From positions 1,953,443 to 2,017,442 of the forward strand of contig CAJNDT010001001.1 in assembly GCA_905221615.1 (NCBI GenBank): a stretch of DNA of 64,000 nucleotides. The letters run 5' to 3'. The notes beneath the pieces are model-generated. The model was not told the origin of the DNA. It saw only the letters and a list, made by a program, of their open reading frames with translations, and did not search any database. Both the position numbers and the translations under genes were made by a program. This stretch comes from Symbiodinium sp. CCMP2592. Taxonomy: Eukaryota > Sar > Dinophyceae > Suessiales > Symbiodiniaceae. Positions within the stretch are counted from its first letter, which is position 1. Every line of letters begins with the position of its first letter. This document shows positions 1-64,000 of the stretch, one piece after another.

Positions 1-27
1 TTAGGATTCGAATCTCACACAGGGGCT

Positions 28-118
28 GAGACAATTATCAATAATATTTTGGTGGCTCCTTATTATAACTGTAGTGTAATTTGCCCCCCAAACCCTGTTC
101 TAATCATTAAGGCCCCCT
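28..118. repeat. Family C fold-back element, partial
   Basis: Right half of the family C element: a TTATTATAACTG core, a run of C, then TTCTAATCATTAAGGCCCCC. Family C ends in (TG)TAGGGGCCTTAATA / TATTAAGGCCCCTACA and carries an internal TATAGTTATAATAAGG block. Other copies are at 1172, 1671, 17181, 30314, 43288, 46770, 46994 and 53800. The left arm is lost at the window edge. Confidence 0.5.
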
Positions 119-1171
119 TTCTTCGGGGTGGAGGGGTGGATGGTTGGTCTCCAGAGGCTTTGAGGCTGGAGGTGAGCCCTAAATCCTAAACCCCACAAAC
201 CCCTAAACCCTACACCCCTAACCCCCCCAAGCCCCTAAACCCTAAGCCCCCCAAGCCCCAATCCTAAACCCTGAACGCTACACCCCTAAACCCCCAGACC
301 CCTCAACCCTGAATCCTGAACCCCCCAAAACGCCTAAACCCTAAACTTTGGATTTGTTCTCTTCCGGATCAGGGTTGTAAAGCCTTCGGCACCCTTACAG
401 TACGGAATCCTCCAAAACACCGCAAAAAAGACACCCTGAAGCAGCCTCCTAGAGCCCTGCACTGCTCTCATTTTGGTAGGTAGGTTGGGGTTTGCAAACT
501 TGACATTCGGAGTTTTGGGACGGTGCGGCGGTCTAACAGGGGTAAGGGTTAGGGTTTCAATAAATTTCCGTGGTGTAGACGGGTTTGGGTTTAGGGTTTA
601 GGGAGATGTTTCACACTATACGCTGAAAACTGAAATTCTTGTTGACTCCGGACCTAGGAAACCCTGATACAAAGGATACCCTCATTAGTCGGGGGATATC
701 GTGCTTCATCCACCAATGGCACGCACAAGCCCATCACTGAGATTTCCGGTCCGACAATTTCCGAAGATGCACATAACTCTGCCTGATTAACAATCGCATT
801 TTTGCAATGGTCCTCATAAAACTATGGTATACCACAAAGAAACCTTTTCCGCTCGATGGTGTAAGCTTCGCTACATGTATAATCAAATACCAGGCTGTTC
901 AGTGGTACACTTGCTTACTTTCAGGTTTCTGGGTTCCTATTGTAACACCAGAAGCCTAAAAAAGTGGGTTACTGAACAGCACAGAATATGGACACACACA
1001 CACACACACACACCCGCGATGTATCTATGCATACACTCATCAGCACAGACCCCTGTAACCCCAAAAGAATCACAACAGCTTAAATCGAAAGCATCCTAAG
1101 GTGTCAGACTCTTGCAGGCCCTTCTTCCAAGAAGCTCAAACTCCCAAGAACCCCCCATTTCCGAGACCCTA
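119..1171. other. Non-genic stretch with telomere-like filler
   Basis: Degenerate CCCTAAA-type repeats dominate 180-345, then low-copy-looking sequence with a (CA)n tract at 991-1012. The 91-codon open frame at 824-1099 runs through that CA tract and has no recognisable protein character. No gene is supported here. Confidence 0.5.
180..345. repeat. Degenerate CCCTAAA array
   Basis: About twenty imperfect copies of CCCTAAA with extra C or A bases (for example CCCCTAAACCC, CCCCCAAGCCC). The motif is the plant/dinoflagellate-type telomere repeat, here interstitial and decayed. Confidence 0.7.
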
Positions 1172-1286
1172 AACGGCACTATAGGGACAATAAAATTACC
1201 TGTATATACCATTTTGGGGGTTCCTTATTATAGTACTAATAGAATGTGCCCCCAAACCCCATTCTAATTATTAAATCCCCTACAGT
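1172..1286. repeat. Family C fold-back element
   Basis: Contains TTCCTTATTATAGTACTAATAG followed by a C-rich block and TTCTAATTATTAA, closing with CCCCTACAGT. Diverged left end. Confidence 0.45.
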
Positions 1287-1376
1287 AAGGGATTAGGGTT
1301 CAATACTTCATGACTGTCGGTCTGGGTTATCAGTAGGTATCGACAGGCACCCAAAGCACAGTCGACATCCCAGACC

Positions 1377-1482
1377 GCCGGGAGGATCCAAAAAGTAGAT
1401 CCCTTAATGGGGGTTCCTATAAAGTACCCTTAGTAGGATAAGGCCCCCAAAATAGGGGATCTACTTTCTAGATCCTCCCGGG
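1377..1482. repeat. 106-bp hairpin element
   Basis: Left arm CCGGGAGGATCC...AGTAGATCCC is matched in inverse order by GGGGATCTACTTTC...GATCCTCCCGG. The loop holds GGGTTCCTATAAAG and TAGGATAAGGCCCCC. Single copy in the window; probably another fold-back family. Confidence 0.65.
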
Positions 1483-1670
1483 CATCTGGGTTTTGGGTAC
1501 CCTAAGTATTAGGTGCCGTGTTAAAGTCAGGGGGCTTAGGGTTTGGGTTTAGGGGGCAAAACAAGACTTCTTTGCTGCCAAAAAACCGCGCGCCCCCCCA
1601 GTTGACCACACACGGCGGGGCACATCAAGCAGCGGAGTCGAAAGAGGACTCAAGGGGGTCGGGAGTACTA

Positions 1671-1775
1671 CATAGGGGCCTTGATAATTAGAACAGGGTG
1701 TTGGGGGCCGGTTCTACTATAGTTATAATAAGGAACACCCAAACTGCTATAGGTAACTGTTAAGGCCCCTACAGT
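1671..1775. repeat. Family C fold-back element
   Basis: A nearly complete copy in opposite orientation to the copies at 28 and 1172: ATAGGGGCCTTGATAATT on the left, AACTGTTAAGGCCCCTACAG on the right, with the CTATAGTTATAATAAGG core between them. Confidence 0.65.
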
Positions 1776-1879
1776 ATGCATTTTTTGTCTGTGATGTTCA
1801 TGGGTGTAAGGGATCTGTTCAAGAGGATTCAGGCTCTGCGGATGACTCGCACAGTTGTTGCGAAAGATACCATTATCCA

Positions 1880-1985
1880 AGGGTAAAAGGAGGGACCCTT
1901 AATAAGGACCCCTAGGTATATACCCTTAATATAGCTATTATATATCCATTTTCTAGCCCATTAAGGGTCCCTCCTTTTCCCCTTT
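1880..1985. repeat. Family I fold-back element
   Basis: Arms GGTAAAAGGAGGGACCC and GGGTCCCTCCTTTTCCC enclose an AT-rich centre with GGTATATACCC. The only other copy is at 58215-58347. Confidence 0.7.
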
Positions 1986-2321
1986 GAAACCAGGTTTGGC
2001 AGCGACCTTTTCCCCTTTGACATTAAAGAAAGTGTGAAGCCAATCGAAAGGCCTTAGCATAGTGTATAGGTGCACCCTGATCATATCCTAGGAAGAGCAC
2101 TGACCTTTGGTGCCGACCAGGGCATTTTAGGATTTTCTGTTTTTGCAAATTTCCGGGTTCAAGCTTTTGGCGTGTTGCTGTAGGATCAAGGGTACAGGGT
2201 CTCGAGTACGACATGTACCCTAAGAGCGTTCAACCCTGACTTACCGTGCAAGGGTGCTTCATACAGGCGTATGCCCATAGGCTCCATAGGTCCTTTTAAG
2301 AATCCTGGCCAGAATCCTATA

Positions 2322-2430
2322 TGGGAGCTTCCGAGAATAGGGGACCCAAATAGAGTACTCTAATTAAATAGTAGGTTCCTTATTGTAAGGACCCCCCAAA
2401 AAGGTAACCCTAATTTTCGGAAACTCCTAT
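2322..2430. repeat. Family D fold-back element
   Basis: GGGAGCTTCCGAGAATAGGGG on the left pairs with TAATTTTCGGAAACTCC on the right. TATATGG occurs just inside both flanks and may be a target duplication. The core has TAGTAGGTTCCTTATTGTAAGGACC, typical of the family. Confidence 0.65.
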
Positions 2431-2877
2431 ATGGTAATCCCAAAACGGAACTGCTATGGAGCCTATGGGTGGAGACTTTAGGCCGTATAATAAGCGCCCT
2501 ATAGAAGCCTTGGATTCGTAGAAAAACCTACTAAGATTGTGCGTGTGGCCTTAGTTAAGATATAGATGTTAGTAACCCCCTTATAACCTCCCTGTAACCC
2601 CCTTACATCTTTGCCATCCATGTAGTAAGTCCCTACTAACTTGGGGGAAGTTAGTAGAAGGTTGGTTGGAAGAAATAGAAGTTATTAACTTAAGTTAACT
2701 TTTTAGCTAACTTTTTCTAACTTATGTTAACTTATGTTAACTTATTCTAACTTTGTTTTGTTTTATGTCGGTTTTGTGTTAAATGGTTTTCGTTGTTTGT
2801 CACTGATGCTGTTCTTTTCTGTGCTCCACAAAGATAAGAGCAGATGCTATGGGCTTAGGGGGTTCAGGTGTTTAGGA

Positions 2878-3465
2878 CCACCACCACCACCACCACCAGC
2901 ACCAGCACCAGCATCAGCACCACCACCAGGGTTATAGGGTTTAGGGGGTATAGAGTACGGTGTGGAGTGTAGAAACACTATTACCACAGCCTTCACCAAC
3001 ACCAAGACCACCGCCACCGCCACCACCACAACAACAACAGCAGCAACAACAGCAACCACCACGACAACAACAGCACCAGCACCACCAGCACCAGCACCAC
3101 CACCAACAGCAACAACACATGTCTAGGATGTTAGGAACACCACTAGCGCATGTTTAGAGTTCAGGGGTTTAGGGGCTTGGGTTTGGGGTGTAGGGTTTGG
3201 GAAACCTCCGCCAGCACCACCGCCAGCACCAGCACCAGCCCCAGCGCTAGCGGAAGTGCCAGCACCAGCACCAGCACCCACCAGCACTAGCACCAGCACC
3301 AGCACCAGCACCTAGCACCAGCACCAGCACCAGCACCACCCCCGCCGCCGCCCCCACCACCAGCACCACCACCACAGCAGCACCACCAGCACCAGCAGCA
3401 CCAGCACCACCGACACCACCATCAGCAACCCCCACCGCCCGCGCCACCACCGTCAGCACCACCCC
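2878..3465. repeat. CCA / CAGCAC / CAACAG trinucleotide-type repeats
   Basis: Blocks of CACCACCAC, CAACAACAACAG and CCAGCACCAGCA broken by short telomere-like words such as GGGTTTAGGGG. Open frames here on both strands encode only Pro, Gly, Ala, Gln or His runs. Confidence 0.8.
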
Positions 3466-3481
3466 CGAGTTCATAAAGCCA

Positions 3482-3866
3482 GGAACCAGGCCGGATAAGT
3501 TCAGAAAAAGTTCATATTTCCAGGCCTGAAAAGTTGAGAAAAAGTTCATATTTCGTGGCCTGAAAAGTTCATAAAAAAGTTCATACTTCGAGGCCCGAAA
3601 AGTTCATAAAAAGTTCATATTTTCAGGCCGGAAAAAGTTCATATTTTTAGTGTTTTATTGGTATTTACAAGGAATCCAAGCCTGAAAAGTTCATATATCG
3701 AGGCCTGAAAAATTCATAAAAAGTTCATATTTCGAGGCCTGAAAAGTTCATAAAAAGTTCATATTTCGAGGCTTGAAAAGTTCATAAAAAGTTCATATTT
3801 CCAGGGCTGAAAAGTTCATAAAAAGTTCATATTTCCAGGCCTGAAAAGTTCATAAAAAGTTCATGG
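3482..3866. repeat. Tandem repeat, unit about 34 bp
   Basis: Roughly ten copies of GAGGCCTGAAAAGTTCAT plus AAAAAGTTCATATTTC, with one interruption around 3645-3690 (TTTTTAGTGTTTTATTGG). Confidence 0.8.
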
Positions 3867-3879
3867 CTGGCACTCCACC

Positions 3880-4390
3880 CCTGGTTCGCCCCACCACCAC
3901 CACACCACCCCACCACCTACCACCCTACCACCCCACCACCCACACCACCCCACCACCCCACCACCCCACACCACCACCACCCCACCACCACCCCACCACC
4001 CCCCACCACCCCCCACCACCCCACGACTCCCACACCACCACACACCCCACCACCCCACCCACCCCACACTTTACCGCACCTGCCGCCCCACCACCCCACT
4101 ACCCATGCGTGGGGCGGTGGGTGGTGGTTGGTGGGGTGGGTGGTGGGTGGTGGATGGTGAATGGTGGGTTGTGGGTGGTGGGTGGTGGGTGGTGTGTGGT
4201 GGGTGGGGGGTGGTGGGTGGTGCGTGGTGGGTGGTGGGTGGTGGGTGGTGGGTGGTGGGTGGTGGGTGGTGGGCGGTGGGTGGTGGGTGGTGGGTGGGTG
4301 GTGGGTGGCGGGTGGCGTGGGTGGCGTGGGTGGCGTGGGTGGCGTGGGTGGCGTGGGTGGCGTGGGTGGCGTGGGTGGTGGCTGGTGCAG
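3880..4390. repeat. Giant CCCAC / GTGGG inverted repeat
   Basis: About 200 bases of CACC/CCCAC are followed, around the centre near 4100 (ACCCATGCGTGGGGCGGTGGG), by about 280 bases of GGTGGGT. The two halves are complementary, so either strand can fold into a long imperfect hairpin, and the G-rich strand can also form quadruplexes. At 4313-4377 the unit becomes a regular 9-mer (GTGGGTGGC, about seven copies). Confidence 0.75.
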
Positions 4391-4719
4391 CGCCTAAAAT
4401 TTCTAACGATCCCCCAATCAGCTGCGTGCAAAGTTTTTCTGGGAATGGATTTGTTAACCGCATTTTGGTGTGGGTGGTGGGTGGTGGTTGGCGGGTGGTT
4501 GGTGGTGGCTGGCGATGGCCACCGCCTCACCACCCACTACCACCACCCACGACCCCGCCACCCCATCGTTGTTTGCTTTAACCCACAAGTTCACTTTTGC
4601 TAACTTATGTTAACTTTCTTTAACTTATGCTAACTTTTTATCTAACTTACCTAACCCCCTAGTAACATCTATATCTTAACTTAAGCCAAACGCACAATCT
4701 TAGTAAGAGCCTTGGAGGC

Positions 4720-5160
4720 CACAAACCCTGAACCCCGAACCCTAAACCCCTGAACCTTAAGTCCGAAGCCTTCAAGACCTTAAACTCCTAAACCTTAAGC
4801 CCTGGAGCCTATAAACCCTAAGCCGCTAATTAAGCCTTATACCCTTAAACTCTAGACTTCTAAAGCCTGGGAACCCCTAAACCCTGTAGATTTATCATAG
4901 TAGAACCCGTTAAGGAACCGTTTAAGGGAGCCCCAGGCCTAAACCATAAACCCCTAAACCCCGCAACCCTAAACCCTCAAAGCCTTAAATCCTAAACCCT
5001 AAGCCCTTAAAGCCCTAAGCCCTAAACCCTTTAAAAACAATCCCAAAATCAGAGGAGCTCGACATAACCCTTGAAGCCCTAAACCCTAAAGCCCGAAACA
5101 AAAACACAAAAAAAAGGAGCTCGAGAACCCTTAACCCTTAAAACCCTTAAAAACCAAAAC
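4720..5160. repeat. Degenerate CCCTAAA array
   Basis: Dense CCCTAAA/CCTTAAA variants. The word GGAGCTCGA, which also begins the exon-like island at 5203, appears three times inside or next to it (about 5055, 5116 and 5187). Confidence 0.6.
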
Positions 5161-5202
5161 CCTTAACAAAAGGGCCCAAAGCAAAAGGAGCTCGAGAACC
5201 GA

Positions 5203-5289
5203 GCTGTGGTGCAGCTCATGGAGCGCTGGTCCTCGCACACGGAGAACCTCAAGCAAAAGGACCCGAAAAGTGAGGAGTTTCAGGGTTAA
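5203..5289 (+). CDS. Exon-like island, unknown protein
   Basis: An open frame gives AVVQLMERWSSHTENLKQ followed by a polar tail, amphipathic and unlike the Leu/Pro-rich products of the surrounding repeats. It is preceded by GAGAACCGAG and could end at a GC donor in CTCAA|GCAAAAGG. Too short to assign. The preceding word AAAGGAGCTCGAGAACC is repeated upstream between telomere-like fillers, suggesting partial duplication of the exon edge. Confidence 0.3.
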   Translation, partial: AVVQLMERWSSHTENLKQKDPKSEEFQG

Positions 5290-5879
5290 GGGGCCTTTGA
5301 AGGGTTTCTATCAAGGCTATGAAGAATCTATAAGGTTTAGAGTTGCAGGGCTTAGGGGCCCTTTAAAGGGCTCTATAAAGGATCTAGAGGGTTTAGGGTT
5401 TAGGATTTTGGAGTTATCTTACGGCTACTTGGAAGTGGTTTTGCAGTTTATGCTTTTTGCACGGGTTCCGAGTGTCTTTATAGTTGGGTACCAACAGCAT
5501 GAAGTATCAAGTTCGCTGTGCAAACAGAAATATTACGAATGCTAGTGGAAGTCCCAAAAGACATGGAAATCCCTCACATAAACAATATTAAGTCAAACAA
5601 GAAATGGAAACACTACAAATGATAACAACCGTAAGAAAATGTTAGTAGTAATAACCAAGAGAATAGATCAACAAAAAATAGCAACTCCTTTATAAAACCA
5701 GCGCTAAGTTAGACACAGGAGCAGGAAATACTAAGAATAGCCACAATGTAGCAGCACATATGATGATAAGAATCCAGGAATCCAAGAATTCTTCTATAAC
5801 AAACGCAACATTAAGTTAACACATAGCGATCGAAATAGCATGAACGAGAGCAACAGTAAGCCCATGATAGTAGTGGTAG
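5290..5879. other. Non-genic stretch
   Basis: TTTAGGG-like words to about 5410, then AT-rich, A-rich sequence (ATAACAA, AATAGCA) without repeats I can recognise or a protein-like frame. Confidence 0.4.
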
Positions 5880-5933
5880 CAGTAGTAGCATTGTAGCAGT
5901 AGCAGTAGCAGTAGCAGTAGCAGTAGCAGTAGC

Positions 5934-5977
<44 letters not shown>

Positions 5978-6050
5978 GACTAGGGCTAGGACTAGGACTA
6001 GGACTAGGACTAGGACTAGGACTAGGACTATGAGTAGGAGTAGGAGTAAA
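5880..6050. repeat. Compound microsatellite AGTAGC / AGT / GGACTA
   Basis: (AGTAGC)n to about 5936, then (AGT)n to about 5975, then (GGACTA)n and GGAGTA variants. The minus-strand Ser-Pro / Thr frame across it is a translation of the repeat. Confidence 0.9.
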
Positions 6051-6409
6051 TATCCATGAGAACATACATCAAAAGAACCGTAGTCGTAACAATACCGGTG
6101 ATAACACTGATCATGGTTTATAGTGGTGTCAGCAGGTGTCTAGAGGTTTGATTTAGAATGTTTTACTTGTTGTTATAGTGATTTCCGGAACATTGGGAGC
6201 CCCGAATAGAATAAAGTCCCCTAGAAATTAGATTCCAATGCAATGCAACCACCTCAGTGATCGCCCCTACAATGTCAGATTTACCATCCTGATTTCAGGA
6301 GCCTTCAACCCTAGACCCTAAACCCTACAAACCTAAACCCTAAACCCTAGGCCTCGAACCCCTATCGAGGCGCCACTCGCAACAGGTAATTCTAATCATC
6401 TGGAACTAC

Positions 6410-6490
6410 GCTTGATGATATGTATAGGTCCTTGATTACCCATAATATCCCATAGTTTAGGGTCCTTAGGTAATGCGGGATTTGTATCAT
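6410..6490. repeat. Family A fold-back element, diverged
   Basis: CTTGATGATATGTATAGG...GGTAATGCGGGATTTGTATCATC is a decayed copy. The direct repeat ATCATCTGGAACTA lies on both sides (about 6395 and 6486), a possible footprint of insertion. Confidence 0.55.
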
Positions 6491-6499
6491 CTGGAACTA

Positions 6500-7070
6500 G
6501 CATTTGCATTAAGAACCCGAAATTCATCTTCAATCCGCAAAACCGCCAAAGTCTCGGATTCTGCAAGCTCTTCATGATGAATGCTAGGTCTCAACAACGC
6601 CGAGCTGTTTTTTGTGTCCTGGTGTGCTTACATAGCTACTGCAGTGTACAATATACCCCCCCCCCAGATCGCGCTTTAATTGCTTCAAGGTCCTTATATA
6701 TAAAGCTCTAGTAGGACATACCCGAACTTGACAATAATTACCAAGGCTCTAGTAAGGTCCCAAAATCAGATCCCCTGAGGACCATGTAGCCAAATAGTTC
6801 ATACTGTGGCCTTAAACTAGTCCGAATATTGGTATTTGGGTCCAAAGTACAAGCTATTTGTGCACGTGGGCCCTTATACTACCCTATGTATCTTTAAACC
6901 TTTATGGTGTATTTTGTAGAATCCAAAACGGACCCCTGAAAGGAACCCGACTTATCGGCATATGGACCCTTAGGGATCGTCGGAAAGAAGAATCCGCCAG
7001 GAGATTACTTCCGGCACAGGCTTGGAGCTACAGGGGCTCAAGGATCTAGGAGTTTGGGGTTTGGGGGTTG
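6500..7070. other. Stretch without a clear gene
   Basis: Mixed sequence with a C run at 6657-6665. A possible short exon lies at 6973-7031 (AG|GGATCGTCGG..., charged in two frames). I could not choose a frame and do not call it separately. Confidence 0.3.
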
Positions 7071-7076
7071 GGTTTT

Positions 7077-7160
7077 ATGGGAGTTTCCGACAATTCGGGG
7101 TACCTTGCCCAGGGGCCCGCATAATAAGGATCCCACTATTTAACCCTTACCAACTCCCAT
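7077..7160. repeat. Family D fold-back element, short
   Basis: GGGAGTTTCCGACAATTCGGGG at the left and ACCAACTCCCAT at the right, with the ATAATAAGGATCCCACTATT core of the family. The right arm is partly lost. Confidence 0.5.
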
Positions 7161-7289
7161 CTGGGTTTGGGGTTTTAGGGTTTGGGGGCTAGGGTTTAGA
7201 GTTTAGGGTCTATAGGGTTGAGGGTCTTGGGGCTCAGGGATCTTGATGGGCTTTGGTACTGAGTTTCGAGGTCGAAGGTTTGGGATTCC

Positions 7290-8010
7290 GGGCTTAGGCA
7301 GTCGGAAGGCAAAAAGCAGCACTGGGCTGAGACATCTTGTCGAGGACTTCACCCGACTTTGGTCCCAGCACGACGCACACGCCTGGTTGTGATGGTCGGT
7401 ACGCGAGAGGCCCTTGCGGACAAGGCGGTGCGGCCGGGGCCGCAGGTGTTGCGGCCAATGACGACACAGCGCACGCTGCTGCAGAAGTCCCCGGTCTTCG
7501 AGCCGAGCGTGTCGATGGAGCCGTCACTGGACACTGTCCATGCGCGGAACCATGAATTCGCCGTGCGTCCGGGTTGGGCTCGGGAAGAGCGACGTCGGGA
7601 GCTCCCGCGGATTGACGGCTCATATCGCAGCGAGGCGCAGAACCTGGCAGTCCCAGTATCCGCATTTCCGCGCGAAATGCATGGGGTTTGGGCCCGGACA
7701 GACGCCTGAACATTTTCCGGGCACCGAAGACCAAGAGCTCCGCCAGGCCAGTTCCGCACATGTGGTGGAGGATTCAAATCCATATTTTGCAGCTGCTGCA
7801 GCCGCCCTGTTGTAGCATATAAGTATATACTGCTTCTGCCATAGATGCTTGCCAGAATCAGGGGCCGCTGCGGTCTCTAGGCCGCTATGCACAACCTTCA
7901 TCAGGTCTGGTGGAGCAAAGACCCCGGTCCCGAGCTTGGTGATGGCAACTTCCCTACGACCAATCTGGTTCACGTCGATGTTTTGGGACAGCCCAACACT
8001 GGAGTAGCCC
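7290..8010. CDS. GC-rich coding-like block, strand unresolved
   Basis: GC-rich sequence without telomere-like words. On the minus strand 7850-7995 reads NQIGRREVAITKLGTGVF and then a segment ending GKHLWQ, before a possible donor; 7300-7370 minus also looks protein-like (GPKSGEVLDKMSQPSAAF). On the plus strand a 136-codon frame runs 7302-7709 after the acceptor GGCTTAGGCAG. High GC keeps several frames open, so I cannot decide; the minus-strand reading is slightly favoured for the 7850-7995 part. No family recognised. Confidence 0.25.
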
Positions 8011-8697
8011 AAACCCTAAACTTAGACTTGAGACCCTGCACCCATAAAACCCTAAGCATTGACGAAGAAGGTAGTCAGAGCCTGTTCTGAGAATTCAAGG
8101 GCCTCCAAACCCAAGCCTTCAACAAAGCGAAGCCTTCAATGCCTTTCATCATAGCGCCCCACCGACTTGGCTGGGATCCTATACTTTTCAAAGTAAGTAC
8201 TGGATGTTTCTGTTAAAGTCGAAGTAATGGTTGTTTTAGTAATAACAAAGTAGCTGACGGTGTTGTTTTCATAATATGAAGGCAAAACCTGCGGCTGACA
8301 AATAGGTCTCAAGAGTTAGGCGGTGAATAGTTCTCGTAGGGCCATGTGGGTCGCCGCGTGCTTTGCATATGCATCGGCAATATACGGCCCTTACGAATTC
8401 CTTTGCATAATGTTTCGGGGCCCACTATACAATAATCAAAATAAGGTACCCCGAAAGTAGTACTGGCAAGTATTTAGGCCCCTGTAGTATCCGCATCCCG
8501 TCCCAAAGGAATGCCCCGTGTTCGAGGCTTGCCAAGGTAGTGTGGTATGCTTCGGACTGTATTAGTCTGTTCCTGGGCTCCAATAGCCCCCTAAACCCTA
8601 AACCCTAGAACCTCCCACCCCCAAACCATCCTAAACCCGAAACTGTTGAACCCTATACTATACCAAACCTGTTGGAAAGCCTCCTTCGATTTGGGAG

Positions 8698-8756
8698 GCA
8701 TCGCGCACATCGTGGCGAAACTGTCCTCGTCCCTCGGCTGCCACTTGGAGAGCTGG
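8698..8756 (+). CDS. Exon-like island, unknown protein
   Basis: After GATTTGGGAG|G the frame reads AHIVAKLSSSLGCHLESW and reaches a GT donor (CTGG|GTGCGG). The opposite strand is also open over the same bases. Function unknown. Confidence 0.3.
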
Positions 8757-8874
8757 GTGCGGCAAAACTCTTCCAATTTTTAACTCTACCACTCTGGCAA
8801 CTCCAGCACTATAGTGCACGATGAGTTATACACCTATATCTACATGTATATACATACAAGTGTACACTCGAAGC

Positions 8875-9115
8875 AAACCTCATCTAGCCTCACCCAATCT
8901 AATCTGACCTCTGATCCGACCGAGTGTTTAATATCCAGTCTAACCAAACATCTTAATCCAACCGAATCTATTTAATCTCAGTTTATCTCACATCATCTCA
9001 TCTCACCCTTCTCGATACAGTCGAGTAGTCTAACCGAGCCTCATCTCGTCACAGTCACGTCATCGCACATCATCTCGTCTCATCCAGTTTGATCTTTTCT
9101 GATCCAACCTAACAT
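8875..9115. repeat. Degenerate 5-mer repeat (CATCT/CTCAT type)
   Basis: Loose tandem of five-base words such as CATCT, TCTCA, AATCT and AACCT (for example ACATCATCTCATCTCACCC). It differs from the telomere-like filler; a relative of the 14.1-kb block in style. Confidence 0.5.
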
Positions 9116-9263
9116 GACCAAATCCATGCTTTGGGACTCGGTGCCGGGGCTGGTCGGCGTGCGATCACTACTCTCACAAGCAGGATATATGGAAGTCTTA
9201 ATACTCCCTCTTCCATGGCGTTCCTAGATTCTAACCACCGCCCAAATCGGAGACACTCAAACA

Positions 9264-9366
9264 GTAGTTTCCGAAATTAGGGATACCTTACTTTGGGGTC
9301 CCTTTATTGCAAAAATCCTACTTATTCTGGCGCCATGTTAGGGTCCCCTATTCTCGCAAACTCCCA
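9264..9366. repeat. Family D fold-back element
   Basis: AGTTTCCGAAATTAGGG on the left, GGGTCCCCTATTCTCGCAAACTCCC on the right. Core TTTGGGGTCCCTTTATTGC. Confidence 0.5.
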
Positions 9367-9791
9367 AACCGTGGTTGCTGGCGTCGTCTGGGGACGGGCT
9401 TTCCTAGGCGAGTCTTAGGTTTTACGGCTTAGATTCGATGGTTTCTGCCTGAAACTGGTGACTCCGATTCTTGGGCTTCGGCCGCAGTGGAGCTTTAAAC
9501 TTCTTAGGCTTTACGAGCTTAGCGCTTGAGGGCTTAAGGGTTTGCGGTAAAGGGTTTAGGATTTTGGGTTAAGTGCTTAGGGGTTTCAGGGTTTAGGGCT
9601 GCTTAGGGCTTTAGGGTTTCAGGGTTGAGGGTTGGAGCCCTAAACCTGACAGTACATGCGCACGCATCGTTGGCGCCTTAGCCCTAGAGATACTATAAAG
9701 TACCGGAGCCATGGATTAGGGTTTATGGTTTAGGGGGATCTATTCTCCATAAGTACATGGGCACTTATTATTGGAAGCTCGGCAGTAAGAG

Positions 9792-9955
9792 GATCCCAAC
9801 ATGAGCTTTGGAATGACGCGGTTGATGATATAAATCCTGCATTACCTTAAGGACCCTCAACTGTGGGAATTATGGTATATCACCCATTTTAGCTAATGCA
9901 GGATTTATATCATCAACAGCATGTCTAGAGTCGAGAAGGCTGCCTCCTACTCCAA
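9792..9955 (+). CDS. Two exons interrupted by a family A element
   Basis: Exon 1 (9792-9820) follows an AG|G acceptor and reads DPNMSFGMT plus two bases, CG. Exon 2 (9920-9955) supplies C, completing an Arg codon, and continues MSRVEKAASYS before a GT donor. Removing 9821-9919 (GTTGATGA...CATCAACAG) joins the frame exactly with canonical GT-AG ends. Both halves look like genuine protein. Function unknown. Confidence 0.45.
9821..9917. repeat. Family A fold-back element (introner candidate)
   Basis: Terminal arms GTTGATGATATAAATCC and its complement GGATTTATATCATCAAC; centre ACCTTAAGGACCC...TGGGAATTATGG. It occupies the position of the intron between the two exons at 9792-9820 and 9920-9955. 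Confidence 0.8.
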
Positions 9956-10095
9956 GTTACCTACATAGTATAAGGGCCTTAACCGCTAAACCTTAGGCCC
10001 TAAACCTGAGCAACTGGACGGGCTTCGCGGTATTGTAGACTATAGGTTTTAGTATTGATCCCTGAGGCTTTGTCGTGGAAGACTTCAGGCCTCTG

Positions 10096-10097
<2 letters not shown>

Positions 10098-10132
<35 letters not shown>

Positions 10133-10262
10133 CATACATATATTTAGATAATGATAGATGATATAAATAGTAAAGATAATGTAGAGAATATCGATATTAA
10201 AGATAATACAGATAATATAGATAATACAGATAATATAAATAGTAGTGCAGATAATAGCAAAT
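10098..10262. repeat. (TA)n and GATAAT-type AT-rich repeat
   Basis: (TA)n to about 10142 followed by imperfect GATAAT/AGATAATA words. Confidence 0.8.
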
Positions 10263-10474
10263 AAAATAGATAGTCTAACAGATTATTCAGACGGATGGAT
10301 AGCTCCTACTGTGGTCGCATGGCATACACCTGAAACCGGTCACCCAAGCCCCACAAAAGCCTTCCCCAAGGATACTGGACGCTGAAGCAGCCTGGGTCTT
10401 GGCCTAGCAAAGGGTTTGCCTGTTAAGAGTTAAGGGCGTCATCAAGGCGTCCTATAAAGTTTTCAATGATCCAT

Positions 10475-10594
10475 ACCTTAAGGATTAATCACATGTGAAC
10501 CCTGAAAGGGCTTAAGCTTCATATACCATACAGGGATTCATAGTATATGGGCAAAAACAGCCCTATACTTTTAAGGGTCATGTGGTCCTTTAGG
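10475..10594. repeat. Family B fold-back element, reverse orientation
   Basis: Diverged: CCTTAAGGATTAATCACATG...GGGTCATGTGGTCCTTTAGG with the central TACCATACAGGGATTCATAG block. No exon is visible at its borders. Confidence 0.6.
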
Positions 10595-10853
10595 TACACC
10601 CTAAACCCTAAACTTGGCCCTAAACTTAGACTTCGGTTTTCAATGATCCGTAAAGGACTCTTACTAAAGTGGCCCGTCAGGGCTGTCTAGGGTTGCAGGA
10701 CTGAGGGTCTTCGGATGTAAGTCTTAGGGTTCAAGGCTTCGGTTTAGGGCTTCTGGGTTAGCGTAAGAATCATTGGGTTCAGAGTTCGGGTTTAGGCTTC
10801 TATAAGGGGATGTGTTTCAGTTTTAAGCCTTTAAAATAGGGTTCCTACAAGGG

Positions 10854-10966
10854 CTAGGGTGCCCAGTAGTACCCTTGTTCCCTTTTTGTAGTCATAGGTT
10901 CCTTAGAAAGCTATTCAATACCGAAAAGGGAGCCCTTTTTATTGTTAGGTTACTGGGCGTCCTAGT
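10854..10966. repeat. Family F fold-back element
   Basis: Arms CTAGGGTGCCCAGTAG and TACTGGGCGTCCTAG; inside, two CCCTTTTTGTAG / AGCCCTTTTTATTG blocks. Other copies are at 48487 and 51688, with a partial copy at 63176. Confidence 0.7.
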
Positions 10967-11029
10967 CCAGGGTTAGCGTAAGAATCATTGAGTTCACAAT
11001 TGTAAGCGTGGGTTTTCGTTTATTCTGAC

Positions 11030-11800
11030 ACGTGGGTGCTCGGGTTGTAGCATCTCTTGAGCAGGGCCAACGATGGTAGATCATGTTTTCTGGGGCGATA
11101 CGAAACTCGGACCTGAAGCGCGACTGTGGCAATTTACATCTTGGTTCTTAGCACTTGCTCTCTGTGTGATCCTGCTCGCCGATTGCCGGGTGATTGAATT
11201 GGCAGTATCACGCGTAGTTAAGAGTCGGATTGTCTGAAGACGAATTCACAGCGTTGTTGCTGTTCATCAGCATTTCGCGCGTCAGAAGTCAAAAGCGAAC
11301 ACACAGTCCCATTGGGTCTTCAAGCCGGACAAAAGGCCTCAGCTCTTTCCAGCCGATGCGTGTGTGGAAAGTCAATCATGGGAAAGCTGCCGCTGGGCGT
11401 TTGCCGAGGTAGATGGGGATGGAGCACCCGGATTAATTAACAGATTGACTGATTGCTCGCCATGGTTGCAATGGCTGGAGAACCGTGTGTTTGACTTTGT
11501 CGAAGCCTCGAGAGAAAGCTTGAATCAGAGAGTGCACCATGACATCTTTGGAAATGAGTTTCTGTTTTCGGTTACATGGTTTCGGCTTGCTACGACCTTC
11601 AACTTCATTCCATGAGCCGGCGCCAGCGCCATCGACGGAAGGTGGCGATACCGTCAACGTCAAAGCCGTTAATGGTGAGAAGGCATTGCCGCGGATTGGT
11701 CTCGGCAGTTATGTTGCAGTCTCACCTTCATGGTTACACTGGCCCTCGGAACCCTGTGAGTGATGTGCAGGATTTGTCATCAGTCCGGTTTCCACCCTTT
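11030..11800 (+). CDS. Coding-like region with an 83-codon frame
   Basis: About 750 bases free of telomere-like words. The + frame at 11364-11615 contains AEVDGDGAPGLINRLTD and VFDFVEASRESLNQ, plausible for a globular protein, and stops naturally. The minus strand is also partly open. No family or splice model could be fixed. Confidence 0.25.
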
Positions 11801-11919
11801 TAGTGGTTTACCCTAAACCCTAAACCCTTATAGACGCCCTATATAGTAGAAGCCCTTAAAGGATCCCTAAGTTAAAACTGCCCTTGTATGTACTATATTA
11901 ACCAACACGGCGTTAGGAG

Positions 11920-11957
11920 GCCGAGGAGCAGCTTCGTACCCTGGCCTTTCTGCAGAA
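11920..11957 (+). CDS. Exon-like island, helical peptide
   Basis: Between acceptor TTAGGAG|G and donor CAGAA|GCTTG the frame reads AEEQLRTLAFLQK, a strongly helical sequence in the middle of telomere-like filler. Unknown gene. Confidence 0.35.
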
Positions 11958-11967
11958 GCTTGAAACT

Positions 11968-12045
11968 ATACCGGTTTGGGGTTTAGGGTTTGGGGTTTAG
12001 GGTGTAGGGTTTGGGGTTTATTGTTTGGGGTTTAGGGTTTAGGGC
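11968..12045. repeat. TTTAGGG-type array
   Basis: Repeated GGGTTTGGGGTTTAGGG words, G-rich on the + strand. Confidence 0.7.
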
Positions 12046-13960
12046 AACCTGAGAATAGCCTTGAACGAAAAGTTAGTTCAATTTACCTCGACACCTCTAC
12101 ACCCTAAACATACAAAGCCAGACATATACAATCCTTAAAGGAACGTTTGTAGAACCCTGATAGGAACTCCGTAAGAAGCCTTGCAGCCCTCCCACCCTGA
12201 ACCTTGAAATCCAAAACCTCTAACAGGCCTCCCACAAGAGCCCTTCAAGAACCCTATGTACTCTTAAGGGATTCCTTGGCATGAACTGCGAGCCCCAAAA
12301 CGCAAGAAACCCTCTAATCCTTGAAAGCCCTCCTAAATAAGCGGCTTTGTGCCCTACATCCAGAAGCCCTCAGCCCTGAACCCCGAAGTACTAGATAGGC
12401 CCCTGGAGCTAAGAGCACTAAGCCGTCATGTACAGAACCCTGGGGATCAGCATAGCCCAAAAGCCTTATATAGTATGGTCTTTGGGCCCAAAAGTCTGAA
12501 TATATGAGTCCTTAGATCCCTAGGGGAGGCCGGAATAGTTACTAACATTGGGCCTTTGGCTTCCTTAGGGTTGGGGTTTCCGGCTTCGGGTTCAGGTTTG
12601 GGGCTTCAGGTCTATGGCTCATACAACTATATACAACTATACTGTACATCAAACCACTACTCTACATGCTATGGCCCTGTACATCACAGAATCCCTGTGA
12701 ACCCTTTTATAAGGAACTAAGGAACCCTTACAGGAGCCGTACCCCCTAATTTTCGGAAACTCCCAAAGCCTAAGCCCCATAGGTCTTTTATAGGATCCCC
12801 TCACGGAGCCCTTACAGGATCCCTTTAAAGGAGCCCCTAGATTTTCGGAAACTCCCACATGACAGCACCCAAAAAGGCCGTGAGATCTGACAGCTCTAAG
12901 GTCTCCTATCCTGAGGCCTAGTAGTAGAGTAGGTAACCTTTAACCTTTTTTGGGGTAATATAGTCCCTTTAAGCCAAGAAGGGCACCCTATTATTCCTAG
13001 GTTTCGGGGTTAGGGCTTATACGGCTTAAAAGGTTTAATTAGGGTTATGGGGTTTAGGGTTATAAGGCTATAGGGTTTAGGGTTATAGGGTTATATATAG
13101 GGTTTAGGGTTAAGGTTCGGGCTTTTTGGGTCTTGAACGGCTTTGGGTTTGGGGGTGCATCATGACGGCATTAGGGTTTCGGAGTTTAGGGTTTGGGGTT
13201 GAGGTGTTTAATTAAGGCGTTTAGGAGTTTGGGGTTTGGCGTTGAGGTGTTTAGGGCGTTTAGGGTTTAGGGGTCTAAGGTATAGGGCTGAGGGTCTACG
13301 GGTTCTCGGGTTTAGGGTTGAGGGATTGAGGAATTGAGGCTTTAGGGTTTAGTTGGTGCAAGGCCAGGCAGCCCCATGACACCGACCACAAGGTCCATGT
13401 GGCAGCCTCGGCTTTGCTGCTTCTACGGCTTAGGGCTAGATGGGGGGGTGTAAACGGGCTTTCAGGGTTCATTGTAATGTCTTTAAACAGTGCACCGGTG
13501 TAAAAGGGCTTTCAGGGTGAATCCTTAAACAGTGAACCCTAACAAGTCTATAGAAGGAATTCATACGGCACTCTAGGGTTTTTTTCGGATCTGCATTTTG
13601 GGCATTCAGCATGTGTTTCGGCATCATCTTAACTTTCTCGTCTGCTGAACATCCTGGGTTTGGGGAACACCTCCGTAATAGAGTATCATGTTTGCTTTTC
13701 AACCTTTTGGGATACGATGATTCCTATATCATCCCAAACTTTTCGGTATTAGAGCTCCCCGAAACAGGACATGCGCACCTTCGATCCTAACAGACCCAAG
13801 CACCCGGCAAGTAGGACACGTGGCCCGAGCCCTGTGCATAGCAATTTCAACCACCTTTAAGAGGACTCAAACAATGGGACCCTGATCGTAAGGAGCAGCC
13901 CATTATAATCATAGTACAGTATACCCCCAAACCTTATTCTGATTATTTACGCCCCTACAT
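12046..13960. other. Filler-rich stretch, no gene seen
   Basis: AACCCT-rich sequence to 12600, two half copies of family D in the same orientation (ACCCCCTAATTTTCGGAAACTCCC near 12742 and GATTTTCGGAAACTCCC near 12840), a TTTAGGG-like array at 13010-13345, and a partial family C element at about 13880-13965. Frames of 70-77 codons at 12649-12858 and 13469-13702 run through repeats. Confidence 0.45.
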
Positions 13961-14104
13961 TAAAGAACCCCAGCATAGACCCCTTATAGACCCTCAATAA
14001 CACGAGACTCCGCAGAATCCACGCCAAGTCAGGTCGAAACCATGGCTCACCTGGGCCTTGCAGGGAAGCCGAGCGGGATGAACCTGTGTGTTGATCTAGC
14101 ACTG

Positions 14105-14575
14105 GATAGCTTGGCTTAGTATAGCCTAGTATAGTATAGTCTGGTATAGTGTAGTCTAGTATAGTATAGTCTAGTATAGCATAGCATAGTCTAGCTAGGC
14201 TAGTCTAGTCTAGAGAGTAGCCGCTGAGGCACTGTAGAGTAGAGTAGAGTACAGTAGAGCAGAGCAGGAGCAGAGTAGAGTATATCATATTAGAACATGC
14301 CGAATACACCGTATGTAAAGCCAGCATAGGCTACAGCCTATATGCGATAGTATTTCGTATGTCGTACCAGTATACAGTTTGTAGCATATAGTTTGCAGTG
14401 TACAGCCTACAGAATCGTTTATAGTGAGTAGTATGCACTATAGAACTTTTAGCATATAGTAGTATATGCCGTATAGTATAGTAAAGTACTGCATATAGTA
14501 GCTTAGTCTATGACATAGTGTAGTTCAGTGGTAGAGTACAGTAGAGCAGCGTAGAGCAGAGTATGCTATGCAGCA
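14105..14575. repeat. Degenerate 5-mer satellite (TAGTC/TATAG, then AGTAG/TATGC)
   Basis: TAGTCTAGTATAGTATAG words to about 14215, AGTAGAGTAGAG to 14285, then looser TAGTATGCA/GTATAG words. Pentamer periodicity fades toward 14575. Confidence 0.6.
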
Positions 14576-14888
14576 TAGGATGTTCTTGTCTCGTCTGGTC
14601 TCTGCTTCTAGTTTCATGTGTAGGCTTTGGGAGAGTTGAGGGCTTCAAGGTTGAAGAGTTAGGGTGCTTAGGGCTTCAGCTTGGGTAACAGTCCTGAATG
14701 GTTTAGGGTTCGGGTTGTGGGGTCTAGGGCTTTGGGTGTAGCACTGAGGTCTAGGGTTCAGGGTGAGGTGTTGTGGGAGCTCGCGTGAGGTGCTAGGGTT
14801 GATTTACAGTGCAATGCAGACCCCTGAAGAGCAACAAATTCCACGACCTGAATGAGGCTGGCACTCACCTTAAACCCTAAGCCTTGAA

Positions 14889-15016
14889 CTACTTAGAGGT
14901 TCACGGAACTTAGTAAATATAGGGTTATAATTAAGATAACTATGCTTATAGTTACTTGTACCCCCCATTAAGGTACTTATAACCTTACTTGCTAAGTCCA
15001 GTGATCCTCCAAGTAA
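14889..15016. repeat. Family H fold-back element
   Basis: CTACTTAGAGGTTCACGG...GTGATCCTCCAAGTA with internal AGGGTTATAATTAAG and CTTATAACCTTACTT. A diverged copy of the elements at 37321, 49112 and 53031. Confidence 0.55.
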
Positions 15017-15194
15017 GCACGAAGCCCCAATTAATTGCCTTAACAAGGCTTGCAATCAGGATCCGATATTGGAAATCAGGGCCCGCGAAATCAGAAGAAT
15101 GCATCTTTCTCCTGCCTAAGTTGTTGCCTTCGAACTTGCTCTTAGTTCTGCAATAGTAGTCTGAAAGTTTAAACTTTTATTTCTGTGGCTTATT

Positions 15195-15450
15195 GGGCGA
15201 GTAAGTGCCGGATCTATACGCTCTATGTGCGGAGCAGAACAACGAAGTCGCTGTGCAGATCCACTGTGCGGAGGCTGTGTCCTTCCTCATCTTCATCATG
15301 AGTGGCCCTTCTGGGGGTCGGGTCCTGCTGAGGTGCAGCAAGTTTTGGGAAACGAGACTTGCATGGCAGCCGTCTGTGCTGCACCGCATCGGTGTCCTCA
15401 TGGTCGTTTTGCCTGATTGCCTAGAGACACACCTGTCGAGCAAATTTTGA
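15195..15450 (+). CDS. Coding-like region, 81-codon frame
   Basis: The + frame includes LYALCAEQNNEVAVQIH and LFIMSGPSGG-like residues; the minus strand is open too. Free of repeats. No recognised family; splice sites not fixed. Confidence 0.25.
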
Positions 15451-15650
15451 ACCCTATACCCTACCGGGGACCCTACCCTAGAGATCCGAAGCCCTGAATC
15501 CAACCCCATACCCTAAGCCCTCAGCCCTGCCAGAATCAGCAGTTTAACCTCGTACAACCCTTATAGACATCTACGCCTCCCTAAAGCCGTGACACCCTCG
15601 TTCCTCAACCCCAAGCCCTAAAGCAAACCCATGTCTTCGCTTTTGCCTAG

Positions 15651-15699
15651 GCCCTGAACCTTCTCACCAGCAACGTGCAGGAAGTGGAGAAGGCCGCCG
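15651..15699 (+). CDS. Exon-like island, helical peptide
   Basis: Acceptor TTTTGCCTAG|G and donor GCCG|GTGTTGGG frame a 49-bp segment reading ALNLLTSNVQEVEKAA. Good coding character and textbook GT-AG borders within filler. Unknown gene. Confidence 0.4.
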
Positions 15700-15750
15700 G
15701 TGTTGGGTTCAGGGGCTTATCGAAGGGTTCGGGTCCAGGGTTTTCGGATA

Positions 15751-15858
15751 TTAAGGACGACATGTATCCTGACAAGGGTCTTAAGGTTCAGTTCCCCTAT
15801 AAAGGGTTCATAGTATAAGGCCATAAGCACCTGTTGTTAAGGGTCGTTCGTCCTTAAA
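15751..15858. repeat. Family B fold-back element, reverse orientation, diverged
   Basis: TTAAGGACGACATG...GGGTCGTTCGTCCTTAA with the GGGTTCATAGTATAAGG core. It lies about 50 bases after the island at 15651-15699. Confidence 0.55.
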
Positions 15859-16021
15859 GTGGGATTCAAGATTTTTGTTTGGGATTTAATAGGCTCTGAG
15901 AGATTACGAGGATTTTTTGCTGGGTTCAATGATCTTCTGCTGCGTTCCGGTTCTGACCCCTAACCCCCCCTAAACCCCTAAACCCCTAAATCCTAAACCC
16001 CACACCCTACACCCTAAACCT

Positions 16022-16098
16022 GTTGAACGCGACTCCTCGGCGCCAAAGATCAAACACAGGATCCTCGACCACCAAACCAGAGAACTCAGAGAAGCCCA
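16022..16098 (+). CDS. Exon-like island before a family D element
   Basis: Frame reads VERDSSAPKIKHRIL then HQTRELREAH, highly charged and helix-prone, and runs directly into the family D element (possible GA donor CGG|GAGTTTCC). Unknown gene. Confidence 0.3.
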
Positions 16099-16100
16099 TT

Positions 16101-16209
16101 CGGGAGTTTCCGCAAATTAGGGGCACCGTATTTTGGGGTCCTTATAAGAAGGATCCTACTATTTCGGGTACTATATCAGGGTCCCCTAGTTTCGGAAAAA
16201 ACTCTCCCA
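16101..16209. repeat. Family D fold-back element
   Basis: GGGAGTTTCCGCAAATTAGGGG at left; GGGTCCCCTAGTTTCGGAAAAAACTCTCCC at right; core ATAAGAAGGATCCTACTATT. Confidence 0.65.
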
Positions 16210-17006
16210 AGAACCCTAAAAGAATGCCATAAATGCGGCGGCCTAAACCTCAAAGCATATGTAGATCGCGGCACGAGAGACAAAGAAAGGGCAACATTTG
16301 GAGGTCGGACTAATTCCCATAATATGTTCCGCGCTACATGTACTATCATATAATCAAAGTATAAGATAGCCAGCCCAAAACCCTGTTTTAATCATAACAA
16401 ACACTTTTGCTATGGTCACTGTTATAACTGAAGTATAAGATGGCCCCCTAAACCCTAATCCCCAAAAGCCGGTTCCAATCAGTGTACCAAGCCGCGAAAC
16501 ACTCGAGCCCTAAACTACTCACGAAGAGGCTCTTTATGATCAGCAGTGCCTTGTGTTTTACACTGGCTCTTCATTCTAATAAGGGGTATAGTTGCTGCAG
16601 AAGCCGCGCCGACAGGTTTTCAGAAACAGCAGCCACAACAACAAGTCGATCCACCATCGCGCCATGCAGAAGGCATCTCTTTGTCATAGAGACGCCAAAA
16701 CAAGTACCCAAATGCTATTTCGGGGGCTCCTGATGATGAATATACTATAAAAGCCTCAAAACTAATCCTCTTCTGATTAAAACATGAAGGCCCCTATATT
16801 TCGCGTTTTCAGGGCTTGGTGAGGCTAGACCACGGCTCAGAGATTCTAGTCTGTAGAGGTCTTACATCGGGCTTAAGTCTGGCTCTAGGTCTACTTTGAG
16901 CTACGTACCAAAACTTACTTCTTTTGGGGTCCCATAAATAACAGTCTCCAAATCAGGGTATATGACAGGACCCTACGAAAAACAGGTTATGGCAGTTCAA
17001 ATTACT
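16210..17006. other. Stretch with partial family C copies, no clear gene
   Basis: Two partial family C copies at about 16310-16410 and 16420-16460 (ATAAGATAGCC..., ATAAGATGGCC...). An 83-codon + frame at 16482-16733 has no recognisable features. Confidence 0.4.
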
Positions 17007-17103
17007 GTTGATGATTTAAATGCTGCATTACCCATAGTAAGAAATATGCCATTATTCCCATAGTTTGGGGTCCTCAGGGTAATGAAGGATTCATATCATC
17101 AAC
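17007..17103. repeat. Family A fold-back element
   Basis: GTTGATGATTTAAATGCTGC and TCATATCATCAAC ends. The 3' flank is CG rather than AG, so this copy lacks the acceptor seen at 9.8 and 33.75 kb. Confidence 0.7.
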
Positions 17104-17180
17104 CGTATGGACTGGCTTGAGACATGAGCCTTGTTTGCGGAGTGTTGACAGATTGGATGGGCTGTACAGGCTCTGCACAT

Positions 17181-17291
17181 ACTGTAGGGGCCTAAATTAT
17201 TTACCAATACCATGCTTGGGGGGTTTCTTAACAAGAATAACTATAGTATAATGCGCCCCAAAACCCTTTTCTAATTACTCAGGCCCTACAT
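17181..17291. repeat. Family C fold-back element
   Basis: ACTGTAGGGGCCTAAATTATTTACC at left, TTCTAATTACTCAGGCCCTACA at right. A second half copy follows at about 17309-17372. Confidence 0.6.
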
Positions 17292-17873
17292 TAGGTGATC
17301 TTCATACGTTTGTTATAGTTATAGTATCATGGGCCCCAAAACCTTGTTAACAACTCTTAAGGCCCCTTGTTGCAGCTCTAAGCTTTCAAGGCAGCAAGCC
17401 CGTCACCTTCGACCGGACCGTCATGGACTGTTGTGACATCAGAAGTTGGTGATGCCAGCAGCAGCTCCCAAAAGAAGCCACGAGATACGCATGGCATCCC
17501 TAAGCTAACCACAGCACGGAGGTCGGACTAGATAGCACAAGTATACACGTATAGTCATCCAATAAGCAAGGCTCGTGTATTCGACGGCTTCTGACAAGAC
17601 CTGGCGAGCCCCTGCTCTCGGAGCCATTTTCTATGACAGGTTGACAGAAAAAGACTGAACCACCCAAACTTCTCCAAACACGAGGCCCCCAGTGCTGCCA
17701 GATTATGTTCTCCTTATCAGTAAGCACCCAGTGTTGAAATTGGGACAATCCGTGTATACAGGAACCCATAGCAGCCTTTCAAGCATTTTGACTAGCAACT
17801 TTATGGAAAGCCCATAAAGGACCTTTTTGGATACCTTACAAAACTACAGGAACCTATAGAGACGAGGTAAAGC

Positions 17874-17978
17874 ATATGGCAATTTCCGAAAACAGGGGGC
17901 CCTAATATAGTTCCCTAAATAGGATCCTTATGTAAAGGGCCCCAAAATACGGTGCCTCTAATTTTGGGAAACCCCCAT
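17874..17978. repeat. Family D fold-back element
   Basis: TATGGCAATTTCCGAAAAC...AATTTTGGGAAACCCCCATA. It ends immediately before the coding-like island at 17980, the boundary CCCCCATAG| giving an AG acceptor. Confidence 0.6.
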
Positions 17979-17979
17979 A

Positions 17980-18049
17980 GTGGTGAATGAAAAGACGGCG
18001 CAGGTGGTGATCATGTTCGGCTTATCCAAGAACAAGGCCGGAGATTGCG
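17980..18049 (+). CDS. Exon-like island beside the copia insertion
   Basis: Frame reads VNEKTAQVVIMFGLSKNK and then AGDC before a GTGAGG donor. The last 35 bases (18026-18060) reappear with one change at 27885-27919 on the other side of the retrotransposon. Unknown protein. Confidence 0.4.
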
Positions 18050-18060
18050 TGAGGCTAGGA
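18026..18060 (+). repeat. 35-bp direct repeat of exon end, left copy
   Basis: CCAAGAACAAGGCCGG... matches 27885-27919 at 34 of 35 positions by eye. It lies outside the target duplication of the retrotransposon, so it predates that insertion. Confidence 0.7.
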
Positions 18061-18078
18061 ATTAGGGAACCGTTATAG

Positions 18079-18083
18079 GAACC
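18079..18083. other. Target site duplication, left (GAACC)
   Basis: GAACC directly precedes the outer TG of the LTR and is repeated at 27828-27832 directly after the outer CA. Confidence 0.8.
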
Positions 18084-18355
18084 TGAAGATTCCCTTGACT
18101 GCGGGTCAGGTCGGGGCGGCTTATCAAGCTTCAGACAACAAATGATCAAGAAGCCATGGCGCAATCTCAGAACGAATTGATTTTCACACACAAAAGCTGT
18201 CTGAGTACCACATATGCCTCTTCGGGCCGGGATCAACATTTAGCTCTTGGCTTTACAACGTGTGATCGACATGGAACATCTCTCACTCTTAGGATCGACG
18301 TTCAAAGCATGTCATGAAAGCCTGAAGGGCATCGGACGCAGTTCACAATCCAACA
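18084..18355 (-). repeat. Copia 3' LTR (272 bp)
   Basis: Begins TGAAGATTCC and ends AATCCAACA on the + strand, that is TGTTGGATT...TCTTCA on the element's own strand, the usual TG...CA ends. I see no difference from the 5' LTR at 27556-27827. Confidence 0.9.
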
Positions 18356-18364
18356 CTCCTCCTT
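18356..18364 (-). other. Polypurine tract
   Basis: On the element strand AAGGAGGAG abuts the 3' LTR (TGTTGG), the expected plus-strand priming site. Confidence 0.7.
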
Positions 18365-18521
18365 GGTCTGAAATGCCACGCACTCAGACCATCAAACAAA
18401 GGGCTCACTGCAAACATCGTTGTGCTAGAACTGCTCCACAGTTCTCATGCATGTGGCCTTCGAGCATCCTTTAAGCAAAGTATCTCACACATCCAGATCA
18501 TAGCATTCCACACACAGCACT

Positions 18522-21500
18522 TCAGTACGACCGAGAGGGCTGCAGGGACCTGCTTCTCCGCGTATACAACGGATTACGATTCTGGCAGTATGCGCAATAC
18601 TCAACTCGATATACATCCCCAGAATTCCGCAGCCCATGACAATCCTTGTCCGTGTGCAGCTTGGATCTCGAGGAATTGGTTTTGTAGAAACCGTTTTCAG
18701 GGAACGCTTCATAGATCTCCTCAGGCATTGGTGGAGGTGGCATCGGGTGATCATATGATTCAATAACCTTCTTCGTTGAACGTCCCCTTCGGGCCAATTG
18801 AGGTTCAAGGACCGGTGGCGGAGGAGGAATTGTAGGTTCCACACCCACATCTTCTGTAGCGCGCTCTAAAAAGGCCTTGTCGATCTCCTCCTCAGCCGCT
18901 GCCCTCGCTGTTTCCCTCAATCGTCTCAGCTTTCGTTGCTTCGGCGACTCGCGACACCAGCCCAAAACGGATCTGCTTAGCCATTTCACTGCCTCCCAAC
19001 AAGCCACAGCTGTGATGCAGACCAGCAAAGTCACCACAACCAGTTCATCAACTCCCACAGACTGTAGCCTTGTCTTGTTGTCCTCCTCAGCTCTTGATGG
19101 AACAATCACCAGCGCCAAAGCAAGCATGGCCAAATAAGCACCCTTCGCACAAAGGGCTTGCACTGCTTCAGTTGGAAGATTCCTGAAGCCCCACAACAAG
19201 AGGAGTTCCCAGAGCCTCATCTTGGGATGCATCTTCGTAGCCAAATCTGCCACTTGCTTTTCTCCAACTATGTGCTGTGCAATCAGCTCGCCATCCTCAA
19301 CCATTGATCGAAGCTTGGCACTGCGAACCTTCAAGTGCCTTGTGCGCCACGATCCAGGCCCTCCTTGAATCATGGATAAAGCGCTTGAATTGTCCACCAT
19401 GAGGTAGCGCTCTGCTCTGGTTCCCAGGATTTCGTCTAAGATACTTGCGATGTTCTCCAACAACACAACAGCATTTGTCGTCTCGTACAACTCAGCTTCC
19501 ATAACCGACAAAGTAACGAAACTCTGCTTGGAAGCTTTCCATGCAACAGCAGACCCAAGGTATGTTACAGCACAAGCTCCAAATGATTTCTCGCCATACG
19601 GTGAGAAACTCGCGTCAGAGTAAGTGTGTATGCGTGCCATGTCTGTGTGCGTCGTACACTGCTCATGCGGCTGTTTGTTGTCGTTGCTGCTTTTGCAATC
19701 TTCATCTCGTTCATCACGCTCTGCTCCCATAAGCAACTTCATCGACTGGGTGGCCTTCAAGTAGCTCAACAAACGACGTCCAATCTGAACCACCTTGTTA
19801 GGCTGCCGGCTAACTCGAGAAGCCATGTACATCACTGGGAACTGTAGGTCAGGCCTCGTTCTCATGGTCAGCCATAAATGCTCTCCAACGATCTTCTGTG
19901 CTGCCTTCAATTCCGAAGTGGAGTAGTTCTCGTCATCGCTGCCATCGCCTTCACATAACCATTCCTTCGGACATGGAAGCTTCGTACCCACAGAGTCGCT
20001 CATGTCATAGTTCCGGAGAAGCTCCTTGATGTACCCTTCCTGGCAAATCTCGAAGACAAAGTTCGACTTCTGAAACACCTCCATGCCCAAGTATCTGGTA
20101 CCCGAAGCTTCATGAGCCCATTCCAACTGTGAGCAAGGCCATTCTTCTTGAACCCAATCATGTATGGCTCTGACCAGGGAGTCTTCGGAGAGGTAAAAGA
20201 GGTCGTCGACATACGTGATAATCAACGCCAGCAGCTCCCCTTGTGCCTTCAAACAGCTGTCCTCATCATAGGCCAACCAAAGGTCAGGGTCCGACATCGA
20301 AGGTTTCAAGGTGATCGTCCGGCCCTTCCACGGAATGCGGGCCTTCAAGAGCCGATTGGTACGATGCTGGGACCATATCGACGGTGACTCCCTCAGTCCA
20401 TATAATGGCTTCAGAACCAACCACAACTCTTCGGGCTTCGCCAAATTGGCGTCGATAAGAACGCGAGGAGGGTAAATGGCATATGATGCCAAACCTGCCG
20501 GCCAGTCTGCCAACAGGAAGGCAGCCGTGACATCACTCGTAGCGCCTCGCCATCTCCTTGATGAAGAGTACGTCAAGGCCAATCTCATCGTCTCGGCCGA
20601 GACACCGCCCGCATACAAGTTGAAGTTGGGGTTGTCGTTCTCCACAAAGTTTCCGCAAAGTACAAGTCGGAATTTGCGGCGAGCACGCTGACCACGCACC
20701 GCTGGAGGTTTTAATGTGAACACTCCCTTTGATGGTACAATGCGAAGTTCACCACGACGTTCCATCTCTCGAGCCTTCCAAAGCGGGATCGCCTTCAAGG
20801 TGCCGTTGAAGAGCTGGTCAACCTCCTTCTTCAAAGCCTCCAACCACTTATCTAAAGCCCGTCGAACTTGATCCAAAGGAACTGTGTGCACCACTTCCAG
20901 GTCACCCGTCATCTGCTCCAGCATCTGCTCATAGTCCGGCTCCTCCTGAGGTTGAGCCGCCTTGAGGAACCTCTCTGTGACCTCTTTCTCACAACACCCT
21001 TGACGTTCCACAACATCCTGCATCATGTCCTCAATTGCAGCCGTAACATTCTCAATTTCATCAGTCACCTGAGCTCCAGCACGACGGCATTCTTCGAGAA
21101 GGGCGTGCTCCTCCTCAAGGAGTAGCCGTAGTCTATTGGACCTCTCGCTCAGATCACCCAACAGCTGATCTTGCTCCTCAGTCAGAGCCACCAAGGAATC
21201 CTCGAGCGTCCCACAGTCCTCAGTCTCTAGCGGCCGGATCAAGTAGAGCTCTGGCTGACCATAGTCACAGAGGGAATCTTCCGCCTCAGGCACACCGGGG
21301 TTCACGATGTCATTCTGCGCCACACTGGGGATCACGACGTCATTCTGCGCCACACTGGGGATCACGATGTCATTCTGCGCCACACTGGGGATCACGATGT
21401 CATTCTGCGCCACACTGGGGATCACGACGTCATTCTGCGCCACACTGGGGATCACCAGGTCATTCTGCGCCACACTGGGGATCACCAGGTCATTCTGCGC

Positions 21501-24500
21501 CATTGCTACCCGGGGCAACACAGAATCGCTGAGCTGAAAGCCTGCAAAATCCAAGGTATCCCTGTCGATGTAGTGAAGATTGCTTGACCGTGGATTGTAG
21601 AGAACCATAACCACTCGATCTCCTTCCCAAGCTTGAACTTCATGCCATTTTCTGGGATTGAAGACCAAAGGCTGTCCGACATCCAGAGCATGTGCCGTTC
21701 CCTTTTTCCACATCTTCTTTGACACCTGCTTCCATTCAGCCTGTTCATGATGTAGCGCTTCATCTTCAAGCCACAGTTCCCCACCACTCTCCGGAGGCCT
21801 TAACAGGATCACAGCATTTTCTGAATCTGCATCGTTGTGTGAATCACGATGACATCCCATTCTCTGGTTCTCAATCAAACCGATTGCCGAGAACTGATGA
21901 CCTCCTGCAAACTGCCTTGCCGCCTTGACCAAGAATTTCGTTGTCCATTTCATGCGCCGGGTATTTCCACGGAGACCAGCAACACCTCCATGAACGAACA
22001 TTCCAGTGGTCCATGACGTTCCTTCCCGCCGCTCTCTGCCCCTGGCGTTCCGTATCTTGATCTTCTTCAGGAGCTCAAACAACGAAAGGATCGCACCAAT
22101 GCTAAAGTCACCTGTGTTCAACAGGTCCCTTGCCGCAACCTCAGCCGCCTGCTCCTCCCGTGACAACGGGTGCCCTATTGACAAAGCCGCCAAGCGGGAT
22201 TTTCCCTTCACTCTGCGCTCAGGCACTGGCAACTCAATCTCCCGGGGAACCAAGTCCACAAGAGCATCTGCATCCACCAAGTGCTCCTTCAAGTGCCGAC
22301 TCGTAACAAACGCACCGTCCGGGAACCTCACACAATGACCATGTTGTACATCAGACGACGGTCCAACATATATTCCCTGGCGCCACTTGTTTTCAACATC
22401 GTATCTGCCCGCGCGTCCATAAACCTTGGTCCGCACATGTACTGGAGATCCAAACGGTGGAAGGTTCTCTCCCTTGCCTAGGGCATCCAATCGCTGTTTG
22501 TGCACTGCATAGCCCATCGCAAGTGGCCAACACTCGGCCGGCAGCCGGGAAGTGGTAAGGAGCGTACGAGCCATGGCCTTGACAAACTTGACACTGGCCT
22601 CAGCCCTCCCATTCTGCTGCGGGGTTTGCGCCTCCCCGGTCGTAGGAAGAACTCCACGCTCAAGTAACCAGTCACGTAGCCTTTTGTTACAGAGCTCAGT
22701 GGCCCTGTCCGAATGGCATCTCACAACTGGTAAGCCTTCGGCTCGGATCTGTAGATACAGCTGGCGGACCCTCGCATTCACCTCCGACGCCCGCCTGGAC
22801 TGCATTGGAACCGCAAAACGTAGGACTTGATAATTCAATGTATCACCCACCTCCTTGATCAGCTCGTTGTACTCCTGATTGAGACGATCCCACTCCTCTT
22901 GTTCTTCCCGCCCAAGCACTGCTGCAGGACCACTCTCCTCCTCAACGAACAGATCTCCCAAATCGGGAATTGGACCAACCTGATCATCACTAACGGGTTC
23001 TGGGGCACTGTCTCCTGGAACGACTGGATCACCTGAGGGTTCTGGGGCACTGTCTCCTGGAACGACTGGATCACCTGAGGGTTCTGGGGCACTGTCTCCT
23101 GGAACGACTGGATCACCTGCGGGTTCTGGGGCACTGTCTTCTGGAACGACTGGATCACCTGCGGGTTCTGGGGCACTGTCTTCTGGAACGACTGGATCAC
23201 CTGCGGGTATTTCTCCTACACCACCACCGTCATCGCCTTCATTGATAATCTCATCTTCAGGGCGGCACGTTCTTCCATCAAGAACAGGCATAGTGTACGA
23301 AGCAACCAACATGTACCTGTAGTCTGAACCATCTGGAGTTTGCCCCTTCTTTCTGAAGGGTCCCGCCACATCAATAGACATCACATGGCAGGACGGTGCC
23401 TCGACCCGTCGGTGCTGGTGCCCCGTAGCCCTCGTTGAGACACAAGTCTGACACCGTTTATTGTACGGTAGATGCCCGTTTCGCACATGAGCTGTCCAGC
23501 GTGCCAACTCTTCCTTCGTCATAGAGCTGAGGGGTCCATGTAGACGACGAAGTGCCACCCTGGTGTTGTTGTGGTGAATCGCTCTCACCAGGGCTTCCCG
23601 AAACTCCTTGGTCCATATAATCGCACCCGTTGGCGACGACACCTCCCACGCATCATAGCCGGAGCCCTTGAGCACAAGGTTGGAAGCCACGAACACGTCA
23701 GGCCTGCCAACACTAATCGCCAGACCGGTAGAGCTTCTAAATCCCTTCCACATTGCCGAACCCCACAGCTCACTCTTTCTTGGCATGGCCATCACAAAGT
23801 CCGGGCACGACACTTCATGCTCTTCCGCAGTAAGGCGGGCCACGTTCCAGAGAAACATCTGCTTCATCACCAGCTCGCCGCATCCTTCGCTCCGAGGGGG
23901 GCCGCCAATCAAGCCACGCAATTGCCCACGCATAGCGGCCCACAGCAAAGCCTTGTACACAGCACTAGGCTCCTTCATATTGAAAGCCTTGCTGATCCTC
24001 AAGTCCACATCCAGTAAGGTCACGCAATCAGTCTCAAAGACCTTGAACTCAGCACTGCCACCCTCGCCAGAAAACAGGTGCACCAGCCACTGTGTAGACA
24101 TCAACCTCTTCCTCATAGCACGCTTCACGGGCAGCGCCTTGAGGTAACGGTGACCGGCCTTGTCGCTGAGATCCACATCCTGAGCTAAAGCGCATCTCTG
24201 CGCCTCCGTTAGGCATCCAAAGACTGAGTCCTCGCACATCAAAGCCTTGAGGCCTTCGGCCCGATCCCCTGTCCTCCGGTACTCCGCGAGCTGCACGTTG
24301 TAGGTGGGCCTTGCTTCCATGCCCTGTAATCGAAGCTGAGTTGTAATCGTTGCAATCTTGAGCTGCTCAAGCTTACGTCCCTCAAGTTCTCCAATCAACT
24401 CAAGAGCTCTGGCCTCACCAATAAACGGGCAAGCCCCCGAAACATGGGTGGAGATGACCCCGTAGGTCGGATGCACCACTTCCAGTCCTCGACGGGTCCA

Positions 24501-27500
24501 ATTGACAGTGCACCCTAACTCCTGGACAAGGCCGCCGAGGGGAACGATAACGGTGTTGGCGCCCTTCTCTGCTGCCTGCTTCTTGCTGTAGGGAAGCAAG
24601 GTTCCAGCACGATTTTGCCTTAGCAGAACTGATTTTCCGTCTGCCAATTGCACCTGGACCGGAATCGCTGATTGCTCCTCTCCTTCCGTCGCCGGACGGT
24701 AGGGGTTGGTCGCCCCAGAGTCAAGAAGCGCCCATGAGGAAGGGACGCCGCTTTCAAACCCCATCTCGGATTCCATCTTCTTGACCTTCGCCTCAAAGTC
24801 CGCATCATCCACCAACGACAACTGATTCAAGCGAGTGAACCTTTGCAACATGGTGTTCACTTCCTTCATGAAGTTCTGAAGCTCAGGGTTCTGCAAGGAC
24901 TCGGGGGTAAACGGCTGTATCGGTTCCCCAGGAATCACTGCACCCGCCGATGTAGTAGAGGACGTCGTGGTAGAGGCGGTGGAGTTGAGAGCTGTGCCCA
25001 CTGCCTTCGGTTCCGGTGCCGTTGCCATAGATGCCATAGCTGTCGAAGAAGGGCCAGTGCCAGAGGCAACGGCCGATGGCGCAGATCCCGGGGTCGTCCT
25101 TTGAACCTTCGTCGGGTCCTTCACCGGACACTCCCCTTGTCTATGCTGCCTTGACCCACAATGCCAACAACGAGCACGCTTCTCCTCCTTGCTTGCAAAG
25201 TCGTGTGCGTACTTGCACCCAGTACCACGCCTGCATCCAGCATCCGAGGCAAAGAACCGACATGGAGTGCCCTGCTTTCCACCACCCTTTGTAGGTGACG
25301 TCGATGGGCTTCTTGGCTCACCAGTTCCAGCTTGACCGCCAACGGCTCGAAGATGCGGCTGACCCTCTGTTGCTGAACCCGGAGCCCTGGAGGAAGTGCG
25401 AGCTGGCATTGACTGTTGAAGCTCGGAGAGGATGTGGTCGTAGTACTTCAGCACCGTCTCTTGGGTTGGCCTGTGTTGCAATTGTAGTTCATTACGTGCC
25501 AACTGTAGTCTGAAACTCATGTCGTGGTTCTTCCGAATCGCGGTGCCTGCAATCTGCTCTATGCCCTTCAACAGAACACTGGCATCAGGAGGCGAAAGAC
25601 TCATCTCCAAGGCGCGTGTCAGATTGCGCCTCCAGCGGCGCAAAGAGGCAATAGTCTCGACGATATTGTCGTTGCCAGGGGCGCCCTCAAGTTGCTTGAG
25701 CACCGTTGTTCGCTCAGCCACGCCACCAGGTGCATAAAGTACATGAAGTCGAAACAAAACTCCTGCCACGGTTGCAACTCGATGTGTCACTGCATCATCA
25801 CGAACAGCACGGGGCATCGCATTCAACAACATGGTCATGACCCTCCTCTCTAGGCGATTCCACTTGTGGTCTTTCAAGTCCACGGGCAACGAAGGAGCAA
25901 CGGACAATCTCTCCATTGGGGAAGCCACTTGGTGTCTCTGATAAGCCTCCTTCGAGCATGTCAAGGTCTTCTCAAACCAGGAAGCAGCCGAATCCGAAAG
26001 CGAACCCACAGTCTGCTCTGCCACATACAACCAATCGCTGAATTCAACTCCCGTCTCACCCAGCAGGTCCGGGAGCGGTGGGAGCTCCTGGCTCCCTTTC
26101 AGGGTCTCAGTCTCTGGAGACCCACGTTTCTCCATGTAAACTTGCTGGAGTTGTCGCATGCCCTGAACAAGCAAGTCCAGGGGTGAGGCCTCTGCCCCGG
26201 AGTCCAGCACAGCCCTTGGCACGCGATCGCCATCCGAAGGTCCATGAGGGTTTTCCCCGAGATCCATCCCTCGGATTCCACTCTGTGAAGTTCCTCCAAC
26301 AGCCTTCGCATGACCTGATAGTTCCCCGGGACCACCTCGTAGAACTGATTCACTCAGTCCTCGGCCACCAGGAATTCCGCCAGGTTGTTCTAAAGGGCCT
26401 GCAAGACCAGGAGGAGCTCGTGGAACTCGGTTTATGCCACCACCTACACCCTCGGGAATTCCTCCAAGTTCAACGCCTGAAAGTCCACAGGGGGCCTCCT
26501 GAGGTCCATGGCCAAGTCCTCCTCCACCTGATTGAACCACATCATTCAACAGCTGGGCCGAAGTATCCAGGGCCCTCTGAAGTTCTTCATTCTGAGTCTT
26601 CAACGCCTGCAACTCCGAATCCCTATCCCGCATAGCCAACTGAACTTGCCGTCGAACCTCTTCCATAACCAACTCTTGGCTCACACTAGCCGCTGAACTG
26701 TCATCATTCGGTGGTCTCTCTGGCGGCTGAGGTGTTGTCAAGATTGACGGTCGAGCTGTCCATGCAGCCATAGCCCTGCGATTCTCGGGGCTCATGAGTG
26801 GCTGGCTCGGTGGTGCCGGCACATTCACCGGAGATTGCCATGCAGACTGCGATGGAGGAGCAACAACTTCGCCCCCTTGGCCCATCATTGGTGCCACAAT
26901 CCTCCGATGTAGAACCTCGCTAATCCGCGTCACCGACCACATACCACCATGGTTCTCACCCTCAGTCTCATCATTCTGGTTCACCTGCGGGGACCCCACA
27001 AGACTCTCGGCGGAGGAAAAGATATTCCCCTCACTCGCAATCTCCTCGGCCCTTCGTCCTTGTAGGGCCCGCTGGGCCCGGTTCTGAACGGCTTGTATGA
27101 CTGCTGACCGTTGCTGCGACAGCTGCTGCACCGCATGCTGGATAGGCTGAGGTAGGCGATCACCCATCGAAGAAGGAGTGACTGGCCGCAGCGGTTGCGT
27201 AGATGAAGCTTGCATCCTGGTAAGGGGAAGGCTAGGGCGCTGCTGCGGCTGCTGCGTTGCTGGTGTCTGCTGTGTGCGCTGCGCTTGTGCGTGATGTGCA
27301 TTCTTGGGAGCAACTTCACCAGCACTGAAAGGTACGTCGTTCGCGCCCGATCCGGTTGGGGGTGCAATTGGCACCGCAACACCACTTGCAGACTGCTTCG
27401 GGAAAACGCCTGAGGAACTCGGAGCATCCGCCGGCTCAGGTCCCGACCCAGTCGCCACCTGAGGTGGTGGCGGAGGTGGCACTCCGTTTACAGCACCGTA

Positions 27501-27551
27501 ACTCGGCCCTGCTTCTTCACCTTCCATAACAGCTTGTCTTGGGCGACTCAT
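18522..27551 (-). CDS. Copia Gag-Pol polyprotein with extra enzyme-like domains
   Basis: About 3,009 residues from the ATG at 27551; an ATG at 27527 just past the primer site is an alternative start. Order: Pro/Gln-rich Gag; CCCH finger (C764-x8-C-x5-C-x3-H783); zinc knuckle (C795-x2-C-x4-H-x4-C808); protease DSGA (944); methyltransferase-like FSGEGG (1160) and GGPPR (1216); integrase HHCC (H1355, H1360, C1367, C1370) and D1394, D1615, E1651; 2-oxoglutarate oxygenase-like H1901-x-D1903, H1970, R1979; reverse transcriptase DVTAAF (2340) and YVDD (2447); RNase H D2646, E2685, D2720; two membrane segments near 2805-2821 and 2837-2857; terminal His/Cys motif (C2971-H2972, C2986-x2-C2989). Copia polyproteins make virus-like particles, copy RNA to DNA and integrate it. 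Functions of the extra domains are inferred from motifs only. No stop or frameshift separates gag from pol. Confidence 0.93.
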   Translation of the reverse strand: MSRPRQAVMEGEEAGPSYGAVNGVPPPPPPQVATGSGPEPADAPSSSGVFPKQSASGVAVPIAPPTGSGANDVPFSAGEVAPKNAHHAQAQRTQQTPATQQPQQRPSLPLTRMQASSTQPLRPVTPSSMGDRLPQPIQHAVQQLSQQRSAVIQAVQNRAQRALQGRRAEEIASEGNIFSSAESLVGSPQVNQNDETEGENHGGMWSVTRISEVLHRRIVAPMMGQGGEVVAPPSQSAWQSPVNVPAPPSQPLMSPENRRAMAAWTARPSILTTPQPPERPPNDDSSAASVSQELVMEEVRRQVQLAMRDRDSELQALKTQNEELQRALDTSAQLLNDVVQSGGGGLGHGPQEAPCGLSGVELGGIPEGVGGGINRVPRAPPGLAGPLEQPGGIPGGRGLSESVLRGGPGELSGHAKAVGGTSQSGIRGMDLGENPHGPSDGDRVPRAVLDSGAEASPLDLLVQGMRQLQQVYMEKRGSPETETLKGSQELPPLPDLLGETGVEFSDWLYVAEQTVGSLSDSAASWFEKTLTCSKEAYQRHQVASPMERLSVAPSLPVDLKDHKWNRLERRVMTMLLNAMPRAVRDDAVTHRVATVAGVLFRLHVLYAPGGVAERTTVLKQLEGAPGNDNIVETIASLRRWRRNLTRALEMSLSPPDASVLLKGIEQIAGTAIRKNHDMSFRLQLARNELQLQHRPTQETVLKYYDHILSELQQSMPARTSSRAPGSATEGQPHLRAVGGQAGTGEPRSPSTSPTKGGGKQGTPCRFFASDAGCRRGTGCKYAHDFASKEEKRARCWHCGSRQHRQGECPVKDPTKVQRTTPGSAPSAVASGTGPSSTAMASMATAPEPKAVGTALNSTASTTTSSTTSAGAVIPGEPIQPFTPESLQNPELQNFMKEVNTMLQRFTRLNQLSLVDDADFEAKVKKMESEMGFESGVPSSWALLDSGATNPYRPATEGEEQSAIPVQVQLADGKSVLLRQNRAGTLLPYSKKQAAEKGANTVIVPLGGLVQELGCTVNWTRRGLEVVHPTYGVISTHVSGACPFIGEARALELIGELEGRKLEQLKIATITTQLRLQGMEARPTYNVQLAEYRRTGDRAEGLKALMCEDSVFGCLTEAQRCALAQDVDLSDKAGHRYLKALPVKRAMRKRLMSTQWLVHLFSGEGGSAEFKVFETDCVTLLDVDLRISKAFNMKEPSAVYKALLWAAMRGQLRGLIGGPPRSEGCGELVMKQMFLWNVARLTAEEHEVSCPDFVMAMPRKSELWGSAMWKGFRSSTGLAISVGRPDVFVASNLVLKGSGYDAWEVSSPTGAIIWTKEFREALVRAIHHNNTRVALRRLHGPLSSMTKEELARWTAHVRNGHLPYNKRCQTCVSTRATGHQHRRVEAPSCHVMSIDVAGPFRKKGQTPDGSDYRYMLVASYTMPVLDGRTCRPEDEIINEGDDGGGVGEIPAGDPVVPEDSAPEPAGDPVVPEDSAPEPAGDPVVPGDSAPEPSGDPVVPGDSAPEPSGDPVVPGDSAPEPVSDDQVGPIPDLGDLFVEEESGPAAVLGREEQEEWDRLNQEYNELIKEVGDTLNYQVLRFAVPMQSRRASEVNARVRQLYLQIRAEGLPVVRCHSDRATELCNKRLRDWLLERGVLPTTGEAQTPQQNGRAEASVKFVKAMARTLLTTSRLPAECWPLAMGYAVHKQRLDALGKGENLPPFGSPVHVRTKVYGRAGRYDVENKWRQGIYVGPSSDVQHGHCVRFPDGAFVTSRHLKEHLVDADALVDLVPREIELPVPERRVKGKSRLAALSIGHPLSREEQAAEVAARDLLNTGDFSIGAILSLFELLKKIKIRNARGRERREGTSWTTGMFVHGGVAGLRGNTRRMKWTTKFLVKAARQFAGGHQFSAIGLIENQRMGCHRDSHNDADSENAVILLRPPESGGELWLEDEALHHEQAEWKQVSKKMWKKGTAHALDVGQPLVFNPRKWHEVQAWEGDRVVMVLYNPRSSNLHYIDRDTLDFAGFQLSDSVLPRVAMAQNDLVIPSVAQNDLVIPSVAQNDVVIPSVAQNDIVIPSVAQNDIVIPSVAQNDVVIPSVAQNDIVNPGVPEAEDSLCDYGQPELYLIRPLETEDCGTLEDSLVALTEEQDQLLGDLSERSNRLRLLLEEEHALLEECRRAGAQVTDEIENVTAAIEDMMQDVVERQGCCEKEVTERFLKAAQPQEEPDYEQMLEQMTGDLEVVHTVPLDQVRRALDKWLEALKKEVDQLFNGTLKAIPLWKAREMERRGELRIVPSKGVFTLKPPAVRGQRARRKFRLVLCGNFVENDNPNFNLYAGGVSAETMRLALTYSSSRRWRGATSDVTAAFLLADWPAGLASYAIYPPRVLIDANLAKPEELWLVLKPLYGLRESPSIWSQHRTNRLLKARIPWKGRTITLKPSMSDPDLWLAYDEDSCLKAQGELLALIITYVDDLFYLSEDSLVRAIHDWVQEEWPCSQLEWAHEASGTRYLGMEVFQKSNFVFEICQEGYIKELLRNYDMSDSVGTKLPCPKEWLCEGDGSDDENYSTSELKAAQKIVGEHLWLTMRTRPDLQFPVMYMASRVSRQPNKVVQIGRRLLSYLKATQSMKLLMGAERDERDEDCKSSNDNKQPHEQCTTHTDMARIHTYSDASFSPYGEKSFGACAVTYLGSAVAWKASKQSFVTLSVMEAELYETTNAVVLLENIASILDEILGTRAERYLMVDNSSALSMIQGGPGSWRTRHLKVRSAKLRSMVEDGELIAQHIVGEKQVADLATKMHPKMRLWELLLLWGFRNLPTEAVQALCAKGAYLAMLALALVIVPSRAEEDNKTRLQSVGVDELVVVTLLVCITAVACWEAVKWLSRSVLGWCRESPKQRKLRRLRETARAAAEEEIDKAFLERATEDVGVEPTIPPPPPVLEPQLARRGRSTKKVIESYDHPMPPPPMPEEIYEAFPENGFYKTNSSRSKLHTDKDCHGLRNSGDVYRVEYCAYCQNRNPLYTRRSRSLQPSRSY
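21303..21504 (-). repeat. 30-bp in-frame tandem repeat (10-residue unit)
   Basis: Seven near-identical 30-bp units encode SVAQNDIVIP with I/L/V variation (residues about 2016-2083), between the oxygenase-like domain and reverse transcriptase. Probably a flexible linker or a protease-site array. Confidence 0.85.
22996..23205 (-). repeat. 42-bp in-frame tandem repeat (14-residue unit)
   Basis: Five 42-bp units encode GDPVVPEDSAPEPA-type repeats (residues about 1450-1519), acidic and Pro-rich. They sit inside the integrase core between its first and second catalytic Asp. Confidence 0.85.
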
Positions 27552-27555
27552 AACC
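27541..27555 (-). other. Primer binding site (half-tRNA-Met type)
   Basis: Directly after the 5' LTR the element strand reads GGTTATGAGTCGCCC. Its complement ends CTCATAACC, the anticodon-loop side of a methionine tRNA (CAT anticodon). Drosophila copia is known to prime from an initiator tRNA-Met fragment cut in this loop with a GGTTATGG-type site. The ATG at 27551 lies inside it. Confidence 0.6.
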
Positions 27556-27827
27556 TGAAGATTCCCTTGACTGCGGGTCAGGTCGGGGCGGCTTATCAAG
27601 CTTCAGACAACAAATGATCAAGAAGCCATGGCGCAATCTCAGAACGAATTGATTTTCACACACAAAAGCTGTCTGAGTACCACATATGCCTCTTCGGGCC
27701 GGGATCAACATTTAGCTCTTGGCTTTACAACGTGTGATCGACATGGAACATCTCTCACTCTTAGGATCGACGTTCAAAGCATGTCATGAAAGCCTGAAGG
27801 GCATCGGACGCAGTTCACAATCCAACA
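27556..27827 (-). repeat. Copia 5' LTR (272 bp)
   Basis: Same sequence as 18084-18355 by eye. It should contain the element's promoter; I see no unmistakable TATA box. Confidence 0.9.
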
Positions 27828-27832
27828 GAACC
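27828..27832. other. Target site duplication, right (GAACC)
   Basis: Matches 18079-18083, placed exactly at the LTR end. Confidence 0.8.
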
Positions 27833-27884
27833 CTTAAAGGAACCATTATGATAGGGTTTAAGAGTTTAAAGTTTAGGGTGTATA

Positions 27885-27919
27885 CCAAGAACAAGGCCGG
27901 AGATTGCGTTAGGCTAGGA
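27885..27919 (+). repeat. 35-bp direct repeat of exon end, right copy
   Basis: Second copy of the segment at 18026-18060, followed by TTTAGGG and then a family A element. It carries GTTAGG where the left copy has GTGAGG at the putative donor. Confidence 0.7.
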
Positions 27920-27934
27920 TTTAGGGTTGATACG

Positions 27935-28031
27935 GTTGATGATATAGATCCTGCATTACCTTAAGGACCCTAAACTATGGGAATTGTGGTACATTCCCTA
28001 TTACGGCTAATGCAGGATTTATATCATCAAC
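27935..28031. repeat. Family A fold-back element
   Basis: GTTGATGATATAGATCCTGC...GGATTTATATCATCAAC followed by AG. Its flanks are filler rather than an evident exon. Confidence 0.75.
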
Positions 28032-28258
28032 AGTGGGGTTTAAGGGTTTAGGGTGTACTTAATGTAGGAACCTGATTAAGAAGCCCAAGCTCAATGAATG
28101 ATCAGGGTCCGTTTGAAGAGCCCTAGCAAAGAGACCCAGGGCTTCTTTCATCGGGCTCCTGTATTGCTGAAGGAGCAAGGGGTTCAGGGGTTTAGGGTTT
28201 AGGGCCGTTTAGGGTTTTTGGGGTTTTAGGGTTTTGGGGTTTAAGGTTTAGGGGTTTA
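28032..28258. other. Filler between family A and family B elements
   Basis: TTTAGGG-like words, densest at 28180-28258; no protein-like frame. Confidence 0.5.
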
Positions 28259-28369
28259 CCTGAAGGACCAAATGACCCGTAAAAGTATAGGGCCCTATAC
28301 CCATATACTATGAATCCCCAAATGGTATATGAACCTTCAACCCTTTTAGGGTTCATTTCGTCCTTTAGG
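28259..28369. repeat. Family B fold-back element
   Basis: Well-preserved: CCTGAAGGACCAAATGACCC...GGGTTCATTTCGTCCTTTAGG with TATACCCATATACTATGAATCC in the centre. No exon is seen on either side. Confidence 0.8.
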
Positions 28370-30219
28370 TTATACAGGTGTTAGAAGGGCCTCATAGTTG
28401 TTTAAAGATTTTCGGAGTGCATGTTTAATAGGGGTCTTGTAGGTCTTTAGCCTGACAAGATAGGGACAGTCCTTTTGAATTTAGTGCTCACTGTGCCTTG
28501 CTAGAGAATAGAAGAATCGGTAAGAACGGCAGTATCAGTAAAACTTACGGATCCTGCAATATAATCATAGCAATACCTCTTATGGTTTAAGCTGACACCT
28601 CTTGTAAGCCCAGCTAGGACCTAGGATGGATCCGAACCCGAGTTGCGAATGGCTTCGAATTTGTGCTTCAGGCTTCAGTTGTCGATTAGGGTCCAGGTTT
28701 TCGACTTTATGATCTTAAATGCAGGGTTACGTGGACGGGGCTGCAGTTCGGTTGACGGTTTAGGCTGCATTGTTTGGCCGGGATGTGGAAGGTTAAACAT
28801 GTTATTTTCGTAGGTTGCCACCCTGTCAAGCAGACTTAAACCCTCAGTACCCAGAGGCTCCAAAAGCCCTTAATTAAGGAATATACCTTAAACTTCACTA
28901 GGAACCCTCATCTGATAAAGGGTATATTCCTTAATTAAGGGTTTTGTTGAGCCCCTGAGTACCTTCAACCCCTCTACCCGAAAGGCTTGAGTGGTGTAGG
29001 GGTCAGTAGGGTTGAGGGTTCATAGGGGTTGAAGGGTCGGGGTGGAGGCCCAGCCCCGAACCCACAAAAAGCCGACCAAGAACCCTAAGGGAGAAAGCAA
29101 CCCGAGACCTAAACTTAGAGGTACTTTGCAGTTTCTTGATTTTTGATTATTAACATCCCGAAGGAACAGCTAGAATTATAATTGTTGCTAGGGGTCTAAG
29201 TTGGTAAACCGAAGCCGACAACTCTAAGGAGTGACCTCAAACTGGGCAAGGCTGAAAGCGAAGCTGGAAGCCAGGTCGCACACCATAGGGAACCAATTCC
29301 AAGCCAGAAACCGTAAACCCTACTGTTAAACATGTACTTGATAATTGGTAACGATTATTGTGATATTGTTTTGCAAAATTGTAAGTGGGGATGAAAATGG
29401 ATAGTGAACCGAGCCAGCCCAACCAGACCCTAAACCGAAAGCTTAGAATCCCAGAAGGAAGGAACCCTGCCGAACCAGCACGGCTGGAACCCCTATACAC
29501 TGGATCGCACGGACTTCCTGCAGCCCTAAACCTTAAACCCTATGAGCTTGGCCAGGTGGAGCAAAACACCAGGCCTTTGGGAACCTGGGCGCTCGAGGCT
29601 TCTTTTCAAAGTTCTGGCTTACGGGATAGGCGTCCCCAGAGGCTTCCTACAAAAGCGCTTGGGCTGGGAGGGAAAGGTGTTCTTTGGACAGGTTCGGGTT
29701 TCAGGTTTAAGGGCCTCTCTTTAAAGGCGTTCTTTAAAGGGCTAGGTTGTTTGAGCTTTGGGCAGGGGGTAAAACAGACCAGGAACCTCGCACGAAGGAT
29801 CTTGTCGAATTTGGGTTCCTTGACACTTCACGCTTCACGTGCTTAATCTTGAGCTGCCACAACCACGGATCCCGTTTTACAAATCTGAGAGGGTTTAAGG
29901 GTTTCGGGTTTCAGGTTTAGGAATTTTAAGGTTCAGCGTTTAAAGCGAGAGTTTAAGGCTTGAGGTTTAAGGGAAGTACGGTACACCTGAACCCGCCTTT
30001 GTAGGGATTGTAAGGTTCCCGATTATGAGTTCCTTCTAGAATATCGTGACAAGGAGGGTGTCGGGGGTTCTTTGTAAAATAGCTGCGTAACATGTACATT
30101 CATGTGGGTACTTACGCCCAATGAGGAATAGACACGTTATTTATACGTGTTGACCCAGCCATGAACTCGGACTATCGTAGGACTTTGGGTTTGAGGTTTA
30201 GGGTTTGAGACTCAATGCC
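28370..30219. other. Filler-rich stretch, no assigned gene
   Basis: Mostly telomere-like words. A minus-strand frame at 28675-28863 (GLSLLDRVATYENNM...) is mildly protein-like. The + frame at 29385-29846 runs through AACCCT/GGGTTT words and is not convincing. Confidence 0.35.
28868..28942. repeat. 75-bp hairpin element
   Basis: TTAATTAAGGAATATACC at left and its complement GGTATATTCCTTAATTAA at right around AAACTTCACTAGG. Single copy here. Confidence 0.7.
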
Positions 30220-30312
30220 CAGTTGCACGAACCTGTCCCTGCGCCTGACAGCATCAAAATGGAGCACATCACGACAGAGGGCGAGATCATGATTGCGAAA
30301 CTGTGGGAGCCC
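30220..30312 (+). CDS. Exon-like island ending at a family C element
   Basis: Frame reads PDSIKMEHITTEGEIMIAKL and ends WEP just before CTACAGGGGCC of family C. Good coding character; unknown protein. Confidence 0.35.
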
Positions 30313-30313
30313 T

Positions 30314-30417
30314 ACTACAGGGGCCTAAACATTTACCAATACTATTTTCGCGGTTCCTTATCATAACTACAGTATAATGGGCCCCGAAACCCTATTCTAA
30401 TTCTTAAGGCCCCACAT
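30314..30417. repeat. Family C fold-back element
   Basis: TACAGGGGCCTAAACATTTACC...TTCTAATTCTTAAGGCCCC. It interrupts or borders the island at 30220-30312. Partial copies also at about 30502-30570 and 30640-30700. Confidence 0.65.
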
Positions 30418-31022
30418 TCCTTGCGTTTGATTCATGTTGGTGTTTAGGGTAGACGTAGAGCATCGCTCATGCAAAAAACGGTCCTTCTTGTATCGTCAAC
30501 ACTGCAATGCAGGGGCCTTAATAGAATAGGGTTTTGGGGCTGCTGGTTATACTTGTAGCATAATATCCCTTGCATGGTCGGAGCATACGATGTTGAAGCC
30601 CAGATGATTCGTAATGCAAGTCCTTTCCTTTGCGCCCATAGTTATAGTCTCATAAGCCCCATCACCCTATGCTGATCATGAAGACCCCTCTACTACTGAG
30701 GACTTCAATCACTTGCGTGCTATAAATTTTAGGCTTACCCTATGCCTCCAGGGACCTTATTATGGGGTCCTTAAGGGGTCTAGGGCCCTAACTAGGTCCT
30801 TGGAGGGATAGGGATAGGGTTCCATCCTGCTTTTCCAGTTACTCCCAACCTGCAGCCCTCTCGACCATGTTGCGCCAATCCGGGTGCAGGGTTTACGGTT
30901 TAGGCTTCGGGCTTTAGGGTTCAGGATTTGCGCTGCCAGTTTCTTAGGCGTTGATTTCCTCTCATTTCCTTACATACGTCTTCAAGAATGTCGATATCAT
31001 GGTAGTTGAGGCCGGTGTAGGG

Positions 31023-31119
31023 TCCTTAAGGAACAAATGAACCTTAACAGTAGTGGCCCTCTACCCTTGGTATATGAACCTTATATGAAACCCTTCCGGG
31101 GTTCACGTCGTTCTTAAGG
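31023..31119. repeat. Family B fold-back element, diverged
   Basis: CCTTAAGGAACAAATGAACC...GGGGTTCACGTCGTTCTTAAGG. Confidence 0.55.
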
Positions 31120-32107
31120 TCCTTAAACCGAACCCTAAACCCTAAACTCGAAACCCTAAACCCTTAACCCACTTTAAATCCTTAACTTCCAGAGTTGGGG
31201 TAGTACTGATGCTTGGCAGACATCAACGTCTTGGGACGAAGGGCTCCCGTTAGACATTCCACATATGGGCGGTTGTCAAAATTATGATCCCTTTGGGGGT
31301 CCTTATTATCATACGACACATATAAGCTCTCTGAGGCTTTGGGTGTAGGGTTTAGGGTTTGGGATGTAAGGATCAGATCTCTATGTTCCTCAGAAGGCAA
31401 CCAAATTGTAGGGTTTTAGATCCCAGGTTACGGACTTTGCTTGCTTTCGGCGCTTAGAACCTCAGGGTATGTCAATACCCGCCTGTATTGATGTTCACAC
31501 ATACGTTCACTCATACGTTTAAGGCTTTATGTTCAGGGTTAAAGGTTGTGCTGACGAGTCCTAACGCTGGAAGCCGACACAAGGAAAAGCCACAAAGTGT
31601 TCCGAACCAGCCACACTTCCTCAACTCCGAAGCTCTGAAGCCTTAAAATCCTAAACGCCCTTGTGGACTCTATACAGAGCCTCCTAATGCGCTAAACCCT
31701 AAGGGTCCACGTACCCAAATAGTATAGAAAGGCCAACGTGTATAGTGTTTGGGTACATGGACGCTTATTGAAACCCCAAGCTTGGAACAACGTTGCTTTC
31801 CTTAGGTTCGACGTCCTCGGAGCCTTTTTGGTCGCAGCCTCTGCCAGCACCTACTGACCCAGAGGGTTTAAGTTTTAAGGTTCAGAGCACGTCCACATAT
31901 ATAGCTATTACGGAGTTAGGTTCCGAAAGACCATCCTCATTATGGTTTCGAGCATTTGCTTCCACAATAGTAGCATATATGGAACCTTCGGGTAATGTAA
32001 ACAAGATGACAGGATTTTGTGTGTAACTAGAAACGGCAAATTTCGGGATGATTATATTACGCTTGGTATATGGCTTGAGTGAAGGATCTTGGGGTTTCAA
32101 TATATCT
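31120..32107. other. Filler stretch with half elements
   Basis: Half of a family G element at about 31261-31321 (GGGCGGTTGTCAAAATTATG), a diverged family J hairpin at about 31700-31772, and telomere-like words. No supported gene. Confidence 0.4.
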
Positions 32108-32223
32108 TAGATCCCTACATCAGTACCAAAATTGTTCTTAGGGTTCCTGATTAAGTATATATGGATTATAGATATACTATAATGAGCCCAAAAACCTATT
32201 CTATTTGCCAAGGCCCCTACAAG
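32108..32223. repeat. Family C fold-back element
   Basis: Diverged left arm (CCCTACATCAGTACC); clear right arm CTATTTGCCAAGGCCCCTACAAG. Confidence 0.45.
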
Positions 32224-32478
32224 ACATTTAGCTCCTTTTTCGGCAGCCTTAATTGCGTTGAAGTCGGCACACGGACTCCATTGATTGACTCCAATGCCTG
32301 TTTGAAGCCTGCAATGCTGCAAGCTCCACAACTTGGACCCTAGTCTGGATTCTGGAATGCCAAGCTTCAATACCTTTTGGACCTAAACCCTAAACCGTCT
32401 TAGAGGAGCCATCATGAAATACGGCTTTAATATTCTTCCGTTGTTACTTCAAAGCCCAGTAGTTGTTGCCCGTTGCCC

Positions 32479-32980
32479 CTCCAGGAGTACTCCAAGAAAG
32501 AAGGAGCAGCTGCTGGACTTGTGCACTGGCGAAGCAGCCCTTCCGGTTCCTGAGCAAATGACCCTTAAAAGTATAGGGCCCTATACCCATCTACTATGAA
32601 TCCCTATATGGTATATGAACCTTAAACCCTTTTAAGGTTTATTTCGTCCTTAAGGTTGCTGCTGCACGAGGTGACCCGATGCTGGAGCGGCGACCAGAAG
32701 ATTGGGACATGTGCCGACAGAGCGGATGCGATGCTCTCCACCTGAAGCACAAGCCGCCCACGGCGACAACTCGCGCACTGAAGCAGCAAGTTCTCAGAGG
32801 AGATCAATGTGAGGTGGGCCCTGCGCAAAAAGATCCCAAGTTGGCACCGGCCGTCAACAGCATGTGCTGGCAGCAGCGTCCAAGAGCATGGGATCTAATT
32901 ATCTCGGGCTTCCAAGGTGAGCTTCACGTGGCGAGCTGGCGGTATCGATCCAATAAGACCTGCAGCACATTGTCCGGTAG
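32479..32980 (+). CDS. Exons around a family B element
   Basis: A first exon after CCCCTCCAG|G ends near 32550. A long open frame resumes at 32656 after CCTTAAG|G, the element's right end, and runs to beyond 32980 with LERRPEDWDMCRQSG and ALKQQVLRGDQCE. Two alternative frames both join across the element (for example LDLCTGEAALPVP or AKQPFRFL on the left). Coding character is good, exact frame undecided, function unknown. Confidence 0.35.
32549..32655. repeat. Family B fold-back element (introner candidate)
   Basis: Left end reads CCTGAGCAAATGACCC, missing the usual GGAC; right end GTCCTTAAG|G. It separates two coding-like segments on the + strand. Confidence 0.75.
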
Positions 32981-33156
32981 CTCTGGTTCGGGTTTAGGAG
33001 GTTTTGGGGTTTAGTGTTTAGTGACGAGGTGGGAGGTAAGCCTTCAATCCCCTATAACCCCTAAACCTCCAGAGCCCTACGGAACCCAAAGGAGCCACTA
33101 AAGGGACCCTTCAAGGAGCCTGTAAAGGCGTCTCTAAGCCGCGTCGTTCGCATCAG

Positions 33157-33189
33157 GCCCTGAACGATGATTCCCGCACCTTCGAGCAG
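33157..33189 (+). CDS. Exon-like island
   Basis: CGCATCAG|G acceptor, then ALNDDSRTFEQ, then a CAG|GCGAGG donor. Thirty-three bases, in phase. Unknown protein. Confidence 0.25.
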
Positions 33190-33424
33190 GCGAGGTTCCG
33201 GATTTCTCGGGTTCCCTTGTAAAAAGGGACTGTAGTAACAGGGACCCTGATTTAGAGAACTACCAACATAGGAGCTGTCACGATTCGAAGTTGGGGTTTG
33301 GGTTTAGGGGATTCTTCGGCAGTCATTTCGTGGCTTTAACGATTCGAAACGGGTTTCTCGCTATATTGTAGTCGAGTTATAACAAGGAGCTCTGAAGAGA
33401 CTGTGGGTATTTATTCAGGTTCCT

Positions 33425-33652
33425 GTGTGCAGGATTTGTGTTTCTGGATCTCTTTGGTGGCTTTATAATTCGTTATACGGTTGGAAGTGTAAGCAATGCG
33501 ACAGCGGCAGAACGTTCAGACGGCCGCCCGGCAACGTTTGCCACAGATGTTGGCCCTTCAACCGGGTTGGCATGCACAGCTCTAGACAGCCGGTGAGACG
33601 ACTCAAAAAAAAAACAGCGCCCACTAATGGTGGCAGCAAGATGTTTGAGTAA
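33425..33652 (+). CDS. Open frame with paired Cys motifs
   Basis: A 75-codon + frame contains CKQCDSGRTFRRPPGNVCHRC (first 20 residues shown in part: C-x2-C, fourteen residues, C-x2-C), a spacing suited to zinc binding, then a basic tail. The antisense frames are also open. Could be a real zinc-ribbon fragment or chance. Confidence 0.25.
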   Translation: MCRICVSGSLWWLYNSLYGWKCKQCDSGRTFRRPPGNVCHRCWPFNRVGMHSSRQPVRRLKKKTAPTNGGSKMFE

Positions 33653-33734
33653 AACAGAAGAAAGAAGCACCTTGCCAGATGTCTGACACGCTGATGCATG
33701 CTCTGCCGGGAGAAAGCCAGGTCTTGCTCCAGGC

Positions 33735-33947
33735 CTGCAAAGGGAAACTACTGTTGATGACATAAATCCTGCATTACCCATAATAGGGAATATACCATAA
33801 TTCCCATAGTTTAGGGTCCTTAAGGCAATGCAGGGTTTTATATCATCAACAGTACCCGATTACCATGCCGTCCTGGCGGTGGCCTATGGCATTCTCGAGA
33901 AACTGCAGAGTCGGTGCATCCGAGTTCGTGGAACCGTCCTTCCCTTA
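33735..33947 (+). CDS. Exons flanking a family A element
   Basis: Left of the element the frame ends AKGNY plus T; to the right TA completes a Leu codon and the frame continues PDYHAVLAVAYGILEKLQSR, then IRVRGTVLPL up to the family B element at 33948. Excision as GT (33753) to AG (33852) keeps phase. The left exon start is not fixed. The right exon is strongly protein-like. Function unknown. Confidence 0.4.
33753..33850. repeat. Family A fold-back element (introner candidate)
   Basis: GTTGATGACATAAATCCTGC...GTTTTATATCATCAAC, followed by AG|TACCCG. Here ACTACT|GT gives the donor. Confidence 0.8.
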
Positions 33948-34054
33948 AGGACGACATGAACCCTGAAAGGGTTTAAGGTTCATATACCATATAGGGATTC
34001 ATAGTATATGGGCAAAAAAGGCTCCTACTTTTCAGGGTCATTTGGTCCTTCAGG
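33943..34054. repeat. Family B fold-back element, reverse orientation
   Basis: CCTTAAG|GACGACATGAACC...CATTTGGTCCTTCAG|G. In this orientation too the ends supply a GA donor and an AG acceptor. Coding-like sequence lies on both sides, although my simplest frames do not join directly. Confidence 0.8.
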
Positions 34055-34140
34055 TTCATGGTCCAGTGGGATACGCAATAGCAACTTCAGCCTGTGCGGA
34101 TGTAGACGAGCTTCGTCGTGCCTATCGGTCTCGGAGATGC
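34055..34140 (+). CDS. Exon-like island between two family B elements
   Basis: From |GTTCATGG the frame reads VHGPVGYAIATSACADVDEL and then RRAYRSRRCLKPL. The DVDELRRAYRSR stretch resembles helix II of a J-domain, but no HPD motif is visible, so that is only a suggestion. Confidence 0.3.
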
Positions 34141-34174
34141 CTGAAGCCACTGAGAATGGCTAAGGGTTCTAGAA

Positions 34175-34287
34175 CCTGAAGGACCAAATGACCCTTAAAA
34201 GTAGGGGCCCTATGCCCACCCCCTTCTGTGAATCCCTATATGGTATAAAATTCTTAAACCCTTTTAGGCTTCATTTCGTCCTTAAGG
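34175..34287. repeat. Family B fold-back element
   Basis: CCTGAAGGACCAAATGACCC...GCTTCATTTCGTCCTTAAGG; the centre is altered (GCCCACCCCCTTCTGTG). Confidence 0.75.
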
Positions 34288-34400
34288 AAGGTTGTCTTCT
34301 ATTGGGTTCTTCGACTGGGTCCTAAACCCTTTACTAAGCCCGAACTCATAAACTCTAAACTCGCTGCCTCGATGGTACGCACTGGGCAAGCCTTGGTTTA

Positions 34401-34509
34401 TAGTGAACCCCATAAGCTTCGAAACCGGATTAATGCCAAATAGTGCTGGGATTGCCTATGTATCTAGGATCGAGGCTATTGGGTTTCCAACTTTTGGGCT
34501 TCTACTGTA
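34401..34509. repeat. Family E fold-back element
   Basis: TAGTGAACCCCATAAGCTTCG...TTTCCAACTTTTGGGCTTCTACTG with the shared core TAGTGCTGGGATTGCCTATG. Other copies at 40990, 43892 and 51142. Confidence 0.65.
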
Positions 34510-35011
34510 AGGTCCATGGAGGCGGAGTACTGAAGATTAACGGTGGCTCGATTCCACGACATGACGTGCTCCCTTTGAAGGGTTTTGGGTTGAGACCTCA
34601 ATAAGTACCAATAAAATCCTTCAGGGTTCCTTGCATTCATGGCTTTGGACATATAGGTCCCTTTAAAGCTTTACTAGAGCCTTCAGCCCTTTAGAACAAA
34701 ATCGCCAAAGACCCCTTCTATTTCCTTTGAGCTGACCACCTCACACCCTAAGCCCGTAACACCCTAAACCCCTCCAAAAAAGCACCAAAAGCTTTAAGTC
34801 CTTTACCTTATGCCAATTTCTGCTTTAGACTATCGGAGAGCTGGATGCTTAGGCGTGGGGTTTAGCATCTGTTCTATTCGGGCTCGGCAGGGGCTATTGT
34901 ATTGGTTACCATAATCACAGTTTACTGGCACAATATAAAATCCTATAGCACCCAATTCAAATCCCTAAGCCCTAAACCCCAACTTCAAGGAACCGGCAGC
35001 TCTCAGCCTGC

Positions 35012-35096
35012 ACCCGAGTGCAGGACATCCTCGAAGGGCCCACGCAACTGGGCAAGTTCATCACGGCCATCATCAAGGAAGTGCTGACTCGACGAG
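35012..35096 (+). CDS. Exon-like island, amphipathic helix
   Basis: After CTCTCAG|CCTGC the frame reads TRVQDILEGPTQLGKFITAI and IKEVLTRR, then fades into a TTTAGGG array. Possible GA donor at CGAC|GAGGG. Unknown protein. Confidence 0.35.
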
Positions 35097-35228
35097 GGTT
35101 TCAGGGTTTAGGTTTAGGGTTCAGGGTTTAGGGTTTAGGGGTTCAGGGTTCAGGGTTTAGGGGTTTAGGCTTTAGGATTGGGGATTCGGGTTTCGGGGTT
35201 TAGGGTTTAGGGGTTCAGGGTCTACGGT
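35096..35228. repeat. TTTAGGG-type array
   Basis: GGTTTCAGGGTTTAGG and TTTAGGGGTTCAGGG words in one orientation, directly abutting the exon-like island. Confidence 0.75.
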
Positions 35229-35962
35229 AGGGGGTGGCGTTGATGTTCAAGAAGCTACCGTGTGAAGCGATTCTAGGGGCTGCGCAGCGTTGAAGCCTGA
35301 AAATCAAAGTCGCTTGTGCGAAATATCCTTGACACCTGCCTTTTCAGCCTCATCGGTACCTTGAATGATAGCTAATGTAGCTGATGTTGTCATTCAGGGT
35401 TCCGTGTAGTTGGATATTGAAATTCGCCCCCGCCCCCAAAACTCTACTCTAATCATCGAGACTCCCCAGTCGAATGGATTGCTTTCCAGGGTGTTGGGGG
35501 CGCTTACAGAAACCGGAATAGCAGAGCTGGTACAGCAGTACGGGTCTAATTTACGTAGGCATTCGGGGCCGTTTGAGTAAATATGCTTGATTCGCTCTTT
35601 TTTTTCAAACCCTCGGCCCTAAACCCTAAACCCCTAAACCGCAATTTGACCACCTTTGCCGTCACTCCACCTTTTGCGCCCTTGGAGTCAGAGTCTTCAG
35701 GCAAGAGAAGGTGTCTACAAGTGACTACGGGTTGCAGTTTTCGGTTCCTTAAAGACCTTCTAATGCTATTGTCGGAGGCCCAACATCTGAATCTAATTAT
35801 GCAGGCTCTTCTGCGGCTGCCTTTCTTACAGCCTTCTCATATTATTTCCTACAGCCTAGTCTAGTTGCTAAGGCCCCTGTGTTCGATCTCAAACCTCAAA
35901 GCCCAAACCCAATATCCCTGAAAGAGCCCTTTTTCAAAGCCGAAGAAAGAACCCTTCAAGGA

Positions 35963-36160
35963 GAGCGTTTTCTGACTACCCTTGAAGCGCTAAACGCGAA
36001 AGTCTTCCTGAAGGACCAAAAAACTAGGGGCCCTATACCCATGTACTATGAACCCACATATGGTTATGAACCTTGAACCTTCTAGGGTTCTAATTTCGTC
36101 CTTAAGTAAACTCAAGCGGTTACCAGGATGAGCCAATCACCAAGCCCTTCCTGCTGTGCG
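35963..36160 (+). CDS. Two exons interrupted by a family B element
   Basis: Exon 1 (35963-36013) follows TTCAAG|G and reads ERFLTTLEALNAKVFLK. Exon 2 (36127-36160) follows GTTACCAG|G and reads DEPITKPFLLC plus one base before a GTGCGTG donor. Phase is 0 across the junction. The intron (36014-36126) starts GA inside the family B element and ends 20 bases past it. Unknown protein. Confidence 0.45.
36007..36106. repeat. Family B fold-back element (introner candidate)
   Basis: CCTGAAG|GACCAAAAAACTAGGGG...CTAATTTCGTCCTTAAG. The element's own AG is followed by TAAAC, which would stop the frame; the downstream CCAG restores it. Confidence 0.75.
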
Positions 36161-36161
36161 G

Positions 36162-37320
36162 TGCGTGTGCATCCAAGAACGGTGCTGTTGTAGGTCTGGT
36201 TGGACTAATGTGGCCCCATTTGGGCTCCTTTGGCATTTGGGGGTACCTTTGATTTAAGGGTTCCTTTATGGGTACCTTCTTGGGTACCTTCTAGTGTACC
36301 TTTCGGGGCTCTGATAAGCATGACAGGGTTCTTTTTCCGGTATGGGTTTCCTCGACGGTTTATGATGTTGGGCTTAGAGTTCACACTAAGGGTTTTGGTG
36401 TCGGGGTTTAGGGTTTATGTTGCCGGGGATTTGGAGTTTTGCTTCGGGTTCCTATCTGATTCGGGTCTAGGTCCGTTTTTGGGGTGAGGGTTTGGGGTTA
36501 CCCCTAAACCAATCCCCGAAATTAGGGGCCCGGCCACGAGACGGTACTTGGGCAGTAACCAGTTCTGTTGGGTCAGTGGTTCTCTGTTCATTTCGGGAAC
36601 CCTATACCCTTTAGTGGAACCCAGGATGCGTGAACTGTTCGCCAGCTTGCCTGGTTGAGCTTGGTTACTCCTGGGCAGAGGGCTGCACGCGTTTTGAGGA
36701 TATCGACGGTGGTCCATGGCACAGCACGGCAGTAAGCCTCGCGATCAGACAACGCACGCTAACAGGCGAGCTTCCCTTGCGAGCAAAGGCAAAAAGATGC
36801 AGTTTGCGACGGTTATCATTTCTGAGGAATCGAGGAGTGAAGGAGTTCCTGCTGATTCCGGCATGTTGTTTTCTCCAATTAGTTCGGTGATAGCATGAGA
36901 CTTTACAAAAATAGAACAGTATAGAAGCCTTTGAAGGAACCCTTATAGCAGCCCAGAACCCTAGAATTTCCTTAAACCCGTTAAGTCGTAGACTGTATAG
37001 TAAGCCTAAGCTCGAAGACCCCTCCAGGAGGAGCCCTTTGAAGGAGCTCTGTAACTGAACCCGTTAAGCAACCACCCTAAACGCCCTTACGGAAACCTTT
37101 AAACTCGTTCAAAAACTCAAAGGCTTTACGGACCCCTAAGCCCAACACCCTTTAAGGGAACCCTTCAAGGAACGCTACACACCTGTTGAGGGAACCTTGG
37201 TAGAGAACCCTAAACCTAAACCCTACCTGAACCTTCCAAAGCCTCCTGTTTTGTAGGTTCTTATTGTCAACCCAATACAGATTTTATAAAGACCCTACAA
37301 AAAAGTAGATGTTGGTGGGT
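36162..37320. other. Stretch with no assigned gene
   Basis: GGTACCTT-like words near 36240-36300; open frames at 36230-36487 (+), 36415-36717 (-) and 36630-36890 (+) lack recognisable features. AACCCT-rich from 36950. Confidence 0.35.
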
Positions 37321-37442
37321 TACTTGGAGGTGCGTGGGTGGTTATAAGTAGGCATATAATTAGGGTAACTATACTTATGACTTATAACCCATATTTGGGG
37401 ACTTATAACCCCACTTATAACTACCCCTGAACCTCCAAGTAG
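37321..37442. repeat. Family H fold-back element
   Basis: TACTTGGAGGTGCGTGGGTGG...CTACCCCTGAACCTCCAAGTA with TTATAAG / CTTATAA internal arms. Confidence 0.75.
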
Positions 37443-37448
37443 GGTAAG

Positions 37449-37571
37449 CCCTATTCCTTAGAAGCTGCCCCCACCCTGTAATAGTGGTAAAATAGGAATA
37501 TACTAGGGCCCTAATATAATCCTATATAATCGTTATAGTCACTATTACTGGGTGGGGGCAGCTTCTAACCT
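37449..37571. repeat. Hairpin element, about 120 bp
   Basis: CTATTCCTTAGAAGCTGCC...GGGCAGCTTCTAACCTATTCC; inner arms CCCCACCCTGTAATAGTG and CACTATTACTGGGTGGGG. Single copy. Confidence 0.7.
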
Positions 37572-37659
37572 ATTCCGAAGTCAGCCCCCGTTCTGAGACA
37601 GGCTCCGCATGGCTCGGAGCATCCTCGCGACCTATCAAGAGGTCAAGGTCGGTCTTGGT

Positions 37660-37835
37660 TTTGAGGGTTTAGGGTTGTAGGGTTTATAGGGTTTAGGGTG
37701 TAGGGGTTTAGGGTTTTAGGGTTTTAGGGTTTATAGGGTTTAGGGTGTAGGGGTTTAGGGTTTTAGGGTTTTAGGGTTTTAGGGTTTAGGGTTTAGGGGT
37801 TTGGGGTTTAGGGGTTTGGGTTTTAGGGTTTAGAG
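37660..37835. repeat. TTTAGGG-type array
   Basis: GGGTTTAGGGTTGTAGGG changing to TTTTAGGGTTTTAGGG, with a larger repeated block (TTTATAGGGTTTAGGG). Confidence 0.8.
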
Positions 37836-37856
37836 CCAGATCTCGTCCGCAGTTTG

Positions 37857-37948
37857 GTAGTTGTCAGAATTACGGTACCTTTTTGGTTCCCTATTATAAT
37901 ACAGCACCTGCTTTAAAACTGGGAACCGTGGTTTTTGACAACCATCCA
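37857..37948. repeat. Family G fold-back element
   Basis: TAGTTGTCAGAATTACGGTACC...GGTTTTTGACAACCATCC. Diverged relative of 51991 and 44713. Confidence 0.6.
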
Positions 37949-38336
37949 GGTCGGAGAAGGGGTGTTATTTAAGGTCATAGGGGTTTAGGCTTGAGGGGTT
38001 TTGGCTTTAGGGGTTTAGGATAGGCTGGTCTACGGAGTTTTGAGAAGCTTTTTCTGCGAGGATTGTTTTTTGCGATTTGCAGGGGGGTTTTCATGGAGTT
38101 GAACAGTACCCCAAGCCCGAAATAGGGGGTTCGTGGCATCACCGAGCGAAACCCTCCAGTCAGTGCCGTCCTGCAGGCACGGGGCCAGGGTTACACGACG
38201 AAGCGCTATGTCAGGGCCTGAATGGACGATGATGGGTGGCGGACTCAGCTGAGGCTCGGAGCACACTAAGCCTTCCTGTACCAGCTCTCACAGAGCTTTA
38301 TGTCGTGGGGACAGCACTCACTTGTTGAATGCCCAG

Positions 38337-38715
38337 CTGCGGGAGACGAAGGAGAAGCTTGCTCTCTCCGAAAGGCTGCTAAAGGACGGGGACTTCTGTT
38401 TTCAAGCAGGGCGCCAGAAGCGCTCAGCACTCCTGTGGTCGGAGTACTACCAGGAGGACGCGCCTTGCTGCGCCTTCTTTGCCACCGAAGCTTTCTCTGC
38501 CACAGAAGGACACGAAGGCGAAGAAGAGGGCGCGCAGCAGCACCTCAAGGACCAAATGATCCTTAGAGGTATAGGGGCCCCATACCCATATACTATGAAT
38601 CCCTATATATGGCTATATGGTATATGAACCTTAAACCCTTTTAGGGTTCATTTCTTCTTTAAGGCAGTGGCTTGTCCGGTGGCCGAAGGGTCCACCCGGA
38701 GGCGGGCCCGCGGGT
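38337..38715 (+). CDS. Two exons interrupted by a family B element
   Basis: Exon 1 (38337-38549) follows ATGCCCAG|C and encodes LRETKEKLALSERLLKDGDF, a Cys/Phe/Ala-rich middle, then an acidic segment ending AQQHLK. Exon 2 begins 38664 after TTTAAG|G and reads AVACPVAEGSTRRRARG before a GT donor. Phase 0 on both sides; excision is GA to AG exactly at the element ends. The N-terminal part looks like coiled coil. This is one of the longest host exons in the window. Unknown family. Confidence 0.45.
38543..38663. repeat. Family B fold-back element (introner candidate)
   Basis: CCTCAAG|GACCAAATGATCC...TTCATTTCTTCTTTAAG|G. Carries a small internal duplication TATATGGCTATATGG. Confidence 0.8.
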
Positions 38716-39022
38716 GACTGCGACGGTAACTCCAGCGCCGGGCCCTCCAAGGCAAAAGTGTTTAGATCAAAACCCCAAGACCCACGAACATAAGCCCAGA
38801 ATTCCAAGAGCTTCACTCACCCTCTACACCGGAAGCCCTCAAAGGAAGCGTTCCGGAACCTAACCCGGATACATGTACCCAAACGAGGGACCTTAAAGGG
38901 AAAGCCCTGATTAAACCCGAAAGCCCCGAGGAAACTGTCAGGAACCTTCAGAACCCTCATGGAACTCTTGAAGGTTCCTTTAGGGGCTCCTCTAACGGCC
39001 TTGGCTTTCAACTTTGCGGCAG

Positions 39023-39078
39023 GAGCCTCCCGATCGGCTACAGCAGGCCGAGGCTGTCACGAAGCAGATCATCGCTGT
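39023..39078 (+). CDS. Exon-like island, helical peptide
   Basis: TTTGCGGCAG|G acceptor, then EPPDRLQQAEAVTKQIIAV. A GA donor (TCC|GAAAC) is possible. Unknown protein. Confidence 0.3.
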
Positions 39079-39087
39079 CCGAAACTG

Positions 39088-40779
39088 AGGAGTGATTCGG
39101 AGCTTAGAGGATTTGCAGGTTTAGGGTCTTAGAGTCTTAGGACTTGGATCTAGGGTTTGCGGCTTAGGGTTTGAGGGTGGTCGGGAGAGTCCCTATTTTT
39201 CCCGGCGAAAACCTTGTTTTTAGGCATGGCATCACGACCCCTGCAAAGAACTGCACGTATGTCGAAGTGCAAGCGGCAACGCACGATCAAACCCTATTCG
39301 AGTAATTAATTTCCCCCCATCGCGTCTAGCTTCAAGCACAGGCAAAAGTAAGGGAAGCATTATAACACAAAAAGTATCGGGGTTTTGAAGATGCAACTAG
39401 ACCAAGCAAGAAGGCACTTCAGTCATGAAGGACATCCGATCACATTTTCGAGTGAGGTGGCAAAGCACCCTGAACTTTGACCAATAACCCTAGCATGCAT
39501 CAGAGAACGTATCGCACCATTCCCGCGTCGAGCACTATGACACGTCCAGACCTTGTAAAACTATGAGAGACCCTATAATGAAACCCGTACAGACCCCATG
39601 TTGCTCAAAATGCAATCTCAACCCCTCTACAACCTAAGCCCCTAAACCCTAATTCCTACATCATGAGCCCTAGACCATAAACTTCCTAAGCCCTAGATGC
39701 TAAACCCTGCCTCCTAAACCCTAAAAGTTAAAACCCCAAGTCCTAAAATCGAGGGCTTTAAGTCCTAAATCATAAACCCGGAGTCCTCGACCCTAGACCC
39801 GGAACTCGGAGGCACGCCCTTAACCCTAAACCCGAATCCCTACTTCCTAAACCCAGAGCCCTTAGCTTTTGCTGTCGGGTTTCTGAGGCCCTCTCAGAGA
39901 TGAGACCGATGACGGGGTCCAAGTAGGGCGTGGGCTTTGAGAGCTTCGGGGTGATATGATTTTTTGTTTGGGTTGGCAAGGCTAGGGTGTTAAAGGGCTT
40001 AGGGGGCTTAGAATTTCGGGGGTGATATAGGAATAAGGGGTTCGATTTTTGTCAGGGGTTAGGGTGTTAAAGGGCTTAAGTGGCTTAGAGTTTCGAGTAA
40101 TATCGTGGTTTGATTTCTTTAGGGGTTAGGATTTATGGTACAGGGGTTTGAAAAAGTTGTTGGAGCTTGGGGTAGTTTTCGGGTCTGCAAAAATGAAGTA
40201 GGTGCTGTGGTGCAAAGAGGTTTCGGAAAATAGATTTGGAGTTAAAATTTAGATCATCGTTCGTAGTTAGCTGCTTCTGGTCCTTGAATAAGTACACCAT
40301 AACTACAGCCCTTGTGTTTGGGCACTTGGACTGTCTGCGGACAAGCACCTACCCTCGAACCTTGAACAAAACCCCTGTCGACTCCACATGAACAACGAAA
40401 TCGCACAAGCCTCACCCCAAACCCCTAAACCCTTAAAGGAACCGACGGCATTAAGTTACACAGACCCTAGAAAAAATCTAGCAAGCCTTGTAGTAGCCCT
40501 TATACACCCGTGGTTCAGGGGCCCTAAACTCTGAACCTCTGAAGGAATCCCCCAAACTACGCTTGAACCGTTCGGCTTTGTTCAAAACTGGACAGGAATA
40601 AGGACATGCTTTGCAGAGATTGCAGGGAAACCGGGAAAGTGGGGACTTTCAGCCTAGTGCTCAAGCTGCAACCTCGGCAGTTTCTTCGGACCATATCTGC
40701 GTAGAGTTGACAGCTTTCTCGCAGTATATTTGTGTATGATATTATATATATATATATACAGATGTAACTAGAAATCTAG
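39088..40779. other. Filler-rich stretch
   Basis: CCCTAAA-type words at 39600-39850; AT-rich dinucleotide repeat (TA)n at 40738-40760. A short + frame after AATAAG|G at 40603 (DMLCRDCRETGKVG...) is mildly coding-like. Confidence 0.35.
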
Positions 40780-40863
40780 TGAAAGTCTAGACTTGCGATG
40801 AGCCTCAGTTTTCACCCGCTCGCGCAGCTCCTTGATGCTCTTTCGCAATTCTCCGGCTCTCAG
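40780..40863 (-). CDS. Exon-like island on the minus strand
   Basis: The minus frame reads LRAGELRKSIKELRERVKTE followed by AHRKSR, a highly charged helix. It is one of the few islands whose best frame is on the minus strand. Confidence 0.3.
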
Positions 40864-40989
40864 AAAATCTCAGTGTAATAGTGCTCCCTTACAGTCCCTA
40901 AAATAAGAATACAGAAGCTTTATGTCCCAAACCCTATTCTAGTCACCAAGGGGCCGATAAACATGCCTTTGTACAGCAATGTATAGTCG

Positions 40990-41101
40990 ACCCTCCAACA
41001 GTTGGAAACCGGTTTAAGGACAATTAGTGCTGGGATTCCCTATACATTACTCTAAAGGTTTGAGGCTATTGGATTTGCAACTTTTGGGCTTTGTTCTGTA
41101 G
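40990..41101. repeat. Family E fold-back element, diverged
   Basis: CCAACAGTTGGAAACCGG...TTGCAACTTTTGGGCTTTG with TAGTGCTGGGATTCCC. Confidence 0.6.
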
Positions 41102-41138
41102 GGCCTCTCTATCACTTGTTCTGGCCATGGGGCAGAAG

Positions 41139-43263
41139 GGAAGCCGCGAGGAAGAGACCATGGAAGAGCACCAGGGGCCTCAGAAGGTGCGATGAAGGTA
41201 GGTAGGATGAAGGATCCCTTATATGTAGGGCTCTTAATTGGGGATCACCCCACCCTAAACCCTAGACCCTAAACCCTAAACCCTAAATCCTAAACCCTAA
41301 ACCCTAAACCCTGACACCTTTTTTTTGAGCCCTTTGAGAGCAGGCAGCGAAACGCGAGGAGGGACCTCCTTTCTCAATCTTTGCCTCGAAGCTGTCGCTG
41401 GGCCTTCTATTTTTTTGGACTCTAGGGTTTAGGGAATATTTAAGGTTTAGGGTTTAGGGATTATTAATCGTTTAGTGGTTTAGGGGTTTAGGGTTTAGGG
41501 ATTACTTGAGGTTTAGAGGGGTTCAGGGATACCCTTAAAGATTTGGCTTGTTGTAGAGGCTTTACTTGGCACTGCTCTTTCTTTCTCTTGCGGGGCTTAC
41601 ACATGATACCTCAACGTGATCAGCCGGTGCGCAAACCGATATCCTCTTGAATAGTTTACACGTTTGGGACTAGGGACACATAACATACAAGCCTGAAGGA
41701 ATACCTGCGATACGACCAACCTAGCACAAAGGATCATAAGTACCTACATGGGGATAAGTATCCAAAGCAGATCGAATAGTATTTCGAAGTATGGAAACCT
41801 GACTTTTCTACTGTGCAGGTACTTGGGATCCGTTGGGTACCTAGACAAGTAGGGCCCCGACAGTGAACGTTACACTCTCAAGCCTCAATCCTGTGTAGAA
41901 CCCGCAAGTGAAGGCGGAGAACCCTTGTTAGCAGAAACCTTTACAGGATCCGTATTCTAAAACACTGGACTACTTCCTTAAACCCACTCCCTAAACTCTA
42001 ACCCCCCCCACTCTAAAAAACAGAAAAAGCACACACAAAAACCTGAGCCCTAAGCCCTGGAGTACTTTCCGGGTGAAGCGAGGTCGGGAGAGGGCAAGAC
42101 GATGGAAGGCCTCGTCTCCAGCATGCAGCTGGTGAAGCTCAAAGAGGCCCCATAAACCTCGGAAGGCTTGAGGATTTAGGGTTCAAGGTTTAGGGTTTGT
42201 GGTTTAGGGTTCAGGGTTGACATTGAGGGCTTAGGGTTTGAGGATTTAGGGTGCGCAGCTAGGGCCCCAAAAAAGCACATAAGCAAAGTTAGGATAGGGA
42301 TATCCCATATACACCCCCCTTAAAAAGGAAGGCCAGTAAGGTAGGGATATCCCCGTAAAATGCTTATGCTTATGTGCTTTTGAGGGCCCCTAACAATGGT
42401 TCATAGGGCTGAAGGTTTAGAGCCCAATAAAGCCCGGAAAGATTGAGGATTCAGGGTCCCAAAGGGTCCAAGTACCGATATGGTAGCTACTTAGTAGATA
42501 ACTGGGCCCCCAAAGTACACGCTATGCGACTACTTAGACTCTTTGGGGGGGTCTAGAATATGGTCCATGAGGATTTATGTCTTTTAGATTTACTGGTTTA
42601 GCTCTGCAGCACAGGCGAGACCCCATGAAACTCTGAAAAGCGAGAAAGTCCTACAACGCCTTGTAAAAATCGGAAATAACACCCATGAAGTGTGCTAAAC
42701 AGAGCGGTCTTGTGTTTAGGGTTTAGGGTCTAGTTTAGGGTGTATATAGTTTTAGGGTTAGTTTAGGGTTTAGTTTGTTTTTTTTTTGGGTGAGGCCTCC
42801 AGAATGCCCTGAAAGGCAATCTGCCGCGACCTTCGCCTGCACAGCTTCAGTACGCAGCTCTTCCTTGATCGCCCCTTCGATGGTGCGGACGAGAGCAAGA
42901 CGATCGGTGACTTAGCTCTCCACTACGAAGCTGTTACTTTAAGTAAGTCCTAAGATTGTTAGACTTTGAATAGATTATCCAAAGAGCATCGTGTTTCGAC
43001 TTCACACGCTGACAGCCGGGATCCTTTCCCTTCTCCAATACATTTCAAAAGGGTTAGAGCTTGGTGAAGTTTTAAGGTCTACTAGAAATTTTTGAGTCGT
43101 TAGTTAGAATCAGGACCCCCAGGGCCCTGTAATAGAGCCCTTATAGCACTCAATGATGGGTATTCGGGGTATTTTGGAGGGTAGCTGGGGGGTTTAAGAA
43201 GACAGGTGACCTGGGCATCAAAGAGGGCGTTCAGCTTGAAGTGGTCGTCTGCGGCTTCTGCAG
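41139..43263 (+). CDS. Four joined exons with a ubiquitin-like segment
   Basis: Exons 41139-41186 (GSREEETMEEHQGPQK), 42063-42146 (ends SMQLVKLKE), 42816-42942 (AICRDLRLHSFSTQLFLD, then ESKTIGDLALHYEAV) and 43206-43263 (DLGIKEGVQLEVVV). Phases are 0, 0, 1 and the frame stays open throughout; the split codon A|GT joins exons 3 and 4. Donors are GTGCG, GCCCC and GTAAGT; the last donor is GCCAT; every acceptor is AG. The peptide pattern (hydrophobic-x-hydrophobic-LK..I, LFLD, TIGDL, LGIKEG-x-L-x-VVV) is that of ubiquitin-like beta-grasp domains; this is inference from pattern, not a search. Introns hold telomere-like arrays and hairpins. The gene must continue in both directions. Confidence 0.5.
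41263..41324. repeat. CCCTAAA array, well preserved
   Basis: Eight or nine nearly perfect CCCTAAA units, the cleanest C-rich strand array of the window, inside the first intron of the 41139-43263 model. Confidence 0.85.
41425..41530. repeat. TTTAGGG-type array
   Basis: Opposite orientation to the array at 41263, only about 100 bases downstream. Confidence 0.65.
42261..42391. repeat. 131-bp hairpin element
   Basis: GGGCCCCAAAAAAGCACATAAG...CTTATGTGCTTTTGAGGGCCCC, with GGGATATCCC boxes inside both halves. Lies within the second intron of the ubiquitin-like model. Confidence 0.75.
42457..42548. repeat. Family J fold-back element
   Basis: CCCAAAGGGTCCAAGTACCG...TACTTAGACTCTTTGGG; core TAGCTACTTAGTAG. 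Second copy at 55057. Confidence 0.7.
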
Positions 43264-43287
43264 GCCATCGATCTCCCTTCCCAAAGG

Positions 43288-43374
43288 GTCCTAATATAGG
43301 GGCGTCAGTAATTACCTTGCTAATTTGGGGGATCCTTGTTATGATTGTCGTGCCCTATTAAGGCCCCTATATTA
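43288..43374. repeat. Family C fold-back element
   Basis: ATATAGGGGCGTCAGTAATTACC...CCTATTAAGGCCCCTATAT. Confidence 0.55.
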
Positions 43375-43891
43375 CGTACCTATATGGGCCACATTCTACT
43401 TAATGTAGGTATTTTGAACCCTTTGGGGTTCTGGAGGCGAAGGGGCCCAATATTTGGAGTGAGGTTATTATGCTCGAATCATCATAAGAGTCTAAGGGGT
43501 ATGTGCTACATTCTGAAAACTACACCCACTATATGCCATAGGGACTTTAATAGGATTTTGGCGGGAGTCATAGTCCGATCATTACGGGGCTTCCAGAGAA
43601 GATGTTGTAACATAGGGGGATGGAGCCATTACTAAACCTGTCCCTGTCATGTACCTGCACAAAAAGCGTCCAAACCCACTTCCATTGATCAAGGCCTCTG
43701 CATTACTTCCAAGAGCCTAAAATCACACAACTCCTACCTTAGCCCCTACAAATCCGTGTTATCAAATGGTATGCAAGGAGAGCTGTTTAAGGATCCGGGG
43801 GGCTCAGGTAAACCACTGTTGCAGTGCTTAAGGCCCCTAAGCATAGATAATGACCCTTTAACAGATCCCTTGCAGGATCCTTCATTGGGTT

Positions 43892-44006
43892 ACAGTAAAG
43901 CCCAAAAAGTTGGAAATCGGATTAAGGCCACATAGAGCTGGGATTCCCTATACATTCTCTTAAGGATTGAGGCTATGGGGTTTCCAACTTGTGGGCTTCT
44001 ACTGTA
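43892..44006. repeat. Family E fold-back element
   Basis: ACAGTAAAGCCCAAAAAGTTGG...CCAACTTGTGGGCTTCTACTGT; arms nearly perfect, the best copy of the family. Confidence 0.8.
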
Positions 44007-44241
44007 TTGCTATGGAGTTTCATTCAGGTTATCCTACGAAGGAGACCGTATTGCTTACCATCGATCACGGGTTAGGGTAGCATAAGCCAAAATCCTTAAC
44101 AACAGCCCAGGTAAGGGAACCCGATTCTAATTACTCAGGCCAACAAAACCCCTAAACCCTACCTTAACCCCAAATAGCTTATATACTTCTTACTAGGGAA
44201 CCCTCAAATTCAGGTCATTTGGGGTCCCGGTGAACGCTAAG

Positions 44242-44303
44242 AAGACCTGCCCTGCTGCAGGCAACTCCCCGGAAGGTGGCAGCCCGCCGCAAGAGATCGC
44301 TCG
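44242..44303 (+). CDS. Exon-like island in phase with the ubiquitin-like model
   Basis: After ACGCTAAG the frame RPALLQATPRKVAARRKRSL is in phase with the two bases (AG) left over at 43263. The acceptor is followed by A, not G, and the donor is unclear. Confidence 0.28.
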
Positions 44304-44712
44304 GATTGGATGCGGAATCTTAGTTCCATTTGCTTTGGGGCCCTGCTTTAGAATGATATTGTAACTATGCTTTTCAGTCTTATGAGGCCTCAGTAACTGT
44401 TTACGCTCTTATATTATAGATTTTAGGGTTTGGGGTTTACGGGTTCTGGGTGCAGGAATTAGTGTATGGAGCTCATCGTCAGTGGCTGAGTATGGCTACC
44501 TTTCCATAAGATGTTTTAGTTGGTTCTGGTGAAGGAGTTTAATTTAATTGCACCTTACCATCACCAGGATCCGTATAGTAAGTAGCATGATGTCCTTATT
44601 TTGGCAACCCTTAACAAGAAGCTAGTTGATGTTCCAAAAGCAACTCAGGAATATGACCATCGCAGAGGATGGTACTTTCACCTGCAAAAGTGGGCAGGCC
44701 AGACCTGTATCT

Positions 44713-44821
44713 TATGGATGGTCGACAATATTAGGGTCCCAATTTTAGTCCCTAATATAGTAGGGGACCTAATGTTTAGGATACCCAGAAAGGGATCCTA
44801 ATTTTGACAACTACCCATATA
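44713..44821. repeat. Family G fold-back element
   Basis: TATGGATGGTCGACAATATTAGGG...TAATTTTGACAACTACCCATA. Confidence 0.6.
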
Positions 44822-44991
44822 GGGGCCGTTTTGGGGTTTGCCACACTTTAACCAAATTGGGACCCACATATTGGTCACACTCATAGCAGCCCTTCTGATA
44901 GCTCTTAAAGTGACCCTTCTGGTTCTCCTTATGTTATCTGTCCCTACACCCTAAACCTTAAACCCTAAACCCTGAGCCCTAAACCCTGGAG

Positions 44992-45089
44992 GTCACGGAC
45001 GGCTTGGTGCGCCTACTGTCTGCCTCAGAACGGAAGATCAATCTGAAGAGGACTTGCGCGGACGCGAACGATCACATTTTCGTGCCTGG
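44992..45089 (+). CDS. Exon-like island
   Basis: Acceptor CCCTGGAG|G, frame VTDGLVRLLSASERKINLKR and then ADANDHIFVPG, GC donor CTGG|GCTC. Sharp coding character directly next to CCCTAAA words. Unknown protein. Confidence 0.4.
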
Positions 45090-45433
45090 GCTCTTGTTAA
45101 TTAAGGAAATTAATTTAAGGTTACGTTCCATAGTGGGAGTCTATGTTAAATCATATGGTTTCTTGTTTTTTGGTAACTTAAGTTAAGTTCCTTGACAAGA
45201 ACCCAGGTGCTGGATGAGTCCGGCACACAGATGACTGGCCATTGTCCGCAAAGCGGATCTACTTACACCCTCACGAAGCAGTAAATCTACTGCACTCATC
45301 AAGATGAGAAGCTGAAAGACAAGTCCAGCCGTTTCACTGCAAGGGTCTTCACAGGGCCTTGGTGTGACCCTAAACGCTCACCCCCCCGCCCCGAGGAGTG
45401 CTAGCATGTACGACTTATGCTAGGGAAGAGCAG

Positions 45434-45601
45434 GCGGCTCTTTTTGAAGCGGTCTTTCTATTCAAGCCGGCCTTGTTTGACGTTTTGGGGTATGGGGTTC
45501 GAAGAATTTCGAGTTCAGGCTTGCTTTTGGAGTATTCTGAACCAGAAAAGAAGCTCAGTATCAAGCCCAAGAAGACCTTATCAAGAAGAAGCTCTGAATA
45601 A
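45434..45601 (+). CDS. Exon-like open frame
   Basis: After GAAGAGCAG|G the frame reads AALFEAVFLFKPALFDV and stays open with a Lys-rich tail to 45601. Antisense frames are also open. Unknown. Confidence 0.25.
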   Translation, partial: AALFEAVFLFKPALFDVLGYGVRRISSSGLLLEYSEPEKKLSIKPKKTLSRRSSE

Positions 45602-45783
45602 TAGAAACCTGTTAAGACGCCAAGCCTCTTAAACACAAGCAGAGAACCTTTGAGCCACTGAGAATTAGCTTTAGGTCATTGTAATGGAAAAGGTTACAGG
45701 GTTTGTGACTTAGATGTCTTTGTGGGCGGGTGGTTGCCACGAAAAGCATGTAGGGCTTGTTTTGGAGGTCCCTTGAGAGCTCA

Positions 45784-45860
45784 ATATGGGGGTTTCCGAA
45801 GATAGGGGACCCAAACATAGTACCCTAAAGAATGAGATCCTTATTATAAGGACGTTACCA
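45784..45860. repeat. Family D element, right arm lost
   Basis: GGGGGTTTCCGAAGATAGGGG and the ATGAGATCCTTATTATAAGG core; the right arm is absent. Confidence 0.5.
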
Positions 45861-46424
45861 TGAGAGGGCCAATAGGAATCGATAATCGATAACGTAGGCA
45901 TAGGGTTTAAGGTCATCGGGTTTGTCATTCAGACCCACAGAGCTCGATTTGGCTTGTGGATGCGAGTAGTAGCAGTGGCCCAGCTGAAGGAAGAATTGTA
46001 CCCAGAATGGGTTTTCAGGTTCAGGTTATCATATTGGGGATTCATAGTGCAAGGATCATGGGGCATGGCAGAGGCTACCCTGGGTTTTCCCTTTGGGCAG
46101 GCCTTCTGAGCTTGCTGTATTCGAAATTTAGAAGGGCAGAAGCCTCTGAAATATGCAATCCCTGGGTAATGGCTGGTAGTATACGTGGGCTGTGCAAGTG
46201 CAAGCTTTGACGGGTCAGTGCTCGAGAAACAAGTAGTGTCGGTGCCTAACACTTACCATGAATAGCATTCCTTGGTAGACCCGGAAAACTATGCTCCTTA
46301 GTCAGGTCCGATAGTACCACCTTCTAACAAACGTTTCAGTGGACCTTTCATACTCTTCTCTGATGGTTCTTCGGAAGTACCAAATAGTACACATTGTAGC
46401 TTTGAAGTGGCTCATGTTTAGGTA

Positions 46425-46545
46425 CTAAACCCCAAACCCTAAACCCCAAACCCCAAACCCTGAACCCTAAACCGCAAACCCCAAACCCCAAACCCTAAAC
46501 CCCAAACCCTAAACCCTAAACCTAAACCCCTAAACCCTAAACCGA
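46425..46545. repeat. CCCTAAA/CCCCAAA array
   Basis: AACCCCAAACCCTAAACC words. A minus-strand frame of GLGFRV-type residues across it is translated repeat. Confidence 0.75.
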
Positions 46546-46769
46546 TTTGGGTACATCGACCCTCAAAGCTTTTCGGTGACATCGCTGTCACAGCTTCCGA
46601 TTTGCTGTGGAGGAGTTTCGGCTCGCCAGAACTAGGCAAAGCATTACAACCTCGGCCTATGCCAGGGTGTAGGGGTTTAGGGTGGCGCACCCCTAATAAT
46701 TAGAATATGGTTCCCTTAACAGGGTTCCTTAAAGGGCTCTATAAGGGACCTATATAGTAGGGTTCTATA

Positions 46770-46884
46770 GTATAAAGGCCTTAATAACTACCTATACTAT
46801 TTTTTTGCGGGGTGGGGGTCCTTATTATATTTATAGTATGATTGGCCCCAAAACCCTATTCTAATTATTGAGGCCCCTATAGTA
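46770..46884. repeat. Family C fold-back element
   Basis: TAAAGGCCTTAATAACTACC...TTCTAATTATTGAGGCCCCTATA. Confidence 0.65.
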
Positions 46885-46993
46885 GGGCTTCAGGGTTCCA
46901 CCGCCATGGAACTGCCCAGCGCTGCAGGGGGATGCCGCAGATGTGAGACGTGCACCCGTCAAGCCTTGATCACTGCTGACCACGCGAAGTTGA

Positions 46994-47099
46994 TGTAGGG
47001 GCCTTAATAAATTAGAATAGGGTTTGGGGTATTTCATAGTATAGAAATATAGTAAGGAACCCACCAACATGCTATAGAGAATTATTTAGGCCCCTACAT
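46994..47099. repeat. Family C fold-back element, opposite orientation
   Basis: TGTAGGGGCCTTAATAAATTAG...GAATTATTTAGGCCCCTACAT; the cleanest termini of the family. Between it and the copy at 46770 a short + frame (MELPSAAGGCRRCETCTRQA) is mildly coding-like. Confidence 0.75.
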
Positions 47100-47175
47100 G
47101 AACGGTTGATGAAAATGTTCAGTCTGGACTCTGATGCCAGATTGACGGATCTGGAAGCGTCTTAACAGCCCTGCG

Positions 47176-47478
47176 CTAACAGAGCCAAATGCTTGACAAG
47201 GGTGACTGTTTGAAGGCCGACCAGCAGGCCAGCATCAGGCCTTCATAGATGAATATGAGTTCAGAGATTGCCGCAAGTGTTTGAAATCCATGGCCAAATC
47301 GAAAGGCTGCAAACCCGAGTGGAACTTTAGCCGCGAAGCCCGCGGTCAGCGCAGGAGAAGTGGCTAGGACAGTATTGGCTGGTTTTCTGCAAACCGATGA
47401 CAGCCGGCCAGAGGTGCCTGAAGGCATGACCATCAAGTCCATTCGTATCTTCGGGCGCATCACATCGCTGGCAACCAA
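47176..47478. CDS. Coding-like region, strand unresolved
   Basis: The minus strand has a 100-codon frame with a Gly/Ala/Phe-rich hydrophobic stretch (AALSELIF-like, FIYEGLMLACWSAF) suggestive of a membrane protein and a natural stop. The plus strand has, after GCATCAG|G, the frame AFIDEYEFRDCRKCLKSMAK, which is equally protein-like. One of the two is probably real. Confidence 0.3.
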
Positions 47479-47531
47479 AACCCTAAACCCTAAACCCTAA
47501 AGAGTGGTATGTCATGTTCGACCTGATGGAG

Positions 47532-47964
47532 GTGTGGAATAATCCAATCGCTGGTACGATTCATCTCGCCGCGGTGGTACGATTCGGAGCAGAGCCAGCT
47601 GGGAGTTGCCGAAAATAGGGGACCCTACTACAGTAACCTAAATAGTAGGATCCTTATTATAAGGACCCCCCAAAATGGTACCCCTAGTTTTCCGAAACTC
47701 CCATTTAGTTGGCAACATGAGTCGCGCGGCAAAGGTTCCTAAGTGCTTCTGAGACACGGAACTCATCAGACCTGACATTGCAGAGCTACAAGGATTTGGG
47801 ATACGTGTTTATAGGGCATGAGGACCTCAAGGACGAAATGAACCCTAAAAGGGTTTAAGGTCCATATACCATATAGGGATTCATAGTTTATGGGTATAGG
47901 GCCCTATATTTTTTCGGGTCATTTGGTCCTTCAGGGACGCGTGACGGTTGCACAGCCTGCGCTG
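47532..47964 (+). CDS. Four exons interrupted by a family D and a family B element
   Basis: Exon 47532-47602 (after GATGGAG|G) reads CGIIQSLVRF then ISPRWYDSEQSQL plus G. The family D element (47603-47708, GA...AG) follows. Exon 47709-47734 completes a Val codon and reads GNMSRAAK. A 49-bp GT-AG intron follows. Exon 47784-47831 reads SYKDLGYVFIGHEDLK. The family B element (47832-47934, GA...AG) follows. Exon 47935-47964 reads GRVTVAQPAL and ends at a GC donor. Every junction keeps phase and no stop intervenes. Function unknown. Confidence 0.5.
47600..47704. repeat. Family D fold-back element (introner candidate)
   Basis: GGGAGTTGCCGAAAATAGGGG...CCTAGTTTTCCGAAACTCCC, then ATTTAG|TTGG supplies the acceptor; donor GG|GAGTTG. 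Confidence 0.8.
47825..47935. repeat. Family B fold-back element, reverse orientation (introner candidate)
   Basis: CCTCAAG|GACGAAATGAACCC...CATTTGGTCCTTCAG|GGACG. TCA(A/G)GGACG appears at both edges. It works as an intron in the opposite orientation to the copy at 38543. Confidence 0.85.
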
Positions 47965-48134
47965 GCAAGCTGAATTGTACCCGCGAGCTATCGGGCCACA
48001 ATACGCGTAGACAGAATCCGACGTAATCCTTCGAAGTTGTTTGCACCCAGAATGGACCTGATTTGTCAACCCATGCAGTGTTCCGCAGATTCTGCTTCGT
48101 AGCCTTTCGGAGAGAAACACCTCTCCGTGCTGCC

Positions 48135-48221
48135 GGGGCTCTCCTCTTTCTCGGTGGGTTTACTCCACGTGCCTCATTTAGGCACGTGGAGTAAAACCCC
48201 AGCGAGAAAGAGGAAAGCCCC
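48135..48221. repeat. 87-bp near-perfect hairpin
   Basis: GGGGCTCTCCTCTTTCTCGG...TTTACTCCACGTGCC, a seven-base loop TCATTTA, then GGCACGTGGAGTAAA...CGAGAAAGAGG...AGCCCC. Arms of about 40 bp with only a few mismatches. Single copy. Confidence 0.85.
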
Positions 48222-48486
48222 TATTGCATTCAGGGACACGGTTTTCTCACCATTTTAGACCAACCATTGGTGGACGATGATCATGAAAAAGGGTGACAAG
48301 CAAGCAATCAGATCTCAAAGTGCATCGTGAACGGCAGTTTGCACGATCAGCACAACGAGTTTTCGTGCGATTTTGAGTGGCATGCTCCGTTCGAGAGCAC
48401 TGGGAGGATGTGCCATAAGCGCTTGTGAGGATTGCAAGCTTCAGGTTTCAGGATTGCAAGCTTCACGAACCCTTGAAGTAAGGGGT

Positions 48487-48598
48487 CTAGGATTCCCAGT
48501 AGTACCCAGGCTCCCTTTTTGTAGCCCTAGGTTCCTTATAATGTTACCCAATACCAACAAGGGAACCCTTTTTATTCCTAGGTTACTGGCATCCTAGT
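48487..48598. repeat. Family F fold-back element
   Basis: CTAGGATTCCCAGTAGTACCC...GGTTACTGGCATCCTAG. Ends CTAG|GA and CCTAG| could serve as GA-AG borders, but no joining exon was found. The 15-bp word GGATTGCAAGCTTCA is repeated just upstream (about 48427 and 48451). Confidence 0.7.
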
Positions 48599-48739
48599 AT
48601 ATTATGGTACCCGTATAGATCCCTTATGGTACCCTTTAAAGGACCCCTTCAAAGGAACCCTAGTAGTTATTGCCTTGTCCTGCGTTTCAACTTTCAACTC
48701 GGGTGCGAGAGCTGATCTCCCAAGGCCAAGCACTGACCG

Positions 48740-48845
48740 GTTTAGGGTTTAGGGTTTAGGGTTTAGGTTTCGGGTTTAGGGTTCAGGGTTTAGGGTTTAG
48801 GGTTTAGGGTTTAGGTTTCAGGTTTAGGGTTTAGGGTTTAGGGTC
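48740..48845. repeat. TTTAGGG array, well preserved
   Basis: About fifteen TTTAGGG units with occasional TTTCGGG and TTCAGGG, + strand G-rich. Confidence 0.85.
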
Positions 48846-49111
48846 CTGGTTTCCCCTAAAGCCGGTAAGCCTACCCTAGCCTACCAAAACCTACTTGTTT
48901 GTGTAGGGTCCCTATAAATTCCATATTGGGGCTTCTAATAAGAACCTGCCAAAAAGTAGATTTTAAGACCTTAAACCCTTTACATCCAAAACCCTAAACC
49001 CCCTGAGCCCTAAACCCTAAACCGGTCTTTCCAAAGGGTCCTAGGTATTGTTATGGGGCATACTTCCCCAAATCATGATAGTACTTCCTACTATAGAAAC
49101 CCTACACTCTA

Positions 49112-49210
49112 CTTCAGGGGTAGTTGTAAGTGGGGTTATAAGTCCCCGAATATATGTTATAGGTATAGTTACCCGAATTATAAGCCTACTTATAACTACT
49201 CATGGTGCCC
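49112..49210. repeat. Family H fold-back element, trimmed ends
   Basis: GGGGTAGTTGTAAGTGGGGTTATAAG...CTTATAACTACTCATGG. Confidence 0.65.
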
Positions 49211-49278
49211 CTAAACCCTAAACCCCTAAACCCTAAACCCCTAAACCCTAAACCCTAAACCCCTAAACCCTAAACCCA
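49205..49278. repeat. CCCTAAACCCCTAAA array
   Basis: Alternating 7- and 8-base units, C-rich on the + strand; orientation opposite to the array at 48740. Confidence 0.85.
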
Positions 49279-49309
49279 TGATGCTCAAAGTAAGGTAAAG
49301 TAAGCTGAG

Positions 49310-49358
49310 GATGAGGCTCCTCTCGATGAACGGGGCCTACTTCGAATCTCTTTGGAAG
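49310..49358 (+). CDS. Exon-like island
   Basis: Acceptor TAAGCTGAG|G, frame DEAPLDERGLLRISLE, donor GAAG|GCCAGG. Phase-neutral borders, acidic peptide, unknown protein. Confidence 0.35.
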
Positions 49359-49379
49359 GCCAGGGGCGACACGTTTGGT

Positions 49380-49640
49380 TCGCGTTTGAGGGATCGTTTT
49401 TTGTGGTTTAAGGGTTTAGGATCTAGGGCTTAGGGTTTAGGATTGGGCGGGTATATAAGTGTAGGTAGTAGGGCTCTACAGGGTTTAGGATTGCGGGGGG
49501 GGGGGAGTTTAGGGTTTAGGGGTCTCCGGGGTCTTTGATCGGGGGGTAGGAGGTTAAGGGCTCAGGTTTAGGGTTTAGGGTTTAGGGTTTAGGGTTTAGG
49601 GGGTCTACAGGGTTTAGGATTTGCGGCTCAGGGTTGGAAT
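49380..49640. repeat. TTTAGGG-type array
   Basis: TTTAGGG words with a nine-base G run at 49496-49504 and a clean run of five units at about 49565-49600. Confidence 0.75.
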
Positions 49641-51130
49641 TTAGGCACGCGCCTCGAAGTTACAGTACAATGCGTTTAAGTGAAGGGTAGGGGAGGTTGC
49701 GCCGTTTTTTGTGTAAGGCTGGTGGGTGAACGGCTTGGGTCTCAGGGCTTACACGGTTTGAACACCCCAGTCAGAATTACGGCCCCTGTACTCAAGCTCT
49801 CTATGAATCGTACTCCTTTCTTGTCGTCTGAGGACCCTTGCAAAGATCTTGGCCTGACCAGGCATGCCCTCTGACAAGCTCTAGGAATTTATCGCAACGC
49901 TCCAAACCCCAAACCCGCCAAATCCCACACTTAAGACGTTGAAATCATCCTCCAAATGTGAGCACTATCCCCTTATCGTCCCTAGAGCTGTGTTCGAATA
50001 TGCGCTGCAGAAGTCCGTTGTTCGTTAGCAGGCCACGTGCTCCGAATATGAGTCACAAAGACGCCCAAGCTAAACCCCAAACTCAAAAGCTCCAAGTTAA
50101 ACCATGCAGTTCACTATATTGGAGTATATGTTTCATTTTCCTATAAATTAATATATAGTTTGAGGGGTATAGTTTTATTTTGGTTCTGAGGGCGGCTAGG
50201 TGAAACCTCTCAGCTGTTTGGAGGCTTGCACGCACCAGCGTCACAGCACTTTCGAGGCGCTGTGCTCTAGAGGTTCTTGACCTGTTCGGTTTAGGGTTTA
50301 TGTAAAACAGGGGCCCGTGCATGAGTAAGGTCAGAAGTTGGCTTTGGTTTAGGGCTGACCGGGTTTATTAATGCTTATTGGGGGGAGTGTTGGGGGCCAA
50401 TTCGGGGGTTGATCGTATTTGCGTTTAGGGCTCATTTGGGTTGGCGAAAGCTTAACAGTTTGATCTTCAGGGGCCAGACTCTTTTCTGGGGCACCAGATC
50501 TCCCCTTAGGCCCTGCAAGGTAAGCCCCTAAACCTCAAACCCTGCCGTTTCTAGAGCTTAGGCCCTCCCGAAGCACTAATTAAACCCTAAACTCTACATC
50601 CTGAGCCCTAGATCCTACCTACACTCGAAATCCTAGACGGTATATCCCCTGACTCCCACCCTCAAATCCTGTAGACCCTCAACCCAAAGCACCAAATTTT
50701 CGTAAACGCTCAATACCCCGCACCCCAAGCCTTCGACCCTAGACCCTTCTACATCTCAGAAACTCTACAAAACCTTAAACCCTAAACAAGTCCTATAAGC
50801 CCTTCTAAATCCGACAAATCCTGCAGACCTATGTTTTGTGTCCGATAAATCCTATAGAGAATAGTTGAATCCTATTTTTTTATATCTCAGAAATTCCTAC
50901 AAAAAAAATTCGAATCCTATAGACCCTACAAACTTGTTCTTTCAAGAGTCGGTTTCTGGGCTGCCCTTTTAGCCCAGGGACTCCCGAAGCCTCGGACCTT
51001 GGAGCAGCCCTTGGTCTTGCAGATCTTCGAGGCCTCTTTGAGAGCTTCTTTTAAGGTTATAGTAAACCCCATAAAGCTCTTTTAAAGGGGTCTATAATGA
51101 GGGATCTACAAATTAAAAAGAGTTCTGTAA
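49641..51130. other. Stretch with no assigned gene
   Basis: Mixed sequence to 50500 with short open frames on both strands, then CCCTAAA-like and AAATCCTA-rich filler to about 50940. Nothing recognisable. Confidence 0.35.
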
Positions 51131-51141
51131 TGTAGGGGCCT

Positions 51142-51259
51142 TATAGTAAACCCCATAAAGTTGGAAACCGGATTAAGGCCAAATAGTGCTGGGATTCCCT
51201 ATATATTACTCTTAAGGGTTGAGGCTGTGGGGTTTCCAACTCTTGGGCTTCTGCTGTAT
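51142..51259. repeat. Family E fold-back element
   Basis: TATAGTAAACCCCATAAAGTTGG...CCAACTCTTGGGCTTCTGCTGTATA. A family C left end (TGTAGGGGCCTTATAG) touches its left border. Confidence 0.75.
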
Positions 51260-51499
51260 AAGGGTTCCATTTAAGGAACTATAATAAGGTTTCCCATAAG
51301 AGGTAAAGTAGAATTCGAGGGTCTTGCAGATCGTCGAGGCGCCTTTGTTTAGGGTGTAGGGTTCTGCAGGGTTCCTATAGGGGATTAAGGGATCTTTTAA
51401 GGGTTTCATTTAAGGGCTCCTTTAAGGGTTCCTTTAAGGGATATGGTCTGGCAGATCTTCGAGGCGCCTTTGTTTGGGGTTCCTTTAGGGTATAAGATT

Positions 51500-51590
51500 C
51501 CTTCAAAAGGTTCCTATATATATATACACATATTCTCTCTCTTTGTATATATACACACATATATTATGTGTATATATATATATATGGAGA
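51500..51590. repeat. AT/TG-rich microsatellite
   Basis: TATATATATACACACAT and TGTATATATATATAT words. Confidence 0.8.
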
Positions 51591-51687
51591 GTAGAGATTA
51601 GCCCCTGGTCTTGCAGATCTATGAGGGCTCCTTTTTAGGGGTCTTCGAGGCCTCGTCTTTTTTGGCAAGGCCTCCAAATAACTTACA

Positions 51688-51801
51688 TCTAGGATGCTCG
51701 GTAGTACCCTTATCGCCTTTTTTGTAGTCCTCGATTCCTTATATATTTCCCTAATACCAAACAGGTGGCCTTTTTGTTCTTAGGTTACTGGGCATCCTAG
51801 A
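51688..51801. repeat. Family F fold-back element
   Basis: CTAGGATGCTCGGTAGTACCC...GGTTACTGGGCATCCTAG. Confidence 0.7.
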
Positions 51802-51900
51802 CAAATTTAGGATTCCTTAATATGGTTTATTTATATATATTCCTAAAAAGGGTAGGTTACTTGGGGTTAAAATAGGGCTTAGGGTTCCAAGGTTTAGGGC

Positions 51901-51998
51901 AGGAAAGCTGTACCTCTCAAGACAACCAGGATCTGCGAAACACTTTAGCCCATGGCAAGAACTCTCAGCCGAGAATGGCATCCTATCATTCGTATGGG
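51901..51998 (+). CDS. Exon-like island before a family G element
   Basis: After TTTAGGGCAG|G two frames are protein-like (KLYLSRQPGSAKHFSPW or DNQDLRNTLAHGKNSQ) up to CGTATGG|GTGG at the element edge. Frame undecided. Confidence 0.3.
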
Positions 51999-52100
51999 TG
52001 GTTGTCAACATGATGGTCCCGTTTTGGGTCCCCATTATAATACGGCACCTATTATTTACGGGACCCAAAAAGGGACCCTAATTTTGACAACCACCCGTAT
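51991..52100. repeat. Family G fold-back element
   Basis: CGTATGGGTGGTTGTCAACATG...TTTTGACAACCACCCGTATGG; CGTATGG on both sides may be a target duplication or arm tip. Clean inner arms GGTCCCGTTTTGGG / GGGACCCAAAAAGGG. Confidence 0.8.
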
Positions 52101-52150
52101 GGCTTAAGGCCTAAGATAAACCTTCTTATAGGGGTTCTGGTTTCAGATCC

Positions 52151-52575
52151 TGCCGGTGGTCTACGAGAGTAGGATGCCTTTTCGCAACTTGAGAACTGTA
52201 GAATAGTAAGCTCCTCTACTTGTTGCACAGTTGGTGCCCACCAGCTTCGGCAGGAAGGAGGATACATCCACCTGAGGTGTTGAAATAGCTGAGACCATGA
52301 GCGCAGCGGCCCAGACGCGGAAAGAAATGGCGATGGAGTTTCTGACATACTGCCTCGATGGCAGCATCTCGTTTGTAATTCCGTCGTGTCAGGCAACGCG
52401 GGCAGACATGATTGTTTCAAACCTGCCGTGGGGCACTAGAGCCAGATTTGTGGGGATGGAGCTCGGAGGCAAGGCTCCGTCCGTCCTCGACATCTTGAAT
52501 GTCCCCACGTGTGCATCTGAGTCACGGGCTTCCATCTTGAAGAATGTTCCACAGCCTTCGACATCTATCAGTTAA
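52151..52575 (+). CDS. Coding-like region
   Basis: A short + segment after GTTTCAG (ILPVVYESRMPFRNLRTVE) is followed by a 92-codon + frame at 52297-52575 containing AQTRKEMAMEFLTYCLDGSI and ADMIVSNLPWGTRARF with a natural stop. Antisense frames are also open (DVSSFLPKLVGTN). Repeat-free. Unknown family. Confidence 0.3.
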
Positions 52576-52679
52576 TATATCGATCCTTGTCCAATATGCC
52601 CATCTTTGGGATCGTTAAAGGGATTCGGGTTTGGGGTCTATGGCATTACTCACGAAATCGACACCAGAAGGGTTTGCCG

Positions 52680-52757
52680 GTTCAATGGTCATGTGGGGCT
52701 TCATAGTATGAGGGTATAAGGCCCCTACTGTTCAAGGGCCATGTCGTCCTGCAGGGA
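52680..52757. repeat. Family B element, strongly diverged
   Basis: GGCTTCATAGTATGAGGGTATAAGG...GGGCCATGTCGTCCTGCAGG keeps the family core and right arm only. Confidence 0.4.
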
Positions 52758-53030
52758 GGCCCCCAAAATGTGCGAACGGAGGCGATCCGTTGAAACTGGG
52801 TTCTTGTTAATGTTTTGAGCTTAAGTTGCCACAACAACGAAACCATATTATATATCATAGATCCCTATTATGGCAAATTAAGCCACTAAGCCCTAAACCA
52901 AACCCTCTCATTTACTATGGATCCCTCTTACGGTAACTTACATGTCCTTAACCCTAAACCCTAAACTTATGAGGTCGATATTCCATTGGTATGTCGGTGC
53001 ATAGATAGCTTGAAGACGTAGCCTGAACCT

Positions 53031-53144
53031 TACTTGGAGGTTCAGGGGTTGCTAAAAGTGGGGTTATAAGCCCCTAATATGCGTTATGAGCATAGTTACC
53101 TTACTTACAGCCCCACTGATAACTACCCATGAACCTCTAAGTAC
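53031..53144. repeat. Family H fold-back element
   Basis: TACTTGG AGGTTCAGGGG...CCATGAACCTCTAAGTA with GGGGTTATAAG and GATAACTACCC arms. Confidence 0.7.
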
Positions 53145-53229
53145 GGCCCGTAAAGCCGCAAGCAGCAAGCCACAGGCCATCATCCGTCTGGCGCCGGTCT
53201 CAGCTTTGTTCTCGTCGCAGAGTGAAATA

Positions 53230-53289
53230 GACGCAGTAGGCGTGTGCGCGTGCGCGTGTGCGTGCGTGTGTGTGCGTGTGTGTGTGTGT

Positions 53290-53336
<47 letters not shown>

Positions 53337-53450
53337 TTGTTTGTCCATCCATCCATGCATCCATGCATCCATCCGTGCATACGTGCATGCGTACATACAG
53401 ACGTAAACACATCTATCCATCCAGCCAGCCAGCCAGCCATCCATCCTTCC
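53230..53450. repeat. Compound microsatellite (GT)n-(AT)n-(GT)n then CCATCCATGCAT
   Basis: GT-rich to 53297, (AT)n to about 53320, (GT)n to about 53345, then tetranucleotide CATC/CATG/CAGC words. All six-frame products across it (Val-Cys, His-Thr, Ile-Tyr, Trp-Met) are artefacts. Confidence 0.9.
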
Positions 53451-53799
53451 ATATTCCATATATGTACATGCATCAACATATGTACAGTGCATACCTAGAC
53501 ATACTGGTAAATGAATGTATCTATGGCTTTGCGCTTGATGTGTTAAGGCTATAGCAGCTTGGAAGGTAGGGTTCAAGTTTGTGGATCCCTTGTAGGAACT
53601 ATTATAGCTCCTTTAAAGGAACCCCTAAACCCTAAACCGTAAAACCTAAGAGCTCTGAGGCTCGAAACTGGCTTGGAGTTCTTCGGGATCGGGTCTTCGA
53701 AGGGAAAGCATTGAACAAAGTTAATAGAGGGGCCTTGATAGTCCTTTAAAGGGTCCCTTAAACGACTCTCTAGGGAATCTATAGTAAGGTTCTAGAATT

Positions 53800-53914
53800 C
53801 TATAATATGGGGGCCTTAATTAATATTTGCCTATGCTATTTTGGGGGTTCCTGATTATAAAGTTATGGTATAACGTGCCCAAAACCTTATTCTAATTACT
53901 ACGGCCCCTATATT
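53800..53914. repeat. Family C fold-back element
   Basis: ATGGGGGCCTTAATTAATATTTGCC...TTCTAATTACTACGGCCCCTATA. Followed by GGTCTGCGACGTGCGG, part of which recurs at about 54258. Confidence 0.65.
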
Positions 53915-54052
53915 CTGGTCTGCGACGTGCGGCAAGGTAGAGGCCCTGATGCTTAACATAGGGTGTGGAGCTGGCCCCACTCTGTGACACCCTTAATATA
54001 GACTGTTACAGGGTGGCGGCAGAACCCAACCTCCAGTCCAAATAGAACGTCT

Positions 54053-54352
54053 CAAGCCCAGTTGAGGCAATGGATCCTCCAAAACAGGACCCTAAACCCA
54101 ACACCCTTACACCCTAAACCCCTAAACCCTAAACCCCAAGCCCAGTTGAGCCAATGGATCCTCCAAGCTGTTGCCCCTGAGGTTTCTTTCTTCAGCCTGC
54201 GCTATAGGATAACGGGCCCCAAAACCTTATTCTAATTATTGAGGCCCCTATCTTATGGTCTGCGACATGCGCTGTTGCCCCCGAGGTTTCTTTCTTCAGC
54301 CTGAGCAAGGTTGACGGCCCTCTGTCCCCGGTCTCAGACAGAAAGTTGTCTT
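54053..54352 (+). CDS. Exon with flanking partial self-duplications
   Basis: The uninterrupted core 54137-54199 reads AQLSQWILQAVAPEVSFFSL on the + strand, and the segment from 54271 continues with SKVDGPLSPVSDRKLS. The first 30 bases of the core (54137-54166) also occur at 54053-54082, separated from it by 54 bases of CCCTAAA-type filler. The last 33 bases (54167-54199) recur at 54271-54303 after a half family C element. Each pair differs by one base. The protein family is unknown. Which copies are spliced cannot be told. Confidence 0.45.
54185..54252. repeat. Half family C element inside duplicated exon
   Basis: GATAACGGGCCCCAAAACC...TTATTGAGGCCCCTATC, part of the insert between the two exon copies. 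Another half copy is at about 54391-54445. Confidence 0.6.
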
Positions 54353-54840
54353 AGGTGTTCATGGGAAAAATGAAGGGGCTTAGGGGTAATGTAGGGGCCT
54401 CAATCAGTACGTATACTAGTCTGGGAGCTCCTTATCATAATTAGAGTATCTCCGGAGCAAGGGTTTGGGGATTGTAGTTTAGGTTGAGGGGCTTGATTCG
54501 GAGCTTAGGGTTGCGTGTTGGTTTAGGGCTTTCACTGTCGAAGTGAGTCTTTGGGATTTGAGGGCTTGGGCTATGGCTGTCGAGTGTCCGAGCTTTATTC
54601 ATGTGGGCGGGACATCGATGAAACCTCGAAGCCCTAGTACTCTGAACCCTCGAAGTCTTCAGCCCTAAACAAATGTGGAACATGTGGAGACATACTAAGA
54701 GACCTATACTAGGGGTCCTATCTCGATTCAAGGTGTGTTCCCTAAACTATAGTCTCCTTAGGAATTATTTGTGTGTTTGTTGATATACAGCCCAAGAGAA
54801 TATACTAAAGTGAGGACACTGGAAGATCGGGGAAGGTTTT

Positions 54841-54915
54841 CTGAGTCTGGATCCGCTGCCAGGGGAGGAAGCCAAAGCCGAAGTCAGACCCTACGACGTG
54901 ACCGTCTTCGCACTC
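54841..54915 (+). CDS. Exon-like island
   Basis: Frame reads LSLDPLPGEEAKAEVRPYDV and TVFALG up to a possible GA donor (CTCG|GAAAAACCC), beyond which CCCTAAA filler begins at once. Unknown protein. Confidence 0.38.
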
Positions 54916-54971
54916 GGAAAAACCCTAAACCCTTAAACCCCTAAACCCTAAACCCTTGAAGAGTTCTGAGA

Positions 54972-55056
54972 ATGTCGGACGCAACCTTTGTCGTCGTCTC
55001 TGAGAGGGCATCCGGACAGACAGCTGACATCACTTACTCGCGCCATCGTTCTGCTG
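54972..55056 (+). CDS. Exon-like island before a family J element
   Basis: Frame MSDATFVVVSERASGQTADI, then TYSRHRSA, runs up to GCT|GACCCAAAGG. If the family J element is removed as GA...AG (to TTGGGTTGAG|C at about 55153) the frame stays open (HDTQTMRRSC). A second frame also joins, so the reading is not unique. Confidence 0.33.
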
Positions 55057-55150
55057 ACCCAAAGGGTCCAAGTACCAATATGGCAGCTGCTTAGTAGCTA
55101 TTTGGGCCCCGCAAAGTATCTACTATACTATTACTTGGACACTTTGGGTT
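55057..55150. repeat. Family J fold-back element (introner candidate)
   Basis: GACCCAAAGGGTCCAAGTACC...TACTTGGACACTTTGGGTTGAG. Confidence 0.7.
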
Positions 55151-55259
55151 GAGCATGATACACAGACAATGCGTCGATCTTGCATCCTGAGTCCTCCGGG
55201 TTGCTGGGTCGCTTCAACATGGAGAAGGGGTAGCAAGTGGTGTTGGCGACGACAGCGAC

Positions 55260-55260
55260 A

Positions 55261-55291
<31 letters not shown>

Positions 55292-55332
55292 CAGCAGCAG
55301 CAGTTGCAGCAGCAGTAGCAGCAGCAGCCGAA
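55260..55332. repeat. (AGT)n-(AGC)n microsatellite
   Basis: Eight AGT units grading into AGC/AGT units. Confidence 0.9.
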
Positions 55333-56590
55333 CCCTTAGGGGGACCCCGAAAAGGAGCTTCAGAGAACTCGAAACCTCATACCTTAAGCCCTGAACCCTT
55401 ACAGAATCCGAAAAGGAAGCCTACACAGGGAACTGTGCTCCTAGGCGCCGCGGGCCCTGAAATTTCAGACAAGCAGCTCCCAGAGTTGGTAGATGTTTGG
55501 ATAGTCAGCGTTAGTGCTTTAGGATTTTCCTGTGACCCCAAACCCTACAAAACAGTAGGTTACGACCCCTTAGTTAGAGGGTAGAACCCTTAAAACGGTA
55601 GGTTTGTGGATCCCCAGGTTTTCACATTTATAGAAAAGATACAACTCTACGCGACTCTCGAAAGGTATTCTTTATTTTGGTGTTCTGAGGGTGCGTATGT
55701 TTTACAAGCACCTAAGCACCTAGATATCCGGAGACTGCAAAACCTCCTCAATCAAGGAGCATACCTTAAATCACCGAGGGACCCTCACTATGTACACCTC
55801 AATATGAATTACTAAGTACCTTTTACTTTAACGAGTTTGTTGAGTGTATGTAGAGCTCATACCAGTGTCCCTGAAAACGGAAACCCCTCCCTCACTCACT
55901 TGGGAGTTGCACACCCTTAAGGTAGGAGCCAAACTAGTGCTGTCCAGCTGTCCTTGATGTAAGCACCTCTAGGCCTTGCGAACCTCCCCTAAAACATACT
56001 GTAAAAGGTATGCCGAAGTGAAGAAGGCCGGAAGGGGGCTTAAGATTTGCGGGGTTGTACCGGAGCGTTTTGGGGTTTTAGGATGCCGGGTTCAGAGTTG
56101 ATGGTTTGGGTTTTTTTGGCGTTCCTTAACCCTGAAGAATCTACCTTTTTTCAGGACTTACATAAGGAAGTCATAATAGGGAACCCTAACAGGGTTAAGG
56201 TTGGGTTTAGAGGGGGATTTCGGGTCTGAAGCTGTCTGCAGGGTTTTCTGGTTAAGGGTAAATGGTCCCATGGCCGAGACATAGGTCTGGGCTCTGGAGT
56301 ACCATACTTTAAGGATGCTTTTGGGGTACCTGTTTCTTAAAGGAGCCGTAAGCAAGCATTATGAAAAAAGCGTATGCGTTTTGAACTCTAAACCCTAAAC
56401 CCTATTTAGTCCTCTTGGTTACTTCGAGGCCCAGAGGTCGGATTGTTGCAGTAGGATTTGGATTGAGGCCGCAGGGTGCTGTATTTGGGGGTCGAGGGCT
56501 TATGATGCATAATTGCTTGGTTTCTAGTTACTGGAAAGCCGGGCAGGCTTCATAGAGGGTTTGTTGTAAGAGGCATTCCCGTTCAAGGTT
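55333..56590. other. Stretch with no assigned gene
   Basis: AACCCT words, with open frames of 60-70 codons (55606-55815, 56047-56229) lacking features. The 55606-55815 frame (HLDIRRLQNLLNQGAYL) is mildly protein-like. Confidence 0.3.
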
Positions 56591-56594
56591 TAGG

Positions 56595-56702
56595 ATGAGG
56601 CCCGAATTTCAGAAAATCAAAGCCATTTTGGACAGCTTGGCTCAGCAAGACAAATTTGTTCCAGCAAAGAAACCTCGACCTGTGAACTCGAGCCTGACCT
56701 AA
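56595..56702 (+). CDS. Small ORF or exon, 35 codons
   Basis: ATG at 56595, stop at 56700. Reads EFQKIKAILDSLAQQDKF then VPAKKPRP. As an exon it would start after GGATGAG|G and end at a GC donor (CTCGA|GCCTG). Basic, helical, unknown. Confidence 0.35.
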   Translation: MRPEFQKIKAILDSLAQQDKFVPAKKPRPVNSSLT

Positions 56703-57060
56703 AACCACTGCTTTAACCCTAAATAGCCTACCTTTGTATGGACTTTTATAAAGAATCATATTAGGAACCCTAAAGAGGCAGGTTCCTTAGGGTCCAGGTG
56801 ATCCCTCGAAAAGCGATCTCAGAGATCCTACAAGAAACGTATATGAGCTATTGAGGTAAGCCCTGACTAAACTTTTGCAATTCGGGCTGCAGACGCTTAC
56901 AGAGGCATTTGTTCACAAATAATCTCGGTGCTTTCGCCAACGCCCTATACAAACCCTAAAAGCCTTCCCTTCTTGAAAAGTCGTATCACGAGGAAACCGC
57001 AACGAGGAATCCCAAGAAGTTAGGCTTTCTTGGAGTCTAGGTAAGCTTTCTTCTGGTCCC

Positions 57061-57147
57061 ATGGCACTTCTCCAGCGCTCGACCCGCGCTTTGCGCGCTG
57101 TATCCGCCTCCGGAGCGCTGTGCAGGGGCTTCGCCAACGGGTGCCCG
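57061..57147 (+). CDS. First exon with mitochondrial-type presequence
   Basis: ATG at 57061, then ALLQRSTRALRAVSASGALC and RGFANG, then GG|GTGCCCGG as a possible GT donor. Arg/Ala/Ser-rich with no acidic residue and an RGFA end, the usual make-up of a mitochondrial targeting peptide. The frame goes on into G-rich low-complexity sequence, supporting an intron. Candidate 5' end of a nuclear gene for a mitochondrial protein. Confidence 0.35.
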
Positions 57148-57925
57148 GGGTGTGGAGGGGGAGAGAGAGGGCGGGAGGGGGGCGGGGCGACGGAGCGGGT
57201 TGGGTTGGAGTTTCGGTCTAGTTGTTTCGATTTGGCGGCAGAGTTAGTGTCGCATAGGGGCCTTCTAATCACAGGAGGGTGTTGGATGTGGACCATGAGG
57301 TTATTACTACTACGTGATGCATTCTATTTTCTGTGGATGTGTGAAGAATTTGACAATGGACACCCCTGATTGCTAAGCCTTGTTGAGACCCTTTAAGGGC
57401 GCTTACATTAGGATCTGCAAGTATTATGCGCCTGTGTGTTTATGGAAGTTTTGTCGTGAAGGGAAGTCTTTTCGTGAAGAAGATCCGGTGTTTTACATCG
57501 TGCTTCTTGTATGTTGGATAGAATCCCCAAAACGGTAATCCCTAAACCCTAGACCCCTCATCCCTAAACCCTTAGTGAGGTATATCTGTTTCCTGTATAG
57601 TATAACCTGTATAGTAACCCTGGTATGAACCCTGAAGGAACCCCACAGATCCCCTTCAGGATCCCTTAAATGAACCCTAGAGATCCCTTTGAGGAGCCCT
57701 TCAGGGATTAACCCCAGGGAGCCCTTAAGTGAACCCTAGAGATCCCTTTAAGGAGCCTTTAGGGGATTCCTAGGGGTCCCTTTAAAGGAACCACCCCCCG
57801 AGAGTCGCTGCCCGACAGGTACATCCAAAGAACGGCTGCAGAGGGGAGCCAGTCTCTGCTCGGTCCCTTTCAAAGTGGCCTGGATTTTCTAGGGTTTGGG
57901 GTTTAAGTTAGGAACCTGATTAGGA
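57148..57925. other. Probable intron/intergenic sequence
   Basis: G-rich GGGAGAGAGAGG tract to 57200, then mixed sequence; a short tandem of GAACCCTAGAGATCCCTTT at about 57673 and 57731. No gene seen. Confidence 0.4.
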
Positions 57926-57929
57926 GATC

Positions 57930-58011
<82 letters not shown>

Positions 58012-58012
58012 C
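57926..58012. repeat. (AGT)n microsatellite
   Basis: About 28 uninterrupted AGT units, the purest microsatellite in the window. Confidence 0.95.
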
Positions 58013-58084
58013 GAGGAGCTACCACTAGTACTACAACTACAACTACAACAACAACTACTACTACCACTGCTACCACGACTTTGA

Positions 58085-58216
58085 AACACACCCGAGGCAC
58101 CGGTGATCGCTTCGACAGCGTCCTTAGAGGCTCAGCAGAACGGGGATGGGGCCATGCCCGCGGAGACGCTTGGGGGACCTTTCGGGGCTTTTTCAAGTGC
58201 TCTTAGCCTGAATTAA
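58085..58216 (+). CDS. Exon-like island
   Basis: After CACCCGAG|G the frame reads APVIASTASLEAQQNGDGAM and then ETLGGPFGAFSSALS, ending TAA. Ala/Gly/Ser-rich. It abuts the family I element. Unknown. Confidence 0.28.
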   Translation, partial: NTPEAPVIASTASLEAQQNGDGAMPAETLGGPFGAFSSALSLN

Positions 58217-58347
58217 AGGGAAAAAGGAGGGACCCTTAATGGGGACCCCTACCCTACATTGGGCTATATAATTTATGGGTATATAATGCCTTCATTATGG
58301 GTATATACCTTGGGGTCCTTATTAGGGGTCCCTCCTTTTACCCTTTC
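58215..58347. repeat. Family I fold-back element
   Basis: AAAGGGAAAAAGGAGGGACCC...GGGTCCCTCCTTTTACCCTTT. Touches a family B element at its right end. Confidence 0.8.
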
Positions 58348-58348
58348 A

Positions 58349-58443
58349 CTGAAGGACCAAATGACCCGTAAAAGTAGGGGCCCTATACCCATATACTATG
58401 CGTCCCTATATGGCATATGAACCTTTAACCCTTTTAGGGTTCC
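58349..58443. repeat. Family B fold-back element, right arm truncated
   Basis: CTGAAGGACCAAATGACCC...CTTTTAGGGTTCC, lacking the CATTTCGTCCTTAAGG arm. Confidence 0.65.
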
Positions 58444-60536
58444 CTGAGCATGGGCTCGCAGCTTTGGCGTGGGTTTCGGCCAAGCTGTGAGTCCATTGGG
58501 GACTAGAACAGCTAGGTAACTAGGTGTTCGCGTGGGTGATTCTTGATGTGGGCACAAGAAGGCGCCTCTCTTGTTGTCATAGAAGGACCGAGAAATGGGA
58601 CCCGGATTTCGATCTTAAGTCCCAAATCTGAACCACCTAACTTCGATTGTTACTGCCCCAGACTCAGTAACAGTTGGAAAAGTGTTTTTTAGTATAGATA
58701 CTACCTTAGCCCTCATTGGTAAGGATGGTTAGATATGGTTGGACCGAGGGCAGTACCCGAACAGATGTAAGTTAAGTGACATTCCTTACTTAACTTACCT
58801 TGGGCACTACTTACCTTGGGCTAGTAGGGAATGGATCAATGGGGTAGAATTATAACCACTGTTACTACCATTCTTCCTTTCCCTACAAACCAAAGGTAAG
58901 TTAAGAGACTTTTGAGCTTCGGCCTCCTTGTGTTTGTGATGTTCAGCTGCCAAACCCAACCCAGATCCGACATTCCAAACCCTGGAGCCAATGCACCTGA
59001 ATACTAAACAACATGGTTTAGGGTTTAGGGACTTGTTTGGGGTTCCTTGATATTGTCTTCGTATATACCTCTTTGACAAGGTAGGATTTTAGGGGCCACT
59101 GATATGAACCCAACAAAGGAACCCTAAACCGCTCAATCTATAGCAACCCTGAACCCCTAAACCCATAAGACTAGGACCCAGAGTAAGCCCTTATTCCCTT
59201 TTTAAGGTGTAGGTTCCGTTATAGCACCCTGTAATGAAATCATAAGGCCTCCACTAAATGGTATAACAGTACCCTTCGGGTTTTTGTGTTTCAGCTAACC
59301 GGTTGTAGGTGTTCAGAGGTTGTGAACGTACAGGGTTTTCGTTCATGATCAGGACGGTCTAGGACCATGTTTTGAGCTTCTTCAGCTTAGGGTTTACAGC
59401 ACTAGTTGTTTAAGCGCTTCTTTGTACACACACACACACACACAGAGTATAGCATAGTGCCCCAAACCCCGAGTCTAAGTATGAAGGCCCTGACAGTGAG
59501 GAGTCTTTTTCGGGATGGCCCCACCTACCTTCATCCATGTACCGGTTCCATTGATACCATGATTGCAGGTCTAATCCCCCATGTAACCCCCCGAATACTA
59601 GGACTCAAATAAGGAACCCTAACGGACGCCCAAGGTTTCTTAATCAGGCCCAGGGTTGCTTAATCAGGGTCCTACATTAGGTCATTTTTAGGATGGGTTT
59701 AGGGTTTAGGGGTTACCATACACAGGATGCTCTATGGGTAGTTCTTTATATTTGGGGTCCCCTTTTGGGGTCCTGCCTGAAAGGGTGTAGTTTCGGGACT
59801 TAGGAAGAGACACTACTTTAGAGAGCTTAATGGTTCTTGCGTTTGCGTGAGGGATGGTGCAATTTACGGTTTACGGTTTCGATCGAAACCTTTGGGCTTA
59901 GGGCGTAAGGGTTGAAGGTCAGGGTTTAGTAATTAGGGTTCAGGGTCCCGGTTCAGGTTTTGGAGTTTAGGGCTGAGGGTATGTCAAGTGTTCGTCCTGG
60001 CGGAGTCGCAGCAGGCCAGTTGCAAAAGGGCTGAGGGTATAGGGCTTAGGGTTTGGAGTTTAGGGTTCAGAGTTTAAGGTTTGTAATGTGCCTGCTACCC
60101 TGAATCCTAAAATGATGGTACTACTAGCTAACTAACTATTCACGGAACCCTCTTTATGTATATATATATGTATATGTCTGGGAATATAGAAGGGAGTAAG
60201 GAGGGACCTTCTAGTTTTGGCTCCGGGGCGGGCCTCCTGCCGGACGAGTTCATCGGCTGGAGGATCTTTGGGAAAGGGGGGGTTGGGCGGGTTGGGAAAA
60301 TTTAAGTTTCAGGTTTGTTTGGGCTTGCAATGATTTGAAAGGTTTAAAGTCGTAGAATTTCAAAGATAAAATCGGTTGAAAATGCTTAGATCTTGAATTC
60401 AGAAAGGATTGTGGGGTTCTCTAATAAATGGAAGCTCTTAAACTGCATACCCTAATCTTAAGCTCTAAACCCAAATCCTTGTAAACCCTAATATTGCAGA
60501 CCTGGCCAGGCTTGCCCGAGTGTAAAACTAGAAATC
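58444..60536. other. Filler-rich stretch, no gene seen
   Basis: TAAGTTAAG words at 58760-58900, TTTAGGG-like words from 59000, (CA)n at 59426-59443, more telomere-like words at 59690-60070. No protein-like frame. Confidence 0.4.
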
Positions 60537-60684
60537 TTGATCTCCAAACTCTATTATCTAAACCCTAGACCCGAGACCTTGGAGCCCGTAAACCTCAAGC
60601 CCCAAACCCTGACCCCTAGACTCAGACCTCCACCCGAAACCCTAGACCCTAGACCCCTAAACCCTAAACCCCCGCAAACCCCCT

Positions 60685-61122
60685 GTGGTGGCGGCGATGA
60701 GACGAGGCGCGGGTTTAGGCGTACAGGGATACAGGGTGGTATGTGATGCTGGTTGCCCACAAGCTCGTCCGGGACTTCGGTCCTGGACGTCTGTGGGGGA
60801 CCGGGTCACCGGGTTACGAGGTCCGAGCTTGCCCGGAGTTTCGGCTCTGGGCATCCGGACCTCAAGGGGAAGATCCGAGCTTGCCCGGAGTTTCGGCTCT
60901 GGGCATCCGGACTTCAAGGGGAAGATCCGAGCTTGCCCGGAGTTTCGGCTCTGGGCATCCGGACTTCCAAGGGTCCAGAGTGCTGTGAGAGTGAGCGCCC
61001 GAACCCGAAAGCCTAAACCCGCAAGCAAAACACCCGCCCCAAAGGAGACGAGTCGTGCCACTCCGGTGCGTCGCGGCTCCTTGCCCCCAGTACTTCCTTA
61101 CACTTGCAGTTCTTCTTTGTAA
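60685..61122 (+). CDS. Open frame across a 52-bp tandem, possible terminal exon
   Basis: A 145-codon + frame. Its middle is translation of the 52-bp tandem and its start runs out of CCCTAAA filler, so only the end is convincing: ASKTPAPKETSRATPVRRG and a TAA at 61120, after which telomere-like words stop. It could be the 3' end of a gene on the + strand. Confidence 0.25.
   Translation: MVAAMRRGAGLGVQGYRVVCDAGCPQARPGLRSWTSVGDRVTGLRGPSLPGVSALGIRTSRGRSELARSFGSGHPDFKGKIRACPEFRLWASGLPRVQSAVRVSARTRKPKPASKTPAPKETSRATPVRRGSLPPVLPYTCSSSL
60822..60970. repeat. 52-bp tandem repeat, about 2.9 copies
   Basis: Units begin TCCGAGCTTGCCCGG at 60822, 60874 and 60926; nearly identical. The length is not a multiple of three, so one frame reads each copy in a different phase. 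Confidence 0.9.
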
Positions 61123-61494
61123 CTAATTGTTGTGTATGCTAGTTCTTGACGCCGTTACTGAAACACTGTATGACAGTCCGAGTCTAGTTCTAGTTTGGTC
61201 AATAGCCGCCTCTGCACTACATTATGGGTAAACTATTTCGAAATAACGCACTCTTTAGCAGAAGATGATTAACTGTTCATCACTGCGACAAGCCTTGCGA
61301 ACAAATGATTCTTTACGTGCTGGGCCTGAGCTTCTGGAATATATTTTGTAGTACTGCCAAAAGAAGACCATGGAATCAAGATGTCTCAAATACTACTAAG
61401 ACTAAATAAGACCTTGAAGATTTCGAGGTGCAGCATACAAAACATCACTGAGGCAACAAATAATCGAAACAAGCCACAAACTCGAAGCGTATAC

Positions 61495-62458
61495 TTCCAG
61501 CATCAGCAACGGCTGCAACAGTAACCCCATTGCGAGTGATCAGATCACCTCAAATTTTGAATTTGTTGAACTGTAAATTTGCCTCTAATTTGCTACCAGC
61601 CGCCTCAAAATTTATTACCTATGCTGGTTTGCCTTCTGTGAGTTCAATTCAATTACCACTCAGCAACTATTCTTCATTTCTGGATTCAATAGGCAGCGGC
61701 AATCAAGGGAAGCATTCACTATCTTTCAGTGGTATTCAATCAGCGAAAGAATTGCTTTGCAAATTGTACAAATTATGATTCGTTGAAGTAGTGCTAGTAA
61801 TATTAATTACCAAAACCAACTATACAAATTTTGAAGCGGCTGCTGCTGGTAAATAAAGAAGGCGCTTCGAGCTTGTAAGCGGTTAGCTTCGTTCGCTCAA
61901 TCAATTCTGTATGCTGTGTCGGAAAGTTCTCGTTGATGTACGGAAATCCACACATTGTTGCTGTATTCTTGCCATTAATTCTGAATAAAAATATATTAAC
62001 TATTACTGTTCTAATCACATCAAGCAGCAACGGTCGGGCGGTTGCCAACAATAAACCTTCTCCAGGCGATTAAATTGCCTCAAATTTGAGGCTCACTCTC
62101 AAGTTTGAATCAAAATTGGCATCAGCCGCTTCAAAATTTATGTATTTGTTTTTCGGTAAGATCTTAGGCTCTTGCTTAAAATCAACTCCTTGTGGCATAT
62201 CACGTGCAAAAGCGATTTGTTTCGTTGCCATTGAATGCTCCCCTTGCCTTTACCTATGAATCTAGAAATGAAGAATAGTTGCTAAGTGGCAAATAATTAA
62301 TTGAATTGAACTCACAGAAGGCAAACAAGCATAGGTAATCAATTTTGAGGCGGCTGATAGCAAATTAGAGGCAAACTTGAATGGCAACAGATTCAAAATT
62401 TGAGGTGATCTGATCACTCGCAGCGGGTCTATTGTTGCGGCCGTTGCTGGTGTTTGAA
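61495..62458. mobile_element. Fold-back element with arms of about 200 bp
   Basis: From CAGCAACGGCTGCAAC (about 61505) to about 61718 the sequence recurs inverted at about 62232-62455 (GGCCGTTGCTG). Shared landmarks: AGTGATCAGATCACC, CTCAAATTTTGAAT, AATTTGCTA.CAGCCGCC, TTTGCCTTCTGTGAG, CAACTATTCTTCATTTC. A second inverted pair lies inside (AATTTTGAAGCGGCTG near 61828; CAGCCGCTTCAAAATTTA near 62121). AT-richer than its surroundings and free of telomere-like words. No long ORF, so probably non-autonomous. Confidence 0.75.
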
Positions 62459-63175
62459 GACCTAAGAATATGGTTCAAATGCCTCTGCTGGTTAGCCACA
62501 ATTTGTCAGTCAGTTTTATACGCGGCGCCTGAAAGCTGTTAAACCCTTATTGACATACGAAAGGTTGAACAATGGCGCCATTTACTTGTTATTGTGATCG
62601 TTCCCTTAACGGCCGTCCTATCCGAGGCTGCCTGCCCGTTGGCTGCTTGCTGCCTTGACGGCGCTTCGCAGTCCTCGAGGCAAGAGCAATATTGTTCGGG
62701 ATTATGAATTCCAGTGGGTTTTCCGTGCCCCTGTAAATAAGTCAAGACTCTTCAAACTGTAACAGTAGTCTTCACTGTTCTAGGGTTTCTGGCTAACAGA
62801 GAGAATGAGAGCCCTCATGCTCCACGACCTCGCTTAACGTCTCAGCTAACTGACCCGTACCCATTGTCGGCCAAACCCTTTGGCATTGTCTCCAGGGTGT
62901 ACAGGGCATTGGCACGTACGATTTTATTGTTGCTTGCGGGGCCATGACAATACGACTAATTTTGAATAGGGTTCGGAAACTGTCAATGTTGGACTGTGTG
63001 GTGCTTCCTTCGGGTTCGACGATGGTGTCAAGGAGCCTTTGACATGGTTAAGAACCCGACCCAGTGCCTGTCCCACCGCTCGCGCTTTCTGCTGCAATTT
63101 GGGCTTCCGACCATGGTTGGAGTGCAAGGCGTAGGCACTATAGTTAGGCTAACTAAGCCCTTGGAATAATATGAG
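62459..63175. other. Stretch with no assigned gene
   Basis: Balanced composition, no telomere-like words. Minus frames at 62539-62745 and 62924-63127 are open but not convincing. Confidence 0.35.
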
Positions 63176-63244
63176 CATATGCCCTTACAAGGAACCTAGG
63201 ACTACAATAATGGAATAATTTAAGGGTACTATTGGGCATCCTAG
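63176..63244. repeat. Family F element, partial
   Basis: CAAGGAACCTAGGACTAC...TACTATTGGGCATCCTAG, right part only. Followed by a GGCTGATGCCTTA-type short repeat to about 63375. Confidence 0.5.
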
Positions 63245-63539
63245 TTGCTTAGATATGAATCTTACACATGGCTGATGCCTTTAGCTGATGCCTTACAAAT
63301 GGCTGAATGCCTTAGCCTTGGACTGTCTAGGCTGATGCCATAGAGGTGGCTGGTGCCTGAGTGGCTAGTGCCTTAGATATGAATGCTCAGCTGCTCGGCG
63401 GCCCTTCGGGAAACCTAAACTATACCATTCATGTTGCTTCTTGGCTTGAACTAAGTAACTAAATAAACTTTGAATTCGATAGTTCCCACTCATCGAAGCC
63501 CCGGCACTCATCGAAGCCCCGGCCAACTCGTTTCACAAC

Positions 63540-63961
63540 ATGTCTTCCCGTTCGCGGTCTCGCGGCTCTGCTGGTTCTGGGGACGATCGCCCGTCGGCGT
63601 CTGCTGCGGCGCAGCCTGCTGCTTGGCGAGAAATAACAGTACCTTTTATAAGTATTCGGGGATGATTCTGATCATGTTCATAAATTCCAGGCGTCGCCGG
63701 CTTCGGACATATCAGACCACCTCGACAACATGGACTCCCAAACACTGAGGGCGATGCTGCGGCTCCAACACGACCCGTCAGCTTCACAGTTGCAACCTGA
63801 AAGTTTTGTTTGTCGGATCGGGTTCGCTCAAAGCCCTCCGTCATCAAATTAGTTGATGTGTTGATATGAAATTGCAAGCTAAGGCTCCTGTTTGGTACGA
63901 GCATGACGACGAGAGCCCCACTTCTGTCGCAACTCGTTGGGGCAAGGAGTTGTATTTTTGA
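63540..63961 (+). CDS. 5' part of a spliced gene, RS-rich N-terminus
   Basis: ATG at 63540; exon 1 (to 63638) reads SSRSRSRGSAGSGDDRPS and ends WREIT. Intron 63639-63690 (52 bp, GT...AG, phase 0). Exon 2 (63691-63802) has SDISDHLDNMDSQTLRAMLR and ends QPE plus one base. Intron 63803-63878 (76 bp, GT...AG). Exon 3 from 63879 completes a Thr codon and reads KAPVWYEHDDESPTSVATRW; GA|GTTG near 63949 is a possible next donor. Small GT-AG introns without filler contrast with the rest of the window. An 18-bp tandem (ACTCATCGAAGCCCCGGC) lies just upstream. An Arg/Ser start suggests a nuclear or RNA-associated protein, but no family was recognised. Confidence 0.4.
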
Positions 63962-64000
63962 GGTGGGTTGCGATAATAAATAGTAAGAATATATTGATCT

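Follow-up and report, generated by a model that had tools for sequence, protein, structure and literature searches.

Family B, a repeat in the genome of Symbiodinium sp. CCMP2592, is a short non-autonomous foldback MITE of ~110 bp that is flanked by a 2-bp duplication of no fixed sequence. Behind a G of the host, the element seems rather likely to act as a GN...AG intron, such that the element and one copy of the duplication are excised exactly. A family B copy inside a gene would then probably be removed from the message as an intron. The GN-donor scheme is derived from reading-frame and codon evidence, chiefly that of two copies, L028 and L067, located outside the window, i.e., the whole stretch of 64,000 nucleotides that was analysed.

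In the window, nhmmer with a profile made from 8 seeds revealed 12 strong and 2 weak copies. According to BLAST with the 38543 element and the profile search of the window, the strong copies span 10.5-58.4 kb and the weak copies lie at 2.2 and 46.0 kb, which bears out an earlier note on this DNA that had reported about a dozen copies over 10-58 kb. The first nhmmer table also lists weaker matches of the foldback elements on their own opposite strand. A second profile identified 14 copies in the window, compared with 5 (including a weak one) in 20 stretches of 10 kb taken at random from this genome; shuffled versions of these stretches contained none. The repeat therefore exists at a level well beyond chance, and its copies are enriched in the window. 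The density of 14 copies in 64 kb is ~8-9 times that of the random stretches (5 in 200 kb). The copies of the window and the excisions predicted from their sequence are as follows:

2202..2304, minus strand: weak diverged copy (E 4.5e-5; 25.5 bits with the second profile)
10476..10594, minus strand: copy with a TA duplication and a G before it (GTA)
15751..15857, minus strand: diverged copy, profile match
28259..28369, plus strand: copy in TTTAGGG-rich DNA, flanks TTA...TTA, a 3-bp match with no 2-bp match
31024..31119, plus strand: diverged copy with no 2-bp duplication
32549..32655, plus strand: copy with a shortened 5' tip and GTT before the element
32546-32654, plus strand: predicted exact excision at the 32549 copy, GT...AG, leaving a 172-codon open frame
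33943..34054, minus strand: copy with GAA...GAA flanks, a 3-bp match with no 2-bp match
34175..34287, plus strand: copy with an AA duplication and a G before it (GAA)
36007..36106, plus strand: copy with no visible duplication
38543..38664, plus strand: copy of 122 bp (common form 110 bp), with CA on both flanks and a G before (GCA)
38540..38663, plus strand: predicted intron of 124 nt, GC...AG, with GCA at each border
45984..46055, minus strand: weak partial copy (E 1.7e-5; 30.7 bits with the second profile)
47825..47935, minus strand: copy with a TC duplication and a G before it (GTC)
47826-47938, minus strand: predicted exact excision at the 47825 copy, GT...AG
52651..52755, minus strand: copy whose 3' tip is lost, profile match
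58349..58444, plus strand: copy whose 3' tip is lost, profile match

The source genome comprises 1,098 Mb in 5,383 contigs. A first look yielded 1,533 family B candidates, of which 40 were scored and 39 fetched, C358:1128643 being left out. In total, 60 copies were gathered, 46 of them full length and non-duplicate by flank. Four duplicates by flank were set aside, partial copies were omitted from the open-frame test, and copies below 60 bits were omitted from both the open-frame and the coding tests. Eleven copies are letter-for-letter identical and each occupies a different genome site, which indicates that the family spread recently. For most of the copies examined, the surrounding DNA is not recognisable as coding and is often TTTAGGG-rich.

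Other repeats are present in the window. Many degenerate TTTAGGG/CCCTAAA-like runs occur between 8 and 60 kb, interspersed rather than terminal (repeat families such as D1-D9). Members of a second short interspersed family (CCCCAAAACCCTATTCTAATTATTGAGGCCCC-like; D17, D19) are found at 13894, 17226, 30352, 30627, 46816, 53878 and 54187. The segment 18080-27827 contains a minus-strand ORF of 3,025 codons with an RVT_2 domain, flanked by 276-bp copies at 18080 and 27552 that are 100% identical, and looks like a young Copia-type LTR retrotransposon.

The common form of family B is 110 bp long and reads CCTGAAGG...CCTTAAGG, or CCTGAAGGACC...GTCCTTAAGG when written with its full borders. Its ends form terminal inverted repeats (CCTGAAGGACCAAATGA versus TCATTTCGTCCTTAAGG). 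Since both tips read CCTNAAGG, an AG/G acceptor is possible at either end (here and below, slashes mark splice borders). At the tips, a 2-bp duplication is present in 33 of the 46 full non-duplicate copies, compared with 1-9 of 46 for the same match at eight other offsets, in which the 3' border was moved by 1-4 bases. The 13 copies without a 2-bp match include some with changed tips and two with 3-bp matches. Ten kinds of dinucleotide are duplicated: TA in nine copies, AA in six, TC and CA in four each, AC and TT in three each, and four others once each. A 3-bp duplication GNN, suggested by four window copies, was rejected; a 3-bp match was found in 11 of 46 copies with the 3' border placed one base inside. 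The common form folds into a hairpin along nearly its whole length (z -5.9), and three of four other forward-strand copies gave z values of -3.0, -4.8 and -7.4; the whole-hairpin fold of the 32549 copy is poor (z -1.97). The element is short and non-coding, has a high copy number and terminal inverted repeats, and is bordered by a duplication of constant length, all of which characterise MITEs. A search of the window against Rfam gave no match. MITEs of the Tc1/mariner type have a 2-bp duplication and short inverted repeats. Family B is like them in both features and unlike them in that its duplication is TA in only 9 of the 33 copies; assignment to Tc1/mariner by a TA duplication was therefore discarded.

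The proposed splicing scheme combines host and element sequences. On insertion into an exon after a G of the sense strand, this G and the duplicated dinucleotide would form a GN donor, and the AAG (or CAG) with which the element ends would be the acceptor. In the layout /GNN-CCTGAAGG...CTTAAG/GNN, excision of the element plus one copy of the duplication would restore the original frame exactly. The RNA hairpin may draw both splice sites together. Only G-preceded copies within coding sequence would serve as introns; the scheme thus predicts that spliced copies have a G directly ahead of the duplication.

Two copies outside the window argue for this scheme:

C2168:417874-417983, forward: L028 copy, coding on both sides only under exact excision
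C225:1146588-1146697, forward: L067 copy, coding on both sides over 20 codons under exact excision

Their predicted borders are GT...AG, namely /GTT..CAG/ and /GTG..AAG/, respectively. Coding was assessed with a score derived from 1,369 kinase codons, against a null of 5,700 random pseudo-insertions, from which L037 was excluded, 2,500 of its bases being N. Three frames were scored for each copy: exact excision, a control shift, and the join proposed in the earlier note (offset 2). At L028, the exact join over 50 codons per side scored 15.4 and 10.8, higher than all 5,700 random cases (best 8.6), and both other frames were negative. The first 20 downstream codons scored 2.5 in the exact frame versus -6.2 in the control frame and -9.8 in the frame of the earlier join. 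Over shorter spans L028 is weaker, with a p of 0.015 at 25 codons and a position outside the five best at 20. The joined product (...TSGYHSIQ/VYCLLTSW...) has a weak Dph6-like match (TIGR03679, E 0.025, 13.9 bits versus a cut-off of 197.3). Because its residues 49-123 match positions 49-121 of TIGR03679, the part upstream, which contains the junction, seems to have neither gained nor lost residues. The frame meets a stop soon past the Dph6-like stretch.

A pattern search for AG/GTN before the forward tip identified 10 places, nine of them new and the tenth L028. None of the nine passes the 50-codon test on both sides; L067 passes over shorter spans, seven are not coding-like on both sides, and L070 could not be delimited. 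Over 50 codons, the exact join of L067 scored -17.3 (p 0.31) with a strongly coding left side, a failure due to closure of the downstream frame after 24 codons. Over 20 codons per side, it scored 14.0 and 11.3, compared with 8.8 for the best of the 5,700 random cases, and the first 20 downstream codons scored 11.3 in the exact frame, 3.9 in the control frame and -4.5 in that of the earlier join. The single Pfam match of the joined product is HMG_CoA_synt_C (E 0.13). Tests over 25 and 20 codons were adopted after L067 had been read and were then run on all 57 delimited copies.

Among 98 cases (49 copies) scored over 50 codons per side, p < 0.02 was reached twice by exact excision, never by the control and once by the frame of the earlier join. 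Both exact cases represent the L028 copy, on the sense strand and as its antisense shadow; the sole case in the earlier frame is the 38543 copy on the antisense strand. Among 114 cases (57 copies), exact excision reached this level 2, 3 and 5 times at 50, 25 and 20 codons, respectively, the control frame 0, 1 and 3 times, and the earlier frame once at each length. Clear coding on both sides was found in 2 of the 57 copies, L028 and L067. At 25 codons, the exact joins with the best values are those of 38543, L067, L028, L020 and 32549; all five have a G before the duplication, a pattern seen after the fact and in a set that includes L067, which had been picked for that G. Overall, 10 of the 33 copies with a duplication have a G before it, close to the expectation of one in four, as would be the case if most copies lie outside exons.

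The G-preceded copies of the window are those at 38543, 47825, 32549, 34175 and 10476. For 38543, the p values of exact excision were 0.062, 0.0033 and 0.0021 at 50, 25 and 20 codons, and those of the control frame 0.0065 and 0.0111 at 25 and 20 codons. For 32549, they were 0.047, 0.036 and 0.013, with the control frame as good or better (0.036 at 25 codons and 0.0061 at 20). Judged by the shorter spans, these two copies are the better intron candidates, yet the control frame does about equally well. At 47825, exact excision had a p of 0.335. Pfam searches with L028, L020, L013 and the joins at 32549 and 38543 revealed nothing, and no family was found in the six frames of 28-43 kb or in two minus-strand frames of 43-58 kb, so that in these frames no window gene is anchored by homology.

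Introns of host genes were examined in kinases. A kinase search of the genome listed 137 matches, the best 131 of 1,390 candidates having been scored. Six split-domain kinase genes were read by eye, and the kinase sequence fixed the borders of four introns:

L062: kinase intron, GT-AG, with GTTT at both borders
L063: kinase intron, GA-AG
L065: second kinase intron, GA-AG, with GATT at both borders; the first intron could not be resolved by eye
L066: kinase intron, GC-AG, with GC at both borders

These four introns show that the form /GN...AG/GN recurs in this genome. The six split kinase genes contain no family B copies. The remaining two of the six are disrupted in different ways. At L061 (C949:8780-9800), the kinase domain is broken by an insert between near-identical 23-bp direct repeats, which would themselves provide GC and AG splice sites; by eye, the insert resembles the second short family. 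At L064 (C4446:375250-376150), part of the kinase coding sequence is repeated in inverted orientation and breaks the frame, which reflects either a true foldback or an error of assembly. Among the 137 listed matches, which are the best candidates, many span nearly the whole domain in one open frame, in contrast to the intron-dense genes of Symbiodiniaceae given in Table 1 of PMC7789003.

That family B is an ordinary MITE without a splicing role, whose copies in coding sequence lie in pseudogenes or are spliced through chance host sites, is less likely and yet deserves serious weight. Most copies examined reside in DNA, often rich in TTTAGGG, whose codon scores are not those of coding sequence, the frequency of G before the duplication is close to one in four, and the frame of L028 soon hits a stop. 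Open-frame counts are also flat across the joins: among 94 copy-by-strand cases, 14 were open for at least 40 codons on both sides after exact excision and 14 after the control shift. Against an ordinary MITE, the coding signal of L028 and L067 resumes in precisely the frame that clean excision would yield, and the GT..AG borders are like those of the host introns. Removal through the stem, as in euglenids, is extremely improbable. Euglenid-type non-spliceosomal introns are removed through their stem rather than by a splice-site consensus, and the common form of family B indeed folds as one long stem; its borders, however, fit GN..AG, as do those of the four kinase introns.

The earlier note had placed a GA donor at AAG/GAC in one tip and a CTTAAG/ or CTTCAG/ acceptor in the other, to be used in both orientations, which we now regard as improbable. 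GA-AG introns do exist in this genome (L063, L065), and AAG/GAC can occur at both tips: it is in the consensus, whereas by eye just half of the strong window copies (6 of 12) have AAGGAC preserved at the two ends. The copy named as the example, 38543, lacks it, since its 3' tip reads CCTTAAAGAA on the other strand. A join from the GA donor would retain 10 bases (7 + 1 of the element and 2 of the duplication) and thereby shift the reading frame; in L028 and L067, the codon scores indicate that the exon downstream would then be read in the wrong frame. Extra bases in the message have been described for published introners in some cases (PMC9860276, legend to Fig. 2F). The in-frame joins cited in support carry little information, because joins open on both sides are no commoner in the earlier frame (7 of the 94 cases) than in the exact or the frame-shifted one. 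At 38543, an ORF of at least 118 codons crosses each of the three joins tried (300 nt per side). At 47825, the claimed in-frame join was not confirmed, the downstream side on the minus strand being open for only 12, 4 or 18 codons; on the plus strand, the longest open runs in the flanks are 34 codons on the left and 29 on the right. The same copy had been presented as the case of opposite orientation. The ORF adjoining it is likewise on the minus strand, so that relative to its ORF it runs as 38543 does and gives no evidence for use in both orientations. Inverted copies inside genes were not encountered; the tip pattern search covered the forward tip, through which L067 had been sought, and L067 and L028 are both forward-oriented. 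What endures of the inverted-repeat intron is a mobile element with inverted repeats, possibly an intron, with an acceptor AG in its tip; the GA donor inside the element is not supported.

Use in either orientation can nevertheless be formulated within the GN-donor scheme. The tips are nearly palindromic and each ends in AG/G, and we tentatively suggest that one MITE might be a working intron in either orientation, given a G before the duplication on the sense strand. The inverted-tip pattern for this reading is AGGTN followed by CCTTAAGGACGAAATGA, as well as, for either tip, the variants with AGGC or AGGA. A narrow literature search found no paper that joins introners, either orientation and splicing.

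Roy and co-workers are said to have described, in 2023, many recent introner families in Polarella glacialis and other dinoflagellates. A review likewise refers to many recent introner families in dinoflagellates (PMC11453091), and introners in further dinoflagellates are the subject of PMC10666404 and PMC11114475. In the Symbiodinium microadriaticum introner, the donor derives from the duplication and the acceptor is carried by the element (PMC9860276, legend to Fig. 2B). Family B resembles this introner, as described in PMC9860276, in its terminal inverted repeats and target-site duplication and, under the proposed scheme, in an element-borne 3' splice site and a duplication-derived 5' splice site; the two differ, in a comparison of descriptions, in that the duplication is 4 bp in S. 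microadriaticum versus 2 bp plus a host G in family B. A duplication-derived donor combined with an element-borne acceptor is already published as a mechanism, to which family B would add a member. The introner elements of Amoebophrya A25 and A120 are short introns with terminal inverted repeats of 8-20 nt, direct repeats at the borders and a predicted hairpin (PMC7789003). Family B shares with them the short length, the inverted repeats at the ends, the short direct repeats at the borders and the predicted hairpin, and its TTAAGG is similar by eye to the A25 inverted repeats, which begin with TTA and two purines. According to the same source, the direct repeats of Amoebophrya comprise 3-5 nt, versus 2 bp in family B, more than 65% of the A25 and A120 introns are neither GT, GC nor GA-AG, unlike the introns of the family B scheme, and the genomes are 116 and 115.5 Mb in size, versus 1,098 Mb here.

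Family B represents a precisely delimited, recently active introner-like family whose donor would need one host base beyond the duplication. It could link the repeated GN borders of host introns to transposon insertion. Symmetric tips that let one element serve both orientations would, if shown, be new. Should that reading be true, about one insertion in four per orientation would be intron-ready, and the repeated GN borders of host introns would be the footprint of such elements.
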